Source: Gammaproteobacteria bacterium | GTDB lineage: Bacteria; Pseudomonadota; Gammaproteobacteria; Pseudomonadales; Porticoccaceae | Direction of reading: 5' to 3' | DNA length: 64,000 nucleotides | Assembly (NCBI GenBank): GCA_018069465.1 | Contig: JAGPUW010000025.1 | Span: 434,001 to 498,000 of the forward strand | In this document: positions 1 through 64,000 of the stretch, piece after piece | How the letters are laid out: every line of letters begins with the position of its first letter | How positions within the stretch are numbered: the stretch's first letter is position 1 | Translations under genes and position numbers: made by a program | Notes under the pieces: model-generated | The model's input: the letters and a program-made list of their open reading frames with translations, nothing else | Told to the model about the DNA's origin: nothing | The model's database searches: none

Positions 1-837
1 CAGAAAGTGTGGACCACCAGCGCCCACCACGCCCAATACGGCATGGTACTCACCCGCACCAACTGGGACGTGCCCAAACATCAGGGCATGAGCTATTTTC
101 TTATCGACATGGAGCAACCCGGTGTTGAAGTCAGGCCGCTGCGACAAATGAATGGCCACGCCTCCTTCAACGAAATCTTTTTTACCGACGCCAAAATCGC
201 CCCAGAGTTTATGCTCAACAAAGAGGGCAATGGCTGGAAAGTCGCCATGACCACCCTCGCCCACGAGCGCCGCCTCGCCGATGGCATTCGCTCCTGGGGT
301 CGTGGTGAAAAGGGTCAGGGCCGCATTTACGAAGAACTACAAACTGAAGTCGCCAGCGTTATGGAGCCCTATAAATGGTATCCCCAGCGCGCCGGGCGGG
401 TTGACCTGCTTATCGAGCGCGCCAAAGCCACCGGCAAATACGACGACCCCACCGTGCGCCAGGCCATCGCCAAAGTCTTAATGATGGCCAAAGCCGCAGA
501 GTGGACCGGGCGCCGAGTCAAAGCCGCCAACGCCCTCGGCCGCCCGCCGGGGCCGGAGGGATCGCTCGGTAAACTCGCCGGTAGCCAGGTCGCCCGCCTC
601 GCCGCACAGGCCCATACATTAATCGCCGGTAACGACGCCCTGCTAACCGGTGAAGACGGCGCACTGGGCGGAATCATCAGTGAAATACTGGTCTCAACAC
701 CGGCAGAATCGATAGCCGGTGGCACCGACGAAATTCAGCGCAATATTATTTCAGAAAGAGGCTTAGGCTTGCCGAAAGAGCCGCGTACTGATGTTGACAG
801 GCCGTTTAGGGAGGTGCCTAGAAATACGGTGAGTTGA
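1..837 (+). CDS. Acyl-CoA dehydrogenase, C-terminal part (5' end outside window)
   Basis: The reading frame is open from base 1, so the gene begins before the window and only about 278 C-terminal residues are present. They cover the middle beta-domain end (PGVEVRPLRQMNGHASFNEI, a usual FAD/acyl-CoA domain pattern) and the C-terminal helical domain, closing with AGGTDEIQRNIISERGLGLP, the typical family ending. The family oxidises acyl-CoA thioesters to 2-enoyl-CoA using FAD and passes electrons to ETF. Substrate chain length cannot be told from this part. No partner gene is visible downstream on the same strand. The GTG at base 7 is an internal codon, not a start. Confidence 0.9.
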   Translation, partial: QKVWTTSAHHAQYGMVLTRTNWDVPKHQGMSYFLIDMEQPGVEVRPLRQMNGHASFNEIFFTDAKIAPEFMLNKEGNGWKVAMTTLAHERRLADGIRSWGRGEKGQGRIYEELQTEVASVMEPYKWYPQRAGRVDLLIERAKATGKYDDPTVRQAIAKVLMMAKAAEWTGRRVKAANALGRPPGPEGSLGKLAGSQVARLAAQAHTLIAGNDALLTGEDGALGGIISEILVSTPAESIAGGTDEIQRNIISERGLGLPKEPRTDVDRPFREVPRNTVS

Positions 838-975
838 TTGTGCGGCTCTTGGTTCGAATGCTATTGAGGTTCGAGCTTGGGGCTGGTGCTTTGTAATACA
901 ATCCGGGGGCTTATTGTTATCTGAGAAGGCCAGGCTCTTATTTTTTGCCGATATAATGGTGTAGTTAATCGAGTC

Positions 976-1007
976 TGACCCCGATTTAATGTGACCCCGA
1001 TTTAATG
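976..1007. repeat. Two perfect 16-bp tandem copies
   Basis: The 16-mer TGACCCCGATTTAATG occurs at 976-991 and again directly at 992-1007, preceded by GAGTC. It lies in the 200-bp gap between two convergent genes. Similar GGGGTCA-containing strings are common as dispersed intergenic repeats in proteobacteria; whether this one is dispersed in this genome cannot be seen here. Confidence 0.7.
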
Positions 1008-1048
1008 CCTGACTCAAATAAAACTGCCTCCGATAAAGCCGGGGCGAT

Positions 1049-1726
1049 TCAGTACTGCTTCTTTAATACAGCTTGCACATCACCCTGCTCATTTAACCAA
1101 GTCTGTATTATCCGGTGGTAGCAACCTGCAAACTCAAAAAAATCCTTAAAACCACGATCGAACTCTTGTATATGGCCGCACCTCTGTGAGATGAGCGAAT
1201 TACTTAACCAGTGTCCCCCCTGCTGATAATGCCATTTTTTGAACGCGGTAACGGCTTCCGCAGCAATCGGGTGAACCAAACGAACCATGTCGTTGCGTAT
1301 ATGGCTGGCGTGGCCGATACGAAATTCTCGTGGCATCGCCTCCAATTCAGACAGCGCTCTATCGACCTCCCTCTTGTAAGCTTGAGGATCGCCCTTCTGT
1401 CGATCCAGGCTCTCTAGAACCAGGGATATTGCCTCATAGCGGCGTCGTTCGGCATCACTCAGGCGCTCAAGCTGCTCACCAAACTCATCATGCATACGTC
1501 GTTCAGCACTGAGCTGCCTATCGTAATGCTCGAGTTCCTCTACCAACTTGTATTCGGTACCGCGAAAGTTGGTGTATGGCCAGTAAACAAGACCAAACAC
1601 CACTGTCATCAACATCGCCACAGCGGCGAAAGTGCGCTTAAAGGTGCGCGCTCTAGTTTCGTAAAGACCATAGACTACCGCCGCCTGCTCAGCCAGGGTC
1701 TGTGTACTACTATGTTCGAAGTTCAT
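1049..1726 (-). CDS. Hypothetical one-helix membrane protein with coiled-coil region
   Basis: A 225-residue protein that I do not recognise as a named family. The ATG at 1726 was chosen over the upstream in-frame starts because an AGGAG lies about 7 bases before it. Residues about 29-50 form one hydrophobic membrane segment (FAAVAMLMTVVFGLVYWP). It is followed by a charged helical stretch rich in Glu, Arg and Leu (about 60-110) that looks coiled-coil, and then a C-terminal part with several Trp, Cys and His residues. The expected topology is a short cytoplasmic N-terminus with the bulk in the periplasm. It stands alone; an imperfect 27-bp tandem repeat lies about 100 bp upstream and may carry its promoter or an operator. 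Function unknown. Confidence 0.75.
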   Translation of the reverse strand: MNFEHSSTQTLAEQAAVVYGLYETRARTFKRTFAAVAMLMTVVFGLVYWPYTNFRGTEYKLVEELEHYDRQLSAERRMHDEFGEQLERLSDAERRRYEAISLVLESLDRQKGDPQAYKREVDRALSELEAMPREFRIGHASHIRNDMVRLVHPIAAEAVTAFKKWHYQQGGHWLSNSLISQRCGHIQEFDRGFKDFFEFAGCYHRIIQTWLNEQGDVQAVLKKQY

Positions 1727-1829
1727 TATGAGCTCCTGCCTTTTTGGAACGAGGAATACGAAGACTCGAGCCCACTCTTGTCCCGTTGATTTCCTATCCT
1801 CGCAACAATGACCACATTTAATCAAGCAA

Positions 1830-1883
1830 TTATATGGATGTCCTTTATATCTTTTATTATATGGATGTCCGTTATATCTTTTT
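1830..1883. repeat. Imperfect 27-bp tandem repeat upstream of the membrane protein gene
   Basis: Two adjacent 27-bp units (1830-1856 and 1857-1883) share TTATATGGATGTCC followed by TTATATCTTTT, with one internal mismatch and one at the end. The AT-rich units lie about 105-155 bp before the start of the minus-strand gene at 1726. They could be a duplicated promoter/operator or a simple slippage product. Confidence 0.75.
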
Positions 1884-2048
1884 CAGACAAATAGCAATTA
1901 CATAAGGGATAACTTAACAAGGGCAACCTCCCTAATACCCTTAAGTTCTCAGCAGCAAATTTCCACGCGCTTTACTATGTGAGCTCTTTATTATTAATAA
2001 CGCTCATCAAAGCCCAGTGCTTACAAAAAACCTCAGGGAAGAGCAGCC

Positions 2049-2408
2049 ATGAAAAAAATATTAATACCGTCAATAATCCTACTTTTACTATCGGGCTGCG
2101 ACAGTACAGGCAACGCTAATGCCTGTGTTTATTCAAACTCAGTCGGCGTGCTGTATTGCCTGGAAAACGCCACGGGGAATGAGGCTAAATTCCTCGGCGC
2201 CTGTAAAGACATCCTTAAGTTTCAACGCTTAAAAGATCGAGATGCCAGCCTGGCAGCCGTGCAATCCTGCCCCCTCGCCCCTAAAGCGACCTGCCTGAAT
2301 GGCATCACTGATATCGCCGACCAACATTTCTACGACGATCCCTCGCAGGACATGGCGCAATTGCGCAGGATCTGTGAAAAAGGGGATGGGAGCTTTGTGC
2401 TTGACTAA
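2049..2408 (+). CDS. Small predicted lipoprotein
   Basis: A 119-residue protein beginning MKKILIPSIILLLLSGC, a short signal peptide with a lipobox (LSGC, Cys about residue 17). It should therefore be lipid-anchored in the envelope; Asp directly after the Cys (CDS) is the classic inner-membrane retention signal in enteric bacteria. The mature part has six further Cys residues (for example NACVY, LYCLE, GACKD, QSCPL, ATCLN, RRICEK), which suggests disulfides in the periplasm. A GGGAAGAG lies just before the ATG. It ends 8 bases from the end of the convergent VOC gene. No named family recognised. Confidence 0.8.
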   Translation: MKKILIPSIILLLLSGCDSTGNANACVYSNSVGVLYCLENATGNEAKFLGACKDILKFQRLKDRDASLAAVQSCPLAPKATCLNGITDIADQHFYDDPSQDMAQLRRICEKGDGSFVLD

Positions 2409-2416
2409 GCGCAAAC

Positions 2417-2914
2417 TCAAGCATCACTTAAACCGTCTTCCCCGTATTCATTTGCCGGGCCTTTTCCCTGCGCACCCAATCGCCCCTGCTCACCAAGATG
2501 GCCTTTGCCGGGCACATAATTGAATTCAACACGAATACCATCCGGGTCTTCAAACAAAAACGAATAATAACCGGGCGCAAAATGAGAGCCGTCCTCCGGG
2601 GCATGAACAATACGGGCATTGAGCTGGGCGTGCACAAACGCATAGATCTTGTCGATATCCGCTTTACAGCGCGCACGAAAACAAAAGTGGTGTAACCCGC
2701 TGGTGTCCTGATCAAAGTGTATTTTTTGCTTATCGACTGGTGCGACTCGCACCAGAATACCGGTGCGACTGCCGATGCAATAAATGGTGTCAGCATTGCG
2801 TATCAGGGTTTTCATTTCGAGAAAATGACAAAGTTTCTCCCAAAATGGCAGGCAACGTTTGCCGTCATTGACAGTGAGATGAATGTGGGCGATGCCGTTA
2901 ACTTCGATGGTCAT
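2417..2914 (-). CDS. VOC (glyoxalase/dioxygenase) family protein
   Basis: A 165-residue protein with the vicinal-oxygen-chelate fold. GIAHIHLTVNDGKRCLPFW opens the first beta-alpha-beta module, and TSGLHHFCFRARCKADIDKI with FEDPDGIRVEFNYVPGKGH forms the second. His in AHIHLTV, His in LHHFCF and Glu in RVEFN are the expected metal ligands. VOC proteins include glyoxalase I, extradiol dioxygenases, epimerases and resistance proteins; the reaction cannot be assigned. The Gly/Glu-rich tail after the second module is not part of the fold. A second VOC gene lies about 340 bp upstream on the same strand, but with repeats between them rather than an obvious operon link. Confidence 0.85.
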   Translation of the reverse strand: MTIEVNGIAHIHLTVNDGKRCLPFWEKLCHFLEMKTLIRNADTIYCIGSRTGILVRVAPVDKQKIHFDQDTSGLHHFCFRARCKADIDKIYAFVHAQLNARIVHAPEDGSHFAPGYYSFLFEDPDGIRVEFNYVPGKGHLGEQGRLGAQGKGPANEYGEDGLSDA

Positions 2915-3250
2915 TGTTGAACCTCAATAGTTCGGGAGCCTCTGAACAAATCATGAACTCGCATACTGCACTTTAGAATATTCAGCTTCTTCGTCGCCTA
3001 AAGCGCCTAGAGCCTGCCCCATGAGCGCAGTGAGTGCTTTGGGTACTGTTGGTGCAAACCTTCGCAATAGTTCGCTAGAGCCTGCCCCGTGATACCCACA
3101 GCGCTACGCGGGGCACACTGAACGCTTTGGGTATTACGTACGGTTTGCGCCTCGCCTAAAGCGCCTACTTTTGGTGAATCTAAACACCCTAAAGCACAGC
3201 CTGCTTCGCCCAGACTTAATCAGAGGCTCCTTTGCCAAATTCAAATAATT
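2915..3250. repeat. Intergenic stretch with direct repeats
   Basis: No gene is seen in this 336-bp gap. It holds two kinds of direct repeat. TCGCCTAAAGCGCCTA is exact at 2994-3009 and 3152-3167. CTAGAGCCTGCCCC[A/G]TGA occurs at 3007-3024 and 3075-3092, each followed some bases later by GCTTTGGGTA[C/T]T. The stretch near 2953 (ATGAACTCGCAT) recurs at about 31074 in front of purB. This pattern fits a dispersed intergenic repeat family in this genome. Confidence 0.65.
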
Positions 3251-3664
3251 TTAATCAGACGAAATTTCCGGATCCTGCTGAAACTCCACGGTGTTGCCCT
3301 CGGGGTCACTGGAAAAAATAAACTGATCCATCCGGTGATAAGCAATGTTGTTGGCTGTGAGGTGGGTTTCCACGGCGTCGATATCTTCGACATAAAAGGC
3401 GGTGTGCGGGCCCATGGGGTCACCGGGTTTGCCGGCGAGTTCTTTTAGCACTTTGCGCTCTTCACCGGGTTTGTCACATTGAATAACGTGCACCTGGCCG
3501 TTGGGGAATTGCATCCAGAAGCCGGGAATGAGTGCGGCGAGGTGCTCGGGAATATCCCGCTCGGAGGTGTTGACGCCGAGGATGTCGACATAGAAACGGT
3601 GCATTTCTTCTACATCGACACGGCAGCCGATAGCGCTGTGGTTGAGGCGGGTGATTTTTATCAT
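3251..3664 (-). CDS. VOC family protein
   Basis: A 137-residue single-domain VOC protein. It starts MIKITRLNHSAIGC, whose His is the first metal ligand. GQVHVIQCDK and GPHTAFYVEDIDAVETHL supply the middle ligands, and SSDPEGNTVEFQQDP supplies the last Glu. Such short proteins work as dimers; the substrate is unknown. It is more compact than the VOC protein downstream and only weakly similar to it by eye, so this is not a recent duplication. It is divergent from the AcoX-like gene, with about 110 bp between the two starts. Confidence 0.85.
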   Translation of the reverse strand: MIKITRLNHSAIGCRVDVEEMHRFYVDILGVNTSERDIPEHLAALIPGFWMQFPNGQVHVIQCDKPGEERKVLKELAGKPGDPMGPHTAFYVEDIDAVETHLTANNIAYHRMDQFIFSSDPEGNTVEFQQDPEISSD

Positions 3665-3774
3665 TGTCTGTCTCCGTCAATGGGTCATTATTCATGGCTT
3701 TACACAGCATGTTACCGCAAAGGCTTTGTAGCCTATAATCCCCGCTGCATAAATAATCAACGAAGGAAGCCACT

Positions 3775-4851
3775 ATGGGTTCTCTAGGAATTATCGCCAA
3801 CCCCATGTCGGGCCGCGACAGCCGTCGACTCACCGCGCGCGCCGAGTCCGTCAGCCACGAAAGCAAGCGCAACCAGATCAGCCGCATCGTGGTCGGCGCG
3901 GTGGCAACCGGTTGCACGCGTATTTTGGCACCCTATGACCCACGCAGGCTGGTGCTTGGCGCTCTCGAAAACATGAATATTGGCGCCGAGGTTGAGGAGA
4001 TCAGAAACCCCATCACCCACTCGGCAGAAGACACCCGCCAGGCGGTGCGCGACATGAAAGCCCGTGGCTGCGATGTCATCATCGTCATGGGTGGCGATGG
4101 CACCAGCCGCATCGTCACTCAGGTTTGGCAGGATGTGGTGATGATGCCCCTGTCGACCGGCACCAATAATGTGTTCCCGATGTGGATTGAGCCGACCATT
4201 GCCGGGATGGCCGCCGGACTGGTGGCCAGTGGCAAACTATCGAAAGAGGAAACCACCGACCGCGCCAAGCTGATCTCCGTCGCGTTTGAAAACGGCGAAA
4301 AAGATATCGCCCTGGTCGATGCTCTATTTTTACAGGGCGACAGAATCGGCAACTTCGGCCCCTTCGAGCCGGAATTTATGAAAACCCTGATACTGACCCG
4401 CGCCGAACCAGACGCCGTGGGCATGTCACCCCTGGGCGGCTTGCTCTGCCCCGCCAGTGCCGCCGATGACTTTGGTGTGCGCGTCGATTTTTGCGGCCAC
4501 AATAAAGGCGGGCGTTTACTGCGTGCGCCGGTGTCACCGGGCTTATTTCGCTCGGCCCATATTCTCAACGCCGCGCCCTTGCCCCTCAACGAAGCAACGA
4601 AAGTCCACGGCCCCGGCATTATCGCCTACGATGGCGACCGCGAGCGCAGGCTGGGTGAGGAGCAAAGCGCGACAATTACCGTTGAGCGCAACGGCCCCTG
4701 GGTCATTAATCCCCAGCGCACGCTGCAACTCGCCGCCGAGCGCCAGTTGATGGTCGACTTACCGGCGTGGGTTGACCCCTTCGATGGCGCCAACACCGGT
4801 GGGTGCTGCGGCTGTGACAATACTCTGGGCAGCATGATAAAACCCGCTTAG
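3775..4851 (+). CDS. AcoX-like protein with ATP-NAD kinase fold
   Basis: A 358-residue protein with the NAD-kinase/diacylglycerol-kinase fold. GIIANPMSGRDSRRL at the N-terminus and VIIVMGGDGTSR (the GGDG motif, about residue 109) form the nucleotide site, and LSTGTNNVFP follows as in this family. The N-terminal pattern and length match AcoX, a protein encoded in acetoin-catabolism clusters whose role is not settled. No acetoin dehydrogenase genes are visible here; instead a DASS transporter follows 55 bp downstream and may be co-transcribed. The C-terminus is unusual in having a Cys cluster (GGCCGCDNTLG). Calling it NAD kinase would be unsafe, since true NadK lies in a different subfamily. 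Confidence 0.8.
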   Translation: MGSLGIIANPMSGRDSRRLTARAESVSHESKRNQISRIVVGAVATGCTRILAPYDPRRLVLGALENMNIGAEVEEIRNPITHSAEDTRQAVRDMKARGCDVIIVMGGDGTSRIVTQVWQDVVMMPLSTGTNNVFPMWIEPTIAGMAAGLVASGKLSKEETTDRAKLISVAFENGEKDIALVDALFLQGDRIGNFGPFEPEFMKTLILTRAEPDAVGMSPLGGLLCPASAADDFGVRVDFCGHNKGGRLLRAPVSPGLFRSAHILNAAPLPLNEATKVHGPGIIAYDGDRERRLGEEQSATITVERNGPWVINPQRTLQLAAERQLMVDLPAWVDPFDGANTGGCCGCDNTLGSMIKPA

Positions 4852-4906
4852 TCGGCGACAAGGCACCAGCCCCGACATCCACTAATAATCCTCACAGAGC
4901 TGCTCC

Positions 4907-6400
4907 ATGCCTGACGCTATGCCCACCACCACGCCCGAGCCCAATGCCAGCACCTCCAACATCCGCTGGTACGGGCTAGTCGGCGGTCCCCTGCTGGCCC
5001 TGCTGATGTTCGCCATTGTGCCCGAGCACATTATCCAGCCCAATGGCGATACCTTGATATTGGGTGCGCCGGGTAAGGTCACCGCCGGGCTGGCGATCTG
5101 GATGGCCGCCTGGTGGCTGACCGAGGCGATCTCTATTTACGCCACCGCTCTGCTGCCCCTCGCCGTGCTACCCCTCACCGGGGCGCAATCCATTAAAGCC
5201 TCGGCCACCGCCTACGCCCACCCTTTAATCTTTCTTTTCCTCGGCGGCTTTATTCTCGCCCTGGCTCTGGAGCGCTGGCATTTACACAAGCGCTTTGCAT
5301 TGTTTGTACTGCGTTTGGTGGGCACCTCGCCGCGCCGTCTGGTCGGTGGCTTTATGCTCTCCTCCGCTGTCATGAGTATGTGGATCACCAACACCGCCAC
5401 CACCATCGTTATGCTGCCTATTGCTCTCAGCGTCATCGCCATGGAGAGCGACGACTCGCCCCACAAGCAGCGCTTCGCCATCTGCCTGTTGCTGGGCATC
5501 GCCTACGCGGCCTCCATCGGCGGCATCGGCACCATCGTCGGCACCACACCCAATATGTTCGCGGTGTCATTTATTGAAAACGAGCTGGGGCAAACCATCA
5601 GCTTTGCCGAGTGGATGCTGATTGGCGTGCCCCTGGTGGTGGTCTTTATCCCCATCGTCTGGTTGCTTCTGACGCGCTTTATTTTCCGCCTGCCCGCCAC
5701 CGGCAACGAAGGTGACTACAATCTCGACACCCGCACCGAGCCCTGGAATCGTGGCTCCGTGCTAACGCTGATTATCTTTGCCCTCACCGCCATCGGCTGG
5801 ATGGCTCGCCCCCTGCTGGTCAAACTGCCAGCACTGACTCACCTCAGCGATGCCGGCATCGCCATTGGCGCCGCCTTGTTGCTATTCGCTATTCCTGAAA
5901 ATATTAAAGAAAAACGCTTTCTTATCGACTGGGAAACTGCCGTCAAAGTGCCCTGGGGTGTATTACTGATTCTCGGTGGCGGCCTCTGCCTGGCCGGTGC
6001 CATTCGCGCCAACGGTGTCGCCGAACTATTGGCCATGCAACTGCTGGCCATCGGCGACGTGCCGCCACTGGTGATGACACTGCTCATCGTTAGCCTGATG
6101 ATTTTCCTCACCGAACTCACCAGCAATGTCGCCACCACCACCGCACTGATACCCATTGTCGCCGCGATTGCCACGGCGCTGGGCATCGAGCCCTTAAAAC
6201 TGGTCATCCCCGCCACCATGGCCGCCAGCTGTGCCTTTATGCTGCCCGCCGCAACACCCCCTAACGCCATTGTTTTTGGCTCCGGCATGATCCGCATTCC
6301 CACCATGGCTCGGGCCGGAATATGGATCAATTTAGCGGGTATTCTTACGGTGACAGTGGTTTGCCACTTTATGCTGGATATTGCCCTGGCTCGACTTTAG
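4907..6400 (+). CDS. DASS/SLC13-family sodium:carboxylate symporter
   Basis: A 497-residue inner-membrane protein with about 11-13 hydrophobic segments. The two SNT-type signature loops are present: WITNTATTIVMLPIALSV in the first half and TSNVATTTALIPIVAAIA in the second. The C-terminal family signature AFMLPAATPPNAIVFGSG is also there. These motifs bind Na+ and the dicarboxylate in known members, so uptake of succinate/malate-type acids is the best guess. Sulfate or other anions cannot be excluded. It follows the AcoX-like gene closely on the same strand. The ATG at 4907 is in frame with a second ATG four codons on; the signal before either is weak. Confidence 0.9.
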   Translation: MPDAMPTTTPEPNASTSNIRWYGLVGGPLLALLMFAIVPEHIIQPNGDTLILGAPGKVTAGLAIWMAAWWLTEAISIYATALLPLAVLPLTGAQSIKASATAYAHPLIFLFLGGFILALALERWHLHKRFALFVLRLVGTSPRRLVGGFMLSSAVMSMWITNTATTIVMLPIALSVIAMESDDSPHKQRFAICLLLGIAYAASIGGIGTIVGTTPNMFAVSFIENELGQTISFAEWMLIGVPLVVVFIPIVWLLLTRFIFRLPATGNEGDYNLDTRTEPWNRGSVLTLIIFALTAIGWMARPLLVKLPALTHLSDAGIAIGAALLLFAIPENIKEKRFLIDWETAVKVPWGVLLILGGGLCLAGAIRANGVAELLAMQLLAIGDVPPLVMTLLIVSLMIFLTELTSNVATTTALIPIVAAIATALGIEPLKLVIPATMAASCAFMLPAATPPNAIVFGSGMIRIPTMARAGIWINLAGILTVTVVCHFMLDIALARL

Positions 6401-6509
6401 TCGTCCACTGGCTAAGACGAGCGCCAGTACAAAAATACCAGAGGATGCTGCCAGGGCGTCTACAGCCAGATATTCACAAAGCGCCGCTCACAAAGAGGCA
6501 CGCTTGCCG

Positions 6510-7217
6510 CTACTCAAGGGATAGCTGATAAGCCCCATCACCGACCTGCTTTAAAAACTGCGGGTTTTCGGGGTCGCCCTCAATCTTATTGACCAGTGTG
6601 GCGATATGAATAGCAACGGTGCGAGTTTCGGTATTGAGATAGCGCGGATAACCCCACACCTGATTCAGTAACTCATGAGCATCGACTGTTTTACCCCGGT
6701 GTTTATAGAGGTATTCGAGCACCCGCATTTCCCGGGGTGTGAACTCAAGTTGACCCCGAACGCATTGCCCCGACAAACTGGCACAATCAATTTCAATCTT
6801 GTCACCCAAGCTTATCTGCGTTGTGGATGGCGTTTTGCTTTGTAAGCGTGAGCGCCGCAGCAGAGCTTTGGAGCGCTGTACCAGGTCGGTATAGGCAAAA
6901 GGTACGCAGATGTAATCATCGGCGCCATCCGCCAGACCTTTGATCAAGTCGCTATCGTCACCATTGGCGGTAAGCATAAAGATCACCTGCGCGGGGTCGC
7001 GTGCGCGAACACCTGTGCAAATATCGAAGGCAGTCCTGTCATCCATTCGCGCATCGAGAAGGAGCAGGTCAAATTCACCACTGCGGGCTTTTTCATAGCC
7101 CAGCTCGGCATTGCCGGTCGCCTCCACATCAAAATGGTGGTGTTCGAAAACGGCGACCAAAGCCTGGCGCACATTGTCTTCGTGCTCGATGATGATTATT
7201 TTAAAGCGCTCTTCCAT
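6510..7217 (-). CDS. OmpR-family response regulator with degenerate receiver (orphan)
   Basis: A 235-residue protein with an N-terminal receiver (about 5-118) and a C-terminal winged-helix DNA-binding domain (about 135-233, EFTPREMRVLEYLYKHRGK ... TVAIHIATLVNKIE). Asp55 (LLLLDARMDD) is the phosphoacceptor and Thr83 is conserved. However, the acidic pair reads E11-H12-E13 and the usual Lys of the K-P-F motif is Val105 (ICVPF). Phosphoryl chemistry may therefore be slow or absent, and the protein may act in a phosphorylation-independent way. No histidine kinase gene lies next to it. The target genes are unknown; it is convergent with the transporter gene and heads no operon that I can see. Confidence 0.88.
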   Translation of the reverse strand: MEERFKIIIIEHEDNVRQALVAVFEHHHFDVEATGNAELGYEKARSGEFDLLLLDARMDDRTAFDICTGVRARDPAQVIFMLTANGDDSDLIKGLADGADDYICVPFAYTDLVQRSKALLRRSRLQSKTPSTTQISLGDKIEIDCASLSGQCVRGQLEFTPREMRVLEYLYKHRGKTVDAHELLNQVWGYPRYLNTETRTVAIHIATLVNKIEGDPENPQFLKQVGDGAYQLSLE

Positions 7218-7279
7218 ACGTCTATTCCCTTTCTTTTATTATTGACAGGCACACCGCATCCCGTTTTTAAAGGGGCAAG

Positions 7280-7570
7280 CTAATCGGGGGCCGGGTACTC
7301 CAGCACCTCGCAAATATGGCTAATTTGCCCTTTGATCCACAAGGGGTTAATCGCACCCCAGTCATTAATGGTATAGCCGCCATCTTTTTTGGCACCGATA
7401 AATTCACAGCGAATCGCCAACTCATCGAGGGCTGCAATGGTGTCCTGCGCCGTGCGGCGGGGCATGCCGGTGAGCTGGGTAATTTGCGGCACGGTATTCA
7501 CACCGACACTAATCAGGTGGGCCACATAGAGGCGGCGATAGAAACTGGTTTTTGTTTTGCTGTGTTTCAT
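7280..7570 (-). CDS. Small winged-helix DNA-binding protein
   Basis: A 96-residue protein. Residues 13-60 read as a helix-turn-helix (VNTVPQITQLTGMPRRTAQ followed by a helix ALDELAI) and a wing (GGYTINDWGAINP). It is likely a DNA-binding regulator or accessory protein. The family occurs as a conserved small protein in pseudomonads and relatives, but its targets are unknown to me. It is preceded on the same strand by isocitrate dehydrogenase with a strong terminator between, so it is probably transcribed separately or by read-through. The next gene downstream is the orphan regulator, 62 bp away. Confidence 0.75.
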   Translation of the reverse strand: MKHSKTKTSFYRRLYVAHLISVGVNTVPQITQLTGMPRRTAQDTIAALDELAIRCEFIGAKKDGGYTINDWGAINPLWIKGQISHICEVLEYPAPD

Positions 7571-7598
7571 TATTTTTTAAAAACAGCCTGCTTATAAA

Positions 7599-7639
7599 GA
7601 CAAAACCCGAAGGCAATGCTATTGGCTCCGGGTTTTGTC
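7599..7639 (-). terminator. Rho-independent terminator of isocitrate dehydrogenase
   Basis: An 11-bp perfect outer stem (7599-7609 with 7629-7639, GACAAAACCCG and its complement) continues inward with two mismatches to a short loop. It lies 32 bp after the stop of the minus-strand isocitrate dehydrogenase gene and is T-rich on the exit side. Confidence 0.8.
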
Positions 7640-7671
7640 ACTGTGCTTTGGCCTGCAATCGACGCGCTAAA

Positions 7672-10485
<2,814 letters not shown>

Positions 10486-11577
10486 ATGAAAGCAAAAGCA
10501 GTAGTACTTACCGGGCCAAATGAATATTCGGTTCAGGAAATCGAACTCGATCCACCCAAGGCGGATGAAGTCAGAATTCGCATGGCCGCTACCGGCCTGT
10601 GCCAGTCAGACATGTCAGTTATCAATGGCAAATTACCCATGCCAACACCTGTTGTCCTCGGTCACGAAGGCGCGGGCGTTATTGAAGAAATTGGCAGCAA
10701 TGTGACTAACGTAAAAGTTGGCGACCACGTCATTACCTCTTTCATCCCCATGTGTGGCGAGTGCTACTTTTGCCTCCACCAGGAGCCCTGGTTGTGTACC
10801 GCTACTGATCTGTTCAGCGGCATGCAGCCCGACGGCACTAGCCGTGTAAAACTTAATGGCGAATATATCGGTGCCTTCGCAGCACTGGGTAACATGGCCG
10901 AGCAAGTTGTTTGCCCGTCTATGTGTGTTGTCGCTATCGACAAGAAATACGACCTTAAAGCAGCCGCTCTAGTGGGCTGTGGCGTGATGACCGGTGCCGG
11001 TGCAGCACTGAACACAGCCAAGGTTAAGCCCGGTAGCAGCGCTGTTATCTTCGGCTGTGGCGGTGTTGGCCTCTCTGCATTGCAGGGTGCCAAAATTGCC
11101 GGTGCCAACCCCTTGATTGCCGTTGACCTCAGCGACGAAAAACTGGCAGCAGCTCGCGAATTCGGCGCCACTCACACCGTTAACGCCAGCACTGACCCGG
11201 TCGCCCAGATCATGGAAATCACTAACGGCATTGGTGCGGACTACGCTTTTGAAGTTATCGGCTTCCCCGCCGTTGCCAAACAGGCTTACGCCTCGACTCG
11301 TCGTGGCGGCACCTGCGTTATGGTTGGCGCTGGTAGCCCCGAGCAGGAGTACACCTTTAGCGCTCTGGAAATGCCTTTGTCAGAGAAGAAGGTTTGCGGT
11401 TGCCTCTACGGCAGCACCAACGCCAAAGTCGATTTCGCCAAGTTGTTGAGCTTCTACGAAACTGGACAACTCGATCTCGACCGTATGTGCTCACGCACTT
11501 ACACCATTGACGAAGTTCAAGAAGGCTTTGACGATCTGGTCGCGGGCAAGAACATCCGCGGCATCATTGTCTACTAA
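10486..11577 (+). CDS. Zinc-dependent alcohol dehydrogenase (MDR family)
   Basis: A 363-residue medium-chain dehydrogenase. GLCQSD and GHEGAG supply catalytic-zinc Cys and His; CGECYFC plus the following Cys (EPWLC) form the structural zinc site; FGCGGVGLSA is the NAD(P) Rossmann motif. These show a two-zinc alcohol/aldehyde dehydrogenase of the class III-like or NDMA-dependent subgroup. The exact substrate is not known. Start at 10486: AGGGG lies 8-9 bases before the ATG, and the protein then begins MKAKAVVL as in the family; the upstream in-frame extension has no such signal. A bidirectional terminator separates it from the convergent gor gene. Confidence 0.92.
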   Translation: MKAKAVVLTGPNEYSVQEIELDPPKADEVRIRMAATGLCQSDMSVINGKLPMPTPVVLGHEGAGVIEEIGSNVTNVKVGDHVITSFIPMCGECYFCLHQEPWLCTATDLFSGMQPDGTSRVKLNGEYIGAFAALGNMAEQVVCPSMCVVAIDKKYDLKAAALVGCGVMTGAGAALNTAKVKPGSSAVIFGCGGVGLSALQGAKIAGANPLIAVDLSDEKLAAAREFGATHTVNASTDPVAQIMEITNGIGADYAFEVIGFPAVAKQAYASTRRGGTCVMVGAGSPEQEYTFSALEMPLSEKKVCGCLYGSTNAKVDFAKLLSFYETGQLDLDRMCSRTYTIDEVQEGFDDLVAGKNIRGIIVY

Positions 11578-11642
11578 GTAAGGCCTTGCACTAGCAAGGG
11601 CTGTGTAGACAACCCACCGCCAGCGAATAAGCTGGTGGCGGG

Positions 11643-11680
11643 ACAATAAAAAAGGCTGCAATTGCAGCCTTTTTTATTGT
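11643..11680. terminator. Perfect 38-bp palindrome, bidirectional terminator
   Basis: The sequence is its own reverse complement over 38 bases, centred between 11661 and 11662. GGCTGCAATTGCAGCC is flanked by A-run and T-run on the two sides, so it ends transcription in both directions. It lies between the convergent alcohol dehydrogenase and gor genes. A second GC-rich hairpin (11613-11642, CCAGC / GCTGG arms) precedes it. Confidence 0.9.
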
Positions 11681-11720
11681 CTGGGTTTTAGCCCATTTTT
11701 TAAGCAGCCATTTTACCCAT

Positions 11721-13088
11721 TCAACTAGAGCGCTCGGTGCGCATGGTGACAAACTCTTCTGCCGCTGTCGGGTGAATACCCACCGTGGCATCAAAGTCTG
11801 CTTTCGTAGCTCCCGCTTTCAGCGCCACACCCAAACCCTGAATAATTTCACCGGCGGCCTCGCCCAGCATATGGCAACCGACCACACGATCAGTGGCGGC
11901 ATCGACAATTAATTTCATATAGATTTTTTCATCGATACCACCGAGGGTTTGCTTCATCGGTTTAAAGCGCGACTCAAACACCCGGATCTCACCGTACTTT
12001 TGCCGCGCCTCCAGCTCACTAAAGCCGACCGTGCCAATATTGGGCTGACTAAACACAGCGGTGGGAATAAAATCGTAATCGACGGTTGTCGAACCCCCTT
12101 TAAACAAATTTTCAGACAGCGCCATACCCTCGCGAATCGCCACTGGCGTTAGCTCAACGCGACCAATCACATCACCAAGGGCATAGATGGAGGGTTCGGC
12201 CGTTTGAAAGAAGTCATCAACCTCTATCGCGCCCCGTGAGTCACAACTTACGGCGCTTGTTTCAAGACCCAGGTTTTGCGTGCTCGCTTTGCGGCCCGTA
12301 GCGTACATAACACTATCGACGCTCATCGTTGAGCCGTCGGCCAAGTTCAGCAGCAATTGATCCTGCGGCTTGCTGGCGTCTTTAGTTATTTTCTGAATGT
12401 CCGTATCAAAATGCAGATGCACGCCCTTCTTCGCCATCTCTTGGGCAAGATGATTGCGCACATCCTCATCAAAACCCCTTAAAAACAAGGGGCCGCGATA
12501 AACAAGGTGGGTTTCTACACCGAGGCCGTGGAAAATACCGGCAAACTCTACGGCAATATAACCACCGCCGACGATGACCATGCGCTTGGGCAAAGTATCG
12601 AGATAAAAAGCCTGCTCAGAGGTAATGACGTGCTCATTGCCGGGAAAGTCCGGCACAAAAGGTCGGCCACCCGTGCAAATTAAAATATGTTGGGCGCTGT
12701 ACTCACGACCATCGACAACAACGCTGTGGGGGCCGGTGATTTGAGCGCGGCCCTCGATCAGCTCTACGCCAGACTGCTTTAACAAGTTGCGATAAATACC
12801 GTTGAGGCGTTCGATTTCACGGGTTTTATTGTCGCGCAGGGTCGGCCAGTCAAAACTTTGTGCCGGCACTGTCCAGCCAAAACCTTTCGCCGTGCGAAAT
12901 TCTTCTTCAAAGGCCGAGGCATAAACAAACAATTTTTTCGGCACGCAACCAACATTAACGCAGGTGCCACCGAGGTATTGCTCTTCGGCAACAATCACTT
13001 TGGCACCGTATTGGGCGGACATACGCGCGGTGCGAACACCGCCGGAACCGGCACCAATAACAAATAAATCTACATCGTAATCACTCAC
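11721..13088 (-). CDS. gor: Glutathione-disulfide reductase
   Basis: A 455-residue flavoprotein that reduces GSSG with NADPH in the cytoplasm. It has the FAD motif [13 protein letters not shown] (about 10-22), the redox pair C43-x4-C48 in [13 protein letters not shown], an NADPH domain around [14 protein letters not shown], and the C-terminal [12 protein letters not shown], whose His-Glu is the proton relay. The length is that of bacterial Gor. Its ATG overlaps the stop of cysG by 4 bases (ATGA), so the two are one operon: siroheme for sulfite reductase, and thiol redox, both belong to sulfur metabolism. Confidence 0.96.
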
Positions 13089-14524
13089 TCTGACGCTCCC
13101 ATCTCTGCACTCTCAATTCGCTCAGTGTTAAACCACGCCAATTTATTTTGCAAACTCACGACGTGGCCAATAATTAACAGGGTTGGGGCTCTGACTTTTA
13201 GCCCCGCCACTTTCTCGGCCAGACCCTCAAGATCACTGATAATAACTCGCTGCTGCGGCGTGGTGCCCTTTTCAACCAGAGCCGCAGGTGTATCGCTGGG
13301 CAGACCATGTTTCACCAGCTCGGTACAAATATCTTTTAAGCTGACCAGGCTCATATAAAAAACCAGGGTCTGGTTGGGCAGCGCCAAACCGGCCCAGTTT
13401 AAATCCAGCGAATAATCTTTTTTATGGCCGGTAATAAATTGCACCGACTGAGAAAAGTCCCTGTGGGTAAGGGGTATTCCGCCATAGCTGGCACAACCCG
13501 AGGCCGCAGTAATGCCCGGCACCACCTGAAAGCGCACACCCTCTTCGGCCAGGCTTTCAATCTCTTCGCCGCCGCGCCCAAAAATAAAAGGATCACCACC
13601 CTTCAGGCGCAACACGCGCTTACCCTGTTTTGCCAGGTCGACCAACAGCGCATTAATATTGTGCTGGCTAACGGCGTGATCACCGGCGCGCTTGCCAACG
13701 TAAATGCGCTCGGCATCGCGCCTGACCATGGCCAGCACCTGAGGTGAAACAAGCCGGTCGTGCAGTACCACATCGGCCCGCTGCATTAAACGCAGGGCGC
13801 GAAAGGTGAGCAGATCGGGATCACCCGGCCCTGCACCAACGAGGTAGACCTCGCCACGAGATAGCGTCTGTGTATCGGCTGTAGCAGCCATCGTTTCAAG
13901 CTGAGCCAACAACTGCCGCTCGGCCTGGGCTTCATTGCCCGCATAAACAGCTTCAGCTACCTCGCCGTCGAGCACGGTTTCCCAAAAATGTCGCCGCTTG
14001 TTTTCAGCGCTTAACAGCGTTTTCACCTTGTCGCGATAGCGCCCCGCCAGTGTAGCTAGAGCCCCTAAATTACCGGGTAAAAGTGCTTCTATGCGCCCGC
14101 GCAGTAAACGGGTCATGACCGGGCTGGTGCCACTGGAGGTAATGGCCACCTGAATTGGTGAGCGATCGACAATGGCGGGAAAAATAACACTGCACAGCTG
14201 GGGATTGTCGACCACATTTACCGGGATATTGCGCTGCTGGGCCGCGGCAGAAATGCTCGCATTTAAAGGCTGATCACTGGTGGCGGCTATCGCCAGCACC
14301 ACATTATTGAGATCGTCTTGACAATACTCGCGCTCGAAAAAACTCAACAGGCCGGGATATTCGTCGGCCATGTCAGCAATACCCTGGCAAATAACCGGGG
14401 CGACAATAGCAATATTGGCACCGGCTTCGCACAGGGTGCGAACCTTGCGCAGAGCGACATCACCACCACCCACAACCAGGCAGGGTTTGGCGGCGATGCG
14501 ATGAAACAGCGGTAAATAGTCCAT
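13085..14524 (-). CDS. cysG: Siroheme synthase (multifunctional CysG)
   Basis: A 479-residue fusion. The N-terminal part (about 1-150, [23 protein letters not shown]) is the NAD-dependent precorrin-2 dehydrogenase/sirohydrochlorin ferrochelatase. The C-terminal part (about 215-460, [36 protein letters not shown]) is the SAM uroporphyrinogen III methyltransferase. Together they make siroheme from uroporphyrinogen III for sulfite/nitrite reductases. The ATG at 14524 gives the family N-terminus; a TTG three codons earlier is the only alternative. It lies downstream of serS (57 bp) and overlaps gor by 4 bases. Confidence 0.96.
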
Positions 14525-14581
14525 TTTGATCAAGCCTTTTTTAAATGCCTATTTAACCCTGAACTATTAACCGAGAACTTT

Positions 14582-15895
<1,314 letters not shown>

Positions 15896-16267
15896 TTAAA
15901 ACAAGCGTGTGACAAGTAGCCCGGTAAACGTGCCGCCAAGACACAGGAACAAAGTGATCACCACATAAAACAGCGCCAGAGCAAGGTGGCCATTTTGCCA
16001 CAAAGCCAGGGCGTCGAGGGAGAAAGTCGAGTATGTCGTGAAGGCACCGAGAAAACCGATCATCAGCAATTCGCGCCATTGTCCGCTGAGCAGGGATTTT
16101 TCAACAATCACCACATATAACACGCCCATCAGCAACGAGCCGAGAACATTCACCACCAGTGTCGAGAGGGGAAAACGGCTGCCCTCAACGGGGAAAAGTA
16201 TGGAGCCCACACCATAGCGGCCCATTGCCCCCAATGCGCCACCAAGGGCTACGGCTAACCACTGCAC
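15896..16267 (-). CDS. crcB: Fluoride ion channel CrcB/Fluc
   Basis: A 123-residue inner-membrane protein with four hydrophobic helices. It has GGALGAMGRYGVG at the N-terminus, the NVLGSLLMG segment with the conserved Asn, and TTYSTFSLD, whose Ser/Thr/Phe residues line the fluoride path and bind the central Na+ in Fluc channels. It works as a dual-topology dimer that exports fluoride. Its start overlaps the end of rarA by 13 bp, which indicates translational coupling. No fluoride riboswitch is expected or seen, since it lies inside an operon. Confidence 0.95.
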   Translation of the reverse strand: MQWLAVALGGALGAMGRYGVGSILFPVEGSRFPLSTLVVNVLGSLLMGVLYVVIVEKSLLSGQWRELLMIGFLGAFTTYSTFSLDALALWQNGHLALALFYVVITLFLCLGGTFTGLLVTRLF

Positions 16268-17661
16268 GGCGGTTTCTCCTTATTACTTTGCTGCTCGGGG
16301 GTATTTTCAGCGTAGCGTTGCAGCGGGCTGTTTTTATTCAGTGCGCGCAGGTGACGCAATTTTTCGGCAATTTTTAGCTCCAGTCCACGTTCCACCGGGT
16401 GGTAGTACTGTTTGCTCTGCAGGGCTTGGGGCAGGTAGTTTTCACCGGCGGCAAAACCCTCCGGCTCATCGTGGGCATAGCGGTACTCGGCCCCGTAGTT
16501 TTGCTCTTTCATCAGTTTGGTCGGCGCGTTGCGCAAATGCAGGGGCACATCGTGACTGGGCATGGAACGAACATCGGCCACCACCTGATTGTAAGCTTTA
16601 TATAGCGCATTACTCTTTGCCGCTGCCGCCATGTAGGCGATGGCCTGGGCGATGGCTAGCTCGCCTTCAGGACTGCCGAGACGCTCCTGCACCTCCCAGG
16701 CATCGAGGGCGATACGCAGGGCGCGGGGGTCGGCGTTGCCGATATCTTCACTGGCCATACGCACCACGCGCCGCGCAATGTAAAGGGGATCACAACCGCC
16801 ATCGAGCATGCGCGCGTACCAGTAGAGAGCCCCGTCGGGGGAGGAGCCGCGCACCGCTTTGTGCAGCGCGGAGATCTGGTCGTAGAAATATTCCCCGCCC
16901 TTATCAAAGCGCCGCGTGTCGGTGGTAATTACCTGCTCGACCTGTGCGCGCTCGATAACCCTTGTCCCGCCATCGTCCGCCAGAGAGACAAAGTCACTGG
17001 CGATTTCCAGCAAGTTAAGCGACTTGCGGGCATCGCCATCGGCGGCGCTGACGAGCAGGGTCAGCGCCTCGTCACTGATGGCCAATTTACCCGCAAAGCC
17101 ACGCTCGGTGTCGAGCAGTGCACGCTGAATAACAGCGGCTATTTGCGCGTTATCGAGCGCTTGCAGCACATAGACACGGCAGCGGGAAAGCAGGGCATTA
17201 TTCAGTTCAAAGGAGGGGTTTTCGGTAGTCGCCCCCACCAGAATAATGGTGCCGTTTTCGACGAAGGGTAAAAAGGCATCCTGCTGGGATTTATTGAAGC
17301 GATGGACTTCATCGACAAATAAAATCGTCTTGCGCCCGTACTGCGCCCGCACCGCTTCGGCCTGCTGGATGGCGCCACGTATATCTTTAACACCCGATAA
17401 GACCGCTGACAAAGACTGAAAACTGGCGTCGGTGGTTTCGGCAATCAAGCGCGCCAAAGTGGTTTTACCCACCCCCGGCGGCCCCCAGAAAATCATCGAG
17501 TGCAGTTTGCCGCCAGCAATGGTGTCGCGCAGGGGTTTACCCGGCGCTAGCAAATGTTGCTGGCCAAAAAAGTCGTCGAGCTCGCGGGGGCGCATACGCG
17601 CGGCCAGGGGTTGATAGGATTCTTCTGCCGCGGATGAGGCCGAAAAAAGGGATTCAGTCAT
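16255..17661 (-). CDS. rarA: Replication-associated recombination protein RarA (MgsA)
   Basis: A 468-residue AAA+ ATPase acting at stalled replication forks. Walker A is GPPGVGKTTLA (about 58-68), Walker B is FVDEVHRFNKSQQDAF, and the sensor and C-terminal tetramerisation domains follow (MLDGGCDPLYIARR, NADPRALRIALDAW). RarA loads at single-strand gaps and interacts with SSB and clamp-loader pathways in E. coli. The ATG at 17661 was preferred over the upstream in-frame start because it overlaps the lolA stop by 8 bp in the usual lolA-rarA arrangement and yields MTESLFSA. The C-terminal tail overlaps crcB. Confidence 0.97.
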   Translation of the reverse strand: MTESLFSASSAAEESYQPLAARMRPRELDDFFGQQHLLAPGKPLRDTIAGGKLHSMIFWGPPGVGKTTLARLIAETTDASFQSLSAVLSGVKDIRGAIQQAEAVRAQYGRKTILFVDEVHRFNKSQQDAFLPFVENGTIILVGATTENPSFELNNALLSRCRVYVLQALDNAQIAAVIQRALLDTERGFAGKLAISDEALTLLVSAADGDARKSLNLLEIASDFVSLADDGGTRVIERAQVEQVITTDTRRFDKGGEYFYDQISALHKAVRGSSPDGALYWYARMLDGGCDPLYIARRVVRMASEDIGNADPRALRIALDAWEVQERLGSPEGELAIAQAIAYMAAAAKSNALYKAYNQVVADVRSMPSHDVPLHLRNAPTKLMKEQNYGAEYRYAHDEPEGFAAGENYLPQALQSKQYYHPVERGLELKIAEKLRHLRALNKNSPLQRYAENTPEQQSNKEKPPCSG

Positions 17662-18364
17662 CTTGTAATATATCGACGCCGGGTGGCGGAATAAAGTTAA
17701 AGAGTGCGTCACTTGCCTCGGCACTCAGCGCCGCATTGCGCTGAACATTGCTGAGAATAATGTCGGTGCGCTGGGCCAGGGAGTCGACAATAATAATTTG
17801 CGACGGCGTTTCACCCACAAATAGCAGAGTGATTTGTTCGTACAGGCCGGTCGAGACTATCGGTTTAAGGTGGTAAGCGATGGCACCAGCCTCGCTGCTA
17901 ACAGTCACCGTGTAGCTTTCTTCAAGCTGGTCTGCGCCGCCGCCAAACAACATCGCCGGGGTGTCGGCGACACTTTGTTGAAAGGGTCGAATAATGACTT
18001 GTTCCAGATCGGGGTCGTAGAGCCACAGCGTACTGCCATCGCTAATCAACCATTGCTCCATGGGCGGTGCGATAACCCAGCGCAATTTACCGGGGCGGGC
18101 AACGTGCATTTCGCCTTGACTGTGTTGTATCTCATAGCCATCGGCAGAAAAAATACGCTGGCTAAAATCTGCTCGTAAAGTGAGGAGAGGTTTTAACAGC
18201 GCTTTTAATTGCGCGGCGTCAGACTGCTCTGCGCTAGATTGCTCTGCGCCAGACTGCTCTGCGCTAGATTGTTCTGCCACAGCAGCCGGTGGCAGCAGGC
18301 AAAGCAGCGCCACACAAAGTCCGCCGATAAAACGAAAAGCCTGCGGCCGGAGCAACTGATTCAT
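17654..18364 (-). CDS. lolA: Outer-membrane lipoprotein carrier protein LolA
   Basis: A 236-residue periplasmic chaperone that moves lipoproteins from LolCDE to LolB. It has a signal peptide (residues about 1-30, hydrophobic core IGGLCVALLCLLPP, cleavage near AVAEQ) and a mature domain with LTLRADFSQRIFSADGYEIQ, GKLRWVIAPP and DGSTLWLYDPDLEQV, all typical of LolA. Unusual is a run of AEQS[S/G] pentapeptides directly after the signal peptide, encoded by 15-bp tandem repeats; it should be a flexible linker and may vary in copy number. The start is ATG 18364, with GTG 18367 and GTG 18379 as alternatives. It lies 4 bp after the ftsK stop. Confidence 0.95.
   Translation of the reverse strand: MNQLLRPQAFRFIGGLCVALLCLLPPAAVAEQSSAEQSGAEQSSAEQSDAAQLKALLKPLLTLRADFSQRIFSADGYEIQHSQGEMHVARPGKLRWVIAPPMEQWLISDGSTLWLYDPDLEQVIIRPFQQSVADTPAMLFGGGADQLEESYTVTVSSEAGAIAYHLKPIVSTGLYEQITLLFVGETPSQIIIVDSLAQRTDIILSNVQRNAALSAEASDALFNFIPPPGVDILQDD
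18221..18276. repeat. 15-bp tandem repeat inside lolA
   Basis: Nearly four units of AGA[C/T]TGCTCTGCGC[T/C] run from 18221 to about 18276, with the last unit diverged. They encode repeated Ala-Glu-Gln-Ser-Ser/Gly in the N-terminal region of mature LolA. Being a multiple of three, copy changes would keep the frame. Confidence 0.85.
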
Positions 18365-18368
18365 CACT

Positions 18369-20741
18369 CTAATTCCCACGTTCGGGCACCAGTACTTCGC
18401 GACTACCGTTGGTGTTCATACCACTGACGACGCCTGCGGCCTCCATCGCCTCAATTAAACGCGCGGCGCGATTGTAGCCCACCCGCAGTTTGCGTTGCAC
18501 CGAGGAGATCGACGCACGACGGCTGGTCAGCACATAGTCGACGGCCTCATCGTAGAGGGCATCGGCCTCGGGGTCACCGCCACCCGCGCCATCATCGTTG
18601 CTATAGCCCGGCACGGGGATGGCGTTGGTAGCGGCCTCATCGGTGATCTGATCGATATACACCGGCTCACCACGGGCCTTCCAGTCGGCGACAACGCGGT
18701 GGACCTCATGATCGTCAACAAAGGCGCCGTGCACACGGGTCGGCACGCTGGTGCCGGAGGGCAAATAGAGCATGTCACCGTGGCCGAGTAATTGTTCGGC
18801 ACCACCCTGATCGAGAATAGTCCGCGAGTCGATTTTTGACGACACCTGAAAGGCGATGCGGGTCGGCACGTTGGCCTTGATCAAGCCGGTAATAACATCC
18901 ACCGAGGGCCGCTGGGTGGCGAGAATTAAATGGATGCCGGCCGCTCTCGCCTTTTGAGCGATGCGGGCAATCAGCTGTTCGACCTTCTTGCCGACGATCA
19001 TCATCATGTCGGCAAACTCGTCGATCACCACCACGATGTAGGGCAGCTTCTCCAGCGCCGGCGCCTCTGTTGCCATCTCGGAAAACAGCGCCACTTCATC
19101 GTCGGGCTTCCACAAGGGGTCTTTCAAAGGCTCACCCGCTTTCTCGGCCTCTTCCACCTTGCGGTTAAAGCCCGCCAGATTTCTCACCCCCAGCGCCGCC
19201 ATTAATTTATAGCGCCGCTCCATTTCGCCGACACACCAGCGCAGGCCACTGGCGGCATTGTTCATATCGGTAATCACCGGGGTCAAAAGATGGGGGATGC
19301 CGTCGTAAACCGACAACTCCAGCATTTTCGGATCGACCAGAATCAGCCGCACTTCCTCCGGGGAGGCTTTAAACAGCAGGCTGACCAGCATGACATTAAT
19401 GCCCACCGACTTACCCGAACCGGTGGTGCCGGCCACCAGCAAGTGGGGCATTTTCGCCAAATCGGCAATCACCGGCTCACCAGAGATGTCATGGCCCAGC
19501 GCCATCGACAACGGCGATTTGGCCTCATCGTAAACGCGTGAGGACAACACGTCGCCGAGCATCACCATTTCACGGTGCTCGTTGGGTATCTCAATGCCTA
19601 TCACCGATTTGCCGGGAATAACCTCGACCACGCGCACACTGATCACCGCCAGGGAGCGCGCTAAATCTTTCGACAGACCGCTAATTCGACTGGCTTTAAT
19701 ACCGGCGGCGGGCTGTACTTCAAAGCGGGTGATCACCGGCCCCGGCAGCACTTCGACCACCTCGGCACCGATGCCAAAGTCCAGCAATTTCAATTCCAGC
19801 AGGCGCGACATGGCCTCGAGGGCCTCTCGGGAAAAACCCAAATTATTCTGTTCAGAGGCTTTATCCAGCAGATTTAAAGGTGGCAGAGAACCGCTGGGGA
19901 CGTCATCAAACAGTGGTGCCTGTTTTTCGGCCTCGACGCGCTTGCTCGGTGCAGGGGTGATCAGCGGGGCCGAAATTACCGGCTCTTTACGCTTTTCTAA
20001 TTTTTGTTTTTTCTGTAGGAACACTTCCTCGCGAGACTTTGACGCGGCCTGTGAGTTGCGCTTATCACGGCGCTTATCGTAAAACTCAACCAGCATCGGT
20101 CGCAGCTTGTTATAGAGCAGCAAGCTTAAACGCCCACAACTATCGGCCAAAGCCAGCCATGAGAGATCGGTAAAAACGGTCACGCCAAAGAGGAAGATTG
20201 CCAGTAATAACAATGTACTACCGATGTAACTGAAAGCTGATTCTGCGGCCTCACCCACACTGCCACCCAAGATGCCGCCAACACCGTGGGGCAGGGCCGA
20301 CGCGCCGCCGTGATGGATCTCCATCAACGCAGTGGCTGAGATCATCACCAGCATCAAACCAATTAGCCGCAATATAAAAGTGACGCCGTCAAAGCCGGTA
20401 TCTTCTATTTTGCGCTGCTGAAAAACATTCCAGGCGCGGACGGCGAGCAACAGTGGGAAGAGATACGCAACATAGCCACTGAGGGAAAAGAAAATATCGG
20501 CGAGCCAGGCACCCGCCGGGCCAGCCGCATTGCGGGTAATGCCCTCGACGCTGCCGGTGTAAGAAAAGCTGGCGTCATCTTTTGAATAGGAACTGAAGGC
20601 AATCAGCAAATAGGCGCAGAGCACAATCCAGCCTATCAATGCACCTTCCTGTCGCAACAGGCGTTTGCGCAAAGACTTTTTCTCTGCATCATCCACCCCT
20701 GCGCGGGGGCCCGCTTTACTTTTAGTGGAAGCTTTACTCAA
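18369..20741 (-). CDS. ftsK: DNA translocase FtsK
   Basis: A 790-residue septal DNA pump coupling chromosome segregation to division. The N-terminal 200 residues carry four membrane helices. A short charged linker follows (about 215-310), then the alpha/beta motor domain with Walker [13 protein letters not shown] (about 436-447) and Walker [13 protein letters not shown]. The C-terminal gamma winged-helix domain (about 720-785, [20 protein letters not shown]) reads KOPS sites and activates XerCD at dif. The linker is short, as in non-enteric FtsK. It is the first gene of the ftsK-lolA-rarA-crcB-serS-cysG-gor run and is divergent from trxB. Confidence 0.97.
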
Positions 20742-20850
20742 TGTTTATCTCGTTGCCTGCTTTGTCGATTGACGCCTGATTCACCATCTAAAACTCACGG
20801 CCTTAACAGCACATCGGGCGCATACTGATCGGCGTCTATATTACGTGTAA

Positions 20851-21888
<1,038 letters not shown>

Positions 21889-21971
21889 GTAACCATGGGC
21901 AGGCTGGCGCCTGGATGCGCCAATGCTAGCGACCTCAAATTAAGCGACCCCAAAAGAGAAGCTAATTAAAC

Positions 21972-22688
21972 GTGGACCTGCCCTTACTTGACCCACAGCA
22001 TCCGGTATTCCCCGACCCCGCCACGGCGCTGAGTTATCCCGACGGCTTGCTCGCCGCAGGTGGCAATTTAGACGTCGAAACCCTGCTTAGCGCTTATCGC
22101 CAGGGCATCTTTCCCTGGTATGAGCAGGGGCAACCCATCCTCTGGTGGAGCCCCAACCCCCGCGCCGTTATCTTTCCCCAGCACATCCACATTTCAAAGA
22201 GCCTGGCCAAAACTCTGCGCAAAGGTGGCTATCGCATTACCACCGACCAGGCCTTCGAAGACGTTATCAAGGCCTGTGCAGAACCCCGCCCCGAGCACGC
22301 CGAGCGGCCGGGAGAAAACCATACCTGGATTAGCGACGAAATGATCGCCGCCTATGTCCGCCTGTTTGACGCAGGCCACGCCCATTCCGTTGAATATTGG
22401 CTGGACGGTCAACTGTGTGGCGGGCTGTACGGACTGGCGATTGGCAAGGTGTTCTGTGGTGAGTCGATGTTCAGCCGCGCCAGCAATGCCTCAAAAATCG
22501 CCTTTAGCCATCTCGCCAAAAGCCTGGAGGAAGCCGGCTTTGTACTGATCGATTGTCAGGTAGAAAACGAACACCTCAATGCCCTCGGTGCACAGCTAAT
22601 GGCCCGCGAGGATTTCATCGCCACTGTCAAGAAAACAGCCAGCGCAACAATAGACTGGCCTGCCGGGCTGATTTCAACTAAGGTCTGA
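21972..22688 (+). CDS. aat: Leucyl/phenylalanyl-tRNA-protein transferase
   Basis: A 238-residue cytoplasmic enzyme that adds Leu or Phe from charged tRNA to proteins with N-terminal Lys or Arg, making them substrates for ClpS-ClpAP. Family motifs are FPDPATALSYPDGLLAAGGN, RQGIFPWYEQGQPILWWSP, the SMFSRASNASKIAFSHLA region and FVLIDCQVENEHLNALGA. It uses a GTG start at 21972; no ATG fits the family N-terminus. Its neighbours bpt, clpA and clpS place most of the N-end rule pathway within 6 kb. Confidence 0.96.
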   Translation: MDLPLLDPQHPVFPDPATALSYPDGLLAAGGNLDVETLLSAYRQGIFPWYEQGQPILWWSPNPRAVIFPQHIHISKSLAKTLRKGGYRITTDQAFEDVIKACAEPRPEHAERPGENHTWISDEMIAAYVRLFDAGHAHSVEYWLDGQLCGGLYGLAIGKVFCGESMFSRASNASKIAFSHLAKSLEEAGFVLIDCQVENEHLNALGAQLMAREDFIATVKKTASATIDWPAGLISTKV

Positions 22689-22756
22689 GATCGAGATATG
22701 TAAGTCTGAGTCTAGAGCTTGCGGAGCTAAACTTAAGCCGCAGAATCGCTTCCCAA

Positions 22757-22804
22757 ATTAACAGGCAACATTATTAACGGGCAACAATATTAACGGGCAA
22801 CAAT
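22757..22804. repeat. Three 16-bp tandem repeats upstream of bpt
   Basis: Units ATTAAC[A/G]GGCAACA[T/A]T at 22757-22772, 22773-22788 and 22789-22804. The second and third are identical and the first differs at two positions. They end 13 bp before the bpt start codon, in the aat-bpt gap, so a change in copy number would alter the leader length without touching the coding sequence. Confidence 0.9.
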
Positions 22805-22817
22805 CACAGGGCAGAAG

Positions 22818-23537
22818 ATGAGCAGAGATATCGCGCCGGATATGCAAAAAATCCAGCTCTATTTGACCGAGGCCCACCCCTGTAGCTATCTCTCAGACAA
22901 GCAGGCAACCACCGCCTTTGTCGACCCAAAATACCCTCTTAATACAGCAACTTACAGCCACTTGTCGACAATGGGCTTTAGGCGCAGCGGGCAATACATT
23001 TACGCCCCCCGCTGCACTGACTGCAAATCCTGTATTCCGGTGCGCATCCCGGCCAATGGTTTTCAGCCCTCTCGCAGCCAAAAGCGCTGTCTCAAGCGCA
23101 ATAGCGATATCAGCGTTAAGCTGCAGCCCAATATTGACCTCGAGGAACATTACGCCCTCTACCAAAAATATATCGACACCCGCCACAGTGACGGCGATAT
23201 GTACCCCGCCACCATGACCCAGTATCGAGATTTCATCGGCAAGCCGTGGGAGTGCACGCGTTTTATCGAGTTTAGGCTCGCCGACAAACTGGTCGCCTGC
23301 GCCGTGAGTGACTGGCTCGATGACGGCTTGTCCGCCATCTATACCTACTACGACCCCGACCTGTCAGAGCGCAGCCTGGGAACTTTCGCCATCCTCCGGC
23401 AAATTGAGCTGGCTCGCCAACAAGACCTCGACTACGTCTATCTCGGCTACTGGATCAGGGACAGTGCAAAGATGACTTACAAGTCAAAGTTTCGCCCCGG
23501 CGAGCTGTATATCGAAAACCGCTGGTTGCGAATTTAA
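22818..23537 (+). CDS. bpt: Aspartate/glutamate leucyltransferase (Bpt)
   Basis: A 239-residue enzyme that transfers Leu from Leu-tRNA to proteins with N-terminal Asp or Glu, marking them for ClpS-ClpAP. It has the family's N-terminal Cys-containing motif around HPCSYLSDKQATTAFVDP, the RRSGQYIYAPRCTDCKSCIP segment with its Cys cluster, and the C-terminal YVYLGYWIRDSAKMTYKSKF. The length is normal. A GGCAGAAG precedes the ATG. In pseudomonads infA follows directly; here a ferritin gene has been placed between bpt and infA. Confidence 0.96.
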   Translation: MSRDIAPDMQKIQLYLTEAHPCSYLSDKQATTAFVDPKYPLNTATYSHLSTMGFRRSGQYIYAPRCTDCKSCIPVRIPANGFQPSRSQKRCLKRNSDISVKLQPNIDLEEHYALYQKYIDTRHSDGDMYPATMTQYRDFIGKPWECTRFIEFRLADKLVACAVSDWLDDGLSAIYTYYDPDLSERSLGTFAILRQIELARQQDLDYVYLGYWIRDSAKMTYKSKFRPGELYIENRWLRI

Positions 23538-23678
23538 AGCCCCCAGGACTCACCCCCGGCAAAGAAAAACAGCCCATCTAATTCAAATACAGTTGATCCC
23601 CAGCAAGCACGCCCTGTTAAAAGAGGGGCCTCAGCTATGATAAAATGCTGCGACTTACGTTGTTATTAAGGAAGCACC

Positions 23679-24203
23679 ATGCTCAGCGATGACCTGACAA
23701 AAAAACTCAATGCACAAATAAATTCTGAAAGCTATTCAGTCGTTCTTTATCTACAAATGAGCGCCTGGTGTTCAAGTAAGGGCTACGACGGCTGTGCCAG
23801 TTTCTTTCGCCTCCAGGCCAACGAAGAAAAGCAGCATATGGAAAAGCTTTTTGACTACATGCTGGAAACCGGCGCCCTGCCCCAACTAGGGCAGATAGAG
23901 GCACCACCAACGTCATGGGACTCCGTCAGAGATCTTTTTCAGGCCACCTTTGAGCACGAGGTCAAAATATCACGAGATATCAGCAGCCTGGTAGAAATCG
24001 CTATCCATGAAAAGGATTTTTCTACGCACAACTTCCTGCAGTGGTACGTCTCAGAACAGCATGAGGAAGAGTTCAAACTGAAATCAATTCTTGACCGCAT
24101 CGATATGATCACCGCTGAGGGGCATGGCGTTTATACCATCGACCGCGAAGTCAGCAGACTTTCCCAGCAAGCTGAATCAAGTGTCGCTAAAGAGCGCTAC
24201 TAG
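23679..24203 (+). CDS. ftnA: Non-heme ferritin
   Basis: A 174-residue four-helix ferritin. All ferroxidase residues match E. coli FtnA numbering: E17, E50, H53, E94, Q127 and E130 (NSESYS, NEEKQH, FEHEVK, SEQHEEE). It should form a 24-subunit cage that oxidises and stores iron. The gene sits between bpt and infA, breaking the usual bpt-infA adjacency; the surrounding composition looks native. AAGGAAG precedes the ATG. The upstream 140 bp has its own AT-rich promoter-like stretch (TATGATAAAATG), so it is probably an independent unit. Confidence 0.95.
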   Translation: MLSDDLTKKLNAQINSESYSVVLYLQMSAWCSSKGYDGCASFFRLQANEEKQHMEKLFDYMLETGALPQLGQIEAPPTSWDSVRDLFQATFEHEVKISRDISSLVEIAIHEKDFSTHNFLQWYVSEQHEEEFKLKSILDRIDMITAEGHGVYTIDREVSRLSQQAESSVAKERY

Positions 24204-24308
24204 CTCGCCTGCGCTCAAGCTTGCCAATACTTATTTTTGCTAAGCACCACTTAATAGTGCACAATGCCGCCCCGATGTTTACAAGCACAGCTGGAGTCAG
24301 CCGGTAGT

Positions 24309-24527
24309 ATGGCGAAAGAAGAGCATATCGAAATGGATGGCGAGGTTATTGATACCTTGCCCAATACCACATTCCGCGTAAAGCTGGAGAACGGTCATGT
24401 CGTGACCGCTCATATCTCTGGCAAGATGCGCAAAAATTATATTCGCATTTTGACCGGTGATCAGGTCAAGGTCGAGTTGACGCCCTACGATTTGAGCAAA
24501 GGCCGAATCACCTACCGGGCTCGCTAA
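24309..24527 (+). CDS. infA: Translation initiation factor IF-1
   Basis: A 72-residue S1/OB-fold protein that binds the ribosomal A site during initiation. [20 protein letters not shown] and the C-terminal [16 protein letters not shown] are the family hallmarks. The ATG at 24309 gives exactly the standard length; the upstream in-frame extension to 24264 is not coding in relatives. A strong terminator begins about 20 bp after the stop. It is convergent with clpA. Confidence 0.98.
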
Positions 24528-24546
24528 ACCCTAAAGATAAAAAAAA

Positions 24547-24571
24547 CCGGGCCTATAGGCCCGGTTTTTTT
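24547..24571 (+). terminator. Rho-independent terminator of infA
   Basis: A 7-bp perfect GC stem (CCGGGCC at 24547-24553, GGCCCGG at 24558-24564) with a TATA loop is followed by seven T. An A-run before the stem lets it also work from the other strand for clpA read-out. Confidence 0.95.
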
Positions 24572-24696
24572 GTTTGTCGATTAAATTTATTGGGCTTGTT
24601 TTTAGCGGATCATTTTTTACCCATCCCTCTTTTACCAGCCTGTCTTTACTAAGCCCTCTTTGCCCAGCCCTTCGCTCAAGCTACCCCGCTCGGTAA

Positions 24697-26970
24697 CTAG
24701 GCAGCGGGGACGATCTCAAGCGCGATCTCGCCATCGACAAGAGTGACTTTAACCGTACCGCCACCACGGGATAAGTCGCCAAATAAAACTTCTTCGGCCA
24801 AGGGTTTTTTCAGCTTTTCCTGAATTAAGCGCGCCATCGGTCTGGCGCCCATATCTTCGTCATAGCCATTCTCAGAGAGCCACAGGCGAGCACCCTCATC
24901 AACCTCAAGTGCCACCGACTTATCATCGAGCTGGGCTTGTAGCTCGACCAGAAATTTGTCGACCACGGTGCCAATAATATCGCTACCCAGAGATTTAAAC
25001 TGAATAATAGCGTCGAGACGATTGCGAAACTCGGGGGCAAACATCTTTTTAATGCTTTCCATGCCATCGCTGCTATTGTCTTGACTGGTAAAGCCCATCG
25101 AGGTACGGCTCATTTCACGCGCACCCGCATTGGTAGTCATAATTAGAATGACATTGCGAAAATCCGTCTTACGGCCATTATTGTCGGTGAGCGTTCCGTG
25201 ATCCATAACCTGCAATAGCAGGTTGAAAACATCGGGGTGAGCTTTTTCAATCTCATCGAGTAGCACCACACAGTGGGGGTGCTGGTTCACGGCATCGGTT
25301 AGCAAGCCACCCTGGTCAAAACCGACATAGCCCGGTGGTGCACCGATCAAACGCGAAACGGTGTGGCGCTCCATGTACTCCGACATATCAAAGCGTTGCA
25401 GCTCAACGCCCAGAGTCAGTGCCAATTGACGGGACACTTCTGTTTTACCGACACCCGTTGGCCCGGCAAAGAGAAAGGAACCAATCGGCTTGCTCGCCTC
25501 ACGCAGGCCCGCGCGGGCGAGCTTGATGGCCGAATCAAGGGATTCAATGGCCTCATCCTGACCGAAGACCACACGCTTGAGCTTGTCACCCAGCTTGCGC
25601 AGCTGCTCTTTATCGGAGGACGACACACTCTTCGCGGGGATGCGGGCAATTTTGGCAACAGTATTTTCAACATCGACCACGCCAATGGTTTTCTTGCGCT
25701 TCGATGCCGGCTGCAGTTGTTGGTAAGCCCCAGCTTCGTCGAGCACATCAATAGCTTTGTCGGGCAGGAAGCGATCGGTAATATATTTTTCCGACAACTC
25801 GGCGGCAGATTTCAGCGCACCCTGGGTGTAACGCAAACCGTGATGCTCTTCGAAACGAGATTTCAGGCCTTTGAGAATATCCACCGTTTCGGCCACCGAG
25901 GGCTCGGGAACATCCACTTTCTGGAAGCGGCGAGACAGCGCCCTGTCCTTGTCAAAAATACCGCGATATTCCTGATAGGTGGTCGAGCCGATGCAGCGCA
26001 AACTTCCCGAGGTCAGCAGAGGCTTGAGTAAATTGGAGGCATCCATCACCCCACCCGATGCCGCACCAGCACCGATGATGGTATGAATTTCATCAATAAA
26101 CAGGATGGCGTGCTCTTCCTTTTTTAATTCGGCAAGCAAACCCTTAAAGCGTTTTTCAAAATCACCTCGGTACTTGGTACCGGCCAGTAGAGCGCCCATG
26201 TCGAGAGAGTAAATAACACTGTTAGCCAGCGGCTCGGCCGCTTTGCCCTCGACAATAAGTTTTGCCAGACCCTCGGCAATAGCCGTTTTACCGACGCCGG
26301 ACTCACCCACCAACAAGGCGTTGTTTTTGCGACGCCGCAGCAGGATTTGCCCAACTCGCTCCAGCTCGGCACTGCGACCCACTAATGGATCGATATAGCC
26401 CTGCTCAGCCTGATGATTGAGGTTGCTACTAAATTGCTCCAACAAGGTCGCCTCTGGAGCGGCCCCCTCACCAGCAGCGGTATCGGCATTGGCAGGGTTC
26501 TCAGCGCCATCGTCTTCGCGCTCAGACTGGCTGGCGTATTTGGGAGTGCCGTGAGAAATGAAGTTGACCAGATCGATACGGGAAATATTCTGCAGGCGCA
26601 GGAAGTAAACCGCCTGGCTTTCCTGCTCACTGAAAATTGCCACCAGTACATTCGCGCCCTGTACTTCATTTTTGCCTGACGACTGAACATGAAAAATGGC
26701 GCGCTGAATGACCCGCTGAAAACCCAGTGTCGGCTGGGTTTCTCTCTGCTCGTCATCTTCGGGCAGCAGTGGTGTGGTGGACTCAATAAACTCGCCCAGA
26801 TCATTGCGCAGCACGGCGATATCGGCACCGCAGGCATTGAGCACATCGACGGCCGAGCCGTTGTCGAGCAGGGCCAGCAGCAGGTGCTCCACGGTGACAA
26901 ATTCATGGCGTTTGGTGTTGGCACCCTGAAAGGTGGTATTCAAGGTGCTTTCTAAATCTCGACTTAGCAT
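24697..26970 (-). CDS. clpA: ATP-dependent Clp protease ATP-binding subunit ClpA
   Basis: A 757-residue AAA+ unfoldase that feeds ClpP. The N-terminal double Clp-N repeat (about 1-140, TKRHEFVTVEHLLLALLDNG) binds ClpS. The first ATPase module has Walker A GESGVGKTA and Walker B LFIDEIHTIIGAG. The second has GPTGVGKTE and VVLLDEIEKAHPD. The C-terminal D2-small domain follows. An acidic linker (about 145-170) joins the N-domain to D1. It is downstream of clpS (12 bp) on the same strand. Together with aat and bpt it executes the N-end rule. Confidence 0.98.
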   Translation of the reverse strand: MLSRDLESTLNTTFQGANTKRHEFVTVEHLLLALLDNGSAVDVLNACGADIAVLRNDLGEFIESTTPLLPEDDEQRETQPTLGFQRVIQRAIFHVQSSGKNEVQGANVLVAIFSEQESQAVYFLRLQNISRIDLVNFISHGTPKYASQSEREDDGAENPANADTAAGEGAAPEATLLEQFSSNLNHQAEQGYIDPLVGRSAELERVGQILLRRRKNNALLVGESGVGKTAIAEGLAKLIVEGKAAEPLANSVIYSLDMGALLAGTKYRGDFEKRFKGLLAELKKEEHAILFIDEIHTIIGAGAASGGVMDASNLLKPLLTSGSLRCIGSTTYQEYRGIFDKDRALSRRFQKVDVPEPSVAETVDILKGLKSRFEEHHGLRYTQGALKSAAELSEKYITDRFLPDKAIDVLDEAGAYQQLQPASKRKKTIGVVDVENTVAKIARIPAKSVSSSDKEQLRKLGDKLKRVVFGQDEAIESLDSAIKLARAGLREASKPIGSFLFAGPTGVGKTEVSRQLALTLGVELQRFDMSEYMERHTVSRLIGAPPGYVGFDQGGLLTDAVNQHPHCVVLLDEIEKAHPDVFNLLLQVMDHGTLTDNNGRKTDFRNVILIMTTNAGAREMSRTSMGFTSQDNSSDGMESIKKMFAPEFRNRLDAIIQFKSLGSDIIGTVVDKFLVELQAQLDDKSVALEVDEGARLWLSENGYDEDMGARPMARLIQEKLKKPLAEEVLFGDLSRGGGTVKVTLVDGEIALEIVPAA

Positions 26971-26982
26971 GAGCTACTCCCG

Positions 26983-27390
26983 CTATCGGTCGTCATCATC
27001 GTTATCTTCGGAAGGTTCGATTTCGCAAAGTAAAGGGTGCTCTTTTTCTCGCGCATAGCCATTCACCATACCGGCTTTGGTTTCGGCAACTTCGCGGGTG
27101 AAAACCCCGCATATACCCCTACCTTCTGTATGCACTTTTAACATGACTCGAACAGCAAATTCCTTGTCGAGGGAGAAAAAAAGCTGCAGCACTTCAACCA
27201 CAAACTCCATTGGCGTGTAGTCATCATTCAGCAAAAAAACCTTATACATAGGGGGTTTTTTTAATTTTGGCTTAACGGCATCGGCGATGGCCGTGGTGCC
27301 ACCATCCACTTCATCAAAAGAATCATCACCCGCGCCATCATCACTTTGCAGGCGCGTGTTTTTAAGGCTTTGCATTACGGTTTCTGTCAT
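26983..27390 (-). CDS. clpS: ClpAP adaptor ClpS
   Basis: A 135-residue adaptor that delivers N-degron proteins to ClpA. The core (about 48-130) contains [20 protein letters not shown], whose Asn-Asp-Asp binds the free amino terminus, and [20 protein letters not shown] with the His of the pocket. An acidic N-terminal extension ([17 protein letters not shown]) is disordered and is needed in the family to regulate ClpA. The start is uncertain: ATG 27390 is chosen, with ATG 27375 and 27411 as alternatives; none has a strong ribosome-binding signal. It is divergent from cspD. Confidence 0.95.
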
Positions 27391-27643
27391 TGTTTGTCGG
27401 GCTTTATACATGGGCACAGCATACGCCGCTTGAGAATAACTTGCATCACTGCGACAAGGATTTTGTCGATCGCCCTTCACCACCACACAGCGAATAAGTC
27501 ACTAAACTTGACATATCCCGCATTAGGGCTTAAAAATGCGACTAATAAATCGATTGGTTTTCTGCCCTGCCAGGATGGCTTTACCAGGTGGACCAATTGT
27601 AAAAAGACTAACTATAAAAATAAATATGTTCAGGAGGCGTCTC

Positions 27644-27925
27644 ATGCCACAAGGTACAGTGAAATGGTTTAACAATGCCAAAGGTTACGGTTTTTTACTT
27701 TCTGAAGAGAGTGGTGATGATATTTTCGCCCACTATTCAGCCATCGAAATGGATGGCTATAAAACTCTCAAAGCCGGGCAAAATGTTTTTTTCGATCTTA
27801 TACAAGGTAGCAAGGGTGTACACGCGGCGAATATTCGCTCCAGTGCGACCGCTATAAATAGTGAAAGCCCCCCACCCTGTAGTCGTGAGGCTCCAGTCAG
27901 CGCTGTCGAAAGCTTTAATCATTAA
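27644..27925 (+). CDS. cspD: Cold-shock-domain protein, CspD-like
   Basis: A 93-residue protein with one cold-shock domain. GTVKWFNNAKGYGFLLSEES carries the RNP1-type motif, DIFAHYSAIEMDGYKTLKAG carries RNP2, and a low-complexity Ser/Pro tail follows. It binds single-stranded nucleic acid; CspD inhibits replication in stationary E. coli, and its place next to clpS supports this identity. The start at 27644 has a perfect AGGAGG 6 bases before it; upstream in-frame ATGs do not. Confidence 0.93.
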   Translation: MPQGTVKWFNNAKGYGFLLSEESGDDIFAHYSAIEMDGYKTLKAGQNVFFDLIQGSKGVHAANIRSSATAINSESPPPCSREAPVSAVESFNH

Positions 27926-28129
27926 GCTTTAGCAGGCGTCATCGAGCCAGATAGTAATAAGCCACTACTGGCTCGTACCAACGACACTCAAACTAGCATG
28001 CCAACAAGCCAGAGCTTATTCGTTTTGGCGTGGCGCGCCCGTGCCCGGCTGCGCAAGAGCATTAACGGCTGTGAAAATTTCGTCTGCTCAACTAAAATAC
28101 ACGGACGACAATTTCCCCTACCGCGAGCT

Positions 28130-28762
28130 ATGGCTAAACTGCTTCTTTTTAATAAACCCTTTGGGGTTCTCAGCCAGTTCACCGCCGCTGATGGGCACCC
28201 TGGCCTGGCTGACTATCTCGATATTCCCGCCGTCTACCCCGCTGGCCGTCTCGATCGCGACTCCGAAGGTTTGCTACTGCTGACCGACGATGGCGCCCTG
28301 CAGGCGCAAATCAGCAACCCCCGTTTCAAGCTTGAAAAAACCTATCTCGCCCAGGTCGAGGGCGAGGTAAGCACTCTGGCCCTAAAGAGCTTATCGCAGG
28401 GAATAACGCTCAAAGACGGCCCCACCCTGCCCGCCCGTGCGCAACGTGCACCGGAGCCCAATATCTGGCCCAGAGTGCCCCCCATCCGCGCGCGCAAGAA
28501 CATCCCTACCAGCTGGATCGAGCTAACGATTCGCGAGGGCCGCAATCGACAGGTGCGCCGCATGTGCGCTCATGTCGGCTTTCCCGTCCTGCGCCTGGTA
28601 CGGATCAAAATTGGTGAGTGGTCGCTTGGCCAGCTCAAGCCCGGCGAACATCAGCAGATGAAAATCACCATGCCCGCGCAACAGCCCGGCTCAAAACAAG
28701 CCCCACCGACCCGGCGACCACGGCAAAAACCCAGCGCCAAGGGTAAAAAACCTTCGCCCTAA
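28130..28762 (+). CDS. rluE: 23S rRNA pseudouridine synthase RluE
   Basis: A 210-residue RsuA/RluE-type synthase, which modifies U2457 of 23S rRNA in E. coli. [15 protein letters not shown] opens the catalytic domain. [20 protein letters not shown] holds the catalytic Asp, [20 protein letters not shown] is the second family motif, and there is no S4 domain, as expected for RluE. A basic, Pro/Lys-rich tail (about 180-210) is extra. Start at 28130, giving [10 protein letters not shown]; longer in-frame starts exist to 27998 but run through non-coding-like sequence. It leads into nudJ, mnmA, hflD and purB, the conserved order. Confidence 0.95.
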
Positions 28763-28809
28763 AAACGCCCCTTCAATGGAGCCCTGGCGACAAATACAGG
28801 AATCAACAT

Positions 28810-29256
28810 ATGCCCAGGCAGATTCATCTCACCGTTGCCGCCCTGGTGCCCGGCGTACAGGGCTTTTTAATGGTCAAAGAAAAACAGGGTGAGCACATCG
28901 TCATCAACCAGCCAGCGGGGCATGTCGAACCGGGCGAGGGACTGCTGGAAGCCGTCAAACGGGAGACCTTCGAAGAAACGGGCTGGCGGGTTGAACCCCG
29001 TCATTTGCTCGGCATCAGCATTTATACCTCGCCTCACAACCAGGTCACCTACTACCGCATAGCCTTTCTCTGTGAAGCACTTGAGCAGGATAAGCACGCG
29101 GCACTGGACAGCGATATTATCGAAGCACTGTGGCTCAGCGAAGCCCAGTTGCGTGCCCGGCAAAGTGAGATGCGCAGCCCCCTGGTCATAGAAACTCTCG
29201 ATGCTTACTGCAATGGCAAGCGCTATCCATTAGAGATCATTGAGGATTATCGGTAG
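28810..29256 (+). CDS. nudJ: Nudix phosphatase NudJ
   Basis: A 148-residue Nudix hydrolase. The box [23 protein letters not shown] fits G-x5-E-x7-REUxEExGU exactly. NudJ in E. coli hydrolyses HMP-PP and nucleoside tri/diphosphates. The synteny rluE-nudJ-mnmA-hflD-purB makes the NudJ call secure. An AGGAATC lies 6-10 bases before the ATG. The gene ends 55 bp before the chosen mnmA start. Confidence 0.95.
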
Positions 29257-29311
29257 AATGGCGTTCTCGTTTCCAGCCGCCAGCACAGACAAGAGCCACG
29301 CGCCCAAAGCC

Positions 29312-30424
29312 ATGACCAAGACCCCACATTCAGCGCCCCAAAAAGTTATCGTCGGCATGTCCGGCGGTGTCGACTCCTCCGTTAGCGCCCTGCTGTTATT
29401 GCAACAGGGCTACGAGGTTGAGGGCCTGTTTATGAAGAACTGGGATGAGGACGACGGCACTGAATACTGCACCGCCAAGCAAGATTTGAGCGACGCGGAA
29501 AAGGTCTGCAACACCCTTGGCATCCCTCTGCACAGCGCCAACTTTGCCGCCGAGTACTGGGATAACGTGTTCGAATATTTCCTCGATGAATACCGCGTAG
29601 GTCGCACACCCAACCCCGATATCCTCTGCAACCGGGAAATCAAATTCAAGGTCTTTCTCGAATACGCCGAGTTGCTGGGTGCCGACTTTATCGCCACCGG
29701 CCACTACGTGCGCAAGAGCACAGAGAATGGCCGCACGTTGTTGCGCAAAGGTCTCGACAACAACAAAGACCAGAGCTACTTCCTGCACGCCGTTGAAGAG
29801 GCGGCTCTGGCTAAAACCCTCTTCCCCGTGGGCGAGCTGGAAAAGCCCGAAGTCAGACGACTGGCCGAGCAGCACCAGCTAATTACCCACGACAAAAAAG
29901 ACAGCACCGGTATTTGTTTTATCGGTGAGCGGCGTTTTAAAGACTTTCTCGAACAGTACATACCCGCCCAACCCGGGCCGATGAAAACACCCGACGGCAC
30001 TCTGCTGGGTGAACATCAGGGCTTGATGTTTTACACCCTTGGCCAGCGCGGAGGCCTTGGCATTGGCGGTGTGAAAACGGCCGACGAAGCACCCTGGTAC
30101 GTGGTCGCCAAAGATCTCGACAACAACACCCTGATCGTCGCCCAGGGTAATAACCACCCCCTGCTGTTCACCTCAGTGCTCAAGGTCAGCCAACTGCACT
30201 GGATCAACCCCAAACCCGCTGCAGCGTTTAGCTGCAAGGCAAAAGTACGCTATCGCCAAAGTGATCAGGCTTGCCATATAAAAGTCAGTGACGATGGCAG
30301 CAGCTGCATTGTCACCTTTGAACAAGCGCAACGGGCGGCGACGCCAGGACAATCTTTAGTGATGTACCAGGGTGATGTTTGCCTGGGCGGTGGTGTTATC
30401 GAAAGCAGCTGGAATCCACAATGA
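29312..30424 (+). CDS. mnmA: tRNA-specific 2-thiouridylase MnmA
   Basis: A 370-residue enzyme making the 2-thio group at U34 of tRNA Lys, Glu and Gln. The PP-loop [20 protein letters not shown] binds [16 protein letters not shown] is the family Asp-rich segment. The catalytic Cys lies in [12 protein letters not shown], and the second Cys in [17 protein letters not shown]. Start 29312 gives an N-terminus close to the family's; ATG 29258, two bases after the nudJ stop, is possible and would add 18 residues. Its TGA overlaps the hflD ATG (ATGA). Confidence 0.96.
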
Positions 30425-31065
30425 TTATAAAGCCAACGCGAGATCAGGCCATAGCACTGGCCGGTGTATTTCAGGCCTGCCAGCTGGTCGACAATCTGGC
30501 GCAAACCGGCAGTATTCCCTCTGCCCTGTTGAGCATCGAGATCAACAGCTTACTGGAGCAGAGCCCAGAATCTGCCGAGGCTGTTTTTAGCGACGGCGAG
30601 CACAACGCCGCTAAAAATCTTGAAATTGGCATAGAGACTATTCAGCAACTGTTTCGCGATAAGTATAAAAACCGCCGCCCCGACACCCTGCGCTATATTA
30701 TTGGCGTCATGCACTTACAGCGCAAAGTGAGCAAAAACCCCGCCCTGCTCGAACACATCGGCAAGGGTATTGAGCGCGCCAAAGCCCAGGCTGAACATTT
30801 CACGCCGAGCCACGAAAATGTCATCGCCAATATCGCCGACGTCTACCAAAACACCATTAGCACCCAACGCTTTCGCATTCAGGTCAGCGGCCAGGCCAAT
30901 CACCTGCAGCAAACCTCCGTCGCCAATCGCGTGCGCTGCCTGTTATTTGCCGCCATTCGCGCGGCAATACTTTGGCAGCAACTGGGTGGCCGGCGCTGGC
31001 ATTTTTTCGTTTTTCGCGGCGACATACTGCGCCACCTAGAGGCTTTGCAACAAGGGAAGCGCTGA
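30421..31065 (+). CDS. hflD: High-frequency lysogenisation protein HflD homolog
   Basis: A 214-residue mostly helical protein. [20 protein letters not shown] at the N-terminus and the [13 protein letters not shown] and [20 protein letters not shown] segments are typical of HflD/YcfC. In E. coli it is a membrane-associated protein that affects phage lambda lysogeny; its normal role is not clear. The ATG at 30421 overlaps the mnmA stop by 4 bases, confirming both the start and an operon. The following 180-bp gap carries the purB promoter. Confidence 0.92.
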
Positions 31066-31182
31066 TCAATCCATGAACTCGCATCTTGCGCCCAGAGTCT
31101 CGTAAAATCCGTTAAAATACCGCCCGCATTAAATGGCAATTCGGCAAACGTTTATTAAGGCGTTCTGCCCAGGTCGCAATAG

Positions 31183-32625
<1,443 letters not shown>

Positions 32626-33813
32626 GTGCCCGACTCACCCGAAAAGCAGCTATCTGCACAGTGGTTTAGCCACTGCGGCGGACTCGACAATTTTCTTGCC
32701 GAGTACTGGCAGCGCAAGCCACTGCTAATTCGCCAGGCCCTGCCCGGCTTCCGCTCCCCCCTCGAAGCCGATGAATTAGCAGGGCTAGCGCTGGAAGAAG
32801 ATATTGAATCGCGGCTGATTCTCGAGAGCAAAACCGCGCCCTTCTGGAGCCTGCAATGCGGGCCTTTCACTGACGAGGACTTTCAAACCCTACCCGCCAG
32901 TCACTGGACGCTGCTAGTACAGGCCGTCGATCAATGGCTACCTGAGGTTCACGACCTTCTCACCCATTTCGACTTTCTACCCCAGTGGCGAGTCGACGAT
33001 GTGATGGTCAGCTACGCCAGCGATCAGGGCAGCGTCGGCCCCCACTTCGACCAGTACGATGTATTTTTACTACAGGGTGAAGGCCAGCGGCGCTGGCGGA
33101 TCGGTCAGAGCTGCGATCGAAACACCCCTTTATTGAAGGGGCCAGAGCTCAGTATCATCAACGATTTTGAACAGAGTGAAGAGTGGCTACTCGAACCGGG
33201 CGACATGCTGTATTTACCACCGGGCCTCGCCCACTGGGGTATTGCCGAAGGGCAATGTATGACCTACTCCATCGGCTTTCGCGCCCCCAGTGCGACTGAA
33301 TTACTGAGTGATCTCGCCACTGAGCTTTTATCCAAAGACGGCTCCACTGACGAACTCATGTACCGCGACCCAGCGCTCACCACCTCGATGGCGAAGGGCC
33401 TTATTGACGAGCGATTTATCGATGCCGTCAAAGACCTGCTGCTGCGCCAGCTGGATGACAAAGAACAACTGGCCCAGTGGTTTGCCCGCTTTATGACCGC
33501 ACGCAAATACCCAGAGCTAGAATTAGAAAGCGAACTTGACGATGCATCCGAACCATCCGCCTCGCCCCATCGAGAACTCGATAAGAGCACAGAGCTAGGC
33601 CGCCACCCCGCCTCCCGATTCGCCGCCCTTGGTGGCGAGCCCGCCAACCTGGCCGTGGACGGCGAGCTATACCCCTGCTCCGAAGTCTTCGCCACAACAG
33701 TGGCCGATTCTCGCACCTTTCGTCTATTTGACCTCGGCGCGCTCGATAGCCGCGACCGGGCCCTGCTCGACACTCTGTTGCACAATGGTAGTTTAACAAT
33801 TCATACTGAGTGA
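32626..33813 (+). CDS. roxA: Ribosomal oxygenase RoxA (cupin, L16 arginine hydroxylase family)
   Basis: A 395-residue JmjC/cupin Fe(II)/2-oxoglutarate oxygenase. In E. coli, YcfD/RoxA hydroxylates Arg81 of ribosomal protein L16. The HxD metal motif lies in GSVGPHFDQYDVFLLQ, followed by GEGQRRWRIG, and the distal His in MLYLPPGLAHWG. The C-terminal half has the dimerisation and winged-helix parts. A low-complexity Glu/Asp/Ser insert (about 300-330) is extra compared with the about 370-residue family. The GTG start is the first codon after the purB stop, so the two genes are translationally linked. A usual ribosome-binding site is not clear. Confidence 0.92.
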   Translation: MPDSPEKQLSAQWFSHCGGLDNFLAEYWQRKPLLIRQALPGFRSPLEADELAGLALEEDIESRLILESKTAPFWSLQCGPFTDEDFQTLPASHWTLLVQAVDQWLPEVHDLLTHFDFLPQWRVDDVMVSYASDQGSVGPHFDQYDVFLLQGEGQRRWRIGQSCDRNTPLLKGPELSIINDFEQSEEWLLEPGDMLYLPPGLAHWGIAEGQCMTYSIGFRAPSATELLSDLATELLSKDGSTDELMYRDPALTTSMAKGLIDERFIDAVKDLLLRQLDDKEQLAQWFARFMTARKYPELELESELDDASEPSASPHRELDKSTELGRHPASRFAALGGEPANLAVDGELYPCSEVFATTVADSRTFRLFDLGALDSRDRALLDTLLHNGSLTIHTE

Positions 33814-33835
33814 GACTTACTGAGGAAGACGAATC

Positions 33836-34648
33836 ATGGAAAACCCCGAACTACGCTACGCTGCAACCGTTATTCTAGTGCGCGATACCGCCAATGGCGT
33901 TGAAATGCTACTCCAGGAACGCAGCGGCAAATCGGAATCCTTTGGCGGCGCCTTTGTCTTTCCCGGTGGTAAAGTTGATCTCCACGACGCCGACAAAGAA
34001 TACGAAGCCCTCTATTCCGGCCACACCGACAAAGATGCCAGCGCCATTCTCGGCATGCCCAAATACGGCCTCGCCTACTGGATGGGCGGCATCCGCGAGT
34101 GCTTTGAAGAAGCCGGCATTTTGCTGGCCTATGACAAGAGTGGCAAAATCGTCAGCTTCAATTCACCCCAGGTCAAGCAGCGCTTTAGCGAATACCGCGA
34201 TGCCTTAAACAAAGGCGAACTGAGCCTGCTGGAGATTTGCCGCAAAGAAGAGCTGACCCTGGCCACCGACCAAATGTTCTACTACAGCCACTGGGTCACC
34301 CCCATCGTGATGCCCCGACGCTTCGACACCCGCTTCTTTATTTGTCGCACACCCGCAGAGCAAGAGCCCATTATCGACAACCATGAAGTGGTCTCCCAAT
34401 GTTGGATAAACCCGGCAGAAGCCCTGCGCAAACAGCGTGAAGAGGGCTTTCAAATATTCTTCCCCACCATCAAAAATATTCAGGGCTTAACAGGGCATGA
34501 GCAAAGCCAAAGCCTGCTCGACGCCGTAGCCCAGCTCCGCGACCTGCCGAGAATTCTGCCGATTAAAGCCGAAAAAGAGGGTGCGCCACCGCTAATGCCT
34601 GGCGATGAAGGCTATGTGCATCGCGAAGTAGCTACCCCGCATTATTAA
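33836..34648 (+). CDS. NUDT19/CoA-type Nudix hydrolase
   Basis: A 270-residue Nudix protein of the NUDT19-like type. FVFPGGKVD starts the box, and the rest (GIRECFEEAGILLAY) comes only after an insertion of about 45 residues, which is characteristic of this subfamily. Mammalian NUDT19 cleaves CoA and acyl-CoAs to 4'-phosphopantetheine and ADP products. This gene lies directly before two crotonase genes, so a role in acyl-CoA/CoA turnover is a reasonable inference. AGGAAG precedes the ATG. The 3' end including the stop codon has been duplicated (see repeat at 34637). Confidence 0.85.
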   Translation: MENPELRYAATVILVRDTANGVEMLLQERSGKSESFGGAFVFPGGKVDLHDADKEYEALYSGHTDKDASAILGMPKYGLAYWMGGIRECFEEAGILLAYDKSGKIVSFNSPQVKQRFSEYRDALNKGELSLLEICRKEELTLATDQMFYYSHWVTPIVMPRRFDTRFFICRTPAEQEPIIDNHEVVSQCWINPAEALRKQREEGFQIFFPTIKNIQGLTGHEQSQSLLDAVAQLRDLPRILPIKAEKEGAPPLMPGDEGYVHREVATPHY

Positions 34649-34673
34649 GTGGCCACACCGTATTATTAAGTGG
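34637..34673. repeat. Short direct repeat over the Nudix stop codon
   Basis: CCG[C/T]ATTATTAAGTGG occurs at 34637-34652, which contains the His-Tyr-stop of the Nudix gene, and again at 34658-34673, just before the crotonase start. One mismatch, 21-bp period. It looks like a recent slippage duplication. Confidence 0.75.
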
Positions 34674-34684
34674 ACGATAAAACA

Positions 34685-35515
34685 ATGAGCGACAAAGCCG
34701 CCTGGTACGCCCGCTTAAGTGACAAAACCCTTAACGGCATAGCGGATAAAAATGCGCCCCATCACGCCCTCATTGGCCAAATTGTTTTTAATCGCCCAGA
34801 CAATCGCAACAGCCTGACACCAGAAATGTTAGCGGCTTTACAAGAAGCCATCGCCGCCGCTAAAGCTGACACCCAAATTCGCTGTTTAATTATCACCGGC
34901 AGCGGCAAAACCTTTTGTGCCGGTGGCGACTTTAAAGGCGGCGCCGAAAATTCGGCAATCCCCTTTACCCAGCAAGGACTGATCGACACCTACAGCACCT
35001 GCATGGAGCTGTTAAACATTAGCGTACCGGTAATCGGCGCACTCAATGGCCATGCCATTGGCGGTGGTTTCGGCGTTGCCCTGCTAAGTGATATTCGCGT
35101 CGCCAATAGTGAGGCCCTCTACGGCGCCAATTTTGCCCGCCTCGGCATGCACTCGGGGATGTCACTGTCCTATATTCTGCCGCGCCTTATCGGGCTGGCA
35201 AAAGCCAATGAGCTAATGTTCACCGGGCGGCGCTTTAGCGGTAGTGAAGGTGAAAAGATCGGCCTCTTTAACTACGCCCTGGCCGCCGATCAAGTCTGGC
35301 CAAAAGCCCTGGCGCTGGCTAAAGAGATCGCCGCCTGCGCGCCAAACGCCGTGCAATTAATGAAGCAGTCGATAATAAAAAATCTCGACTGGGACCCCCA
35401 GGCAAAATTGGCAGACGAGGCACTGCATCAGTCGAGTAGTTTTGATTCCAACGATGCCCGCGAGGGAATCGCCGCGATGATGGCAAAACGCGAACCCGTA
35501 TTTAACGGTACTTAA
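34685..35515 (+). CDS. Crotonase-superfamily protein lacking both hydratase glutamates
   Basis: A 276-residue enoyl-CoA hydratase/isomerase-fold protein. The oxyanion-hole segments are present: KTFCAGGDFKGG and ALNGHAIGGGFGVALLSD. The two acid residues of crotonase (GGGCE and QPE in the standard enzyme) are replaced by Gly (GGGFG) and Phe (YGANFARLG), so simple hydration of enoyl-CoA is unlikely. Isomerase, thioesterase-like or other crotonase chemistry is possible. Start ATG 34685 is preferred over GTG 34670; neither has a strong signal. It lies between a CoA-type Nudix gene and a second crotonase with intact glutamates. Confidence 0.85.
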   Translation: MSDKAAWYARLSDKTLNGIADKNAPHHALIGQIVFNRPDNRNSLTPEMLAALQEAIAAAKADTQIRCLIITGSGKTFCAGGDFKGGAENSAIPFTQQGLIDTYSTCMELLNISVPVIGALNGHAIGGGFGVALLSDIRVANSEALYGANFARLGMHSGMSLSYILPRLIGLAKANELMFTGRRFSGSEGEKIGLFNYALAADQVWPKALALAKEIAACAPNAVQLMKQSIIKNLDWDPQAKLADEALHQSSSFDSNDAREGIAAMMAKREPVFNGT

Positions 35516-35625
35516 ATCACCTCTTTGATGCGAACATTAAGTGCCTATTTATTATTTTTACCCCTCAGTTTATCGGCAACAATAAACGCCAAAATACACT
35601 TAAATGTAAAGGACAATCACTCACC

Positions 35626-36438
35626 ATGACAAACCCCACAGCGCAGAGCGAACGCCACCCCGACGGACAAATCAGCACCGAAGTACGCGGCAATATTTTT
35701 TTAATCGGCATTGATCGCGCCGAAAAATACAACGGCTTTACGCCTAAAATGTTTGCCGAGCTGGCCGATGCCTACGCCGAACTAGAAAACAATGATGAGC
35801 TTTGGGTCGGTGTACTTTTCGCCCACGGCAAAAACTTTACCGCCGGTCTCGACCTGCCAAAATTTGCCGATGCCATGAAAAAAGGCGAGGCCATCTTGCC
35901 AACCAATGGCATTGATCCCTTTTCACTGCAAGCCCCCTTTCGCACCAAGCCCATCGTCGCGGCAATGAACGGCATCTGCTACACCGCTGCCATTGAGTTG
36001 ATGCTGGCGACGGAGATTGTTGTCTCGGCCAGAAGTGCCCGCTATTCCCAGCTTGAAGTGGGGCGCGGAGTCATGGCTGCCGCCGGTGCCACCTTCCGCA
36101 TGGTTGAACGCGCGGGCTGGGGCAACGCCATGAAAGTACTGCTAACGGGTTATGTGTTCGATGCCGAAGAGGCGCTGCGCTACAATTTTATTCAGGAAAT
36201 TGTCGACGATGGCGAAGAGTTTAATCGCGCCCTGGAACTGGCCGAAGAAATTGCCAAACAAGCCCCACTGGCCGTACAAGCCACATTAAAAAGCTCGCGC
36301 GCTTATTATTTCGACAGCCCCAAAGCGGCAGTTGATGAATTTATCCCGGTGATGCAAGCACTCGCCAACACCGAAGATGCCGCCGAAGGCGTACAGTCCT
36401 TTATTGAAAAACGCCCGCCGGTTTATACCGGTAAATAG
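35626..36438 (+). CDS. Enoyl-CoA hydratase/isomerase family protein
   Basis: A 270-residue crotonase. Oxyanion-hole segments GKNFTAGLDLPKFADAM and AMNGICYTAAIELMLATEIV are visible, and both acidic positions are kept (Glu in IELML and Glu in QLEVGRG). It is therefore a plausible hydratase or isomerase, in contrast to its upstream neighbour, from which it is clearly diverged. Substrate unknown. AAAGGAC precedes the ATG by 8-9 bases. An FNR-type site lies just beyond its stop and probably belongs to the next gene. Confidence 0.88.
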   Translation: MTNPTAQSERHPDGQISTEVRGNIFLIGIDRAEKYNGFTPKMFAELADAYAELENNDELWVGVLFAHGKNFTAGLDLPKFADAMKKGEAILPTNGIDPFSLQAPFRTKPIVAAMNGICYTAAIELMLATEIVVSARSARYSQLEVGRGVMAAAGATFRMVERAGWGNAMKVLLTGYVFDAEEALRYNFIQEIVDDGEEFNRALELAEEIAKQAPLAVQATLKSSRAYYFDSPKAAVDEFIPVMQALANTEDAAEGVQSFIEKRPPVYTGK

Positions 36439-36451
36439 CTAAGGCTGGCGA

Positions 36452-36465
36452 TTGATAATTATCAC
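36452..36465 (+). promoter_or_regulatory. Candidate FNR/Anr box upstream of cytochrome c
   Basis: TTGATAATTATCAC matches the FNR consensus TTGAT-N4-ATCAA at nine of ten fixed positions. It is 114 bp before the cytochrome start. A site centred at 36458.5 and acting at -41.5 would put transcription start near 36500, with TAGCAT at 36488-36493 as a possible -10 box. A GC hairpin (36506-36528) would then lie in the leader. Confidence 0.6.
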
Positions 36466-36505
36466 TGACCTGTGCCAGATACTGACTTAGCATGTAGAGG
36501 TATCA

Positions 36506-36528
36506 ACAGGCCCTGAGAACGGGCCTGT
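36506..36528. other. GC-rich hairpin between crotonase and cytochrome c genes
   Basis: ACAGGCCC (36506-36513) pairs perfectly with GGGCCTGT (36521-36528) around a 7-base loop. No T-run follows on the plus strand, only TAAAAAC, so it may be a weak terminator of the crotonase transcript or a leader structure of the cytochrome mRNA. Confidence 0.55.
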
Positions 36529-36578
36529 AAAAACGGGGAGTGGCCATTTAGCCCCATCCAATGAGGAGATCAGATAAG

Positions 36579-37088
36579 ATGAAAACCCCTATAAAAACCA
36601 TTATCACCCTTGCGGCTTTATCAGCGGCCGGCCAGCTTTATGCCAGTGAACAGGCTAATTCAGCGGCAGATCAAGCTAATAGCACAGCCAAAACCCTGTT
36701 TGAAAATAACTGCCTGAGCTGCCATCAGCCTCACAAAGGTGGCAAGGGAAAGCATGCGGAAAAAGGCTCGGATGGGGGCAAGCAAGCTCATGGTGATGGC
36801 GGCCACCCTAAACGTCTCGCGCCACCCATGGCGATGGTGAAAAAGCATTATCTGCAAAGCTACCCAGATAGAGAGCAATTTATAGAAAAAGTGTCCGCCT
36901 GGGTAAAAGCCCCTGACGCCAGTACCGCGAAGCTCCATCATGCCGTTGAAAAATTTGGCGTGATGCCGCCGCAAGCCATTGATGCGGCAAGTCGCCAGCA
37001 AATTGCAGGCTATATTTACGATGTTTTGCCTTCAGGGCATGGCAAGAAGGACGGCGACAAACCCTGTAAAAAGGGTGGTAGCCACTAG
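36579..37088 (+). CDS. Periplasmic single-heme cytochrome c
   Basis: A 169-residue protein with a signal peptide (MKTPIKTIITLAALSAAGQ, cleavage near LYASEQ) and one heme-binding motif C-L-S-C-H (about residue 45). A Met in KFGVMPPQAID is the probable distal ligand and AGYIYDVLPS the C-terminal helix, so it is a class I cytochrome c. Between the heme motif and the fold there is a His/Gly/Lys-rich insert (about 50-75), and the tail is also Lys/Gly/His-rich; these could bind metal. ATG 36579 follows AGGAG by about 10 bases. An FNR-type site upstream suggests expression under low oxygen. The partner oxidase or reductase is not in the window. Confidence 0.85.
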   Translation: MKTPIKTIITLAALSAAGQLYASEQANSAADQANSTAKTLFENNCLSCHQPHKGGKGKHAEKGSDGGKQAHGDGGHPKRLAPPMAMVKKHYLQSYPDREQFIEKVSAWVKAPDASTAKLHHAVEKFGVMPPQAIDAASRQQIAGYIYDVLPSGHGKKDGDKPCKKGGSH

Positions 37089-37119
37089 CAGGCTGTTAAA
37101 GTCACGCAATAATTTATAA

Positions 37120-37236
37120 GCATTTTCCCGTAATAGCTGAGTTCGATAATATTGAACTCAGCTATTACGTCTATCCATTAACAGCATTCACCTCTGCCCA
37201 AGCAAGCGGCTAAACTCAACCCGCCCAACCCTCAGC
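37120..37236. repeat. Left copy of ~115-bp direct repeat
   Basis: Bases 37120-37198 match 40560-40638 with six mismatches. A less exact part follows that still encodes, on the minus strand, E-G-W-A-G-stop, the same C-terminus as the SnoaL-like gene at 40650. It contains a perfect inverted repeat (arms 37130-37144 and 37154-37168). This copy is a relic of a second 3' end of that gene. Confidence 0.85.
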
Positions 37237-37254
37237 AGATAACTGAAGCGTAAT

Positions 37255-37999
37255 TTGTGGTGTGGCAAACATTATTACATCACTGGCACAGAGCAGTTAT
37301 ATGCTTGGCGCATGCAGCAGCGCGCCCAGCGATACCGATTAAAACCCCCAGAGATACGAGCGCATGTGCATCAGAAGTTGGGTATTAGTTGGACACCTGA
37401 GTTAATAGCCAGACGACTCAAAGCCTTCTCACCCAAAGATTACGTGTGCCATCAGTCCATTTATCAGTACATCTACAAAAAGCACCCGAACTCATCGCTT
37501 GCCTGGCCAGGAAGCACGTGAAACGGCGCACTAAAATTCCTTATCGAAAGCGCGTTGAACGCATTAAAAACAGGGTTTCAAGCGCACTGCGCGCCACAAA
37601 ATATTGAGGCACGAGAAACCGTAGGCTACTAGGTAAGTGACTCGGTGGTGGGGATCGATAGGCAGGCAGGATTAAACGTAGTGATAGAGCGGGCAAGCCG
37701 TTTAGCGAGCATCTCATTGATGGCCAATAAAACAGCGAAAGCAACAAAAACAGCTATTGTTCGGCGTTTATCAAAGTACCCCGCCAGGCTCGTTCGAAGT
37801 ATTACCTATGAGAGCCAGCCCCACGTAATGCTTTGGATACAATGGCTCCGAAAATGTCTTGCACAACGAAATTAATGAGGTCAATGCTAGCGATATCAAT
37901 CGAGTTGAAAAACCACTCAACAATCGGCCAAGAAAATATTTGAATTACCAAACACCTTACGAAGTGTTTCGACAGGCTTGTGGTGCACTTACTTATTGA
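37255..37999 (+). mobile_element. Decayed IS30-family transposase
   Basis: Pieces of an IS30-type transposase in order, but in different frames. The N-terminal HTH-like part reads ISWTPELIARRLKAFSP and VCHQSIYQYIYKKHP (37255-37521). After frame changes comes the DDE-domain part (VVGIDRQAGLNVVIERASR, then ARLVRSITYE, around 37645-37815). The C-terminus is LNNRPRKYLNYQTPYEVFRQ to the stop at 37997-37999. The stretch between the second catalytic block and the C-terminus is deleted, and several stops interrupt it, so it cannot be active. The 5' end and terminal inverted repeats were not identified. Confidence 0.85.
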
Positions 38000-38019
38000 A
38001 TGTGGAATTTTGGTGACAC

Positions 38020-38033
38020 TTGATCAAAGTCAA
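38020..38033 (+). promoter_or_regulatory. Candidate FNR/Anr box
   Basis: TTGATCAAAGTCAA has both half-sites TTGA and TCAA with the standard six-base spacing and matches Anr-type sites. It is 84 bp before the dead signal-peptide ORF at 38117. A further TTGATCAAGG follows at 38097. It may be left over from a gene that arrived with its oxygen-responsive promoter. Confidence 0.5.
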
Positions 38034-38116
38034 ATAGTAGCTCCCTGAATGCGTGTACAAATATATGACAACATCATCGCGTGTGGCGGCCTTACTTTGA
38101 TCAAGGGGGGAGAAAC

Positions 38117-38218
38117 CTGAAGACAAGTACTTGTCTATCGCTGCTAGCTGGGGTTGTGCTGATGCTGACCCTGCAGCAGGCCTTCGCGGGTGGATCCGAA
38201 GTCATCGACAAGTTGTGA
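38117..38218 (+). pseudogene. Truncated signal-peptide ORF (gene relic)
   Basis: CTG at 38117, with GGGGGGAG 5-12 bases before it, opens a 33-codon frame. It reads LKTSTCLSLLAGVVLMLTL then QQAFAGGSEVIDKL and a TGA. The first 24 residues are a good signal peptide with an AFA cleavage site. The frame stays coding-like for about 20 codons after the stop (ADQDGHAESGLTKASADR). It looks like the 5' end of a secreted-protein gene, probably with a mutated ATG, a stop mutation and a lost 3' end. The parent family is not recognised. Confidence 0.55.
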
Positions 38219-38273
38219 GCCGATCAGGACGGTCACGCTGAATCCGGATTAACGAAAGCATCTGCCGATAGAC

Positions 38274-38347
38274 GGTGGTTACTAAACAAAAAAAATAGAG
38301 TACAAATAGAAGGCGGTTACTAAACAAAAAAGGGAGTATAAATTAAT
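38274..38347. repeat. Imperfect ~38-bp tandem duplication at the start of the exported-protein gene
   Basis: Unit 1 (38274-38311) and unit 2 (38312-38347) both begin GG[T/C]GGTTACTAAACAAAAAA and go on to AGAGTACAAAT or GGAGTATAAAT. Unit 2 contains the ribosome-binding site (GGGAG) and start codon of the next gene; unit 1 carries a degraded version. Confidence 0.8.
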
Positions 38348-40391
38348 GAATATTAAAAATATTTTAGTGTTTGGAGTGGGAGCGTTAGGGCTGGTTTCTG
38401 GCCTTACTCAGGCAGGCAAGATTACCTCGGGGCCAAGTGCCAGTGAGGCGCCTAATGCTCCTGAATTTGTCGCAGAAGGTTTTGGTGGCTGGAATCTTGA
38501 TAACGTTAAGATCATTCTGAATGAAAGTAACTTGGATGACGGCGATAATAGTTCCTTTGAGCCAAGTGATGGCTCCTATTACTTTTCACCTGATGCAGAC
38601 TTTACTTATCAAGGTAATGTGGGTGATGGTTTCGGTCCGATTATGGGTTACGTGTTAGCCAAAGACTGGCCGGTGGGCGAGCCCTCAGGCATCAAGATTG
38701 TCAATGATGACCTGCTGGTTAAAGAGCCAAAACCTCAAAACTGCATCATGGCAACCTCATATCTAGAAGATCATTTTCTGGATTCAACAGACCCGCAGCA
38801 AGTTCTCTGCAGTGGTCCTTTCCAAAGTCATAAGCGTTATAAACTGGCTATGCTACCGTCAACGGTTGTCGATGGTGCTGGTTTAGAAAAAGGTATTGAT
38901 CTTGTTTTTAATGTTGAAGCTGACGGCGGGTCACGTGATTACCAGGTCTTCCAGAAAATCAATAACTGGACGGATGGCCGTTTAGAAGGTTTCACTATTC
39001 AGGTCGGATTTGGTATTGGCAACGACTTTGTACTTGCATCAGAAGCTGAAGGTGTGGGTGTTGCAAACCTGAGTCTGTCTGTGCCAGCAGCAATCTGGAC
39101 ACCTAATCAGTTAGCTAACTTTTCTGCCGGCTTATTTGGTCCAGCCGACCCCAAGCATGATCGACCACCCGGTTTCTACGATATGACAACAGGTGCCGGC
39201 TTCGAGATTGTAGAGTATCCTAATCTGAGTGCTCAAACTGATACTCTCACTTCAGGGGCTACCCTGGGGAGCGACTATGCAGAGGTTCCCGCAGGTGCAA
39301 GCAATCAGTTCGGCCCCTGGCTGCCAAATACTATGCTACCTAGTGGTGTTTTCTGGGATGATGATGGCAACCCCGAAACAGATGCACAACTGTTGGCCTG
39401 GTATGGTTGGAACCCAAACCTTACGACTCCCGCTCTAGGCTGGATGGCCGGTGCAGCCGATGGCTTCGCTGAAGTTCCAGCGGCTACAATTACTGGCTGG
39501 GGTGAAAATCTTGAGTTTACCCAAGATGTCATTGATGACCTGGTCAATGTCGGTTTAAATTATGTTGTGACTATTGGTGATGTGACTAGCTTTACTGGTA
39601 ATACCTTTACCATTCGGATCACGCCTAAAACTGAATCGGGTGTAACTCCACCACCACCTTATGTTGTAGACGGAGAAACGGTAACCCCCGTCCCTAGCCT
39701 TGAGTTTGTAAGTTCTGACGGCGTGGTTGCAGTCTCCCCCGAACCAGAATTTGTAAAAGGTTCGCTGTTAACGGCACGTGTGGGTGATGCGGATCTAAAC
39801 CTGGATCCGGAAGCCATTGATGAAGTGGATGTCACTATTAGCGCTACTGGACTCAGTGATGAAGTAATAACGCTGTTCGAACAAGGTGAGAACCGCGGTG
39901 TATTCGCGGCAACCTTGCCTGAAGCGTTCAGTAACGTTCCGGTGGATACAGTTGTCACGGTAACTTATACCGACGTGATTGATGGCTCTGATCTAGATAA
40001 ACATGCAGAGACAATAGCAACGGATGAAATATTGCCTCCTCCCCCCGCTGCAATTATATCAATTGATAATTTCACTGCACCGGCTAGTCTGTTTGTCGGT
40101 CAAACCGGAAAGTTAAGTGTCACTGTCTTGAATGCTAAAGATTCAGAAGCAACAGTTTCCGGAACAGTTATCATCGCAGCCAATGGCGTAGAAATTTACA
40201 GTGAAGGCTTCACTGATTTGTCGCCTAACAAAAAAGACAGAATATCGACTCGGTGGACAGCGCCAGATGAAACGGACGTGTTATGGACGGCCACGGTGAT
40301 AATTGATAGTGAAGTCGTTGCCGAAAATACAGCTTTTACTACGGTTTCGGTGAAACCAGATAAGAGTAATAATAACGGAAATAATAAATAG
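38346..40391 (+). CDS. Large exported protein, possible choice-of-anchor F type, inside the island
   Basis: A 681-residue secreted protein. Residues 1-23 form a signal peptide (ILVFGVGALGLVSGLTQA). The N-terminal domain starts FGGWNLDNVKIILNES, a pattern I associate with the choice-of-anchor F family (from memory, moderate certainty). At about 455-565 a beta-rich module has VGDADLNLDPEAIDEVDV and LFEQGENRGVFAATLPEAF, like repeats of bacterial surface proteins. At about 575-670 a CARDB/Ig-like module follows, then an Asn/Lys tail. No LPXTG, PEP-CTERM or transmembrane anchor is seen at the C-terminus. It is richer in A+T and uses GTT, GGT and GAT codons far more than its neighbours, so it was probably acquired. 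GGGAG precedes the ATG and a strong terminator follows. Function unknown; surface or extracellular binding is a guess. Confidence 0.8.
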   Translation: MNIKNILVFGVGALGLVSGLTQAGKITSGPSASEAPNAPEFVAEGFGGWNLDNVKIILNESNLDDGDNSSFEPSDGSYYFSPDADFTYQGNVGDGFGPIMGYVLAKDWPVGEPSGIKIVNDDLLVKEPKPQNCIMATSYLEDHFLDSTDPQQVLCSGPFQSHKRYKLAMLPSTVVDGAGLEKGIDLVFNVEADGGSRDYQVFQKINNWTDGRLEGFTIQVGFGIGNDFVLASEAEGVGVANLSLSVPAAIWTPNQLANFSAGLFGPADPKHDRPPGFYDMTTGAGFEIVEYPNLSAQTDTLTSGATLGSDYAEVPAGASNQFGPWLPNTMLPSGVFWDDDGNPETDAQLLAWYGWNPNLTTPALGWMAGAADGFAEVPAATITGWGENLEFTQDVIDDLVNVGLNYVVTIGDVTSFTGNTFTIRITPKTESGVTPPPPYVVDGETVTPVPSLEFVSSDGVVAVSPEPEFVKGSLLTARVGDADLNLDPEAIDEVDVTISATGLSDEVITLFEQGENRGVFAATLPEAFSNVPVDTVVTVTYTDVIDGSDLDKHAETIATDEILPPPPAAIISIDNFTAPASLFVGQTGKLSVTVLNAKDSEATVSGTVIIAANGVEIYSEGFTDLSPNKKDRISTRWTAPDETDVLWTATVIIDSEVVAENTAFTTVSVKPDKSNNNGNNK

Positions 40392-40426
40392 CTGAGTTTT
40401 CCGTTAAAAGCAAAAGACGTGTTATA

Positions 40427-40455
40427 GGGGGAAGCTCATGGCTTCCCCCTTTTTT
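40427..40455 (+). terminator. Rho-independent terminator of the exported-protein gene
   Basis: A 9-bp perfect stem (GGGGGAAGC at 40427-40435, GCTTCCCCC at 40441-40449) with a 5-base loop is followed by six T. It lies 36 bp after the stop codon. Confidence 0.95.
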
Positions 40456-40491
40456 ATGTTTAATTCTCTTGGAGGAATCGGGGTGGGGGTT

Positions 40492-40545
40492 TACCAAACA
40501 CCCTAAGAGGTGTTCCAACAGGCTTACGGTGCACTTGCAGATTGA
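40492..40545 (+). mobile_element. 3' remnant of a second IS30-family transposase
   Basis: These 54 bases read Y-Q-T-P-stop-E-V-F-Q-Q-A-Y-G-A-L-A-D-stop, the same C-terminus as the IS30 relic ending at 37999, at 43 of 54 identical bases. The divergence shows it is a different IS copy and not a duplicate of the first. Nothing else of the element remains. Confidence 0.75.
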
Positions 40546-40559
40546 ATGCAGGACTCGGG

Positions 40560-40671
40560 CATTTTCCCGTAATAGCTGAGTTCGATAATTTTGAATTCAG
40601 CAATTGCGTCTATCCATTAACAGTATTCACCTCAGCCCGTGTGGCAAGCTCAACCAGCCCAACCCTCGGCA
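40560..40671. repeat. Right copy of ~115-bp direct repeat (3' end of SnoaL-like gene)
   Basis: This copy comprises the last codons of the minus-strand SnoaL-like gene and its downstream hairpin region. Its hairpin arms have three mismatches, whereas those of the left copy at 37130-37168 are perfect. Confidence 0.85.
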
Positions 40672-41084
40672 AGCGGCACCCAGTGGTAGAGCTCAAAATC
40701 GCGCCGCGCAAATTTCCACTCACCGTTAACGCGCCGATACATATCATCGTAATGACCACAGGCTGTGAAGGCCTTGCCCTCTTCAATCAGACGAATTTCC
40801 ACGGCGCAGTTCCCCGTAGCCGTATCGCCATCAACCTCAATTACGTGGTTTTGGATAAAGGGTTTAGGGCCAACCTCTTCAATTTTATCGCGATATAACT
40901 GCGCTAATTGCTCCTTGCCGCGAAAATCAAACTGTGGTGGCATATGAAATTCGCCATCATCGGTAAACATATTGAGTAGGGCTTGAGAATCTTGCCTCAC
41001 CACTGCGTAGCAGTACTTTGCCGTCAATTCGCGAATGGCGTCTTTGTCTTCAAGCACTTGTATGCGCGCTTCTAAATTCGTCAC
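40650..41084 (-). CDS. SnoaL/NTF2-like family protein
   Basis: A 144-residue cone-shaped NTF2-fold protein. It opens LEARIQVLEDKDAIRELTAKYC, typical of SnoaL_4/SnoaL-like proteins. The segments MFTDDGEFHMPP and GNCAVEIRLIEEG plus FARRDFELYHWVPL follow the family pattern. Members are isomerases, dehydratases or small ligand-binding proteins in steroid, aromatic and polyketide metabolism. The catalytic residues and substrate cannot be fixed. It is the first intact gene right of the IS30-bracketed region, and its 3' end is the sequence that is repeated at 37120-37236. Confidence 0.85.
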   Translation of the reverse strand: MTNLEARIQVLEDKDAIRELTAKYCYAVVRQDSQALLNMFTDDGEFHMPPQFDFRGKEQLAQLYRDKIEEVGPKPFIQNHVIEVDGDTATGNCAVEIRLIEEGKAFTACGHYDDMYRRVNGEWKFARRDFELYHWVPLAEGWAG

Positions 41085-41316
41085 TGTTTATTCCTTTTAT
41101 TATTTTTTTAAAGGCCCATAGTAACCACAACGGGCTTAACTCGCATAGTAGTATACTGAGGCATCCGGGTTTATTATCTAGCCATTATCGATCGAGAAGC
41201 CCTTTGTGCAGGCTATAAATAAAGCTTTTCTAGCGGGAACGTTTTAGCAAAGCGCCCATCAAACTTGAAGCAGTCAACTTGGCAGGCATCCATTGAATAA
41301 GGCAGGGGAACAACTT

Positions 41317-41943
41317 ATGAGCGATCGGCTTCAACAAACACTGGCGCGAATCTTCGTTATTCTTGCGCTGTGCTGCGCAATAACGCCGCCACTGCACGCG
41401 GAAGACAAGACCCAGCAAGCCATTTTTGCCGGTGGTTGTTTCTGGTGTATGGAGCCGCCCTTCGATGCACTGGAGGGTGTTATTTCAACCACCTCGGGTT
41501 ATATCGGCGGCACGGTAGCCGAGCCAACCTATAAGCAAGTATCCAGCGGCACGACGGGGCATACCGAGGCCTTAAAAATTATCTACGACCCCGAAAAAAT
41601 TACTTACGAGAAACTACTGGCGACCTTTTGGGAAAATATTGATCCGGTCGATCTGGGCGGACAATTCTGCGACCGAGGCAGCCAGTACCGCAGTGAGATT
41701 TTTTACAGTAGCGATCAACAACGCGACTTGGCAAAAAAGAGTAAGCAGCAGCTCGATGCGAGCGATGTGCTACCCGCGCCTGTGCAGACAGCGGTCAGTG
41801 CAGCCAGCGCCTTCTATCCCGCCGAGGACTACCACCAGAACTACTATCAAAAGAACCCCAAGCGCTACAAGTTTTACAGCTGGAACTGTGGCCGCAAACA
41901 ACGCCTGCTACTGCTTTGGGGCAAGCCCTACGACCAGCATTAA
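41317..41943 (+). CDS. msrA: Periplasmic peptide-methionine (S)-S-oxide reductase MsrA
   Basis: A 208-residue MsrA. It has a signal peptide (IFVILALCCAITPPLHA, cleavage near residue 31) and the active site GGCFWCMEPPFDALEGV. The family segments GYIGGTVAEPTYKQVSSG-TTGHTEA, FWENIDPVDLGGQFCDRGSQYR and FYPAEDYHQNYY are all present. It repairs oxidised methionine in exported proteins. There is no MsrB domain. AGGGG precedes the ATG at 41317; the in-frame TTG at 41293 lacks such a signal. It is convergent with uspE. Confidence 0.94.
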   Translation: MSDRLQQTLARIFVILALCCAITPPLHAEDKTQQAIFAGGCFWCMEPPFDALEGVISTTSGYIGGTVAEPTYKQVSSGTTGHTEALKIIYDPEKITYEKLLATFWENIDPVDLGGQFCDRGSQYRSEIFYSSDQQRDLAKKSKQQLDASDVLPAPVQTAVSAASAFYPAEDYHQNYYQKNPKRYKFYSWNCGRKQRLLLLWGKPYDQH

Positions 41944-41957
41944 CCATTTAACAAGTG

Positions 41958-42827
41958 CTAATTAACCACCAGCATATCTGTCTTCATACCGCGTAGAATT
42001 CGCTCTGCGGTATTGCCCATTAGCAAACCCTTCAAGCCCTTGTTCGCGGCATTGCCAATCACCAGTAGGGCGTGGGCTTGCAGTGCCGTCTGGCTGACCA
42101 CCTCTTCAACGCGCCCGGTAACGACCTCGATGGTCTGCGGGCTAATACCCAAGTGTTCGACCAGTGCCTGAGTTTTCTTTTCAGCAATAGCCATGGTATC
42201 GACCAGAAAATCACCACTCATCGGTGCATTAACAATGCCGGCGTAAACCAGGGCGGGATCGGGCACCACACTTAAAACTTTCAGGGGCACGCCCTCCGCC
42301 TTGGCCAGAGCAGCGGCATTATCGAGTACCCGAGCACTCAGTTGTTGATGCGCCTCGTGATTGTCCAGCGCATCAATGGCCGCGATAACCTGCTGACAGG
42401 CCTGGCGATCTTTTACCATGGCCAGCACCGGGCAAGGGGTATCGCGGAACAGGTGCCAGTCATCCGGCGTATGCACCAGTAGCGCCAAAGCGGGGTCGTG
42501 ACTCGCCATCATAACGATTAAACCGGCACCATAACTCTGTGCTTTTTCGACAACGGTGGTGTGTACTTTTGTCGTCCACTCCACGTGTAGGCGATAGTTT
42601 TTTCCCGCACACAGTTTATCGAGATGAGCACTTTCGGCGTCGACAATTTCTGCCTGCAACTGGCTAAAGTCCTGTAAATTAAGGTACTTGCTCAACTCGC
42701 CGAGTTGATCGTGCACCGGCACTAGCACCTCAAGACTGGTATGAAATTGTGTGGCAAGTTTTTCTGCCTCGCCAAGCACCGCCTCGGCATCGTCCCAGTT
42801 TGTTATCACAGCAAGTATGTTTTCCAT
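41958..42827 (-). CDS. uspE: Tandem universal stress protein, UspE-like
   Basis: A 289-residue cytoplasmic protein with two Usp domains (about 1-140 and 148-289). The second ends VIGNAANKGLKGLLMGNTAER, a G-2x-G-9x-G(S/T)-like nucleotide-binding tail; the first lacks a complete one (VMMASHDPALALLVHTPDD). In E. coli, UspE is encoded next to fnr, and here fnr also lies nearby, beyond psgB. ATG 42827 has GGAG 8 bases before it. A candidate FNR site at 42912 lies 85 bp upstream, suggesting oxygen control. Confidence 0.9.
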   Translation of the reverse strand: MENILAVITNWDDAEAVLGEAEKLATQFHTSLEVLVPVHDQLGELSKYLNLQDFSQLQAEIVDAESAHLDKLCAGKNYRLHVEWTTKVHTTVVEKAQSYGAGLIVMMASHDPALALLVHTPDDWHLFRDTPCPVLAMVKDRQACQQVIAAIDALDNHEAHQQLSARVLDNAAALAKAEGVPLKVLSVVPDPALVYAGIVNAPMSGDFLVDTMAIAEKKTQALVEHLGISPQTIEVVTGRVEEVVSQTALQAHALLVIGNAANKGLKGLLMGNTAERILRGMKTDMLVVN

Positions 42828-42911
42828 CGATGACTCCATGTGTTAATTGCAATCTGCCAACTGCGGGCATATCAATTCGAGAGGCTTAATATAGCAGTGA
42901 CGGGAAGCTGT

Positions 42912-42925
42912 TTGATACAAGTCAT
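42912..42925. promoter_or_regulatory. Candidate FNR/Anr box between uspE and psgB
   Basis: TTGATACAAGTCAT matches TTGA-N6-TCAA at seven of eight positions. It lies in the divergent region 85 bp from the uspE start and 86 bp from the psgB start, so it could serve either. The fnr gene itself follows psgB, which would allow feedback. Confidence 0.5.
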
Positions 42926-43010
42926 ATGCGCCACCACTAATGCCCTCTAGAGTCAGCACTCATATTATTACGGTAAAAAGAGCCCATTGGCGGCCCACCT
43001 AACAATCTAG

Positions 43011-44195
43011 ATGACAAACTTTAATAAGGCTCAAATTCAGCGCTCCCTGACGACCGGTTTTAAATCCTCGCTGTTTCCACTCTATGTTAGCAGTGATGAG
43101 CCGCTGGACCCGATAGAGCCGAGTAGCGCGCAACTCAGTAGTATCGCGCCCATTGGCATCAATGTTTACTGCCCCCAGCAGCGAGTCGACGATTACGAGC
43201 ACTTGATCTGTCAGGAGGTCACGCTGCGGCGCGCACTCTACAACCGTCATCAACCGGTGGCCTCGATCTGGTGGCTGGGTAGCCCACTGCAACAATTTTC
43301 ACCCGAGGCCATCACCGAATTATGCTTTCGTCTCAGCAGCCATTTCACCCACCAGCAAGAGAACTCGACCCGCGGCATGGCGGTGACACCCATGGAGCTG
43401 GACAAGAACAACCTCGCCCTTATGAAGGGCTTAAACTTTAACGCCATACGAATCAATATTGATGCCAGCGTTGCCAGTGGCGACCGCAGCCTGTCAAAAA
43501 TTGAAGCGGCCCTGCAAATGCTGGCCGACTACAAGTCATTCGACCTCAACTGTGTGATCAAATTCAGCGCTCTGAGCCACCAGGATTTTCTCGAGCGTCT
43601 ACTCAGCTTGCTGGAAAAATCCCACTGCAGCCATATTGAAGTATTGAGCCAGAAAGGCGGCCCGATGTCGCTGCAGGATAAACTCAGTAGTGATAACCAG
43701 CTGGCCCGTATCAATGATCATTTTTGCGATATTGGCTGGCGCATCTGTGGCAATAACAGCTTTTTTGCACCCGCCCACCCGCTCGGAAATTTGCAGTGCC
43801 AGGCTCAACTTGTGGCCTGCCCCTGGGGCTACCTGGCCAAACAAATCCCCTCCTGGCTCGGTTTTGGCGTTGGCGCACTCAGCTTGAGCAGTGGTAGTTA
43901 CCACTACAATACGCCGTCCAGCGAGCGCTATGTAGCCTTACTCGGCGAGAAAAAACGACCTGTACAAAGTCACTTTCACCTGCAACCCGAGAGAGAAATC
44001 AACTACCAGATCATTCAGGAACTACTCTGCCGTCACGCTATTGGCGCCACGACTCCCCAGTTGCAGCAACAGCTCCGCTCGCTAATACCCGGCGCCTGGG
44101 TAAAGCCAGGCACGGACAATTTAGCGCTGAGCAAAGCAGGCGTTGTCAATCTCCCGGCCATCTGTGACAAACTCTTTGCCCCCCTGCATCCTTAG
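43011..44195 (+). CDS. psgB: HemN-related protein without Fe-S cysteines (PsgB-like pseudo-radical-SAM)
   Basis: A 394-residue protein whose layout follows oxygen-independent coproporphyrinogen oxidase HemN: SIWWLGSPLQQFSPEAI in place of the GGGTP motif, then LALMKGLNFNAIRINID, and WLGFGVGALSLSSGSYHYN near the C-terminus. The CxxxCxxC cluster of radical-SAM enzymes is absent; the corresponding stretch is IGINVYCPQQRVDDYEHL. It should not bind a 4Fe-4S cluster there and is unlikely to be an oxidase. I associate this with the HemN-related non-iron pseudo-SAM protein PsgB (name from memory). It lies between uspE and fnr. Its role is not known; sensing or scaffolding in heme or redox control is a guess. 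Confidence 0.75.
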   Translation: MTNFNKAQIQRSLTTGFKSSLFPLYVSSDEPLDPIEPSSAQLSSIAPIGINVYCPQQRVDDYEHLICQEVTLRRALYNRHQPVASIWWLGSPLQQFSPEAITELCFRLSSHFTHQQENSTRGMAVTPMELDKNNLALMKGLNFNAIRINIDASVASGDRSLSKIEAALQMLADYKSFDLNCVIKFSALSHQDFLERLLSLLEKSHCSHIEVLSQKGGPMSLQDKLSSDNQLARINDHFCDIGWRICGNNSFFAPAHPLGNLQCQAQLVACPWGYLAKQIPSWLGFGVGALSLSSGSYHYNTPSSERYVALLGEKKRPVQSHFHLQPEREINYQIIQELLCRHAIGATTPQLQQQLRSLIPGAWVKPGTDNLALSKAGVVNLPAICDKLFAPLHP

Positions 44196-44278
44196 ACGCC
44201 CCCAACGCGCGATGGCCTACAAGAAAGCACATAAAAGGGGTTACAATGGGCGACTGAGAGATTAGCCGAGGATTGACC

Positions 44279-44995
44279 ATGTCGCAGCGTTGCCCACACA
44301 GTGTCGAAATCAATTGCCGGGATTGCCGCATGAATGCGCTTTGCCTGCCCATTGCCCTCGAACTCGATGAAGTCGACCGCCTCAATGATATTGTCCAGCG
44401 CGGACGCCCGCTGCACAAAGACAACTACGTCTACAACTGCGGGGACGAGTTTCGCTCTGTTTACGCGGTACGCAGTGGTTCGATAAAAACCTATAGCGTT
44501 AACGACCAGGGGGTAGAACAGGTCACCGGCTTTTATTTACCCGGCGAAATTTTTGGTATGGATGGCATAGCCCACACCCACCACATCAGCTCAGCCGTGG
44601 CCCTTGAAACTGCCGCCATTTGTGAAATCCCCTTCGGGCGCATGGAAGAATTGAGCATGACCCTGCCGTCGCTACAACGCCACTTCTTCAAGCTGATGAG
44701 CAAAGAAATTACCAGTGACCAGCAACTGATTGCCCTGCTCAGCAAAAACAGTGCAGAGGAGCGTGTCGCCACTCTGCTGCTGAGTATCTCCGCACGCAAC
44801 GCCAAACGCAGTCTGTCGAATGTTCGCTTTCGCCTGCCCATGTCCCGCGCCGATATCGGAAACTATCTGGGTCTGACTGTCGAAACCGTGAGCCGGGTTT
44901 TCAGCCGCTTTCAAAAGCAAAATATTCTGGCCGTTGATAAAAAAGAAATTGAAATTCTCGATGTTCCCGGTCTCCAGCAACTGTCGAACACCTGA
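44279..44995 (+). CDS. fnr: FNR/Anr-type oxygen-responsive transcription regulator
   Basis: A 238-residue CRP/FNR-family regulator. The Fe-S ligands C13, C16, C22 and C115 align exactly with C20, C23, C29 and C122 of E. coli FNR (offset 7). A cyclic-nucleotide-binding-fold sensor domain and dimer helix follow. The recognition helix reads GLTVETVSRVFSRFQ with the E-x-x-S-R residues that read TTGAT. It activates or represses genes when oxygen is low. ATG 44279 follows GAGG; TTG 44273 is unlikely. Three candidate sites lie in this window (36452, 38020, 42912). Confidence 0.96.
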   Translation: MSQRCPHSVEINCRDCRMNALCLPIALELDEVDRLNDIVQRGRPLHKDNYVYNCGDEFRSVYAVRSGSIKTYSVNDQGVEQVTGFYLPGEIFGMDGIAHTHHISSAVALETAAICEIPFGRMEELSMTLPSLQRHFFKLMSKEITSDQQLIALLSKNSAEERVATLLLSISARNAKRSLSNVRFRLPMSRADIGNYLGLTVETVSRVFSRFQKQNILAVDKKEIEILDVPGLQQLSNT

Positions 44996-45007
44996 TACCG
45001 CTCCGCC

Positions 45008-45033
45008 CGGGCGCAGCGTTTGCGCCCGCTTTT
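45008..45033 (+). terminator. Rho-independent terminator of fnr
   Basis: An 8-bp perfect stem (CGGGCGCA at 45008-45015, TGCGCCCG at 45021-45028) with a 5-base loop is followed by CTTTT. It begins 13 bp after the fnr stop. Confidence 0.9.
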
Positions 45034-45118
45034 CAGCATTAGAATTTCAGCACGGCTTGCCAGTCTGGCTTCAAGTGGCTCGCGACAAGGTGAAGTTTAG
45101 ATAGCTGAGCCGACCCTG

Positions 45119-45454
45119 CTAAAACAAATCGGCAAGCATTGCCTTTTCATCTTTGCCTAACACATCTCTTGGATTATTTTTCTGAGTTCTACGAGGGCTA
45201 TTTTTCAAGAGTCTAGCGGACTGCCTTCTGGCGATATGACGTCGCTCCAGCATGCGCCTATCGAGAGCTCGCCTGTCCGTTCGCGGCCACATTAAATATT
45301 GCCGTTCAATATTTTGGCGCCACAGTGAGCTACCAAATGAAAAGTGCACAAGCCGTCTTTCATCTAACCGGCGCTCACACGCTCTGCGCTTACCCAGCCT
45401 AAAATCCGAGGCATCCATAACCAAATCCATATCCCTATCTATAACAAGCTCCAC
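45119..45454 (-). CDS. Small Arg-rich hypothetical protein
   Basis: A 111-residue protein of unknown function. It is strongly basic, with repeated x-R-R and E/D-R-R units (ACERRLDERR, TDRRALDRRMLERRHIARR), and ends KDEKAMLADLF, an acidic-hydrophobic tail. It starts with GTG at 45454 or ATG at 45430, neither with a clear ribosome-binding site. A plus-strand frame covers 45252-45545, but the minus frame is longer and has the more protein-like pattern. Similar Arg-pair-rich proteins of this size occur as conserved hypotheticals in marine gammaproteobacteria, in my recollection. No partner gene is apparent. Confidence 0.5.
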   Translation of the reverse strand: MELVIDRDMDLVMDASDFRLGKRRACERRLDERRLVHFSFGSSLWRQNIERQYLMWPRTDRRALDRRMLERRHIARRQSARLLKNSPRRTQKNNPRDVLGKDEKAMLADLF

Positions 45455-45555
45455 TCAAATCAGCGCCAACCACCTACTTCTCGGCCAGGATTATACGCAA
45501 AAATATCTTTTTCGTGATGCTTTAAATCAGACCTCAGACGATTAATAGCCAGCCT

Positions 45556-45870
45556 TCAAGCACCATAAAGCTGCTTGAAGCGGCCCGGATCAAAACCATT
45601 CCTGCGCTGTTTGCCCATTAAAACAATCGGTACGCCGCGGCCCTTCATGCCCGCAAAGTCTTTTTTTTGCCTTAGCCGAGGTTTCGACATCGTCTTCGCT
45701 AAAGGGGATTTTATTGGCCTTAAAATACTGCCTGGCACTCTGATACTCAGGCACATGCCACACTAGAGTGCGCTGTACATCACCGCAGATGGACGATTGA
45801 GGCGCGCTTTCTCTGCTCGCTGCATATTGCGCTGATCGAGATAATCAGGCCTTGAATTTACTGGCCAGCA
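45556..45870 (-). pseudogene. Decayed glutaredoxin-domain gene
   Basis: On the minus strand the pieces of a glutaredoxin appear in three frames. First comes YLDQRNMQRAEKARLNRPS then VMYSAL-stop-CGMC, where a TAG replaces the Trp of the W-C-x-x-C active site. After a frame change comes EYQSARQYFKANKIPFSED and DVETSAKAKK. After a second change inside a run of eight A (about 45660-45667) comes DFAGMKGRGVPIVLMG then FDPGRFKQLYGA and the stop at 45556. So one nonsense and two frameshift mutations are seen. The run of A could be a sequencing error, but the other two lesions make decay more likely. The N-terminal part is lost or not recognisable. Confidence 0.75.
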
Positions 45871-45910
45871 ATCTTGCGGATGATGCCCATTATGATACCT
45901 ATGGCGCTAA

Positions 45911-46882
45911 TCAAGCCGAGCCAGAGCAGTCGCTGGCATTGACGCAATTAAGGGGCATCTCAGCGCGTTCCACACGGCGAATATTTTCTGCCACTTTGCT
46001 GGCGATGCCCTTAAAACTCAAATCCGTTGCGCCACCAATATGCGGCGTGGCAATAATGTTGTAGTTGAATAGCGGGTCATTCGGGTCAACCGGCTCCTGC
46101 CAGAAAACATCGAGCCCGGCACCGGTAATTTGCTTTTTTTTCAAGGCATCTAACAGGGCCTCATAATCAATCACGCCACCCCGAGCGACGTTGACAACAA
46201 AGGCCGTCGGCTTCATCAGGGCGAATTCTGCAGCGGCGATTAAACCTCGGGTCGCGTCATTGAGGGGCGGTGCGAGGATGACAAAATCGGCGCGGGGCAG
46301 CAGCTCGTGCAGAGCATCCCCACTACTGTGCTGCGCCAGAGGTATTGCCCTCTCCTGCGCAGTATTTTTTGGCCCACTGTGAGAGACGGCAAGCACCTCC
46401 ATCTCAAAGCCACTGAGCCTGCGCGCCACCTCGTGCCCGATGCCACCATAGCCGACGATAAGCGCCGTGCGCCCCTTCAGCGACCAGCCAGTGGGGCCAG
46501 CCACGACAGCATCGCGAATATTTTTCTGTGCTTTGGGGAATTGTCGCGCCAGTGTCAGCATTAGCATCACGGCGACCTCCGCGACCGATTCGGCATTGCC
46601 GGTGCCCGCGGCCGGTACATTGGCAACGTAGACGCCATTTTTACTGGCAGCGGGAATATCCACCGCATCCAGACCCGCCCCGAACTGTTGTACCAGTTTC
46701 AGCCTGGGTAGCGACAACTCAGCCTCACCCAATGGCGTAATGGCAGGAATTAACACGTCGGCATCTTGCCCCACCCGGGTAATATCTTCTGGCGCACAAC
46801 ATACCAGCTCAGCATCGGGTAACAGGCTTTGCAACATATCTTGAATAGCGCGAAATCCTTCCCTGCAAAATACAATTTTCAT
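45911..46882 (-). CDS. D-isomer-specific 2-hydroxyacid dehydrogenase family protein
   Basis: A 323-residue NAD(P)-dependent dehydrogenase. The Rossmann motif is ALIVGYGGIGHEVARRL. The catalytic Arg lies in NVARGGVIDYEALL, the Glu in DVFWQEPVDPNDPLF and the His in IIATPHIGGATDLSF. It reduces a 2-keto acid or oxidises a D-2-hydroxyacid such as glyoxylate, hydroxypyruvate or phosphoglycerate; the substrate is not determined. ATG 46882 has GGGG 9 bases upstream, better placed than for ATG 46891. A perfect 7-bp-arm palindrome 22 bp upstream (46904-46919) may be an operator. Confidence 0.9.
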   Translation of the reverse strand: MKIVFCREGFRAIQDMLQSLLPDAELVCCAPEDITRVGQDADVLIPAITPLGEAELSLPRLKLVQQFGAGLDAVDIPAASKNGVYVANVPAAGTGNAESVAEVAVMLMLTLARQFPKAQKNIRDAVVAGPTGWSLKGRTALIVGYGGIGHEVARRLSGFEMEVLAVSHSGPKNTAQERAIPLAQHSSGDALHELLPRADFVILAPPLNDATRGLIAAAEFALMKPTAFVVNVARGGVIDYEALLDALKKKQITGAGLDVFWQEPVDPNDPLFNYNIIATPHIGGATDLSFKGIASKVAENIRRVERAEMPLNCVNASDCSGSA

Positions 46883-46903
46883 CCTTTCCATCCCCTTTTT
46901 ATC

Positions 46904-46919
46904 GCACTATTTATAGTGC
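46904..46919. promoter_or_regulatory. Palindrome upstream of the hydroxyacid dehydrogenase gene
   Basis: GCACTAT-TT-ATAGTGC is a perfect inverted repeat with a 2-base spacer, 22 bp before the start at 46882 and in the region shared with the divergent surE gene (start 47096). Its place fits an operator or a leader hairpin. Confidence 0.4.
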
Positions 46920-47095
46920 TTATTATTGGTTTATTAATAGTGATACGCGGTAATATTAAACAAAATTACCCCTTCGCGCACAGCAGAAAATTTTAAACGT
47001 TACTGCGCGATAAACTTATCGGCAACTTGCGACGACTTGTAATAAACAGCGGGCAATGCGAGCATCAATCGCGCTTACCCCGATAAGGAATAATA

Positions 47096-48043
47096 ATGAA
47101 AACACTGGCTGCAACGGGCATCGCAAGCCTTTTATTACTGACCAGCTTATGGACACTCCCCGCTGCTGGCGGGGCTGCCACAGCAGCGCCCCACAGCGAT
47201 AAGCTCAAGTCATCCTGTAGCGGCAAGCTGGATATACTCCTGAGCAATGATGATGGCTTTGATCAGCCCGGTATTGTCGCCCTGCAACAGGCCCTCAGCC
47301 AGGCTAAACACCGGGTGGTCATCGCCGCGCCAAGCAAAAATGCCAGTGGCAGTAGTGCCTCCATTACTTTTGCCCCGGTGACAGTCAAGCGAGTTGAGGC
47401 CAATACTTATGCCATCGGCGCAAGCCCTGCAAGCGCTGTGGTGCTCGCTGTCAGTGCCCTCTTCCCCCCACAAAGCCCTCCCGACCTGCTAATTTCCGGG
47501 ATTAATAAAGGTGCCAATCTCGGCCCCGCCACGAGTATCTCGGGCACGGTGGGCGCGACCACGGCGGCCTTGCAAATTATCGACCCGCCAATTCCCGCCA
47601 TTGCCATTAGCACTGATCCTCTGGGCCCGGACTTTAGCGAGCAACAAAACCGTGAGCATTTACAAAGCATCGCGGCCTTTATCACCCGGCTTGTCGACAA
47701 ACTCCAGTTAGAGCAGTGCAAAAGTGGCTTATTGCTACCGCAAGGCCTGGCCTTAAATATTAATTACCCACCGCTGTCCGCCGAAAAAATTAAAGGCATT
47801 GTCATAAAAGAACAGGGCCAGGCGCCCTACTTTGCAATCGGCTATGCGCCTGCAAAAGATAAGCCCAATGTGTTTTTACCGGTCTTTAAACAACGCAAGG
47901 TTAAACATGATATTGCACAATCGGACACCACCGCCTATCACCAGGGTTATATTACCATCGTGCCTCTGGACGGTAATTACAGCAGCAGGGATCCCGCCGT
48001 TAAGGCATTTATCGAACCACTCACTTTGACATTAAAACCCTGA
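47096..48043 (+). CDS. surE: Exported SurE-type 5'/3'-nucleotidase
   Basis: A 315-residue phosphatase. The metal-binding ILLSNDDGFDQPGI, with the Asn-Asp-Asp triad, opens the SurE fold. APSKNASGSSASITF and LISGINKGANLG, then SGTVGATTAAL, complete the active site. Unlike classical cytoplasmic SurE (about 250 residues), it carries an N-terminal signal peptide (IASLLLLTSLWTLPAAGG), so it should act in the periplasm or outside, perhaps in salvage of nucleotides. It is not next to pcm or rpoS. ATAAGGAATAAT precedes the ATG. Confidence 0.88.
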   Translation: MKTLAATGIASLLLLTSLWTLPAAGGAATAAPHSDKLKSSCSGKLDILLSNDDGFDQPGIVALQQALSQAKHRVVIAAPSKNASGSSASITFAPVTVKRVEANTYAIGASPASAVVLAVSALFPPQSPPDLLISGINKGANLGPATSISGTVGATTAALQIIDPPIPAIAISTDPLGPDFSEQQNREHLQSIAAFITRLVDKLQLEQCKSGLLLPQGLALNINYPPLSAEKIKGIVIKEQGQAPYFAIGYAPAKDKPNVFLPVFKQRKVKHDIAQSDTTAYHQGYITIVPLDGNYSSRDPAVKAFIEPLTLTLKP

Positions 48044-48073
48044 TTTATGGCATGATAATTTAGGCATTTGACT

Positions 48074-48352
48074 TCAAGAAGGTGGCTTCATCACGTAATT
48101 TGCCGCTACCACGATCACTGCAAATAAAGCGTAAAACGCCATCACCGCCAGTTGAAAAAAGTAGGCGGCAATACCTCCTTGGTCGCCACTATACGCTGCC
48201 AGGTATAAGGAAAAGCCACCACCCGCAAGAGTCACGATGCCTCCACCCACTCTATATAAGATGCAGAGTTTGGGTCTCATCTGTCGAGAGAGTGAAAATG
48301 TGCCGATATAAAAGGCCACCGGCACTAGTAACAACAATAAGCCCATTAGCAT
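48074..48352 (-). CDS. Small three-helix membrane protein
   Basis: A 92-residue protein with hydrophobic stretches at about 1-20 (LMGLLLLLVPVAFYIGTFSL), 33-53 (VGGGIVTLAGGGFSLYLAAY) and 61-85 (YFFQLAVMAFYALFAVIVVA). It is likely an inner-membrane protein with three passes. GGGAG lies about 9 bases before ATG 48352, which supports it as a real gene. It ends 30 bp from the convergent surE. No family recognised. Confidence 0.65.
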   Translation of the reverse strand: MLMGLLLLLVPVAFYIGTFSLSRQMRPKLCILYRVGGGIVTLAGGGFSLYLAAYSGDQGGIAAYFFQLAVMAFYALFAVIVVAANYVMKPPS

Positions 48353-48442
48353 TGGCGAAACTCCCTCTATTTTTTAACGAGACCTACCTTTAACGAGCCC
48401 TCCCCGCAAACACTAGCGCTGTAAAAATCGACAAGGCGTTAA

Positions 48443-49588
48443 TTAGCTTTCATCAAAGATCGTGCGAGAAATAATCTCTTTCATAATCTCAGAACTACCG
48501 GCATAAATACGTGAGATCCGCGCATTGGTATAAAGCCGGCAGATCTCGTATTCATCCATATAGCCAGCGCCGCCGTGTAGTTGCACGCCCTCGTCCATCA
48601 TCCGCCCTTCCAGCTCACTGGTGTAGAGCTTGGCCTTGGCAGCCATATCACCGTCGAGCCGCCCCTGGTTGTGCATTTGCACACAGTGGTCGATATACAC
48701 CTGAGCCATATCGATTTCAGTGCTGAGTTGAGCCATTTTAAAGCGGGTATTTTGGAAATCGGCGATGCGCTGGCGGAAGGCTTTGCGCTCAATAACGAAA
48801 TCGCGAGTAATCTCAAAAGCCCGCTTGGTGCTGGCGACGTAACCAACGGCACCAATTAAACGCTCTTCAGCCAGACCCTGCATTAAGTAGTGAAAGCCCT
48901 TGTGGGCATCGCCCAGCACATTGGCCTTGGGTACTTTGACATCGTTAAAAAACAGCTCTGCCGTGTCCTGAGCTTTAAGACCCATTTTTTTCAGATTGCG
49001 CCCTCGCTCAAAACCTTCCATACCGCGTTCAATCACGAAGAGGCCAATATGGCGAGGGTTATCGGGGTTGGTCTTGGCGGCAACGATAACCAGATCGGCA
49101 TTAATGCCATTGGAAATATAGGTCTTCGAACCATTCAACAGCCAATAATCGCCTTTATCCTGTGCATTGCTTTTCATGCCAGCCAGGTCACTGCCAGCAT
49201 CGGGTTCCGTCATGGCGACCGCCAAAACACTGTCGCCTGATACCGCGCCGGGAATAAAGCGGGCGTGTTGCTCGGCATTGCCAAAGTGCTTTAAATAGGG
49301 GCCAACCAGGCGGCTGTGCAAGGTATGAAAAAACCCAGCCTCGCCATAGGTGGCATCTTCTTCCATCATAATTTGCTGGTAGCGAAAATCTTCAATACCC
49401 AGCCCGCCGTGTTGCTCATCGGCCCAGGTTAATAAATAACCCTGCTCACCCATTTTTTTAAACATTTCCCGCGGCACAATGCCCGCTTCGCGCCAGCTTT
49501 CACGGTGGGGTTCAATTTCACGGATCAGAAACTTACGGTAGGCATCTCGAAATATTGCCTGTTCTTCATTAAAAAGATCACGTTCCAC
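48443..49588 (-). CDS. Acyl-CoA dehydrogenase, long-chain/isovaleryl-like active site
   Basis: A 381-residue full-length enzyme. The FAD/substrate segments LAVAMTEPDAGSDLAGM and WLLNGSKTYISNGINAD are present, and the C-terminal LHGGAGYMDEYEICRLYTNA leads to ISRIYAGSSEIMKEII. The position of the catalytic Glu in medium/short-chain enzymes (YEGT) is Ala (YAGS). A Glu occurs instead in GLAEERLIGAVGYV, the place used by isovaleryl- and long-chain enzymes. So a long-chain or branched substrate is likely. It stands alone, in the same orientation as glpD. Confidence 0.93.
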   Translation of the reverse strand: MERDLFNEEQAIFRDAYRKFLIREIEPHRESWREAGIVPREMFKKMGEQGYLLTWADEQHGGLGIEDFRYQQIMMEEDATYGEAGFFHTLHSRLVGPYLKHFGNAEQHARFIPGAVSGDSVLAVAMTEPDAGSDLAGMKSNAQDKGDYWLLNGSKTYISNGINADLVIVAAKTNPDNPRHIGLFVIERGMEGFERGRNLKKMGLKAQDTAELFFNDVKVPKANVLGDAHKGFHYLMQGLAEERLIGAVGYVASTKRAFEITRDFVIERKAFRQRIADFQNTRFKMAQLSTEIDMAQVYIDHCVQMHNQGRLDGDMAAKAKLYTSELEGRMMDEGVQLHGGAGYMDEYEICRLYTNARISRIYAGSSEIMKEIISRTIFDES

Positions 49589-49716
49589 GCTTGGTACCTC
49601 GTATTGTCAGGAAGGAAAATTGCCGCTTATTTTTATTGCCTGAGATAATACGTGCTAAAACCAAGGCGTGCTGGCCTATATAAGACCAAACAGTATTAAG
49701 CGCCTTAACCATCGCA

Positions 49717-51249
49717 CTAGCGTAGCCGGGCTTGAGTCAGTTCGCCGACAAAAGTATCGAGCGCCTCCACCTGGGAGGCTGCAAAGTACAGACCGAGTTT
49801 ACTGCGCCGCCAGAGAATATCTTCGCCGCTGCACGCCCACTCTTTTTCCAATAAATACTCGACTTCACGCTGGTATAAATCGGCGCCAAAACAAGGCCCC
49901 ATGTCGGCCATGTCACGGGCCTCACCCAGCACCTCACTCAGCTGCGAACCATAGGCGCGACCAAGACGACTCAGCAACGTGCTCGGCAACCAGGGGTAGT
50001 TGTTCATCTGGGTATGTAACCACTGCGCGTAAGCTTCCGTGCCACTGCCCCCTATATCGCCACTTATATCACCCCCGGGCAAAAGCGCATCAGCAGTCCA
50101 GTCGGGGGCCATTTCCGGCAAGAAAGGTTTGAGTTGCGCGAGTACGGTTTCGGCCAGTTTTCTATAGGTCGTAATCTTGCCACCGAAGACACTCAGCAAC
50201 GGCGCACTACCATCGTCGCCCACCTCCAGCTCAAGGGTATAGTCGCGGCTAATAGCACTGGCCTTAGCAGACTCATCATCACACAGCGGCCTGACTCCGG
50301 CGTAGCGCCAGAGAATATCCCGACGACTCAGCTGTCGGGTAAAGCAGGCATTGATAACCTCTAGTAAGTAGCCCTCTTCATTGCTATCCATAGCAGCCGC
50401 GCTTGGGTCACCCTTGTATTCGGTGTCCGTGGTGCCCACCAACGTGAAGTCGCCACAGAAAGGAATCACAAATACGATTCGCTGGTCGTCATTTTGCAGC
50501 AGGTAGGCCTGCTCCCCCGAATACAGTTTTTTGACAATAAAGTGACTGCCTTTAATCAAGCGGATATGGCGTGGCGAATTCAGCTTTAAGCGCTTTTCAA
50601 TAAAAGATTGTGCCCAGGGGCCGCAGGTATTAAGTAAGGCTTTTGCGCGGTACTGGTGGCGCATCCCGCTATTGATATCTTCCAGTACCACATGCCACAG
50701 GCCGTCTTGGCGATGCGCAGTCTGACAGCGGGTGCGCGTCAATATAGTGGCGCCCTGCTGACGCGCCTGCATGGCGTTGGCCACCACTAATCGGGCATCG
50801 TCAACCTTGCAATCAAAATACTGAAAACCGTAGTCGAGGCTATCTTGCAGAGGATTATTGGCATTGGCCAACAAGGGCAAAGCTCTTGAAGTGGGCAGCT
50901 GCCCGCGTTTAGCCAGATGGTCGTAGAGAAAGAGGCCAGTACGAATCAACCACTTCGGGCGCAGGTGGGGCCGGTGGGGCAGGATAAAGCGCTGCGGCTG
51001 AATGAGGTGGGGGGCCTTACGCAATAAGACCTCTCGCTCGACAAGTGCTTCGTGCACCAGGCGAAAATGCCAGTGTTCGAGATAGCGCAGGCCCCCGTGA
51101 ATTAATTTGCTACTGGCCGAGGACGTCGCACTGGCGAGATCGCCCTGTTCACAGAGTAGCACCGACAGCCCCCGCCCTGAGGCATCGGCTGCAACACCAG
51201 CGCCATTGATACCGCCACCGACAATGAGTAAATCAATAACATCAGACAT
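49717..51249 (-). CDS. glpD: Glycerol-3-phosphate dehydrogenase (aerobic, FAD)
   Basis: A 510-residue membrane-associated flavoprotein that oxidises glycerol-3-phosphate to dihydroxyacetone phosphate and passes electrons to quinone. DLLIVGGGINGAGVAADASG is the FAD motif, and SSASSKLIHGGLRYLEHWHF is the GlpD signature. The C-terminal DAO_C domain (about 385-500) is complete. It is divergent from glpK with 140 bp between the starts, a place for a shared GlpR-type operator. No glpF or glpR is present in the window, so glycerol must enter by another route or from lipid breakdown. Confidence 0.96.
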   Translation of the reverse strand: MSDVIDLLIVGGGINGAGVAADASGRGLSVLLCEQGDLASATSSASSKLIHGGLRYLEHWHFRLVHEALVEREVLLRKAPHLIQPQRFILPHRPHLRPKWLIRTGLFLYDHLAKRGQLPTSRALPLLANANNPLQDSLDYGFQYFDCKVDDARLVVANAMQARQQGATILTRTRCQTAHRQDGLWHVVLEDINSGMRHQYRAKALLNTCGPWAQSFIEKRLKLNSPRHIRLIKGSHFIVKKLYSGEQAYLLQNDDQRIVFVIPFCGDFTLVGTTDTEYKGDPSAAAMDSNEEGYLLEVINACFTRQLSRRDILWRYAGVRPLCDDESAKASAISRDYTLELEVGDDGSAPLLSVFGGKITTYRKLAETVLAQLKPFLPEMAPDWTADALLPGGDISGDIGGSGTEAYAQWLHTQMNNYPWLPSTLLSRLGRAYGSQLSEVLGEARDMADMGPCFGADLYQREVEYLLEKEWACSGEDILWRRSKLGLYFAASQVEALDTFVGELTQARLR

Positions 51250-51389
51250 AGCTTAATAATCGACCATAGACTCGCCGACGTCCAGAAATTAACGCGCGTT
51301 TAAATAGCCCAACAGGCTGTGAAAACAAAGATCTTGTTATTTTTAGCAGCCATACTGTGCCCAAGCCAGCTCAATACAGGTCACACAAA

Positions 51390-52892
51390 ATGCCAGCCTA
51401 TATTCTCAGCATTGATCAGGGCACGACGAGCACTCGCGCCATTATTTTTGATGCCCAGGGTCGCGCTATTAGCATGGCCCAGAGGCAGCTCAAACAAATT
51501 TATCCCGCTGACGGCTGGGTCGAACACAAGCCGGAGGAAATCTGGCAGGCCTGTATCGAGGTCTGTCGGCAAGCACTGAAAACGGCCGTGCTACAGGCCA
51601 GCGATATTGCCACAATGGGCATTACCAACCAGCGTGAAACAACACTTATCTGGCATCGAAAAACGGGCCGGCCACTGCACAATGCCATAGTCTGGCAAGA
51701 TCGGCGCACCGCCAGCCGCTGTGAGGCACTCAAGGCAGCGGGCGGGGAAGCGTTAATTCAGGCAAAAACCGGCTTATTGCTCGACCCCTATTTTAGCGCG
51801 ACGAAAATCGCCTGGATTCTAGACAATACCGAGGGCGCCAGAGCACAGGCAGAGCGGGGAGAGCTGGCCTTTGGCACCATCGACAGCTTTTTATTGTGGC
51901 ACTTAACCGCTGGAAAAAGCCATAAAACCGATGCCACCAACGCCTCGCGCACCTGCCTTTTTAATATTCATAGCCAGCAGTGGGACGATGAATTACTGGC
52001 TCTATTTAATGTCCCCCACAGTCTGCTGCCCACAGTGGAAGATTGCGCGGCAGACTTTGGTCACAGCGAAGCCAGTCTCTTCGCTAGCCCCATCCCAATA
52101 GGCGCGATGGCCGGCGACCAGCAAGCCGCACTGGTCGGTCAGGCCTGTACGCGACCGGGCATGATTAAAAGCACCTATGGCACCGGCTGTTTTATGATGC
52201 TCAACACCGGCACTAAAGCATTAAAGTCAAAACAAAGACTGCTGAGCACCGTCGCCTATCGGCTTAAAGGCAAGACCTGCTATGCCCTTGAAGGCAGTAT
52301 TTTTATGGCCGGCGCCGCCGTGCAGTGGTTGCGCGATGGCCTGGGCATCATTGACAGCGCCGCGGCAACAGAAGCTCTGGCTCGCCAGGCAGACCCTGAG
52401 CACAAAGTCTATTTAGTCCCCGCCTTTACCGGCCTTGGCGCACCGTACTGGGACCCGGATGCCCGCGGCGCCCTCTTTGGGCTAAGGCGGGATACAAGGG
52501 GCAAAGAAATTGTTGCCGCGACCCTGCAGGCAGTCGCCTATCAAAGTAAAGATTTAATCGATGCCATGCAAAGGGACGCCGACATCAAAGTGAAAAGCCT
52601 GCGAGTCGATGGCGGCATGGTCGCCAATAATTATTTAATGGACTTTACCTGCGACCTCCTGAATATCGATATTCAACGTTCAGCTCTGAACGAAACAACC
52701 GCCCTCGGCGTCGCTTATTTGGCGGGTTTGCAGGCCGGTATTTACGATTCTCTCGATGCGCTTGCCGCCCACTGGCACTGTGAGCATGAATTTAAACCCG
52801 ACATGTCGGCAAGCCGCAGGGAACAGCTTTATTCGGGCTGGATCGATGCTGTCAGTCGAACCAGAAGCCAATCATTAAGTAGCGATAAATAA
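51390..52892 (+). CDS. glpK: Glycerol kinase
   Basis: A 500-residue FGGY-family kinase making sn-glycerol-3-phosphate. [18 protein letters not shown] is the N-terminal phosphate motif. [20 protein letters not shown] and [10 protein letters not shown] follow. [20 protein letters not shown] then [13 protein letters not shown] form the ATP/substrate region, and [19 protein letters not shown] is the C-terminal FGGY signature. Start 51390 gives [10 protein letters not shown]; the ATG at 51357 is 11 codons longer and lacks a signal. It pairs functionally with the divergent glpD. Confidence 0.97.
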
Positions 52893-52906
52893 GTAGAAAT
52901 AAACAA

Positions 52907-54520
52907 TTAAAAATTGTATTTAAATGACATCGACAAATTATCTCTATCGTAATTAGCGCCATTGTCTCCCAACCAGGACGAGTAGGTGAGCTTTAATGAG
53001 GCACTCGATAAATAGGAAAACTTCACACTGGCGCTAATCGCCTGCTCATCCTCTGACAAGCCCCCCGCCGCGCCCGGCTCATACCCCTTGACATCGTGAA
53101 CCCAGACGATGGAGGGTGATATTTTTATATTGGCGAAAACGTCCTGATAATCCAGCGTCGCCACGGCAATATAGCCCCAGGAAAAGTCGCTAATCCTGCT
53201 GCCAAAAGCGGAGCGACCAGCGCGATCAAGGTGCATAATCTTTTGCGTCTGTATATCAAAGATAAGGCTGACCCGATCAGAGCCGAGAAAGTTATAGTTT
53301 GCAGAGTGAGCCACACTGCCCAGAAAAGTTAGCACATCACTGCTTTCAGTCGCACAGCTGCCACATTGACGCGTGTCAAAAAAGTCCGGCTTATAGTTCA
53401 GTTCACCCTGAAAGGAAATACCCAATTTACCGGGAATTAAGCCACCGACTGACAGACCGTAGGTATCCTGATCCTGAGAAAACACTTTCTCATAGCCCGC
53501 AATAGTCAGGCCGCCAAGTACGGGATCGGGGACATGATAGTTTTCATCAATGGTCAAAAAAGGGGTGAACGCGTGAGAGCGCACCCAGTAAAAACTCAGG
53601 TCTGTGCCGTTCCATGAATCCATATAGGTCGACACCGACAAACCCCACTGCCCGCCATCGGGCTCATCACTCGCGGCACCGCCTTTGAAGGGCACACCGG
53701 GTGTAATATCCGGGTTATAACCCGCGCCCAACAAGTCAAAGGGGCTAAAAAATGTGCCCGTCGGTATGAAAACAGACTCTCGCCAGTGCCACACATAATA
53801 GGCTTCGATACCCACATTGTCGGTCAAACCAAACTGCGCGTAGACCGACTCCTGGGGCATCAGTGTTTCTTTTATTTCAGTCCCCGGCGTCGTCACTTTG
53901 GCAAGATCCACCGGGTTTTGCATCTGGCTAATACCACCGCCAATAATATTGCTCTCACCCCAGGAAATAACCTGCTTGCCCACGCGAATATTCAGCGGCT
54001 GCTCACCAAAGTGCCAGGTGTTAAAAACGAAGAGGTCGAGCAGACGCAATTTATTGCCCGCCAGATGCTGAGCGCTATCGGCTATGCCATCCGCCATCAT
54101 TGGCTCTGTGGGCCGATAACAATTACTGCAATCTTTACCTAAAATAACGGGGTCATAGATATAGGCCACCCGACCAAAAAAACCCAGATCACCCTTACTG
54201 GCACTAACATCAATAAGCAGTGATAGCGGCGCACTATAAAGATCACCACCGTCGGCAAACACCTGGCGATTACCCGATGCCGAACCCTGCTGCCCCGTTT
54301 GGGTGCGCATGGCCGCGCTGGCCGTAAAGACAGAATCGACAAAAAACAAAATATCCCGATCTTTAAAGCGAATTTGCAGAGCCTGCGTATCGACGATGGT
54401 GAATAAAAAAACAAGGGGCAGTAGCCAGTAAAAATATTGGCGACAACTAAAAGCCTTTGAGGGACTCTGGTTCAATACCGAAAGATCAGTCCGCCGCGAA
54501 AATAATTGGGTGTTGAACAA
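52907..54520 (-). CDS. DUF1302 family outer-membrane-type protein
   Basis: A protein of about 537 residues, beta-rich, with a single N-terminal hydrophobic signal (WLLPLVFLFTIVDTQA). LFVFNTWHFGEQPLNIRVGK then QVISWGESNIIGGGISQMQN is the DUF1302 hallmark, and it ends DNLSMSFKYNF, a C-terminal Phe as in outer-membrane barrels. DUF1302 proteins nearly always travel with DUF1329 proteins and have been linked to uptake or export of hydrophobic compounds; the function is not proven. The start is uncertain: TTG 54520 has GGAG 5 bases before it, and a longer TTG start at 54553 is possible. The unusually long N-terminal leader (about 30 residues before the hydrophobic part) is odd. It follows the DUF1329 gene by about 35 bp. 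Confidence 0.88.
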   Translation of the reverse strand: MFNTQLFSRRTDLSVLNQSPSKAFSCRQYFYWLLPLVFLFTIVDTQALQIRFKDRDILFFVDSVFTASAAMRTQTGQQGSASGNRQVFADGGDLYSAPLSLLIDVSASKGDLGFFGRVAYIYDPVILGKDCSNCYRPTEPMMADGIADSAQHLAGNKLRLLDLFVFNTWHFGEQPLNIRVGKQVISWGESNIIGGGISQMQNPVDLAKVTTPGTEIKETLMPQESVYAQFGLTDNVGIEAYYVWHWRESVFIPTGTFFSPFDLLGAGYNPDITPGVPFKGGAASDEPDGGQWGLSVSTYMDSWNGTDLSFYWVRSHAFTPFLTIDENYHVPDPVLGGLTIAGYEKVFSQDQDTYGLSVGGLIPGKLGISFQGELNYKPDFFDTRQCGSCATESSDVLTFLGSVAHSANYNFLGSDRVSLIFDIQTQKIMHLDRAGRSAFGSRISDFSWGYIAVATLDYQDVFANIKISPSIVWVHDVKGYEPGAAGGLSEDEQAISASVKFSYLSSASLKLTYSSWLGDNGANYDRDNLSMSFKYNF

Positions 54521-54555
54521 AACATCTCCAGAATAATTATTTTTACGCAGCAATA

Positions 54556-55887
54556 TTAACGCTTGGCCTTCATCTTCAGGCGTCCGGGAATATAGTAGCT
54601 AGCGTTTTGGTCAAAGGAAAAATCGAAAGGCGAGTAGTCATTGTCGACATGGCGCAGATAATAGCGCTCGGTATCGAGCTTGTAATAAGTGTCCAGAGTG
54701 GTGTAAAAAACCCGCGCTTCGTAATAATTAATGTGGTGAGCCTCGCTAAATCGGTGCACTTCGCCCTGTTCATCAAAGTGCTCGGCAAACATCACTCGCC
54801 AGGAATCTTCATCGAGATAGTAGCGACGACGCTTGTAGCGGTGGGTACTGCCCTCGCGGCGCGTCGCCTCCACCACCCACACCCGATGCAATTCGTAGCG
54901 CGCCAGATCCTGATTAATGTGTTTTGGTTTCACAATATCATCGACCGCGGTGGTTCCACTGTGTAGCCGGTAGGCGTTGTAGGGCACATACATTTCCCGC
55001 TTGCCCAGCAAGGTCCAGTTAAAGTCGGTAATGGGGCCGAGCCACATATCGCCCTGATCCCAGAGGTGAATGCCATCTGAACCGCTCATCGGCTGATCGT
55101 GACTGATCATGCTCGAGCGCTTAACCCGGCGCTTACCCGGACTATAGGCCCAGTTGCGGCGCTCCTCATGCTGACTATTCAGCAGGAAGTGATATAAATA
55201 AATGGTGCCCGCGTTCTTTGCCGGACGCAGGGTGTACATCACCGCACGGGTTTTGATGTTGTTGAGATTTTCCAGTGTGCTTCTTGGGTCGCCGTACATG
55301 TATTCAATTTCATGTGCAGAAACACCCAGTTCATAAGTGCCATCTTTTGCGGTCAGCGCCGTGGTGAAATAGCCCCTGTAGCCACCCCCTTTATAGCTGA
55401 GGCGCATATTCCAGATGGCCTGCTCACCATTTTCAGGCTCGGGAAAGGGAATACCGCGAACGATTCCGCTGATCCCCGCACCGCCATCAACCACCCTCGC
55501 TTTACCCTGGTATTTAAGCGTTTTCTCGGCGATGTCGGGGGGATAGGAAACACTGCGTCGGCTGGGGTAAATCCGCAGATAATAGCTTTCAGGGTAACGG
55601 GCCAGCATGGCTTGATGCCCGGCGGACAACTTGTCCCGGTACTGCGCCATATTGCTGTGGTCGATAGTGAATAGCGGCACATCGCTGGCAAAGGGGTCGG
55701 GATGCCAGTCGCCAGGCTTGTAGCTAGAGGGTGGTGTGACAATGCCACCGCGCCAGGGCGGAATAGAGCCCGCGTCATTGCCCGACAACTGCGCACCAAA
55801 AAAGCTTAATGCCGGTTTCTTTTCAGTTTCTGCAAACAGGTTTAGGGACAACGCGGCTAGTAAAAGCAGCCAGTTTAATTTGCGCAT
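54556..55887 (-). CDS. DUF1329 family exported protein
   Basis: A 443-residue protein with a signal peptide (MRKLNWLLLLAALSLNLFA, cleavage near AETEK). The mature part is the LolA/LolB-like DUF1329 domain: GNDAGSIPPWRGGI, ARYPESYYLRIYPSRRSVSY and HRVWVVEATRREGSTHRYKR. The family is periplasmic or outer-membrane-facing and paired with DUF1302. The pair is often seen near lipid, sterol and hydrocarbon genes, which suits the acyl-CoA dehydrogenase-rich neighbourhood. ATG 55887 follows AGGATG by about 7 bases; ATG 55896 is the alternative. It is the first gene of the two-gene operon. Confidence 0.92.
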   Translation of the reverse strand: MRKLNWLLLLAALSLNLFAETEKKPALSFFGAQLSGNDAGSIPPWRGGIVTPPSSYKPGDWHPDPFASDVPLFTIDHSNMAQYRDKLSAGHQAMLARYPESYYLRIYPSRRSVSYPPDIAEKTLKYQGKARVVDGGAGISGIVRGIPFPEPENGEQAIWNMRLSYKGGGYRGYFTTALTAKDGTYELGVSAHEIEYMYGDPRSTLENLNNIKTRAVMYTLRPAKNAGTIYLYHFLLNSQHEERRNWAYSPGKRRVKRSSMISHDQPMSGSDGIHLWDQGDMWLGPITDFNWTLLGKREMYVPYNAYRLHSGTTAVDDIVKPKHINQDLARYELHRVWVVEATRREGSTHRYKRRRYYLDEDSWRVMFAEHFDEQGEVHRFSEAHHINYYEARVFYTTLDTYYKLDTERYYLRHVDNDYSPFDFSFDQNASYYIPGRLKMKAKR

Positions 55888-56028
55888 GGAAGACATCCTG
55901 CGAGACTCAGCAGCGCGTAAACGCCGATTTTTTCGTCAAAGTCTCGCCAATAGAGCCCTTGTGTTCAGAGCTTTATAATTATAAGAAGCAATGAATATAC
56001 CGCAACAATTGGAGCTTAGCGAATCGCG

Positions 56029-56877
56029 CTATTTATCGACCGGCTTATCGACAAGGTGTATGCCGTCCTTTTCTATCCTGATTGCGCGCTGCTTATAAAG
56101 GCCGCCAATGGCTTTTTTAAAGGCACCTTTGCTCATGCCCAAAAGATCGGCAATCAACTGCGGATCAGATTTATCGTGCACGGCCGAGAAGCCGCCCTGC
56201 TCTTGCAGATGATTTAAAACCCTTTGGGTATTTTTGTCCCGCCCCTCTTGCCCCCCCTGCAGGCTCAAGTCAATCTTGCCATCGGGGCGAATATATTTAA
56301 TGAAACCTTTGATGGACTGGCCAAAACTTAAACGCTGGTAGACCTCATTTTCATACAGCACGCCCCAGTGGCTATGGTTAACGATTGCCTTGTAACCCAG
56401 GTCGGTACTATTGGCGATAATCAAATCAACGGCCTGCTGGGGCTTGAAAGTATGTGGGCTGTCATCACTGAGAAAGCTATCAACTTTCGATGAGGCGACA
56501 ATCCGACCATCAACTCTGTCGATATATAAATAGACGAGATAGGATTTACCCACCTCCATGGGCCGGTGCTGCTCGGCAAAGGGCACCAGCACATCTTTAT
56601 CCAGGCCCCAGTCCAGAAACGCACCAACACTGGTGCTATCAACCACTTGTAAATAGGCAAATTCACCGACACAGGCTTTCGGCTTTTGCATGGTGGCGAT
56701 GGGCCTGTCCTCTGAGTCGAGATAGAGAAAGACCTCGATGGCGTCACCCACGGTGATTTCACCCACTGCAGATTTATTCGGTAAGAGGATATTATCCAGC
56801 TCCCCGGCATCCAGATAAAACCCAAAGTCCACTTGTTTAACAACATCTAATACGCAGTTTTTGCCAATACTAATCAT
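56029..56877 (-). CDS. CvfB-like S1 RNA-binding protein
   Basis: A 282-residue protein with three consecutive S1/OB-type modules and a C-terminal winged helix. The first module reads VVKQVDFGFYLDAGELDNIL, the second LQVVDSTSVGAFLDWGLDKD and the third HSHWGVLYENEVYQRLSFG. The last part is LLGMSKGAFKKAIGGLYKQ (about 240-265). This order is that of CvfB/YitL, an RNA-binding regulator of virulence genes in Staphylococcus; its role in gammaproteobacteria is not known. GAAGA precedes ATG 56877. It stands alone. Confidence 0.9.
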   Translation of the reverse strand: MISIGKNCVLDVVKQVDFGFYLDAGELDNILLPNKSAVGEITVGDAIEVFLYLDSEDRPIATMQKPKACVGEFAYLQVVDSTSVGAFLDWGLDKDVLVPFAEQHRPMEVGKSYLVYLYIDRVDGRIVASSKVDSFLSDDSPHTFKPQQAVDLIIANSTDLGYKAIVNHSHWGVLYENEVYQRLSFGQSIKGFIKYIRPDGKIDLSLQGGQEGRDKNTQRVLNHLQEQGGFSAVHDKSDPQLIADLLGMSKGAFKKAIGGLYKQRAIRIEKDGIHLVDKPVDK

Positions 56878-57237
56878 TCTTCTATTCCACACCGGTCGGT
56901 TTTCTCGATAGCCATTATAGCGGCCAAGCAGTGAGACATAGTAAATTTAAGGTTTCAACAAGCTATGACGCCATGATAATGCGCCGATATTTGCCCTGCA
57001 CCGTCAACAAGCCAGCCAGCTGCCTTTTCCCCATTATTTGTGATGAAAAAAACTGTGACTTTATCGACACATTCCCTTTTGCAGCAAGATAACCACATTG
57101 ACAGCGCGGTTATAAGCGCTAATATGAGCGGCAAGCCAGTATCGCACCAAATTAGTGCTAAATGGCAAATTGCCCCAAATTAGCGCAACACTTGGAAGTT
57201 ATAAACACCTAATAACGATAAAACGGAGGGATTCGAC
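56878..57237. other. Divergent intergenic region before the chemotaxis receptor gene
   Basis: This 360-bp gap has no supported gene. It is AT-rich towards the receptor side. It contains GGCAAATTGCC (57164-57174) and related short inverted repeats built from ATTAG[C/T]GC near 57150-57185. A flagellar sigma-28 promoter was looked for and no good match was found at the right spacing. Confidence 0.4.
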
Positions 57238-59460
57238 TTGCGTATTTCACAAAAACTACCCGCACTACTGGTGGGCTTTAGTATTTCGGCCTGTATTATT
57301 ACCGCCATTGCCGCGTACCTTATTGCCGCCGCTGAATTAACGACATCTGCACACACCAAGCTCGCTGCTCTTGGCGAAGCGCGCAAGTCCACCCTGTCGG
57401 GGTATTTAGAATCCATTCGGGAAGATTTAAGCGTTATTGCTGACAGCGAGATCGCCCGTGGTGCCCTCACCGAGTTGTCGCCTGCCTTTGACGAGTTTGG
57501 CAACCGCGCTACCCAGATGCTACAAAACCTGTACATCAGCAATAACGCCCACCCAACGGGAGAAAAACACAAGCTGGACTTTGCCCGAGACGGCTCTACT
57601 TATAGTCAAACTCACCGCCGCTACCACCCCTGGTTTCGCAAACTCCTCGAAGAAAGGGGCTACTACGATATCTTTTTGATCAACAAGGATGGTTACGTTA
57701 TTTATTCCGTTTTTAAGGAGCTGGATTACGCGACAAGTCTGCTCACCGGCGAGTGGAAAGACTCTGATCTGGGCCGGGTCTATCGCATGGCTAAAAGCAA
57801 CTCAACACCCGGCTCTATCGCTTTTACCGATTTTGCACCCTATGCACCCAGCTATGGTGCGCCGGCAAGTTTTATTGCCGCCCCGGTTATGGGGCTGAAC
57901 GATACCCCGATTGGGACACTCGTATTCCAAATGCCCATTGAGCGGATCAACCAGATCATGCAGGCCTCCGAAGGCATGGGTGAGTCCGGTGAAACCTATC
58001 TGGTTGGTACAGATTTTTTGATGCGCAGTGACTCACGCTTTTCTGAAGAATCCACTATTCTCACTACAAAGGTTGATACCGAAACAGTGAAAACTGCTAT
58101 TGCAGGACACAGCGGCGTTCAACAAACACTCGATTATCGAGGCATCTCGGTAGAATCTGCCTTTACCTCTATTGCGTTTCAGGGTGTCACCTGGGCATTA
58201 ATGGCTGAAGTGGACACTGACGAAGCTATGGCCGGCGTTGCCACGCTGCGCAATATTGCAATACTGATTGTCGTGGTGGTTGCAGTTCTTGTCGGCCTGG
58301 CCGGTGTTTTCGTGTCAAGACGATTAATCACCCAGCCTATTGGTCGTATGGTAAGTGCCATGGGCCAACTCGCGGGCGGAGACAAAAGTATCGCCATCCC
58401 CTGCACTGAGCAGGATGACGAACTCGGTGATATGGCCGACGCTGTTGAAGTTTTCAAACAAAGCATGATTAAAGCTGAACAGCTGGCAGCGGACGAAGAG
58501 GCAACCCGCAACGAACGTATTGAGCAAGAACGTCAACTGGCAACTGAACGCGAACACCTCGCCACCGAAAAAGCCACGGAGCAAGAGCGACAGCGCAAAG
58601 AAGCCGAAACTCGCTCCCAGCGAATGAATACCCTGACCTCAGATTTTGATCGTCTAGCGACTGAGGTGCTGAGTGCCGTGAGTAGCGCATCCGAGCAACT
58701 TGATACAACCGCCCGCTCAATGTCTGGCCTGGCAGATGAAAATGCTCACCAGGCCACGGTGGTTGCATCCGCTTCCGAACAAACCTCCATCAATGTACAA
58801 ATGATTGCCACCTCCTCGGATCAGATGGCCAGTGTTATTGCAGAAATTGCAAAGCAAATTTCTCGCTCTGCTGAGATTTCCAACAAAGCCGTTACGGAGG
58901 CGGAATATACAAGCCGCACTGTCAACAAACTGTCTGAAGCCGCACAAATGGTGGGTGCTGTCGTTGACCTCATTAAGGATATCGCCGATCAGACAAATCT
59001 TCTGGCGCTGAATGCCACCATCGAAGCCGCACGAGCAGGCGATGCAGGTAGGGGTTTCGCGGTTGTCGCGGCTGAAGTTAAAAACCTGTCGAGCCAAACC
59101 GCCAGCGCCACTGATGAAATTACCGGCCATGTTGCGGAGATCCAGGCTGTTACAAAAAATGCAGTCGAGGCTATCGCGTCCATCGAAACGACGATTGCCG
59201 AAATGAATGAAGTATCGACTACTATCGCCTCTGCCATCGAAGAACAGGGCCTGGCTACCCAGGAAATTGCCATCAACAGTCAACAGGCAGCAATTGGTAC
59301 CCAGGAAGTCTCAAGTAACATCATCATCGTCAACGATACCGCCAGCAAAACCGGTAAGTCGGCTCAAGAGGTCGTTCATGCCGCCGCTGATTTAGGCGAA
59401 CAATCCGACAAACTAAACAATGCAGTGGAAAGTTTTCTACAGGAAGTTAAAGCCGTTTAG
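57238..59460 (+). CDS. Methyl-accepting chemotaxis protein
   Basis: A 740-residue receptor. TM1 is at about 10-33 ([20 protein letters not shown]). A large periplasmic Cache-like sensor covers about 34-340 ([32 protein letters not shown]). TM2 is at about 341-362 ([17 protein letters not shown]), followed by HAMP. A long Glu/Arg-rich coiled coil (about 415-465) comes next, and then the signalling domain with the hairpin tip [20 protein letters not shown] (from about 584). There is no C-terminal CheR-binding pentapeptide; it ends FLQEVKAV. The TTG start has an excellent GGAGGG 7 bases before it, and no ATG fits. No che genes are near. The ligand may be a carboxylate or amino acid, but that is a guess. 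Confidence 0.94.
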
Positions 59461-59741
59461 CTTAGGTATCCCCACACTGTGGTGATTTAGACCTGCTGAA
59501 GCTTTGTGCGTGTTATCACAAATATGCGAATACACAGGCAGTTTGGTCTGCATTAGCGCAGCCACCTTAATATAATTCCTGCCCTGTTAAGATCAGCGCC
59601 AGCTAGCCCGAAGGATGAACGCTAATTGTTGACATTTCCCACAATAACCCTAATATCCACAGGGATAAAAATACCCGAGCTGATAATAACCGCCCAGACC
59701 AGCACTCTTTTACGCACTACAAAACGCGGACTACTAGCAGT

Positions 59742-62700
59742 ATGCACACGACACAAAAAAGTGTCACGGAAGACATATTACAAAGCGACAGGCTGATTTA
59801 CCTTGTCGAGGGCGATGCCAGCAAGGCGGCGAAGCTACTGCTGCAGCTGACTGACGCCAATTATGCGGTGCGCCTGTTTAACGAACTCACCCGCTTTTCT
59901 ACTGCCATTGAAGAGCAACAAGCCCCTGCCGCTATTGTCATCAACACCGTGTTTGGAGGGGACACAAGCGCTGCTATCACGGTAATTTCAACATTAAAAC
60001 AAAACGGCCAGGCATTGCCCCCGGTGATATTTATTGCTGCCGACGACAGTTTCGACACGCGCCTGTCAACCGTGCGCGCAGGTGGTCAATACTTTTTGAC
60101 CGAGCCCCTCGATCAAAAAGCGTTATTTAGCGCCCTCGATCAGTCATTGGCTGAAATCAGCAAAGCAGCGCGCTATAAAGTATTGCTCATCGATGATGAC
60201 CCCAACCAGCTGCGCTATTTTGAAGACGTATTGAATGATGACAGGCTAGACCTGCGCGCCCTGTCCCAGCCTCTCGACACCCTGCGTGAAGTAGAAAGTT
60301 TTAACGCCAATGTTATCGTCATTAGCCTCAACCTGTCCGGCTGCTCTGGCCTGGAGCTGGGCCAGGTTATTCGCCAGCACAATACAGCGGCAGCTACACC
60401 GATCATTTTTTTATACACCAAAACAGAGGAACACTTACACCTGGAAGCCATGAACGCCGGTGGCGATGCCTTCTTCAGTAAGGCCATAAAACCCGAGCAC
60501 CTCATTGAGGCCATCCTTGCCAAGGCAAAACGGGCACGTTCTGAAAGTCAACTCGACCAGCAGTTACAACACAGTCTGGATCGTAGCGAGTTCTTCCACT
60601 TCGCCATGGACCAACACAACATCGTTAGCATTACTGATATTGGCGGGCGCATTACCGAGGTCAACGACAGCTTTTGTGCGGTTAGCGGATATCGCCGCGA
60701 GGAACTTATTGGGCAAAATCATCGCCTGATTAAATCGGGCCATCACCACAAAGGCCTTTACGAGGATATGTGGCGCACCATCAGCGCGGGAAAAGTGTGG
60801 CACGGAGAAATTTGTAATCTCACCAAAGGTGGCCGCGAGTACTGGGTCAACTCCACCATCGTGCCCTTTCTCAACCGCCAGGGTGAACCCTGGCAGTACA
60901 TTTCTGTGCGCACCGATATCACCGCATTGCGAGTCAGCGAAGACCGACTCCATCGCGCCCAGGGTTTCGCCAACATCGGCTCCTGGGACTGGGACATCGA
61001 CTCTGATGAGCTGTATTGGTCAGAGCGTATTGGCCCCTTATTCGGCTACCCACCCGGCGTCAGAGAATCCACCTTCGATAATTTCCAGGCGGCACTACAC
61101 CCCGAGGATCTTCCGAAGGTGCTCCATGCCATCGAAGATTGCCTGGAGCACGGCCTGGAATATGACATAGAACACCGAATCGTTTGGCCCGATGGTTCCG
61201 TACACTGGGCTCACGAGCAAGGGGATGTTATCCGCAACGCCAGAGGTGATGCCACCCGGATGCTGGGTGTAGTGCGGGACATTACCCAGCGCAAAACAAT
61301 CGAACTGGGCTTACAGGAAGAACAGCGCCGTCTGAAAGAAGCCCAGCAAATGGGTGCTATCGGCGACTGGTGGCTCGACTTTAGCGAGAACCAGCCCCAC
61401 TACTCCGAGGAAGCGGCACGCATTATTGGCCAGCAATCCTTTACAGGCCTGCTCAACCTGGATAACGCACTTGAAAAAATTGATGCCAAAGACCGCAAGG
61501 CCATTGCACTCGATAACAAAAATGTCCTTAAGTACGGCCAGAGTAAAATCGACTTTCGTTTCCACCCGGATACCAAGAGCACGCGCTGGGTGCAGGTAAG
61601 GCGACGTGTCATTCGCGGGCAAGATGGCAAAGCCACTGGCTTTCGCGGCACCGTACAGGACATCACTGAACGTAAGGCGACCGAACTACAGCAACAACAC
61701 AACAATCACATTCTCGAAAATATTGCCAAAGATGCCCCCTTATCAGACACCCTGGCCTCGCTAATTCAGCAGGCCGAAGCAACACAGCCAGACAGGTTTG
61801 GAGCGGTACTGATCGTCGATCCGGCAACAGGGCACTTACATTGCGGAGCCGCCCCCAGCCTGCCCTCCGCTTTAAGCACCGCCTTCGATGAACAAAAAAT
61901 CGATGTCCACCAGATGAGCCAACAACGAAACATCATCGACGACATTGCAAACCACCCCGCCTGGCAAGGCTTTCGCGAAGCCGCCACGCAGGCCGGTTTC
62001 ATTCTCTGCTGTGCAAGAACCATAGAATCGTCAGCCGGGCAACTACTGGGCATTTTACTGATGTACGCCACCCAGCCACACCAAAGAGATAGTGGCTGCG
62101 CATTGCTAACCAGTGAGCTGGCCCGCTTTGCAGCCATTGCCCTTGAGCAAAAACAGACCCTGTGGTCTTTGATGGAAGCAAAAGAAGAAGCCGATAAAGC
62201 CAGTCAGGCAAAATCCCAGTTTTTGTCGCGCATCAGCCATGATTTGCGCACGCCCTTAACCGCCATCATGGGCTTTGGGCAATTATTGAACATGGACAAA
62301 AGTTCACCATTGAGTCAGCGTCAGTATGACAGCGTCGCTGAAATCAATATGGCCAGCGAACATCTGCTGGAGCTGATCGACGAAATACTCAACCTCACGC
62401 AAATTGAGAGTGGACACATTGAACTGCAGTTGGAAGCCATTAACACCTGTGAACTGGTGGCCGAATGCCAAGCGCTTATCTCACCCCTGGCAGCAGAACG
62501 CGACATTAGCTTCACCACAGCTCATACGCACAACGAGCAGCTACCCGGCCACCCCTCTTTCGTTGAGGCAGACCGCAAGCGCCTCAAACAAGTCTTGCTT
62601 AATCTGCTCAGTAACGCCGTCAAATATAACCGCCACGGTGGCAGTATCAGTATTCGCTGTGAACCTGCTGACAGGAACCTGCGCATTCTTGTCACTGACA

Positions 62701-62915
62701 CCGGCGAAGGCTTAACTGAGGAACAGCAAGAGCATTTATTTTCGGCATTTGAACGGCTCGGTGCAGAACACTCCGCTATCAAAGGCAGCGGTATTGGACT
62801 GGTCATTGCCAAAGGTCTGGTCGAAAACATGGCCGGGAGCATCGGTGTTGAGAGCGAGCCCGGCAAGGGCTCTACCTTCTGGATAGAGCTGCCAAAAGCA
62901 CTTGAAAGCCCGTGA
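59742..62915 (+). CDS. Multi-PAS sensor histidine kinase with two degenerate receivers
   Basis: A 1057-residue soluble kinase with no membrane segment. Order: receiver-like 1 (about 16-135; the phosphoacceptor place reads IVINTVFGG, Asn not Asp); receiver-like 2 (about 144-265; acid pair IDDDP kept but the acceptor place is ISLNLSG, Ser); PAS 1 (283-395, FHFAMDQHNIVSITDIGG); PAS 2 (408-520); PAS 3 (535-645); GAF-like (656-805); HisKA with His833 (RISHDLRTPLTAIMGFGQLL); HATPase (about 940-1052, NLLSNAVKYN, DTGEGL, GSGIGLVIAKGL). It should autophosphorylate at H833; the likely partner is the HD-GYP regulator 156 bp downstream. PAS 1 may hold a ligand or flavin; this cannot be told. Confidence 0.92.
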   Translation: MHTTQKSVTEDILQSDRLIYLVEGDASKAAKLLLQLTDANYAVRLFNELTRFSTAIEEQQAPAAIVINTVFGGDTSAAITVISTLKQNGQALPPVIFIAADDSFDTRLSTVRAGGQYFLTEPLDQKALFSALDQSLAEISKAARYKVLLIDDDPNQLRYFEDVLNDDRLDLRALSQPLDTLREVESFNANVIVISLNLSGCSGLELGQVIRQHNTAAATPIIFLYTKTEEHLHLEAMNAGGDAFFSKAIKPEHLIEAILAKAKRARSESQLDQQLQHSLDRSEFFHFAMDQHNIVSITDIGGRITEVNDSFCAVSGYRREELIGQNHRLIKSGHHHKGLYEDMWRTISAGKVWHGEICNLTKGGREYWVNSTIVPFLNRQGEPWQYISVRTDITALRVSEDRLHRAQGFANIGSWDWDIDSDELYWSERIGPLFGYPPGVRESTFDNFQAALHPEDLPKVLHAIEDCLEHGLEYDIEHRIVWPDGSVHWAHEQGDVIRNARGDATRMLGVVRDITQRKTIELGLQEEQRRLKEAQQMGAIGDWWLDFSENQPHYSEEAARIIGQQSFTGLLNLDNALEKIDAKDRKAIALDNKNVLKYGQSKIDFRFHPDTKSTRWVQVRRRVIRGQDGKATGFRGTVQDITERKATELQQQHNNHILENIAKDAPLSDTLASLIQQAEATQPDRFGAVLIVDPATGHLHCGAAPSLPSALSTAFDEQKIDVHQMSQQRNIIDDIANHPAWQGFREAATQAGFILCCARTIESSAGQLLGILLMYATQPHQRDSGCALLTSELARFAAIALEQKQTLWSLMEAKEEADKASQAKSQFLSRISHDLRTPLTAIMGFGQLLNMDKSSPLSQRQYDSVAEINMASEHLLELIDEILNLTQIESGHIELQLEAINTCELVAECQALISPLAAERDISFTTAHTHNEQLPGHPSFVEADRKRLKQVLLNLLSNAVKYNRHGGSISIRCEPADRNLRILVTDTGEGLTEEQQEHLFSAFERLGAEHSAIKGSGIGLVIAKGLVENMAGSIGVESEPGKGSTFWIELPKALESP

Positions 62916-63071
62916 CATAAGGACGATGCCGCTTCAATAGCGGCGCGCTGTTAACGGCGCCAGTTGAAGGCAGCAGTTAGCGGAACCAGCTAACAAAACA
63001 AGGCTAAACAACAACTCGCTTTGCCGAAAAAATACTAGAATGTCATCAAATCTATAAGACCCAGAACAGCG

Positions 63072-64000
63072 ATGGAATCAAACAATACAAGCTTAATCGA
63101 CCTGAAATCAATGAACATTCTGATTGTTGATGACGAGGCGGCGAATGTCAGGCTACTCGAGACGCTGCTCGGCGTATCCGATTATAAAAATTTAGTTTCC
63201 ACACAAGATCCGCGGGATGTCATTGAGCTGTGTAAAAGCAGGGCTATCGACCTCGTATTGCTCGATATTAATATGCCCCATATGAATGGCTATGAAGTGA
63301 TGGAGCAACTTCAAACCCTCGGTGAAGACAAACCCGTCGTACTGGTCTTGAGCGCCCAAACAGATCGCAATTATCGCCATCAAGCCCTCGACAGTCTCGC
63401 CCTTGACTATGTTGTCAAACCTTTCGACACCCAGGAGCTACTTTCACGCATCCGCAATTTGCTCGAGGTGCGCCGTGCGCAAACCTATATGCGCCACCAA
63501 AACCAGCTACTTGAGCGGGAGGTTCACAAGCGCACCCAGGAGCTTGTTGATTCACGCCTGGAGGTGGTGCGCCGCCTTGGCCGAGCTGCCGAATACCGTG
63601 ACAATGAAACCGGGCTACATATTATTCGCATGAGTAAAATTGCCGCGCTCATCGCCAAAGCTAGCGGTATGAACGATGCGCAATGTGAACTGTTATTAAA
63701 TGCAGCGCCGATGCACGATATCGGCAAGATAGGCATCCCCGACCATATTCTGCAAAAACCCGGCAAACTGACTGCTGATGAATGGAAAATCATGCAAACC
63801 CACTCAAAAATCGGTGCCGATATACTGCAGGGCGACGAGTCAGTATTACTGCTCAATGCCAGAGAAATTTGCCTGTCCCATCACGAAAAGTGGGATGGCA
63901 GCGGCTACCCCAATGGGCTGGAAGCCGAAGCTATTCCCCTGATGGCTCGCATTACCGCACTGGCCGATGTTTTTGACGCCCTCACCTCGGTGCGCCCCTA
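63072..64000 (+). CDS. HD-GYP response regulator (partial, runs off the window)
   Basis: The frame is open from ATG 63072 to the end of the window (309 codons). The N-terminal receiver (about 14-130) has IVDDE, the phosphoacceptor Asp65 (LVLLDINMPHMNGYEVM), LSAQT and the KPF motif (VVKPFDTQELL), all intact. A coiled linker follows (about 130-170). The HD-GYP phosphodiesterase domain comes next, with MHDIGKIGIPDHILQKPG and CLSHHEKWDGSGYPNGLEAE. It should hydrolyse cyclic di-GMP when phosphorylated (RpfG type). Its place right after the multi-PAS kinase suggests a two-component pair. The last part of the domain is beyond the window. Confidence 0.93.
   Translation, partial: MESNNTSLIDLKSMNILIVDDEAANVRLLETLLGVSDYKNLVSTQDPRDVIELCKSRAIDLVLLDINMPHMNGYEVMEQLQTLGEDKPVVLVLSAQTDRNYRHQALDSLALDYVVKPFDTQELLSRIRNLLEVRRAQTYMRHQNQLLEREVHKRTQELVDSRLEVVRRLGRAAEYRDNETGLHIIRMSKIAALIAKASGMNDAQCELLLNAAPMHDIGKIGIPDHILQKPGKLTADEWKIMQTHSKIGADILQGDESVLLLNAREICLSHHEKWDGSGYPNGLEAEAIPLMARITALADVFDALTSVRP

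Follow-up and report, generated by a model that had tools for sequence, protein, structure and literature searches.

A preliminary description of a 64,000-nucleotide stretch of a Porticoccaceae genome (the window) reported that a segment of about 115 bp occurs twice, in direct orientation, on either side of IS30 transposase remnants and a gene for a large exported protein. This arrangement raises the question of how a repeat carrying the end of a neighbouring gene came to bound DNA that appears foreign.

The direct repeat and its two copies

Alignment of the left copy (R1, positions 37120 to 37237) with the right copy (R2, positions 40559 to 40671) confirmed the direct duplication. Over a repeat (R) of 113 to 118 bp, 101 of 113 aligned bases were identical and 12 were mismatched, and the alignment had 5 gap columns. 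The local score for the two copies was 81.5, versus 14.0 for the best hit of R1 elsewhere in the window when both strands were compared. Identity in direct orientation was 93% between 37120-37199 and 40559-40638, with the 6 mismatches originally counted in the first part of the repeat, and 88% between 37212-37237 and 40646-40671. The location first given for the repeat was correct, while its edges required adjustment, as the left copy ends at 37237 and the right copy starts at 40559. R1 comprises a long hairpin (37129 to 37169) and the tip of a SnoaL-like gene on the minus strand, of which it retains the last six codons and the stop (AEGWAG-stop) and not five residues as described previously. 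In R2, a weaker hairpin accompanies the 3' end of the SnoaL-like gene that is still intact. Columns 1 to 31 of R were identical between the copies and all 14 changes lay beyond them (P of ∼0.01 if changes were uniform, for a pattern picked post hoc). Changes confined in this manner are as in a mosaic.

A search of the host genome (a draft of 49 contigs and 3.6 Mb, 97.6% complete), which had been suggested as a check, placed R at these two sites only, with E values of 5e-58 and 8e-32; two extra matches were the same palindromes read on the opposite strand. No Rfam families were detected between 36400 and 41400 at E values up to 1, nor across the whole window when gathering scores were applied. 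A function of the hairpin of R as a convergent terminator was not borne out, since it has no T-run and was not listed in a terminator scan of 36400 to 41400.

The repeats and the DNA between them occupy the spacer between two convergent genes. The left neighbour (36561 to 37088, plus strand) encodes a small cytochrome c-like protein, recognised by cytochrome c matches below the cut-off. The right neighbour is the intact SnoaL-like gene (SnoaL_4; 40650 to 41084, minus strand), which has orthologues in relatives and exhibited no sign of import.

IS30 remnants and the gene between them

The DNA adjoining R1 (IS30-L, 37238 to 38004, plus strand) matched the profile of the IS30-family transposases and is dead, with three in-frame stops and a frameshift, in agreement with the broken transposase reported on the left. 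Compared with a relative of 333 codons, its IS30 sequence begins near codon 43, with no left end seen, and its right end lies at about 38002 to 38004. A genome search that read through the three stops scored IS30-L at 87 bits with the IS30 transposase model (cut-off, 80), while its separate ORF pieces each scored below the cut-off; the C47 IS30 remnant scored 27.5 bits. The tail of another transposase reported on the right was also found. It belongs to a second IS30-family element in the same orientation as IS30-L, of which only the terminal 58 bp are present (IS30-R, 40491 to 40548, plus strand). The right end of IS30-R is ∼10 bp from the left edge of R2, and these ∼10 bp had no match to the left flank of R1. 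Only right ends were seen at both copies, and no intact IS30 element with both ends was present. The tails of IS30-L and IS30-R agreed at 48 of 58 positions and agreed with the C47 copy at 49 and 51 of 58. As the tails were about as distant from each other as from the C47 copy, they did not resemble recent duplicates of one element. Relatives of the 88-amino-acid fragment of IS30-L were absent from the six congeners, with two weak matches in 109 other family genomes, and two plasmid records matched at 40% identity. Overall, two same-orientation IS30 remnants surround a cargo, as in a composite transposon, with the left outer end missing.

The leader of the cargo (38005 to 38345, plus strand) contains a putative signal-peptide-like stub of ∼33 codons (∼38117 to 38218), identified by eye and with no ATG at its start. 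A 26-bp near-repeat (38268 to 38293 and 38306 to 38331; 92%, spaced 38 bp) lies just upstream of the next gene, and no second copy of 38003 to 38345 was detected in the host genome. This next gene is an intact ORF (38346 to 40391, plus strand) for a 681-amino-acid choice-of-anchor F protein, which appears by eye from its N terminus to be exported. The protein is a member of NF033657, with a score of 255.5 bits versus a cut-off of 50, and residues 105 to 426 covered the whole model (4 to 307 of 307). Records of Malonomonas, Halioglobus, Thiobacillus and Thiohalobacter contained relatives at 54 to 59% identity. The choice-of-anchor name implies a recognised C-terminal surface anchor; neither Pfam nor NCBIfam detected an anchor domain in the 681-amino-acid protein, in which only a basic tail was observed. 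The protein has its C-terminal region (CARDB-like, below the cut-off) and basic tail in common with the relatives from Malonomonas, Thiobacillus and Thiohalobacter. The C-terminal end of both Halioglobus relatives is different, consisting of what Pfam assigns in two members to thrombospondin type 3 repeats. A structure prediction for the exported protein from seven sequences had a mean pLDDT of 43, which was too poor for fold comparison, and no solved structure matched the alignment at E values up to 0.1. A literature search for 'choice-of-anchor F' found no paper under that name. The gene is followed by an intrinsic terminator-like hairpin and T-run (40426 to 40456, plus strand), one of three such sites in the region versus 5.1 expected in shuffled sequences, a number that is not significant alone.

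The different composition attributed to the exported-protein gene was substantiated by a scan of composition and codon usage. Its GC3 of 0.391 was the lowest of 46 window ORFs (z of -3.4) and its codon score of -0.060 was the second lowest. The suggestion that this region is the only clearly foreign part of the window was mostly upheld, with the qualification that an ORF at 1049 to 1825 had a codon score that was as low or lower (-0.068). The choice-of-anchor F gene was present in none of six congeners and in 1 of 111 other family genomes, and it was not detected in any of eight candidate stretches of viral contigs.

The exported-protein gene stayed open while the IS30 copies decayed, probably because it is used. 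Assuming that frameshifts amount to 5% of substitutions, the probability of 681 codons acquiring no stop was 0.05 (0.0003 with frameshifts) at a divergence of 5% per copy and 0.55 (0.20 with frameshifts) at 1%. As these estimates assume that R diverged after insertion, which the explanation favoured below does not need, they constitute weak evidence for selection.

Origin of the insert

The ECH-MsrA locus was examined in six congeners and was kept in five (G001, G003, G004, G005 and G006), none of which had the insert; G002 (82% complete) was without a close ECH match. The cytochrome c-like gene was at the same place in G003 and G004 and had no match in the stretches of G001, G005 and G006, while the SnoaL-like gene had orthologues in G005 and G006, a pseudogene in G003 and a remnant in G004. 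In G003, cytochrome c is followed by one hairpin spacer and the SnoaL pseudogene, and G005 and G006 have one hairpin and then SnoaL. Across six genomes, the ECH-MsrA interval had five different contents: it was empty, had cytochrome c together with either a remnant or a pseudogene of SnoaL, had SnoaL by itself (two genomes), or had cytochrome c, the insert and SnoaL. The sequence of the spacer hairpin varied between species and its long stem was kept. An empty site joining cytochrome c to the SnoaL-like gene, which had been proposed as support for insertion, was therefore seen in G003, and the opposite outcome, in which all relatives share the arrangement, did not occur.

The empty sites, the absence from six congeners and the composition provide good support for the conclusion that the ∼3.3-kb stretch is a gained, decayed, IS30-flanked foreign insert, carried by one genome only (the 49-contig draft). 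The initial observation of an island between diverged repeats was confirmed as a whole by the repeat alignment, the IS30 remnants and the composition of the cargo.

The best explanation, to which we give about an even chance, is that DNA of a relative with the insert beside R was added through one homologous exchange and one illegitimate join. In a related donor strain, IS30-flanked cargo would have landed beside the donor's own spacer hairpin, and a piece consisting of a truncated IS30, the cargo, an IS30 end, R and the end of SnoaL would have entered the cell. Homologous exchange in R/SnoaL would have occurred on one side and, on the other, an illegitimate join of SnoaL codon ∼138 to IS30 codon ∼43, either by a single crossover of a trimmed, recircularised fragment or by homology-facilitated illegitimate recombination (HFIR). 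The recipient's R would then stand beside cytochrome c (R1), with the gene tip fused to a headless IS30, and the right side would have R-SnoaL complete. The repeat would be a by-product of additive recombination and neither a target-site duplication nor a working transposon part. Duplicated homologous sequence, one illegitimate border and a gene left whole on the other side, as expected for additive single-crossover or HFIR events, were all found. The point within SnoaL at which R1 ends is also the start of the headless IS30, and hence one join explains both truncations. Of the two readings put forward in the preliminary description, the arrival of DNA that carried a second gene end accounts best for the anatomy, since its borders follow from one homologous exchange and one illegitimate join; a tandem duplication is a possible alternative. 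The favoured explanation also allows the cargo itself to have come from a composite transposon. Points against this explanation are that no donor sequence was found, with no further strains of the species identified, so that we infer the donor state, that the SnoaL-like gene bears no sign of import and that the ∼10 bp left of R2 differ from the left flank of R1.

The relatives' spacers were also compared with each copy of R. R1 scored higher than R2 against all three (22.5 versus 8.5, 4.5 versus 2.0 and 12.0 versus 9.5), as expected if R1 is native. By column, the surplus of shared states in R1 was modest: for the three relatives together they numbered six for R1 and five for R2, with nine undecided, and for G006 alone 12 and 3, with 5 undecided, the latter difference due partly to one indel.

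It is possible, if rather doubtful, that the arrangement arose in situ: the IS30-flanked cargo would have transposed beside R in this lineage, and an unequal exchange between sister chromosomes, illegitimate or IS30 to IS30, would have put a second R-SnoaL end to the left of the cargo, the left end of the IS30 being lost in the process. Such a tandem duplication has the same final anatomy and works without a donor, and according to PMC9333248 IS30 copies in direct orientation can form dimers and undergo deletions and further rearrangements. However, more events are required, the IS30 tails (48/58) are not like recent duplicates and, as a weak point, the closeness of R1 to the relatives' spacers is not predicted. 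The divergence between R1 and R2 could equally have accrued after an in situ duplication.

Integrases that target gene ends leave the whole end on one side and a duplicated tip on the other, a pattern shared by this locus. A decayed integrative element, with the SnoaL gene end as its target and its integrase lost, could accordingly have had the copies of R as attachment sites. This is improbable and was disfavoured, as no integrase was recognised among those insert ORF products that were scanned. Furthermore, a 21-base exact piece of R was not found in viral contigs, the left border lies inside the IS30 transposase and not at an element end, and the window contains no tRNA. An old native locus lost by the relatives would account for the intact exported-protein gene and the age of the IS30 copies; it is very improbable given that all six congeners and 110 of the 111 other genomes of the family are without the gene, and given the foreign composition and the single hairpin spacer in G003, G005 and G006. 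Least probable is a plain IS30 composite transposon insertion with R as its target-site duplication, which agrees with a cargo between two same-family, same-orientation remnants but was rejected, as R is too long (113 to 118 bp, against the 2-bp distance at which IS30 attacks target strands according to PMC9333248) and R1 does not abut an IS end, the left IS30 having no left end.

Known systems and significance

In an E. coli lacZ assay reported in PMC3240628, a duplication-diagnostic PCR product was obtained for 56 of 60 clones, and 14 sequenced clones had gene-end duplications of 109 to 950 bp, ascribed to a single crossover of trimmed, recircularised DNA. The remaining 4 of 60 appeared to be due to HFIR, and true HFIR is described there as very rare in E. 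coli. The present locus resembles that system in that the insert lies between short direct copies of a gene 3' end (113 to 118 bp here) and in having one homologous and one illegitimate border. It differs in being natural, old and decayed, with an inferred donor, a neighbouring gene left intact and a cargo of IS30-flanked DNA instead of a plasmid. In the two same-orientation copies around a foreign gene, the insert is also like a composite (compound) transposon of the IS30 family, unlike which both copies are dead, the left is without a left end, the right is reduced to 58 bp and the repeats on either side do not represent a target-site duplication. A further suggestion, which we consider unlikely, is that foreign DNA repeatedly docks at the hairpin spacer between the convergent genes, where the hairpin may attract IS30-type elements or break-prone recombination; in other settings, insertion sequences are known to target extragenic palindromes (PMC1525189).

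Overall, the insert is one more case of processes already known and looks like an ordinary mark left by horizontal gene transfer. Relatives with empty sites make it a natural illustration of how foreign DNA can be added to a chromosome without breakage of a gene, probably by homologous exchange and an illegitimate join. The scar that results is a duplicated gene end, which is easily mistaken for a transposon target duplication or attachment sites, and the gene that survives within it is from the little-studied choice-of-anchor F family.

Direct repeat and IS30 remnants

The window covers bases 434001-498000 of contig C21 in the host genome, a 3.6-Mb draft in 49 contigs. A search of all these contigs detected the repeat R at two places only, R1 (37120-37237) and R2 (40559-40671); two extra matches were the same palindromes on the opposite strand. 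These copies are in the same orientation; 113 bases align, 12 of them mismatched, with 5 gap columns and a local alignment score of 81.5, compared to at most 14.0 for R1 against the remainder of the window, which bore out the direct repeat of about 115 bp proposed in the preliminary description. R contains a long hairpin (folding energies of -27.8 kcal/mol [z of -8.9] in R1 and -22.5 kcal/mol [z of -4.7] in R2) and the end of a SnoaL-like gene, its last six codons plus the stop; this gene reads leftward (41084 to 40650, minus strand).

IS30-L, a dead IS30-family transposase (37238 to about 38004), carries three in-frame stops and one frameshift. Its BLAST alignment to a full-length Pseudoalteromonas relative (333 codons) opened at codon 31; because the first twelve aligned codons were the SnoaL end on the opposite strand, the true IS30 start was taken as about codon 43, where R1 ends. 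Of a second copy, IS30-R, the final 58 bp are present (40491-40548), in the orientation of IS30-L. The right end of IS30-L is common to IS30-R and to a third remnant, below the model cut-off, on host contig C47 (L038, about 1433-1565). The C47 remnant adjoins a possible second transposase remnant. Over the 58 bp, 48 (IS30-L/IS30-R), 49 (IS30-L/C47) and 51 (IS30-R/C47) positions were identical; the three copies are about equidistant, and therefore IS30-L and IS30-R do not resemble a recent duplicate pair.

The choice-of-anchor F gene

An intact gene of 681 codons (38346-40391) lies between the IS30 remnants. Its GC (0.468; z of -2.2) and GC3 (0.391; z of -3.4) were both the lowest of the 46 window ORFs, in agreement with the earlier claim of a large gene of different composition between the copies, and its codon score was second lowest. 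A 258-aa ORF (1049-1825, minus strand) with no Pfam match had a slightly lower codon score, the lowest of the 46. The 681-aa protein scored 255.5 bits against NCBIfam NF033657 (choice-of-anchor F; cut-off, 50) and matched no Pfam domain above cut-off. The predicted structure was poor (pLDDT of 43 with seven sequences), and function is therefore given at the family level; the N terminus, judged by eye, was signal-peptide-like, and this is probably an exported or surface protein.

A signal-peptide-like stub, also judged by eye, separates IS30-L from this gene. A 26-bp near-repeat (38268-38331; 92% identity, with a spacing of 38 bp) lies immediately before the start codon and possibly duplicates a promoter or ribosome-binding region, and a terminator-like hairpin lies downstream. 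No second copy of 38003-38345 was found in the host genome.

Homologues with 54 to 59% identity came from Malonomonas rubra, two Halioglobus records, Thiobacillus and Thiohalobacter, plus a contig-end piece, with no obvious shared neighbour among the flanking ORFs listed. Members of this protein family were present in 2 of 112 genomes of the host's taxonomic family, the host and G029. At class level, 11 of 369 genomes, own included, had matches; in seven the match lay entirely within residues 434-632, outside the family domain or at its margin, and in three besides the host it covered the domain. The body of these proteins (L051-L055) is conserved and the ends differ: some end in a CARDB-like region and a short basic tail, and the two Halioglobus proteins end in thrombospondin type 3-like repeats.

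The locus in congeners

The locus was compared between ECH (35626-36438) and MsrA (41293-41943). It was kept in five of six congeners, none of which had the insert (IS30-L, cargo and IS30-R), and so the arrangement shared by all relatives that would mark an ordinary old locus was not observed; a close ECH match was not found in the sixth, G002 (82% complete). The empty site anticipated in the preliminary description, joining cytochrome c to the SnoaL-like gene, was detected in G003 (ECH, cytochrome c, hairpin, SnoaL pseudogene and MsrA). G004 had ECH, cytochrome c, a SnoaL remnant (78-column match, 74%) and MsrA. As relatives have cytochrome c and SnoaL adjacent over one spacer, the insert was gained.

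G005 and G006 had ECH, a hairpin, intact SnoaL and MsrA, and in G001 MsrA lay close behind ECH. The ECH-MsrA interval (window 35626-41943; G001 and G003 to G006) is variable in the genus, and cytochrome c and SnoaL are each present in some genomes and missing from others.

One spacer hairpin each was present in G003, G005 and G006, with quite different sequences (folding z of -4.4 to -5.7); none of comparable kind was seen in the G004 and G001 spacers. Long hairpins with no evident T-run lie behind gene ends in the window (37129-37169), L006 (1393-1455), L007 (1425-1495) and L014 (1380-1450); the long stem is kept between species and the sequence changed.

R1 scored closer than R2 to the spacers of all three relatives compared. 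Column counts were 6 for R1, 5 for R2 and 9 undecided for the three together, and 12, 3 and 5, respectively, for G006 alone. The first 31 columns of the R1/R2 alignment were free of changes (P of about 0.01, post hoc). The closer scores and the unchanged columns are both compatible with R1 as the native copy and R2 as an imported or mosaic one, though neither is strong evidence.

Origin of the insert

R1 breaks off within SnoaL at the point where IS30-L lacks its head, and R2, whose left edge is about 10 bp from an IS30 right end, runs on into intact SnoaL. The chances are about even, on our analysis, that this locus was produced by an additive event of the kind known from E. coli. Incoming DNA would have carried the cargo beside its own R, with one illegitimate join of SnoaL codon ~138 to IS30 codon ~43 and one homologous exchange in R on the other side, together forming a single step. 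In the E. coli study (PMC3240628), linear DNA that terminated on one side in a gene 3' end gave a duplication-diagnostic PCR product in 56 of 60 screened clones; 14 sequenced clones had gene-end duplications of 109 to 950 bp, ascribed to trimming, recircularisation and a single crossover, and the remaining 4 of 60 apparently arose by homology-facilitated illegitimate recombination.

Counted against an additive event are the donor sequence, which was not found, the approximately 10 bp left of R2 with no matched source, divergence of R that may be post-insertional, and the presence of the insert in one genome, a draft assembly. SnoaL is also free of signs of import, with 92% protein identity to G006 and 41% identical four-fold sites, compared to 41% for the Usp gene and 62% for ECH (MsrA left out). 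Unequal exchange in situ, akin to the tandem duplication that was the first reading in the preliminary description, yields the same product but requires more events and is less likely; insertion, the second, was favoured. R as an IS30 target-site duplication was ruled out, as R1 does not abut an IS end and IS30 attack points on the target strands are 2 bp apart (PMC9333248).

The locus exemplifies processes already known: a gene probably encoding an exported protein was gained horizontally along with IS30 remnants, and recombination duplicated a gene end.
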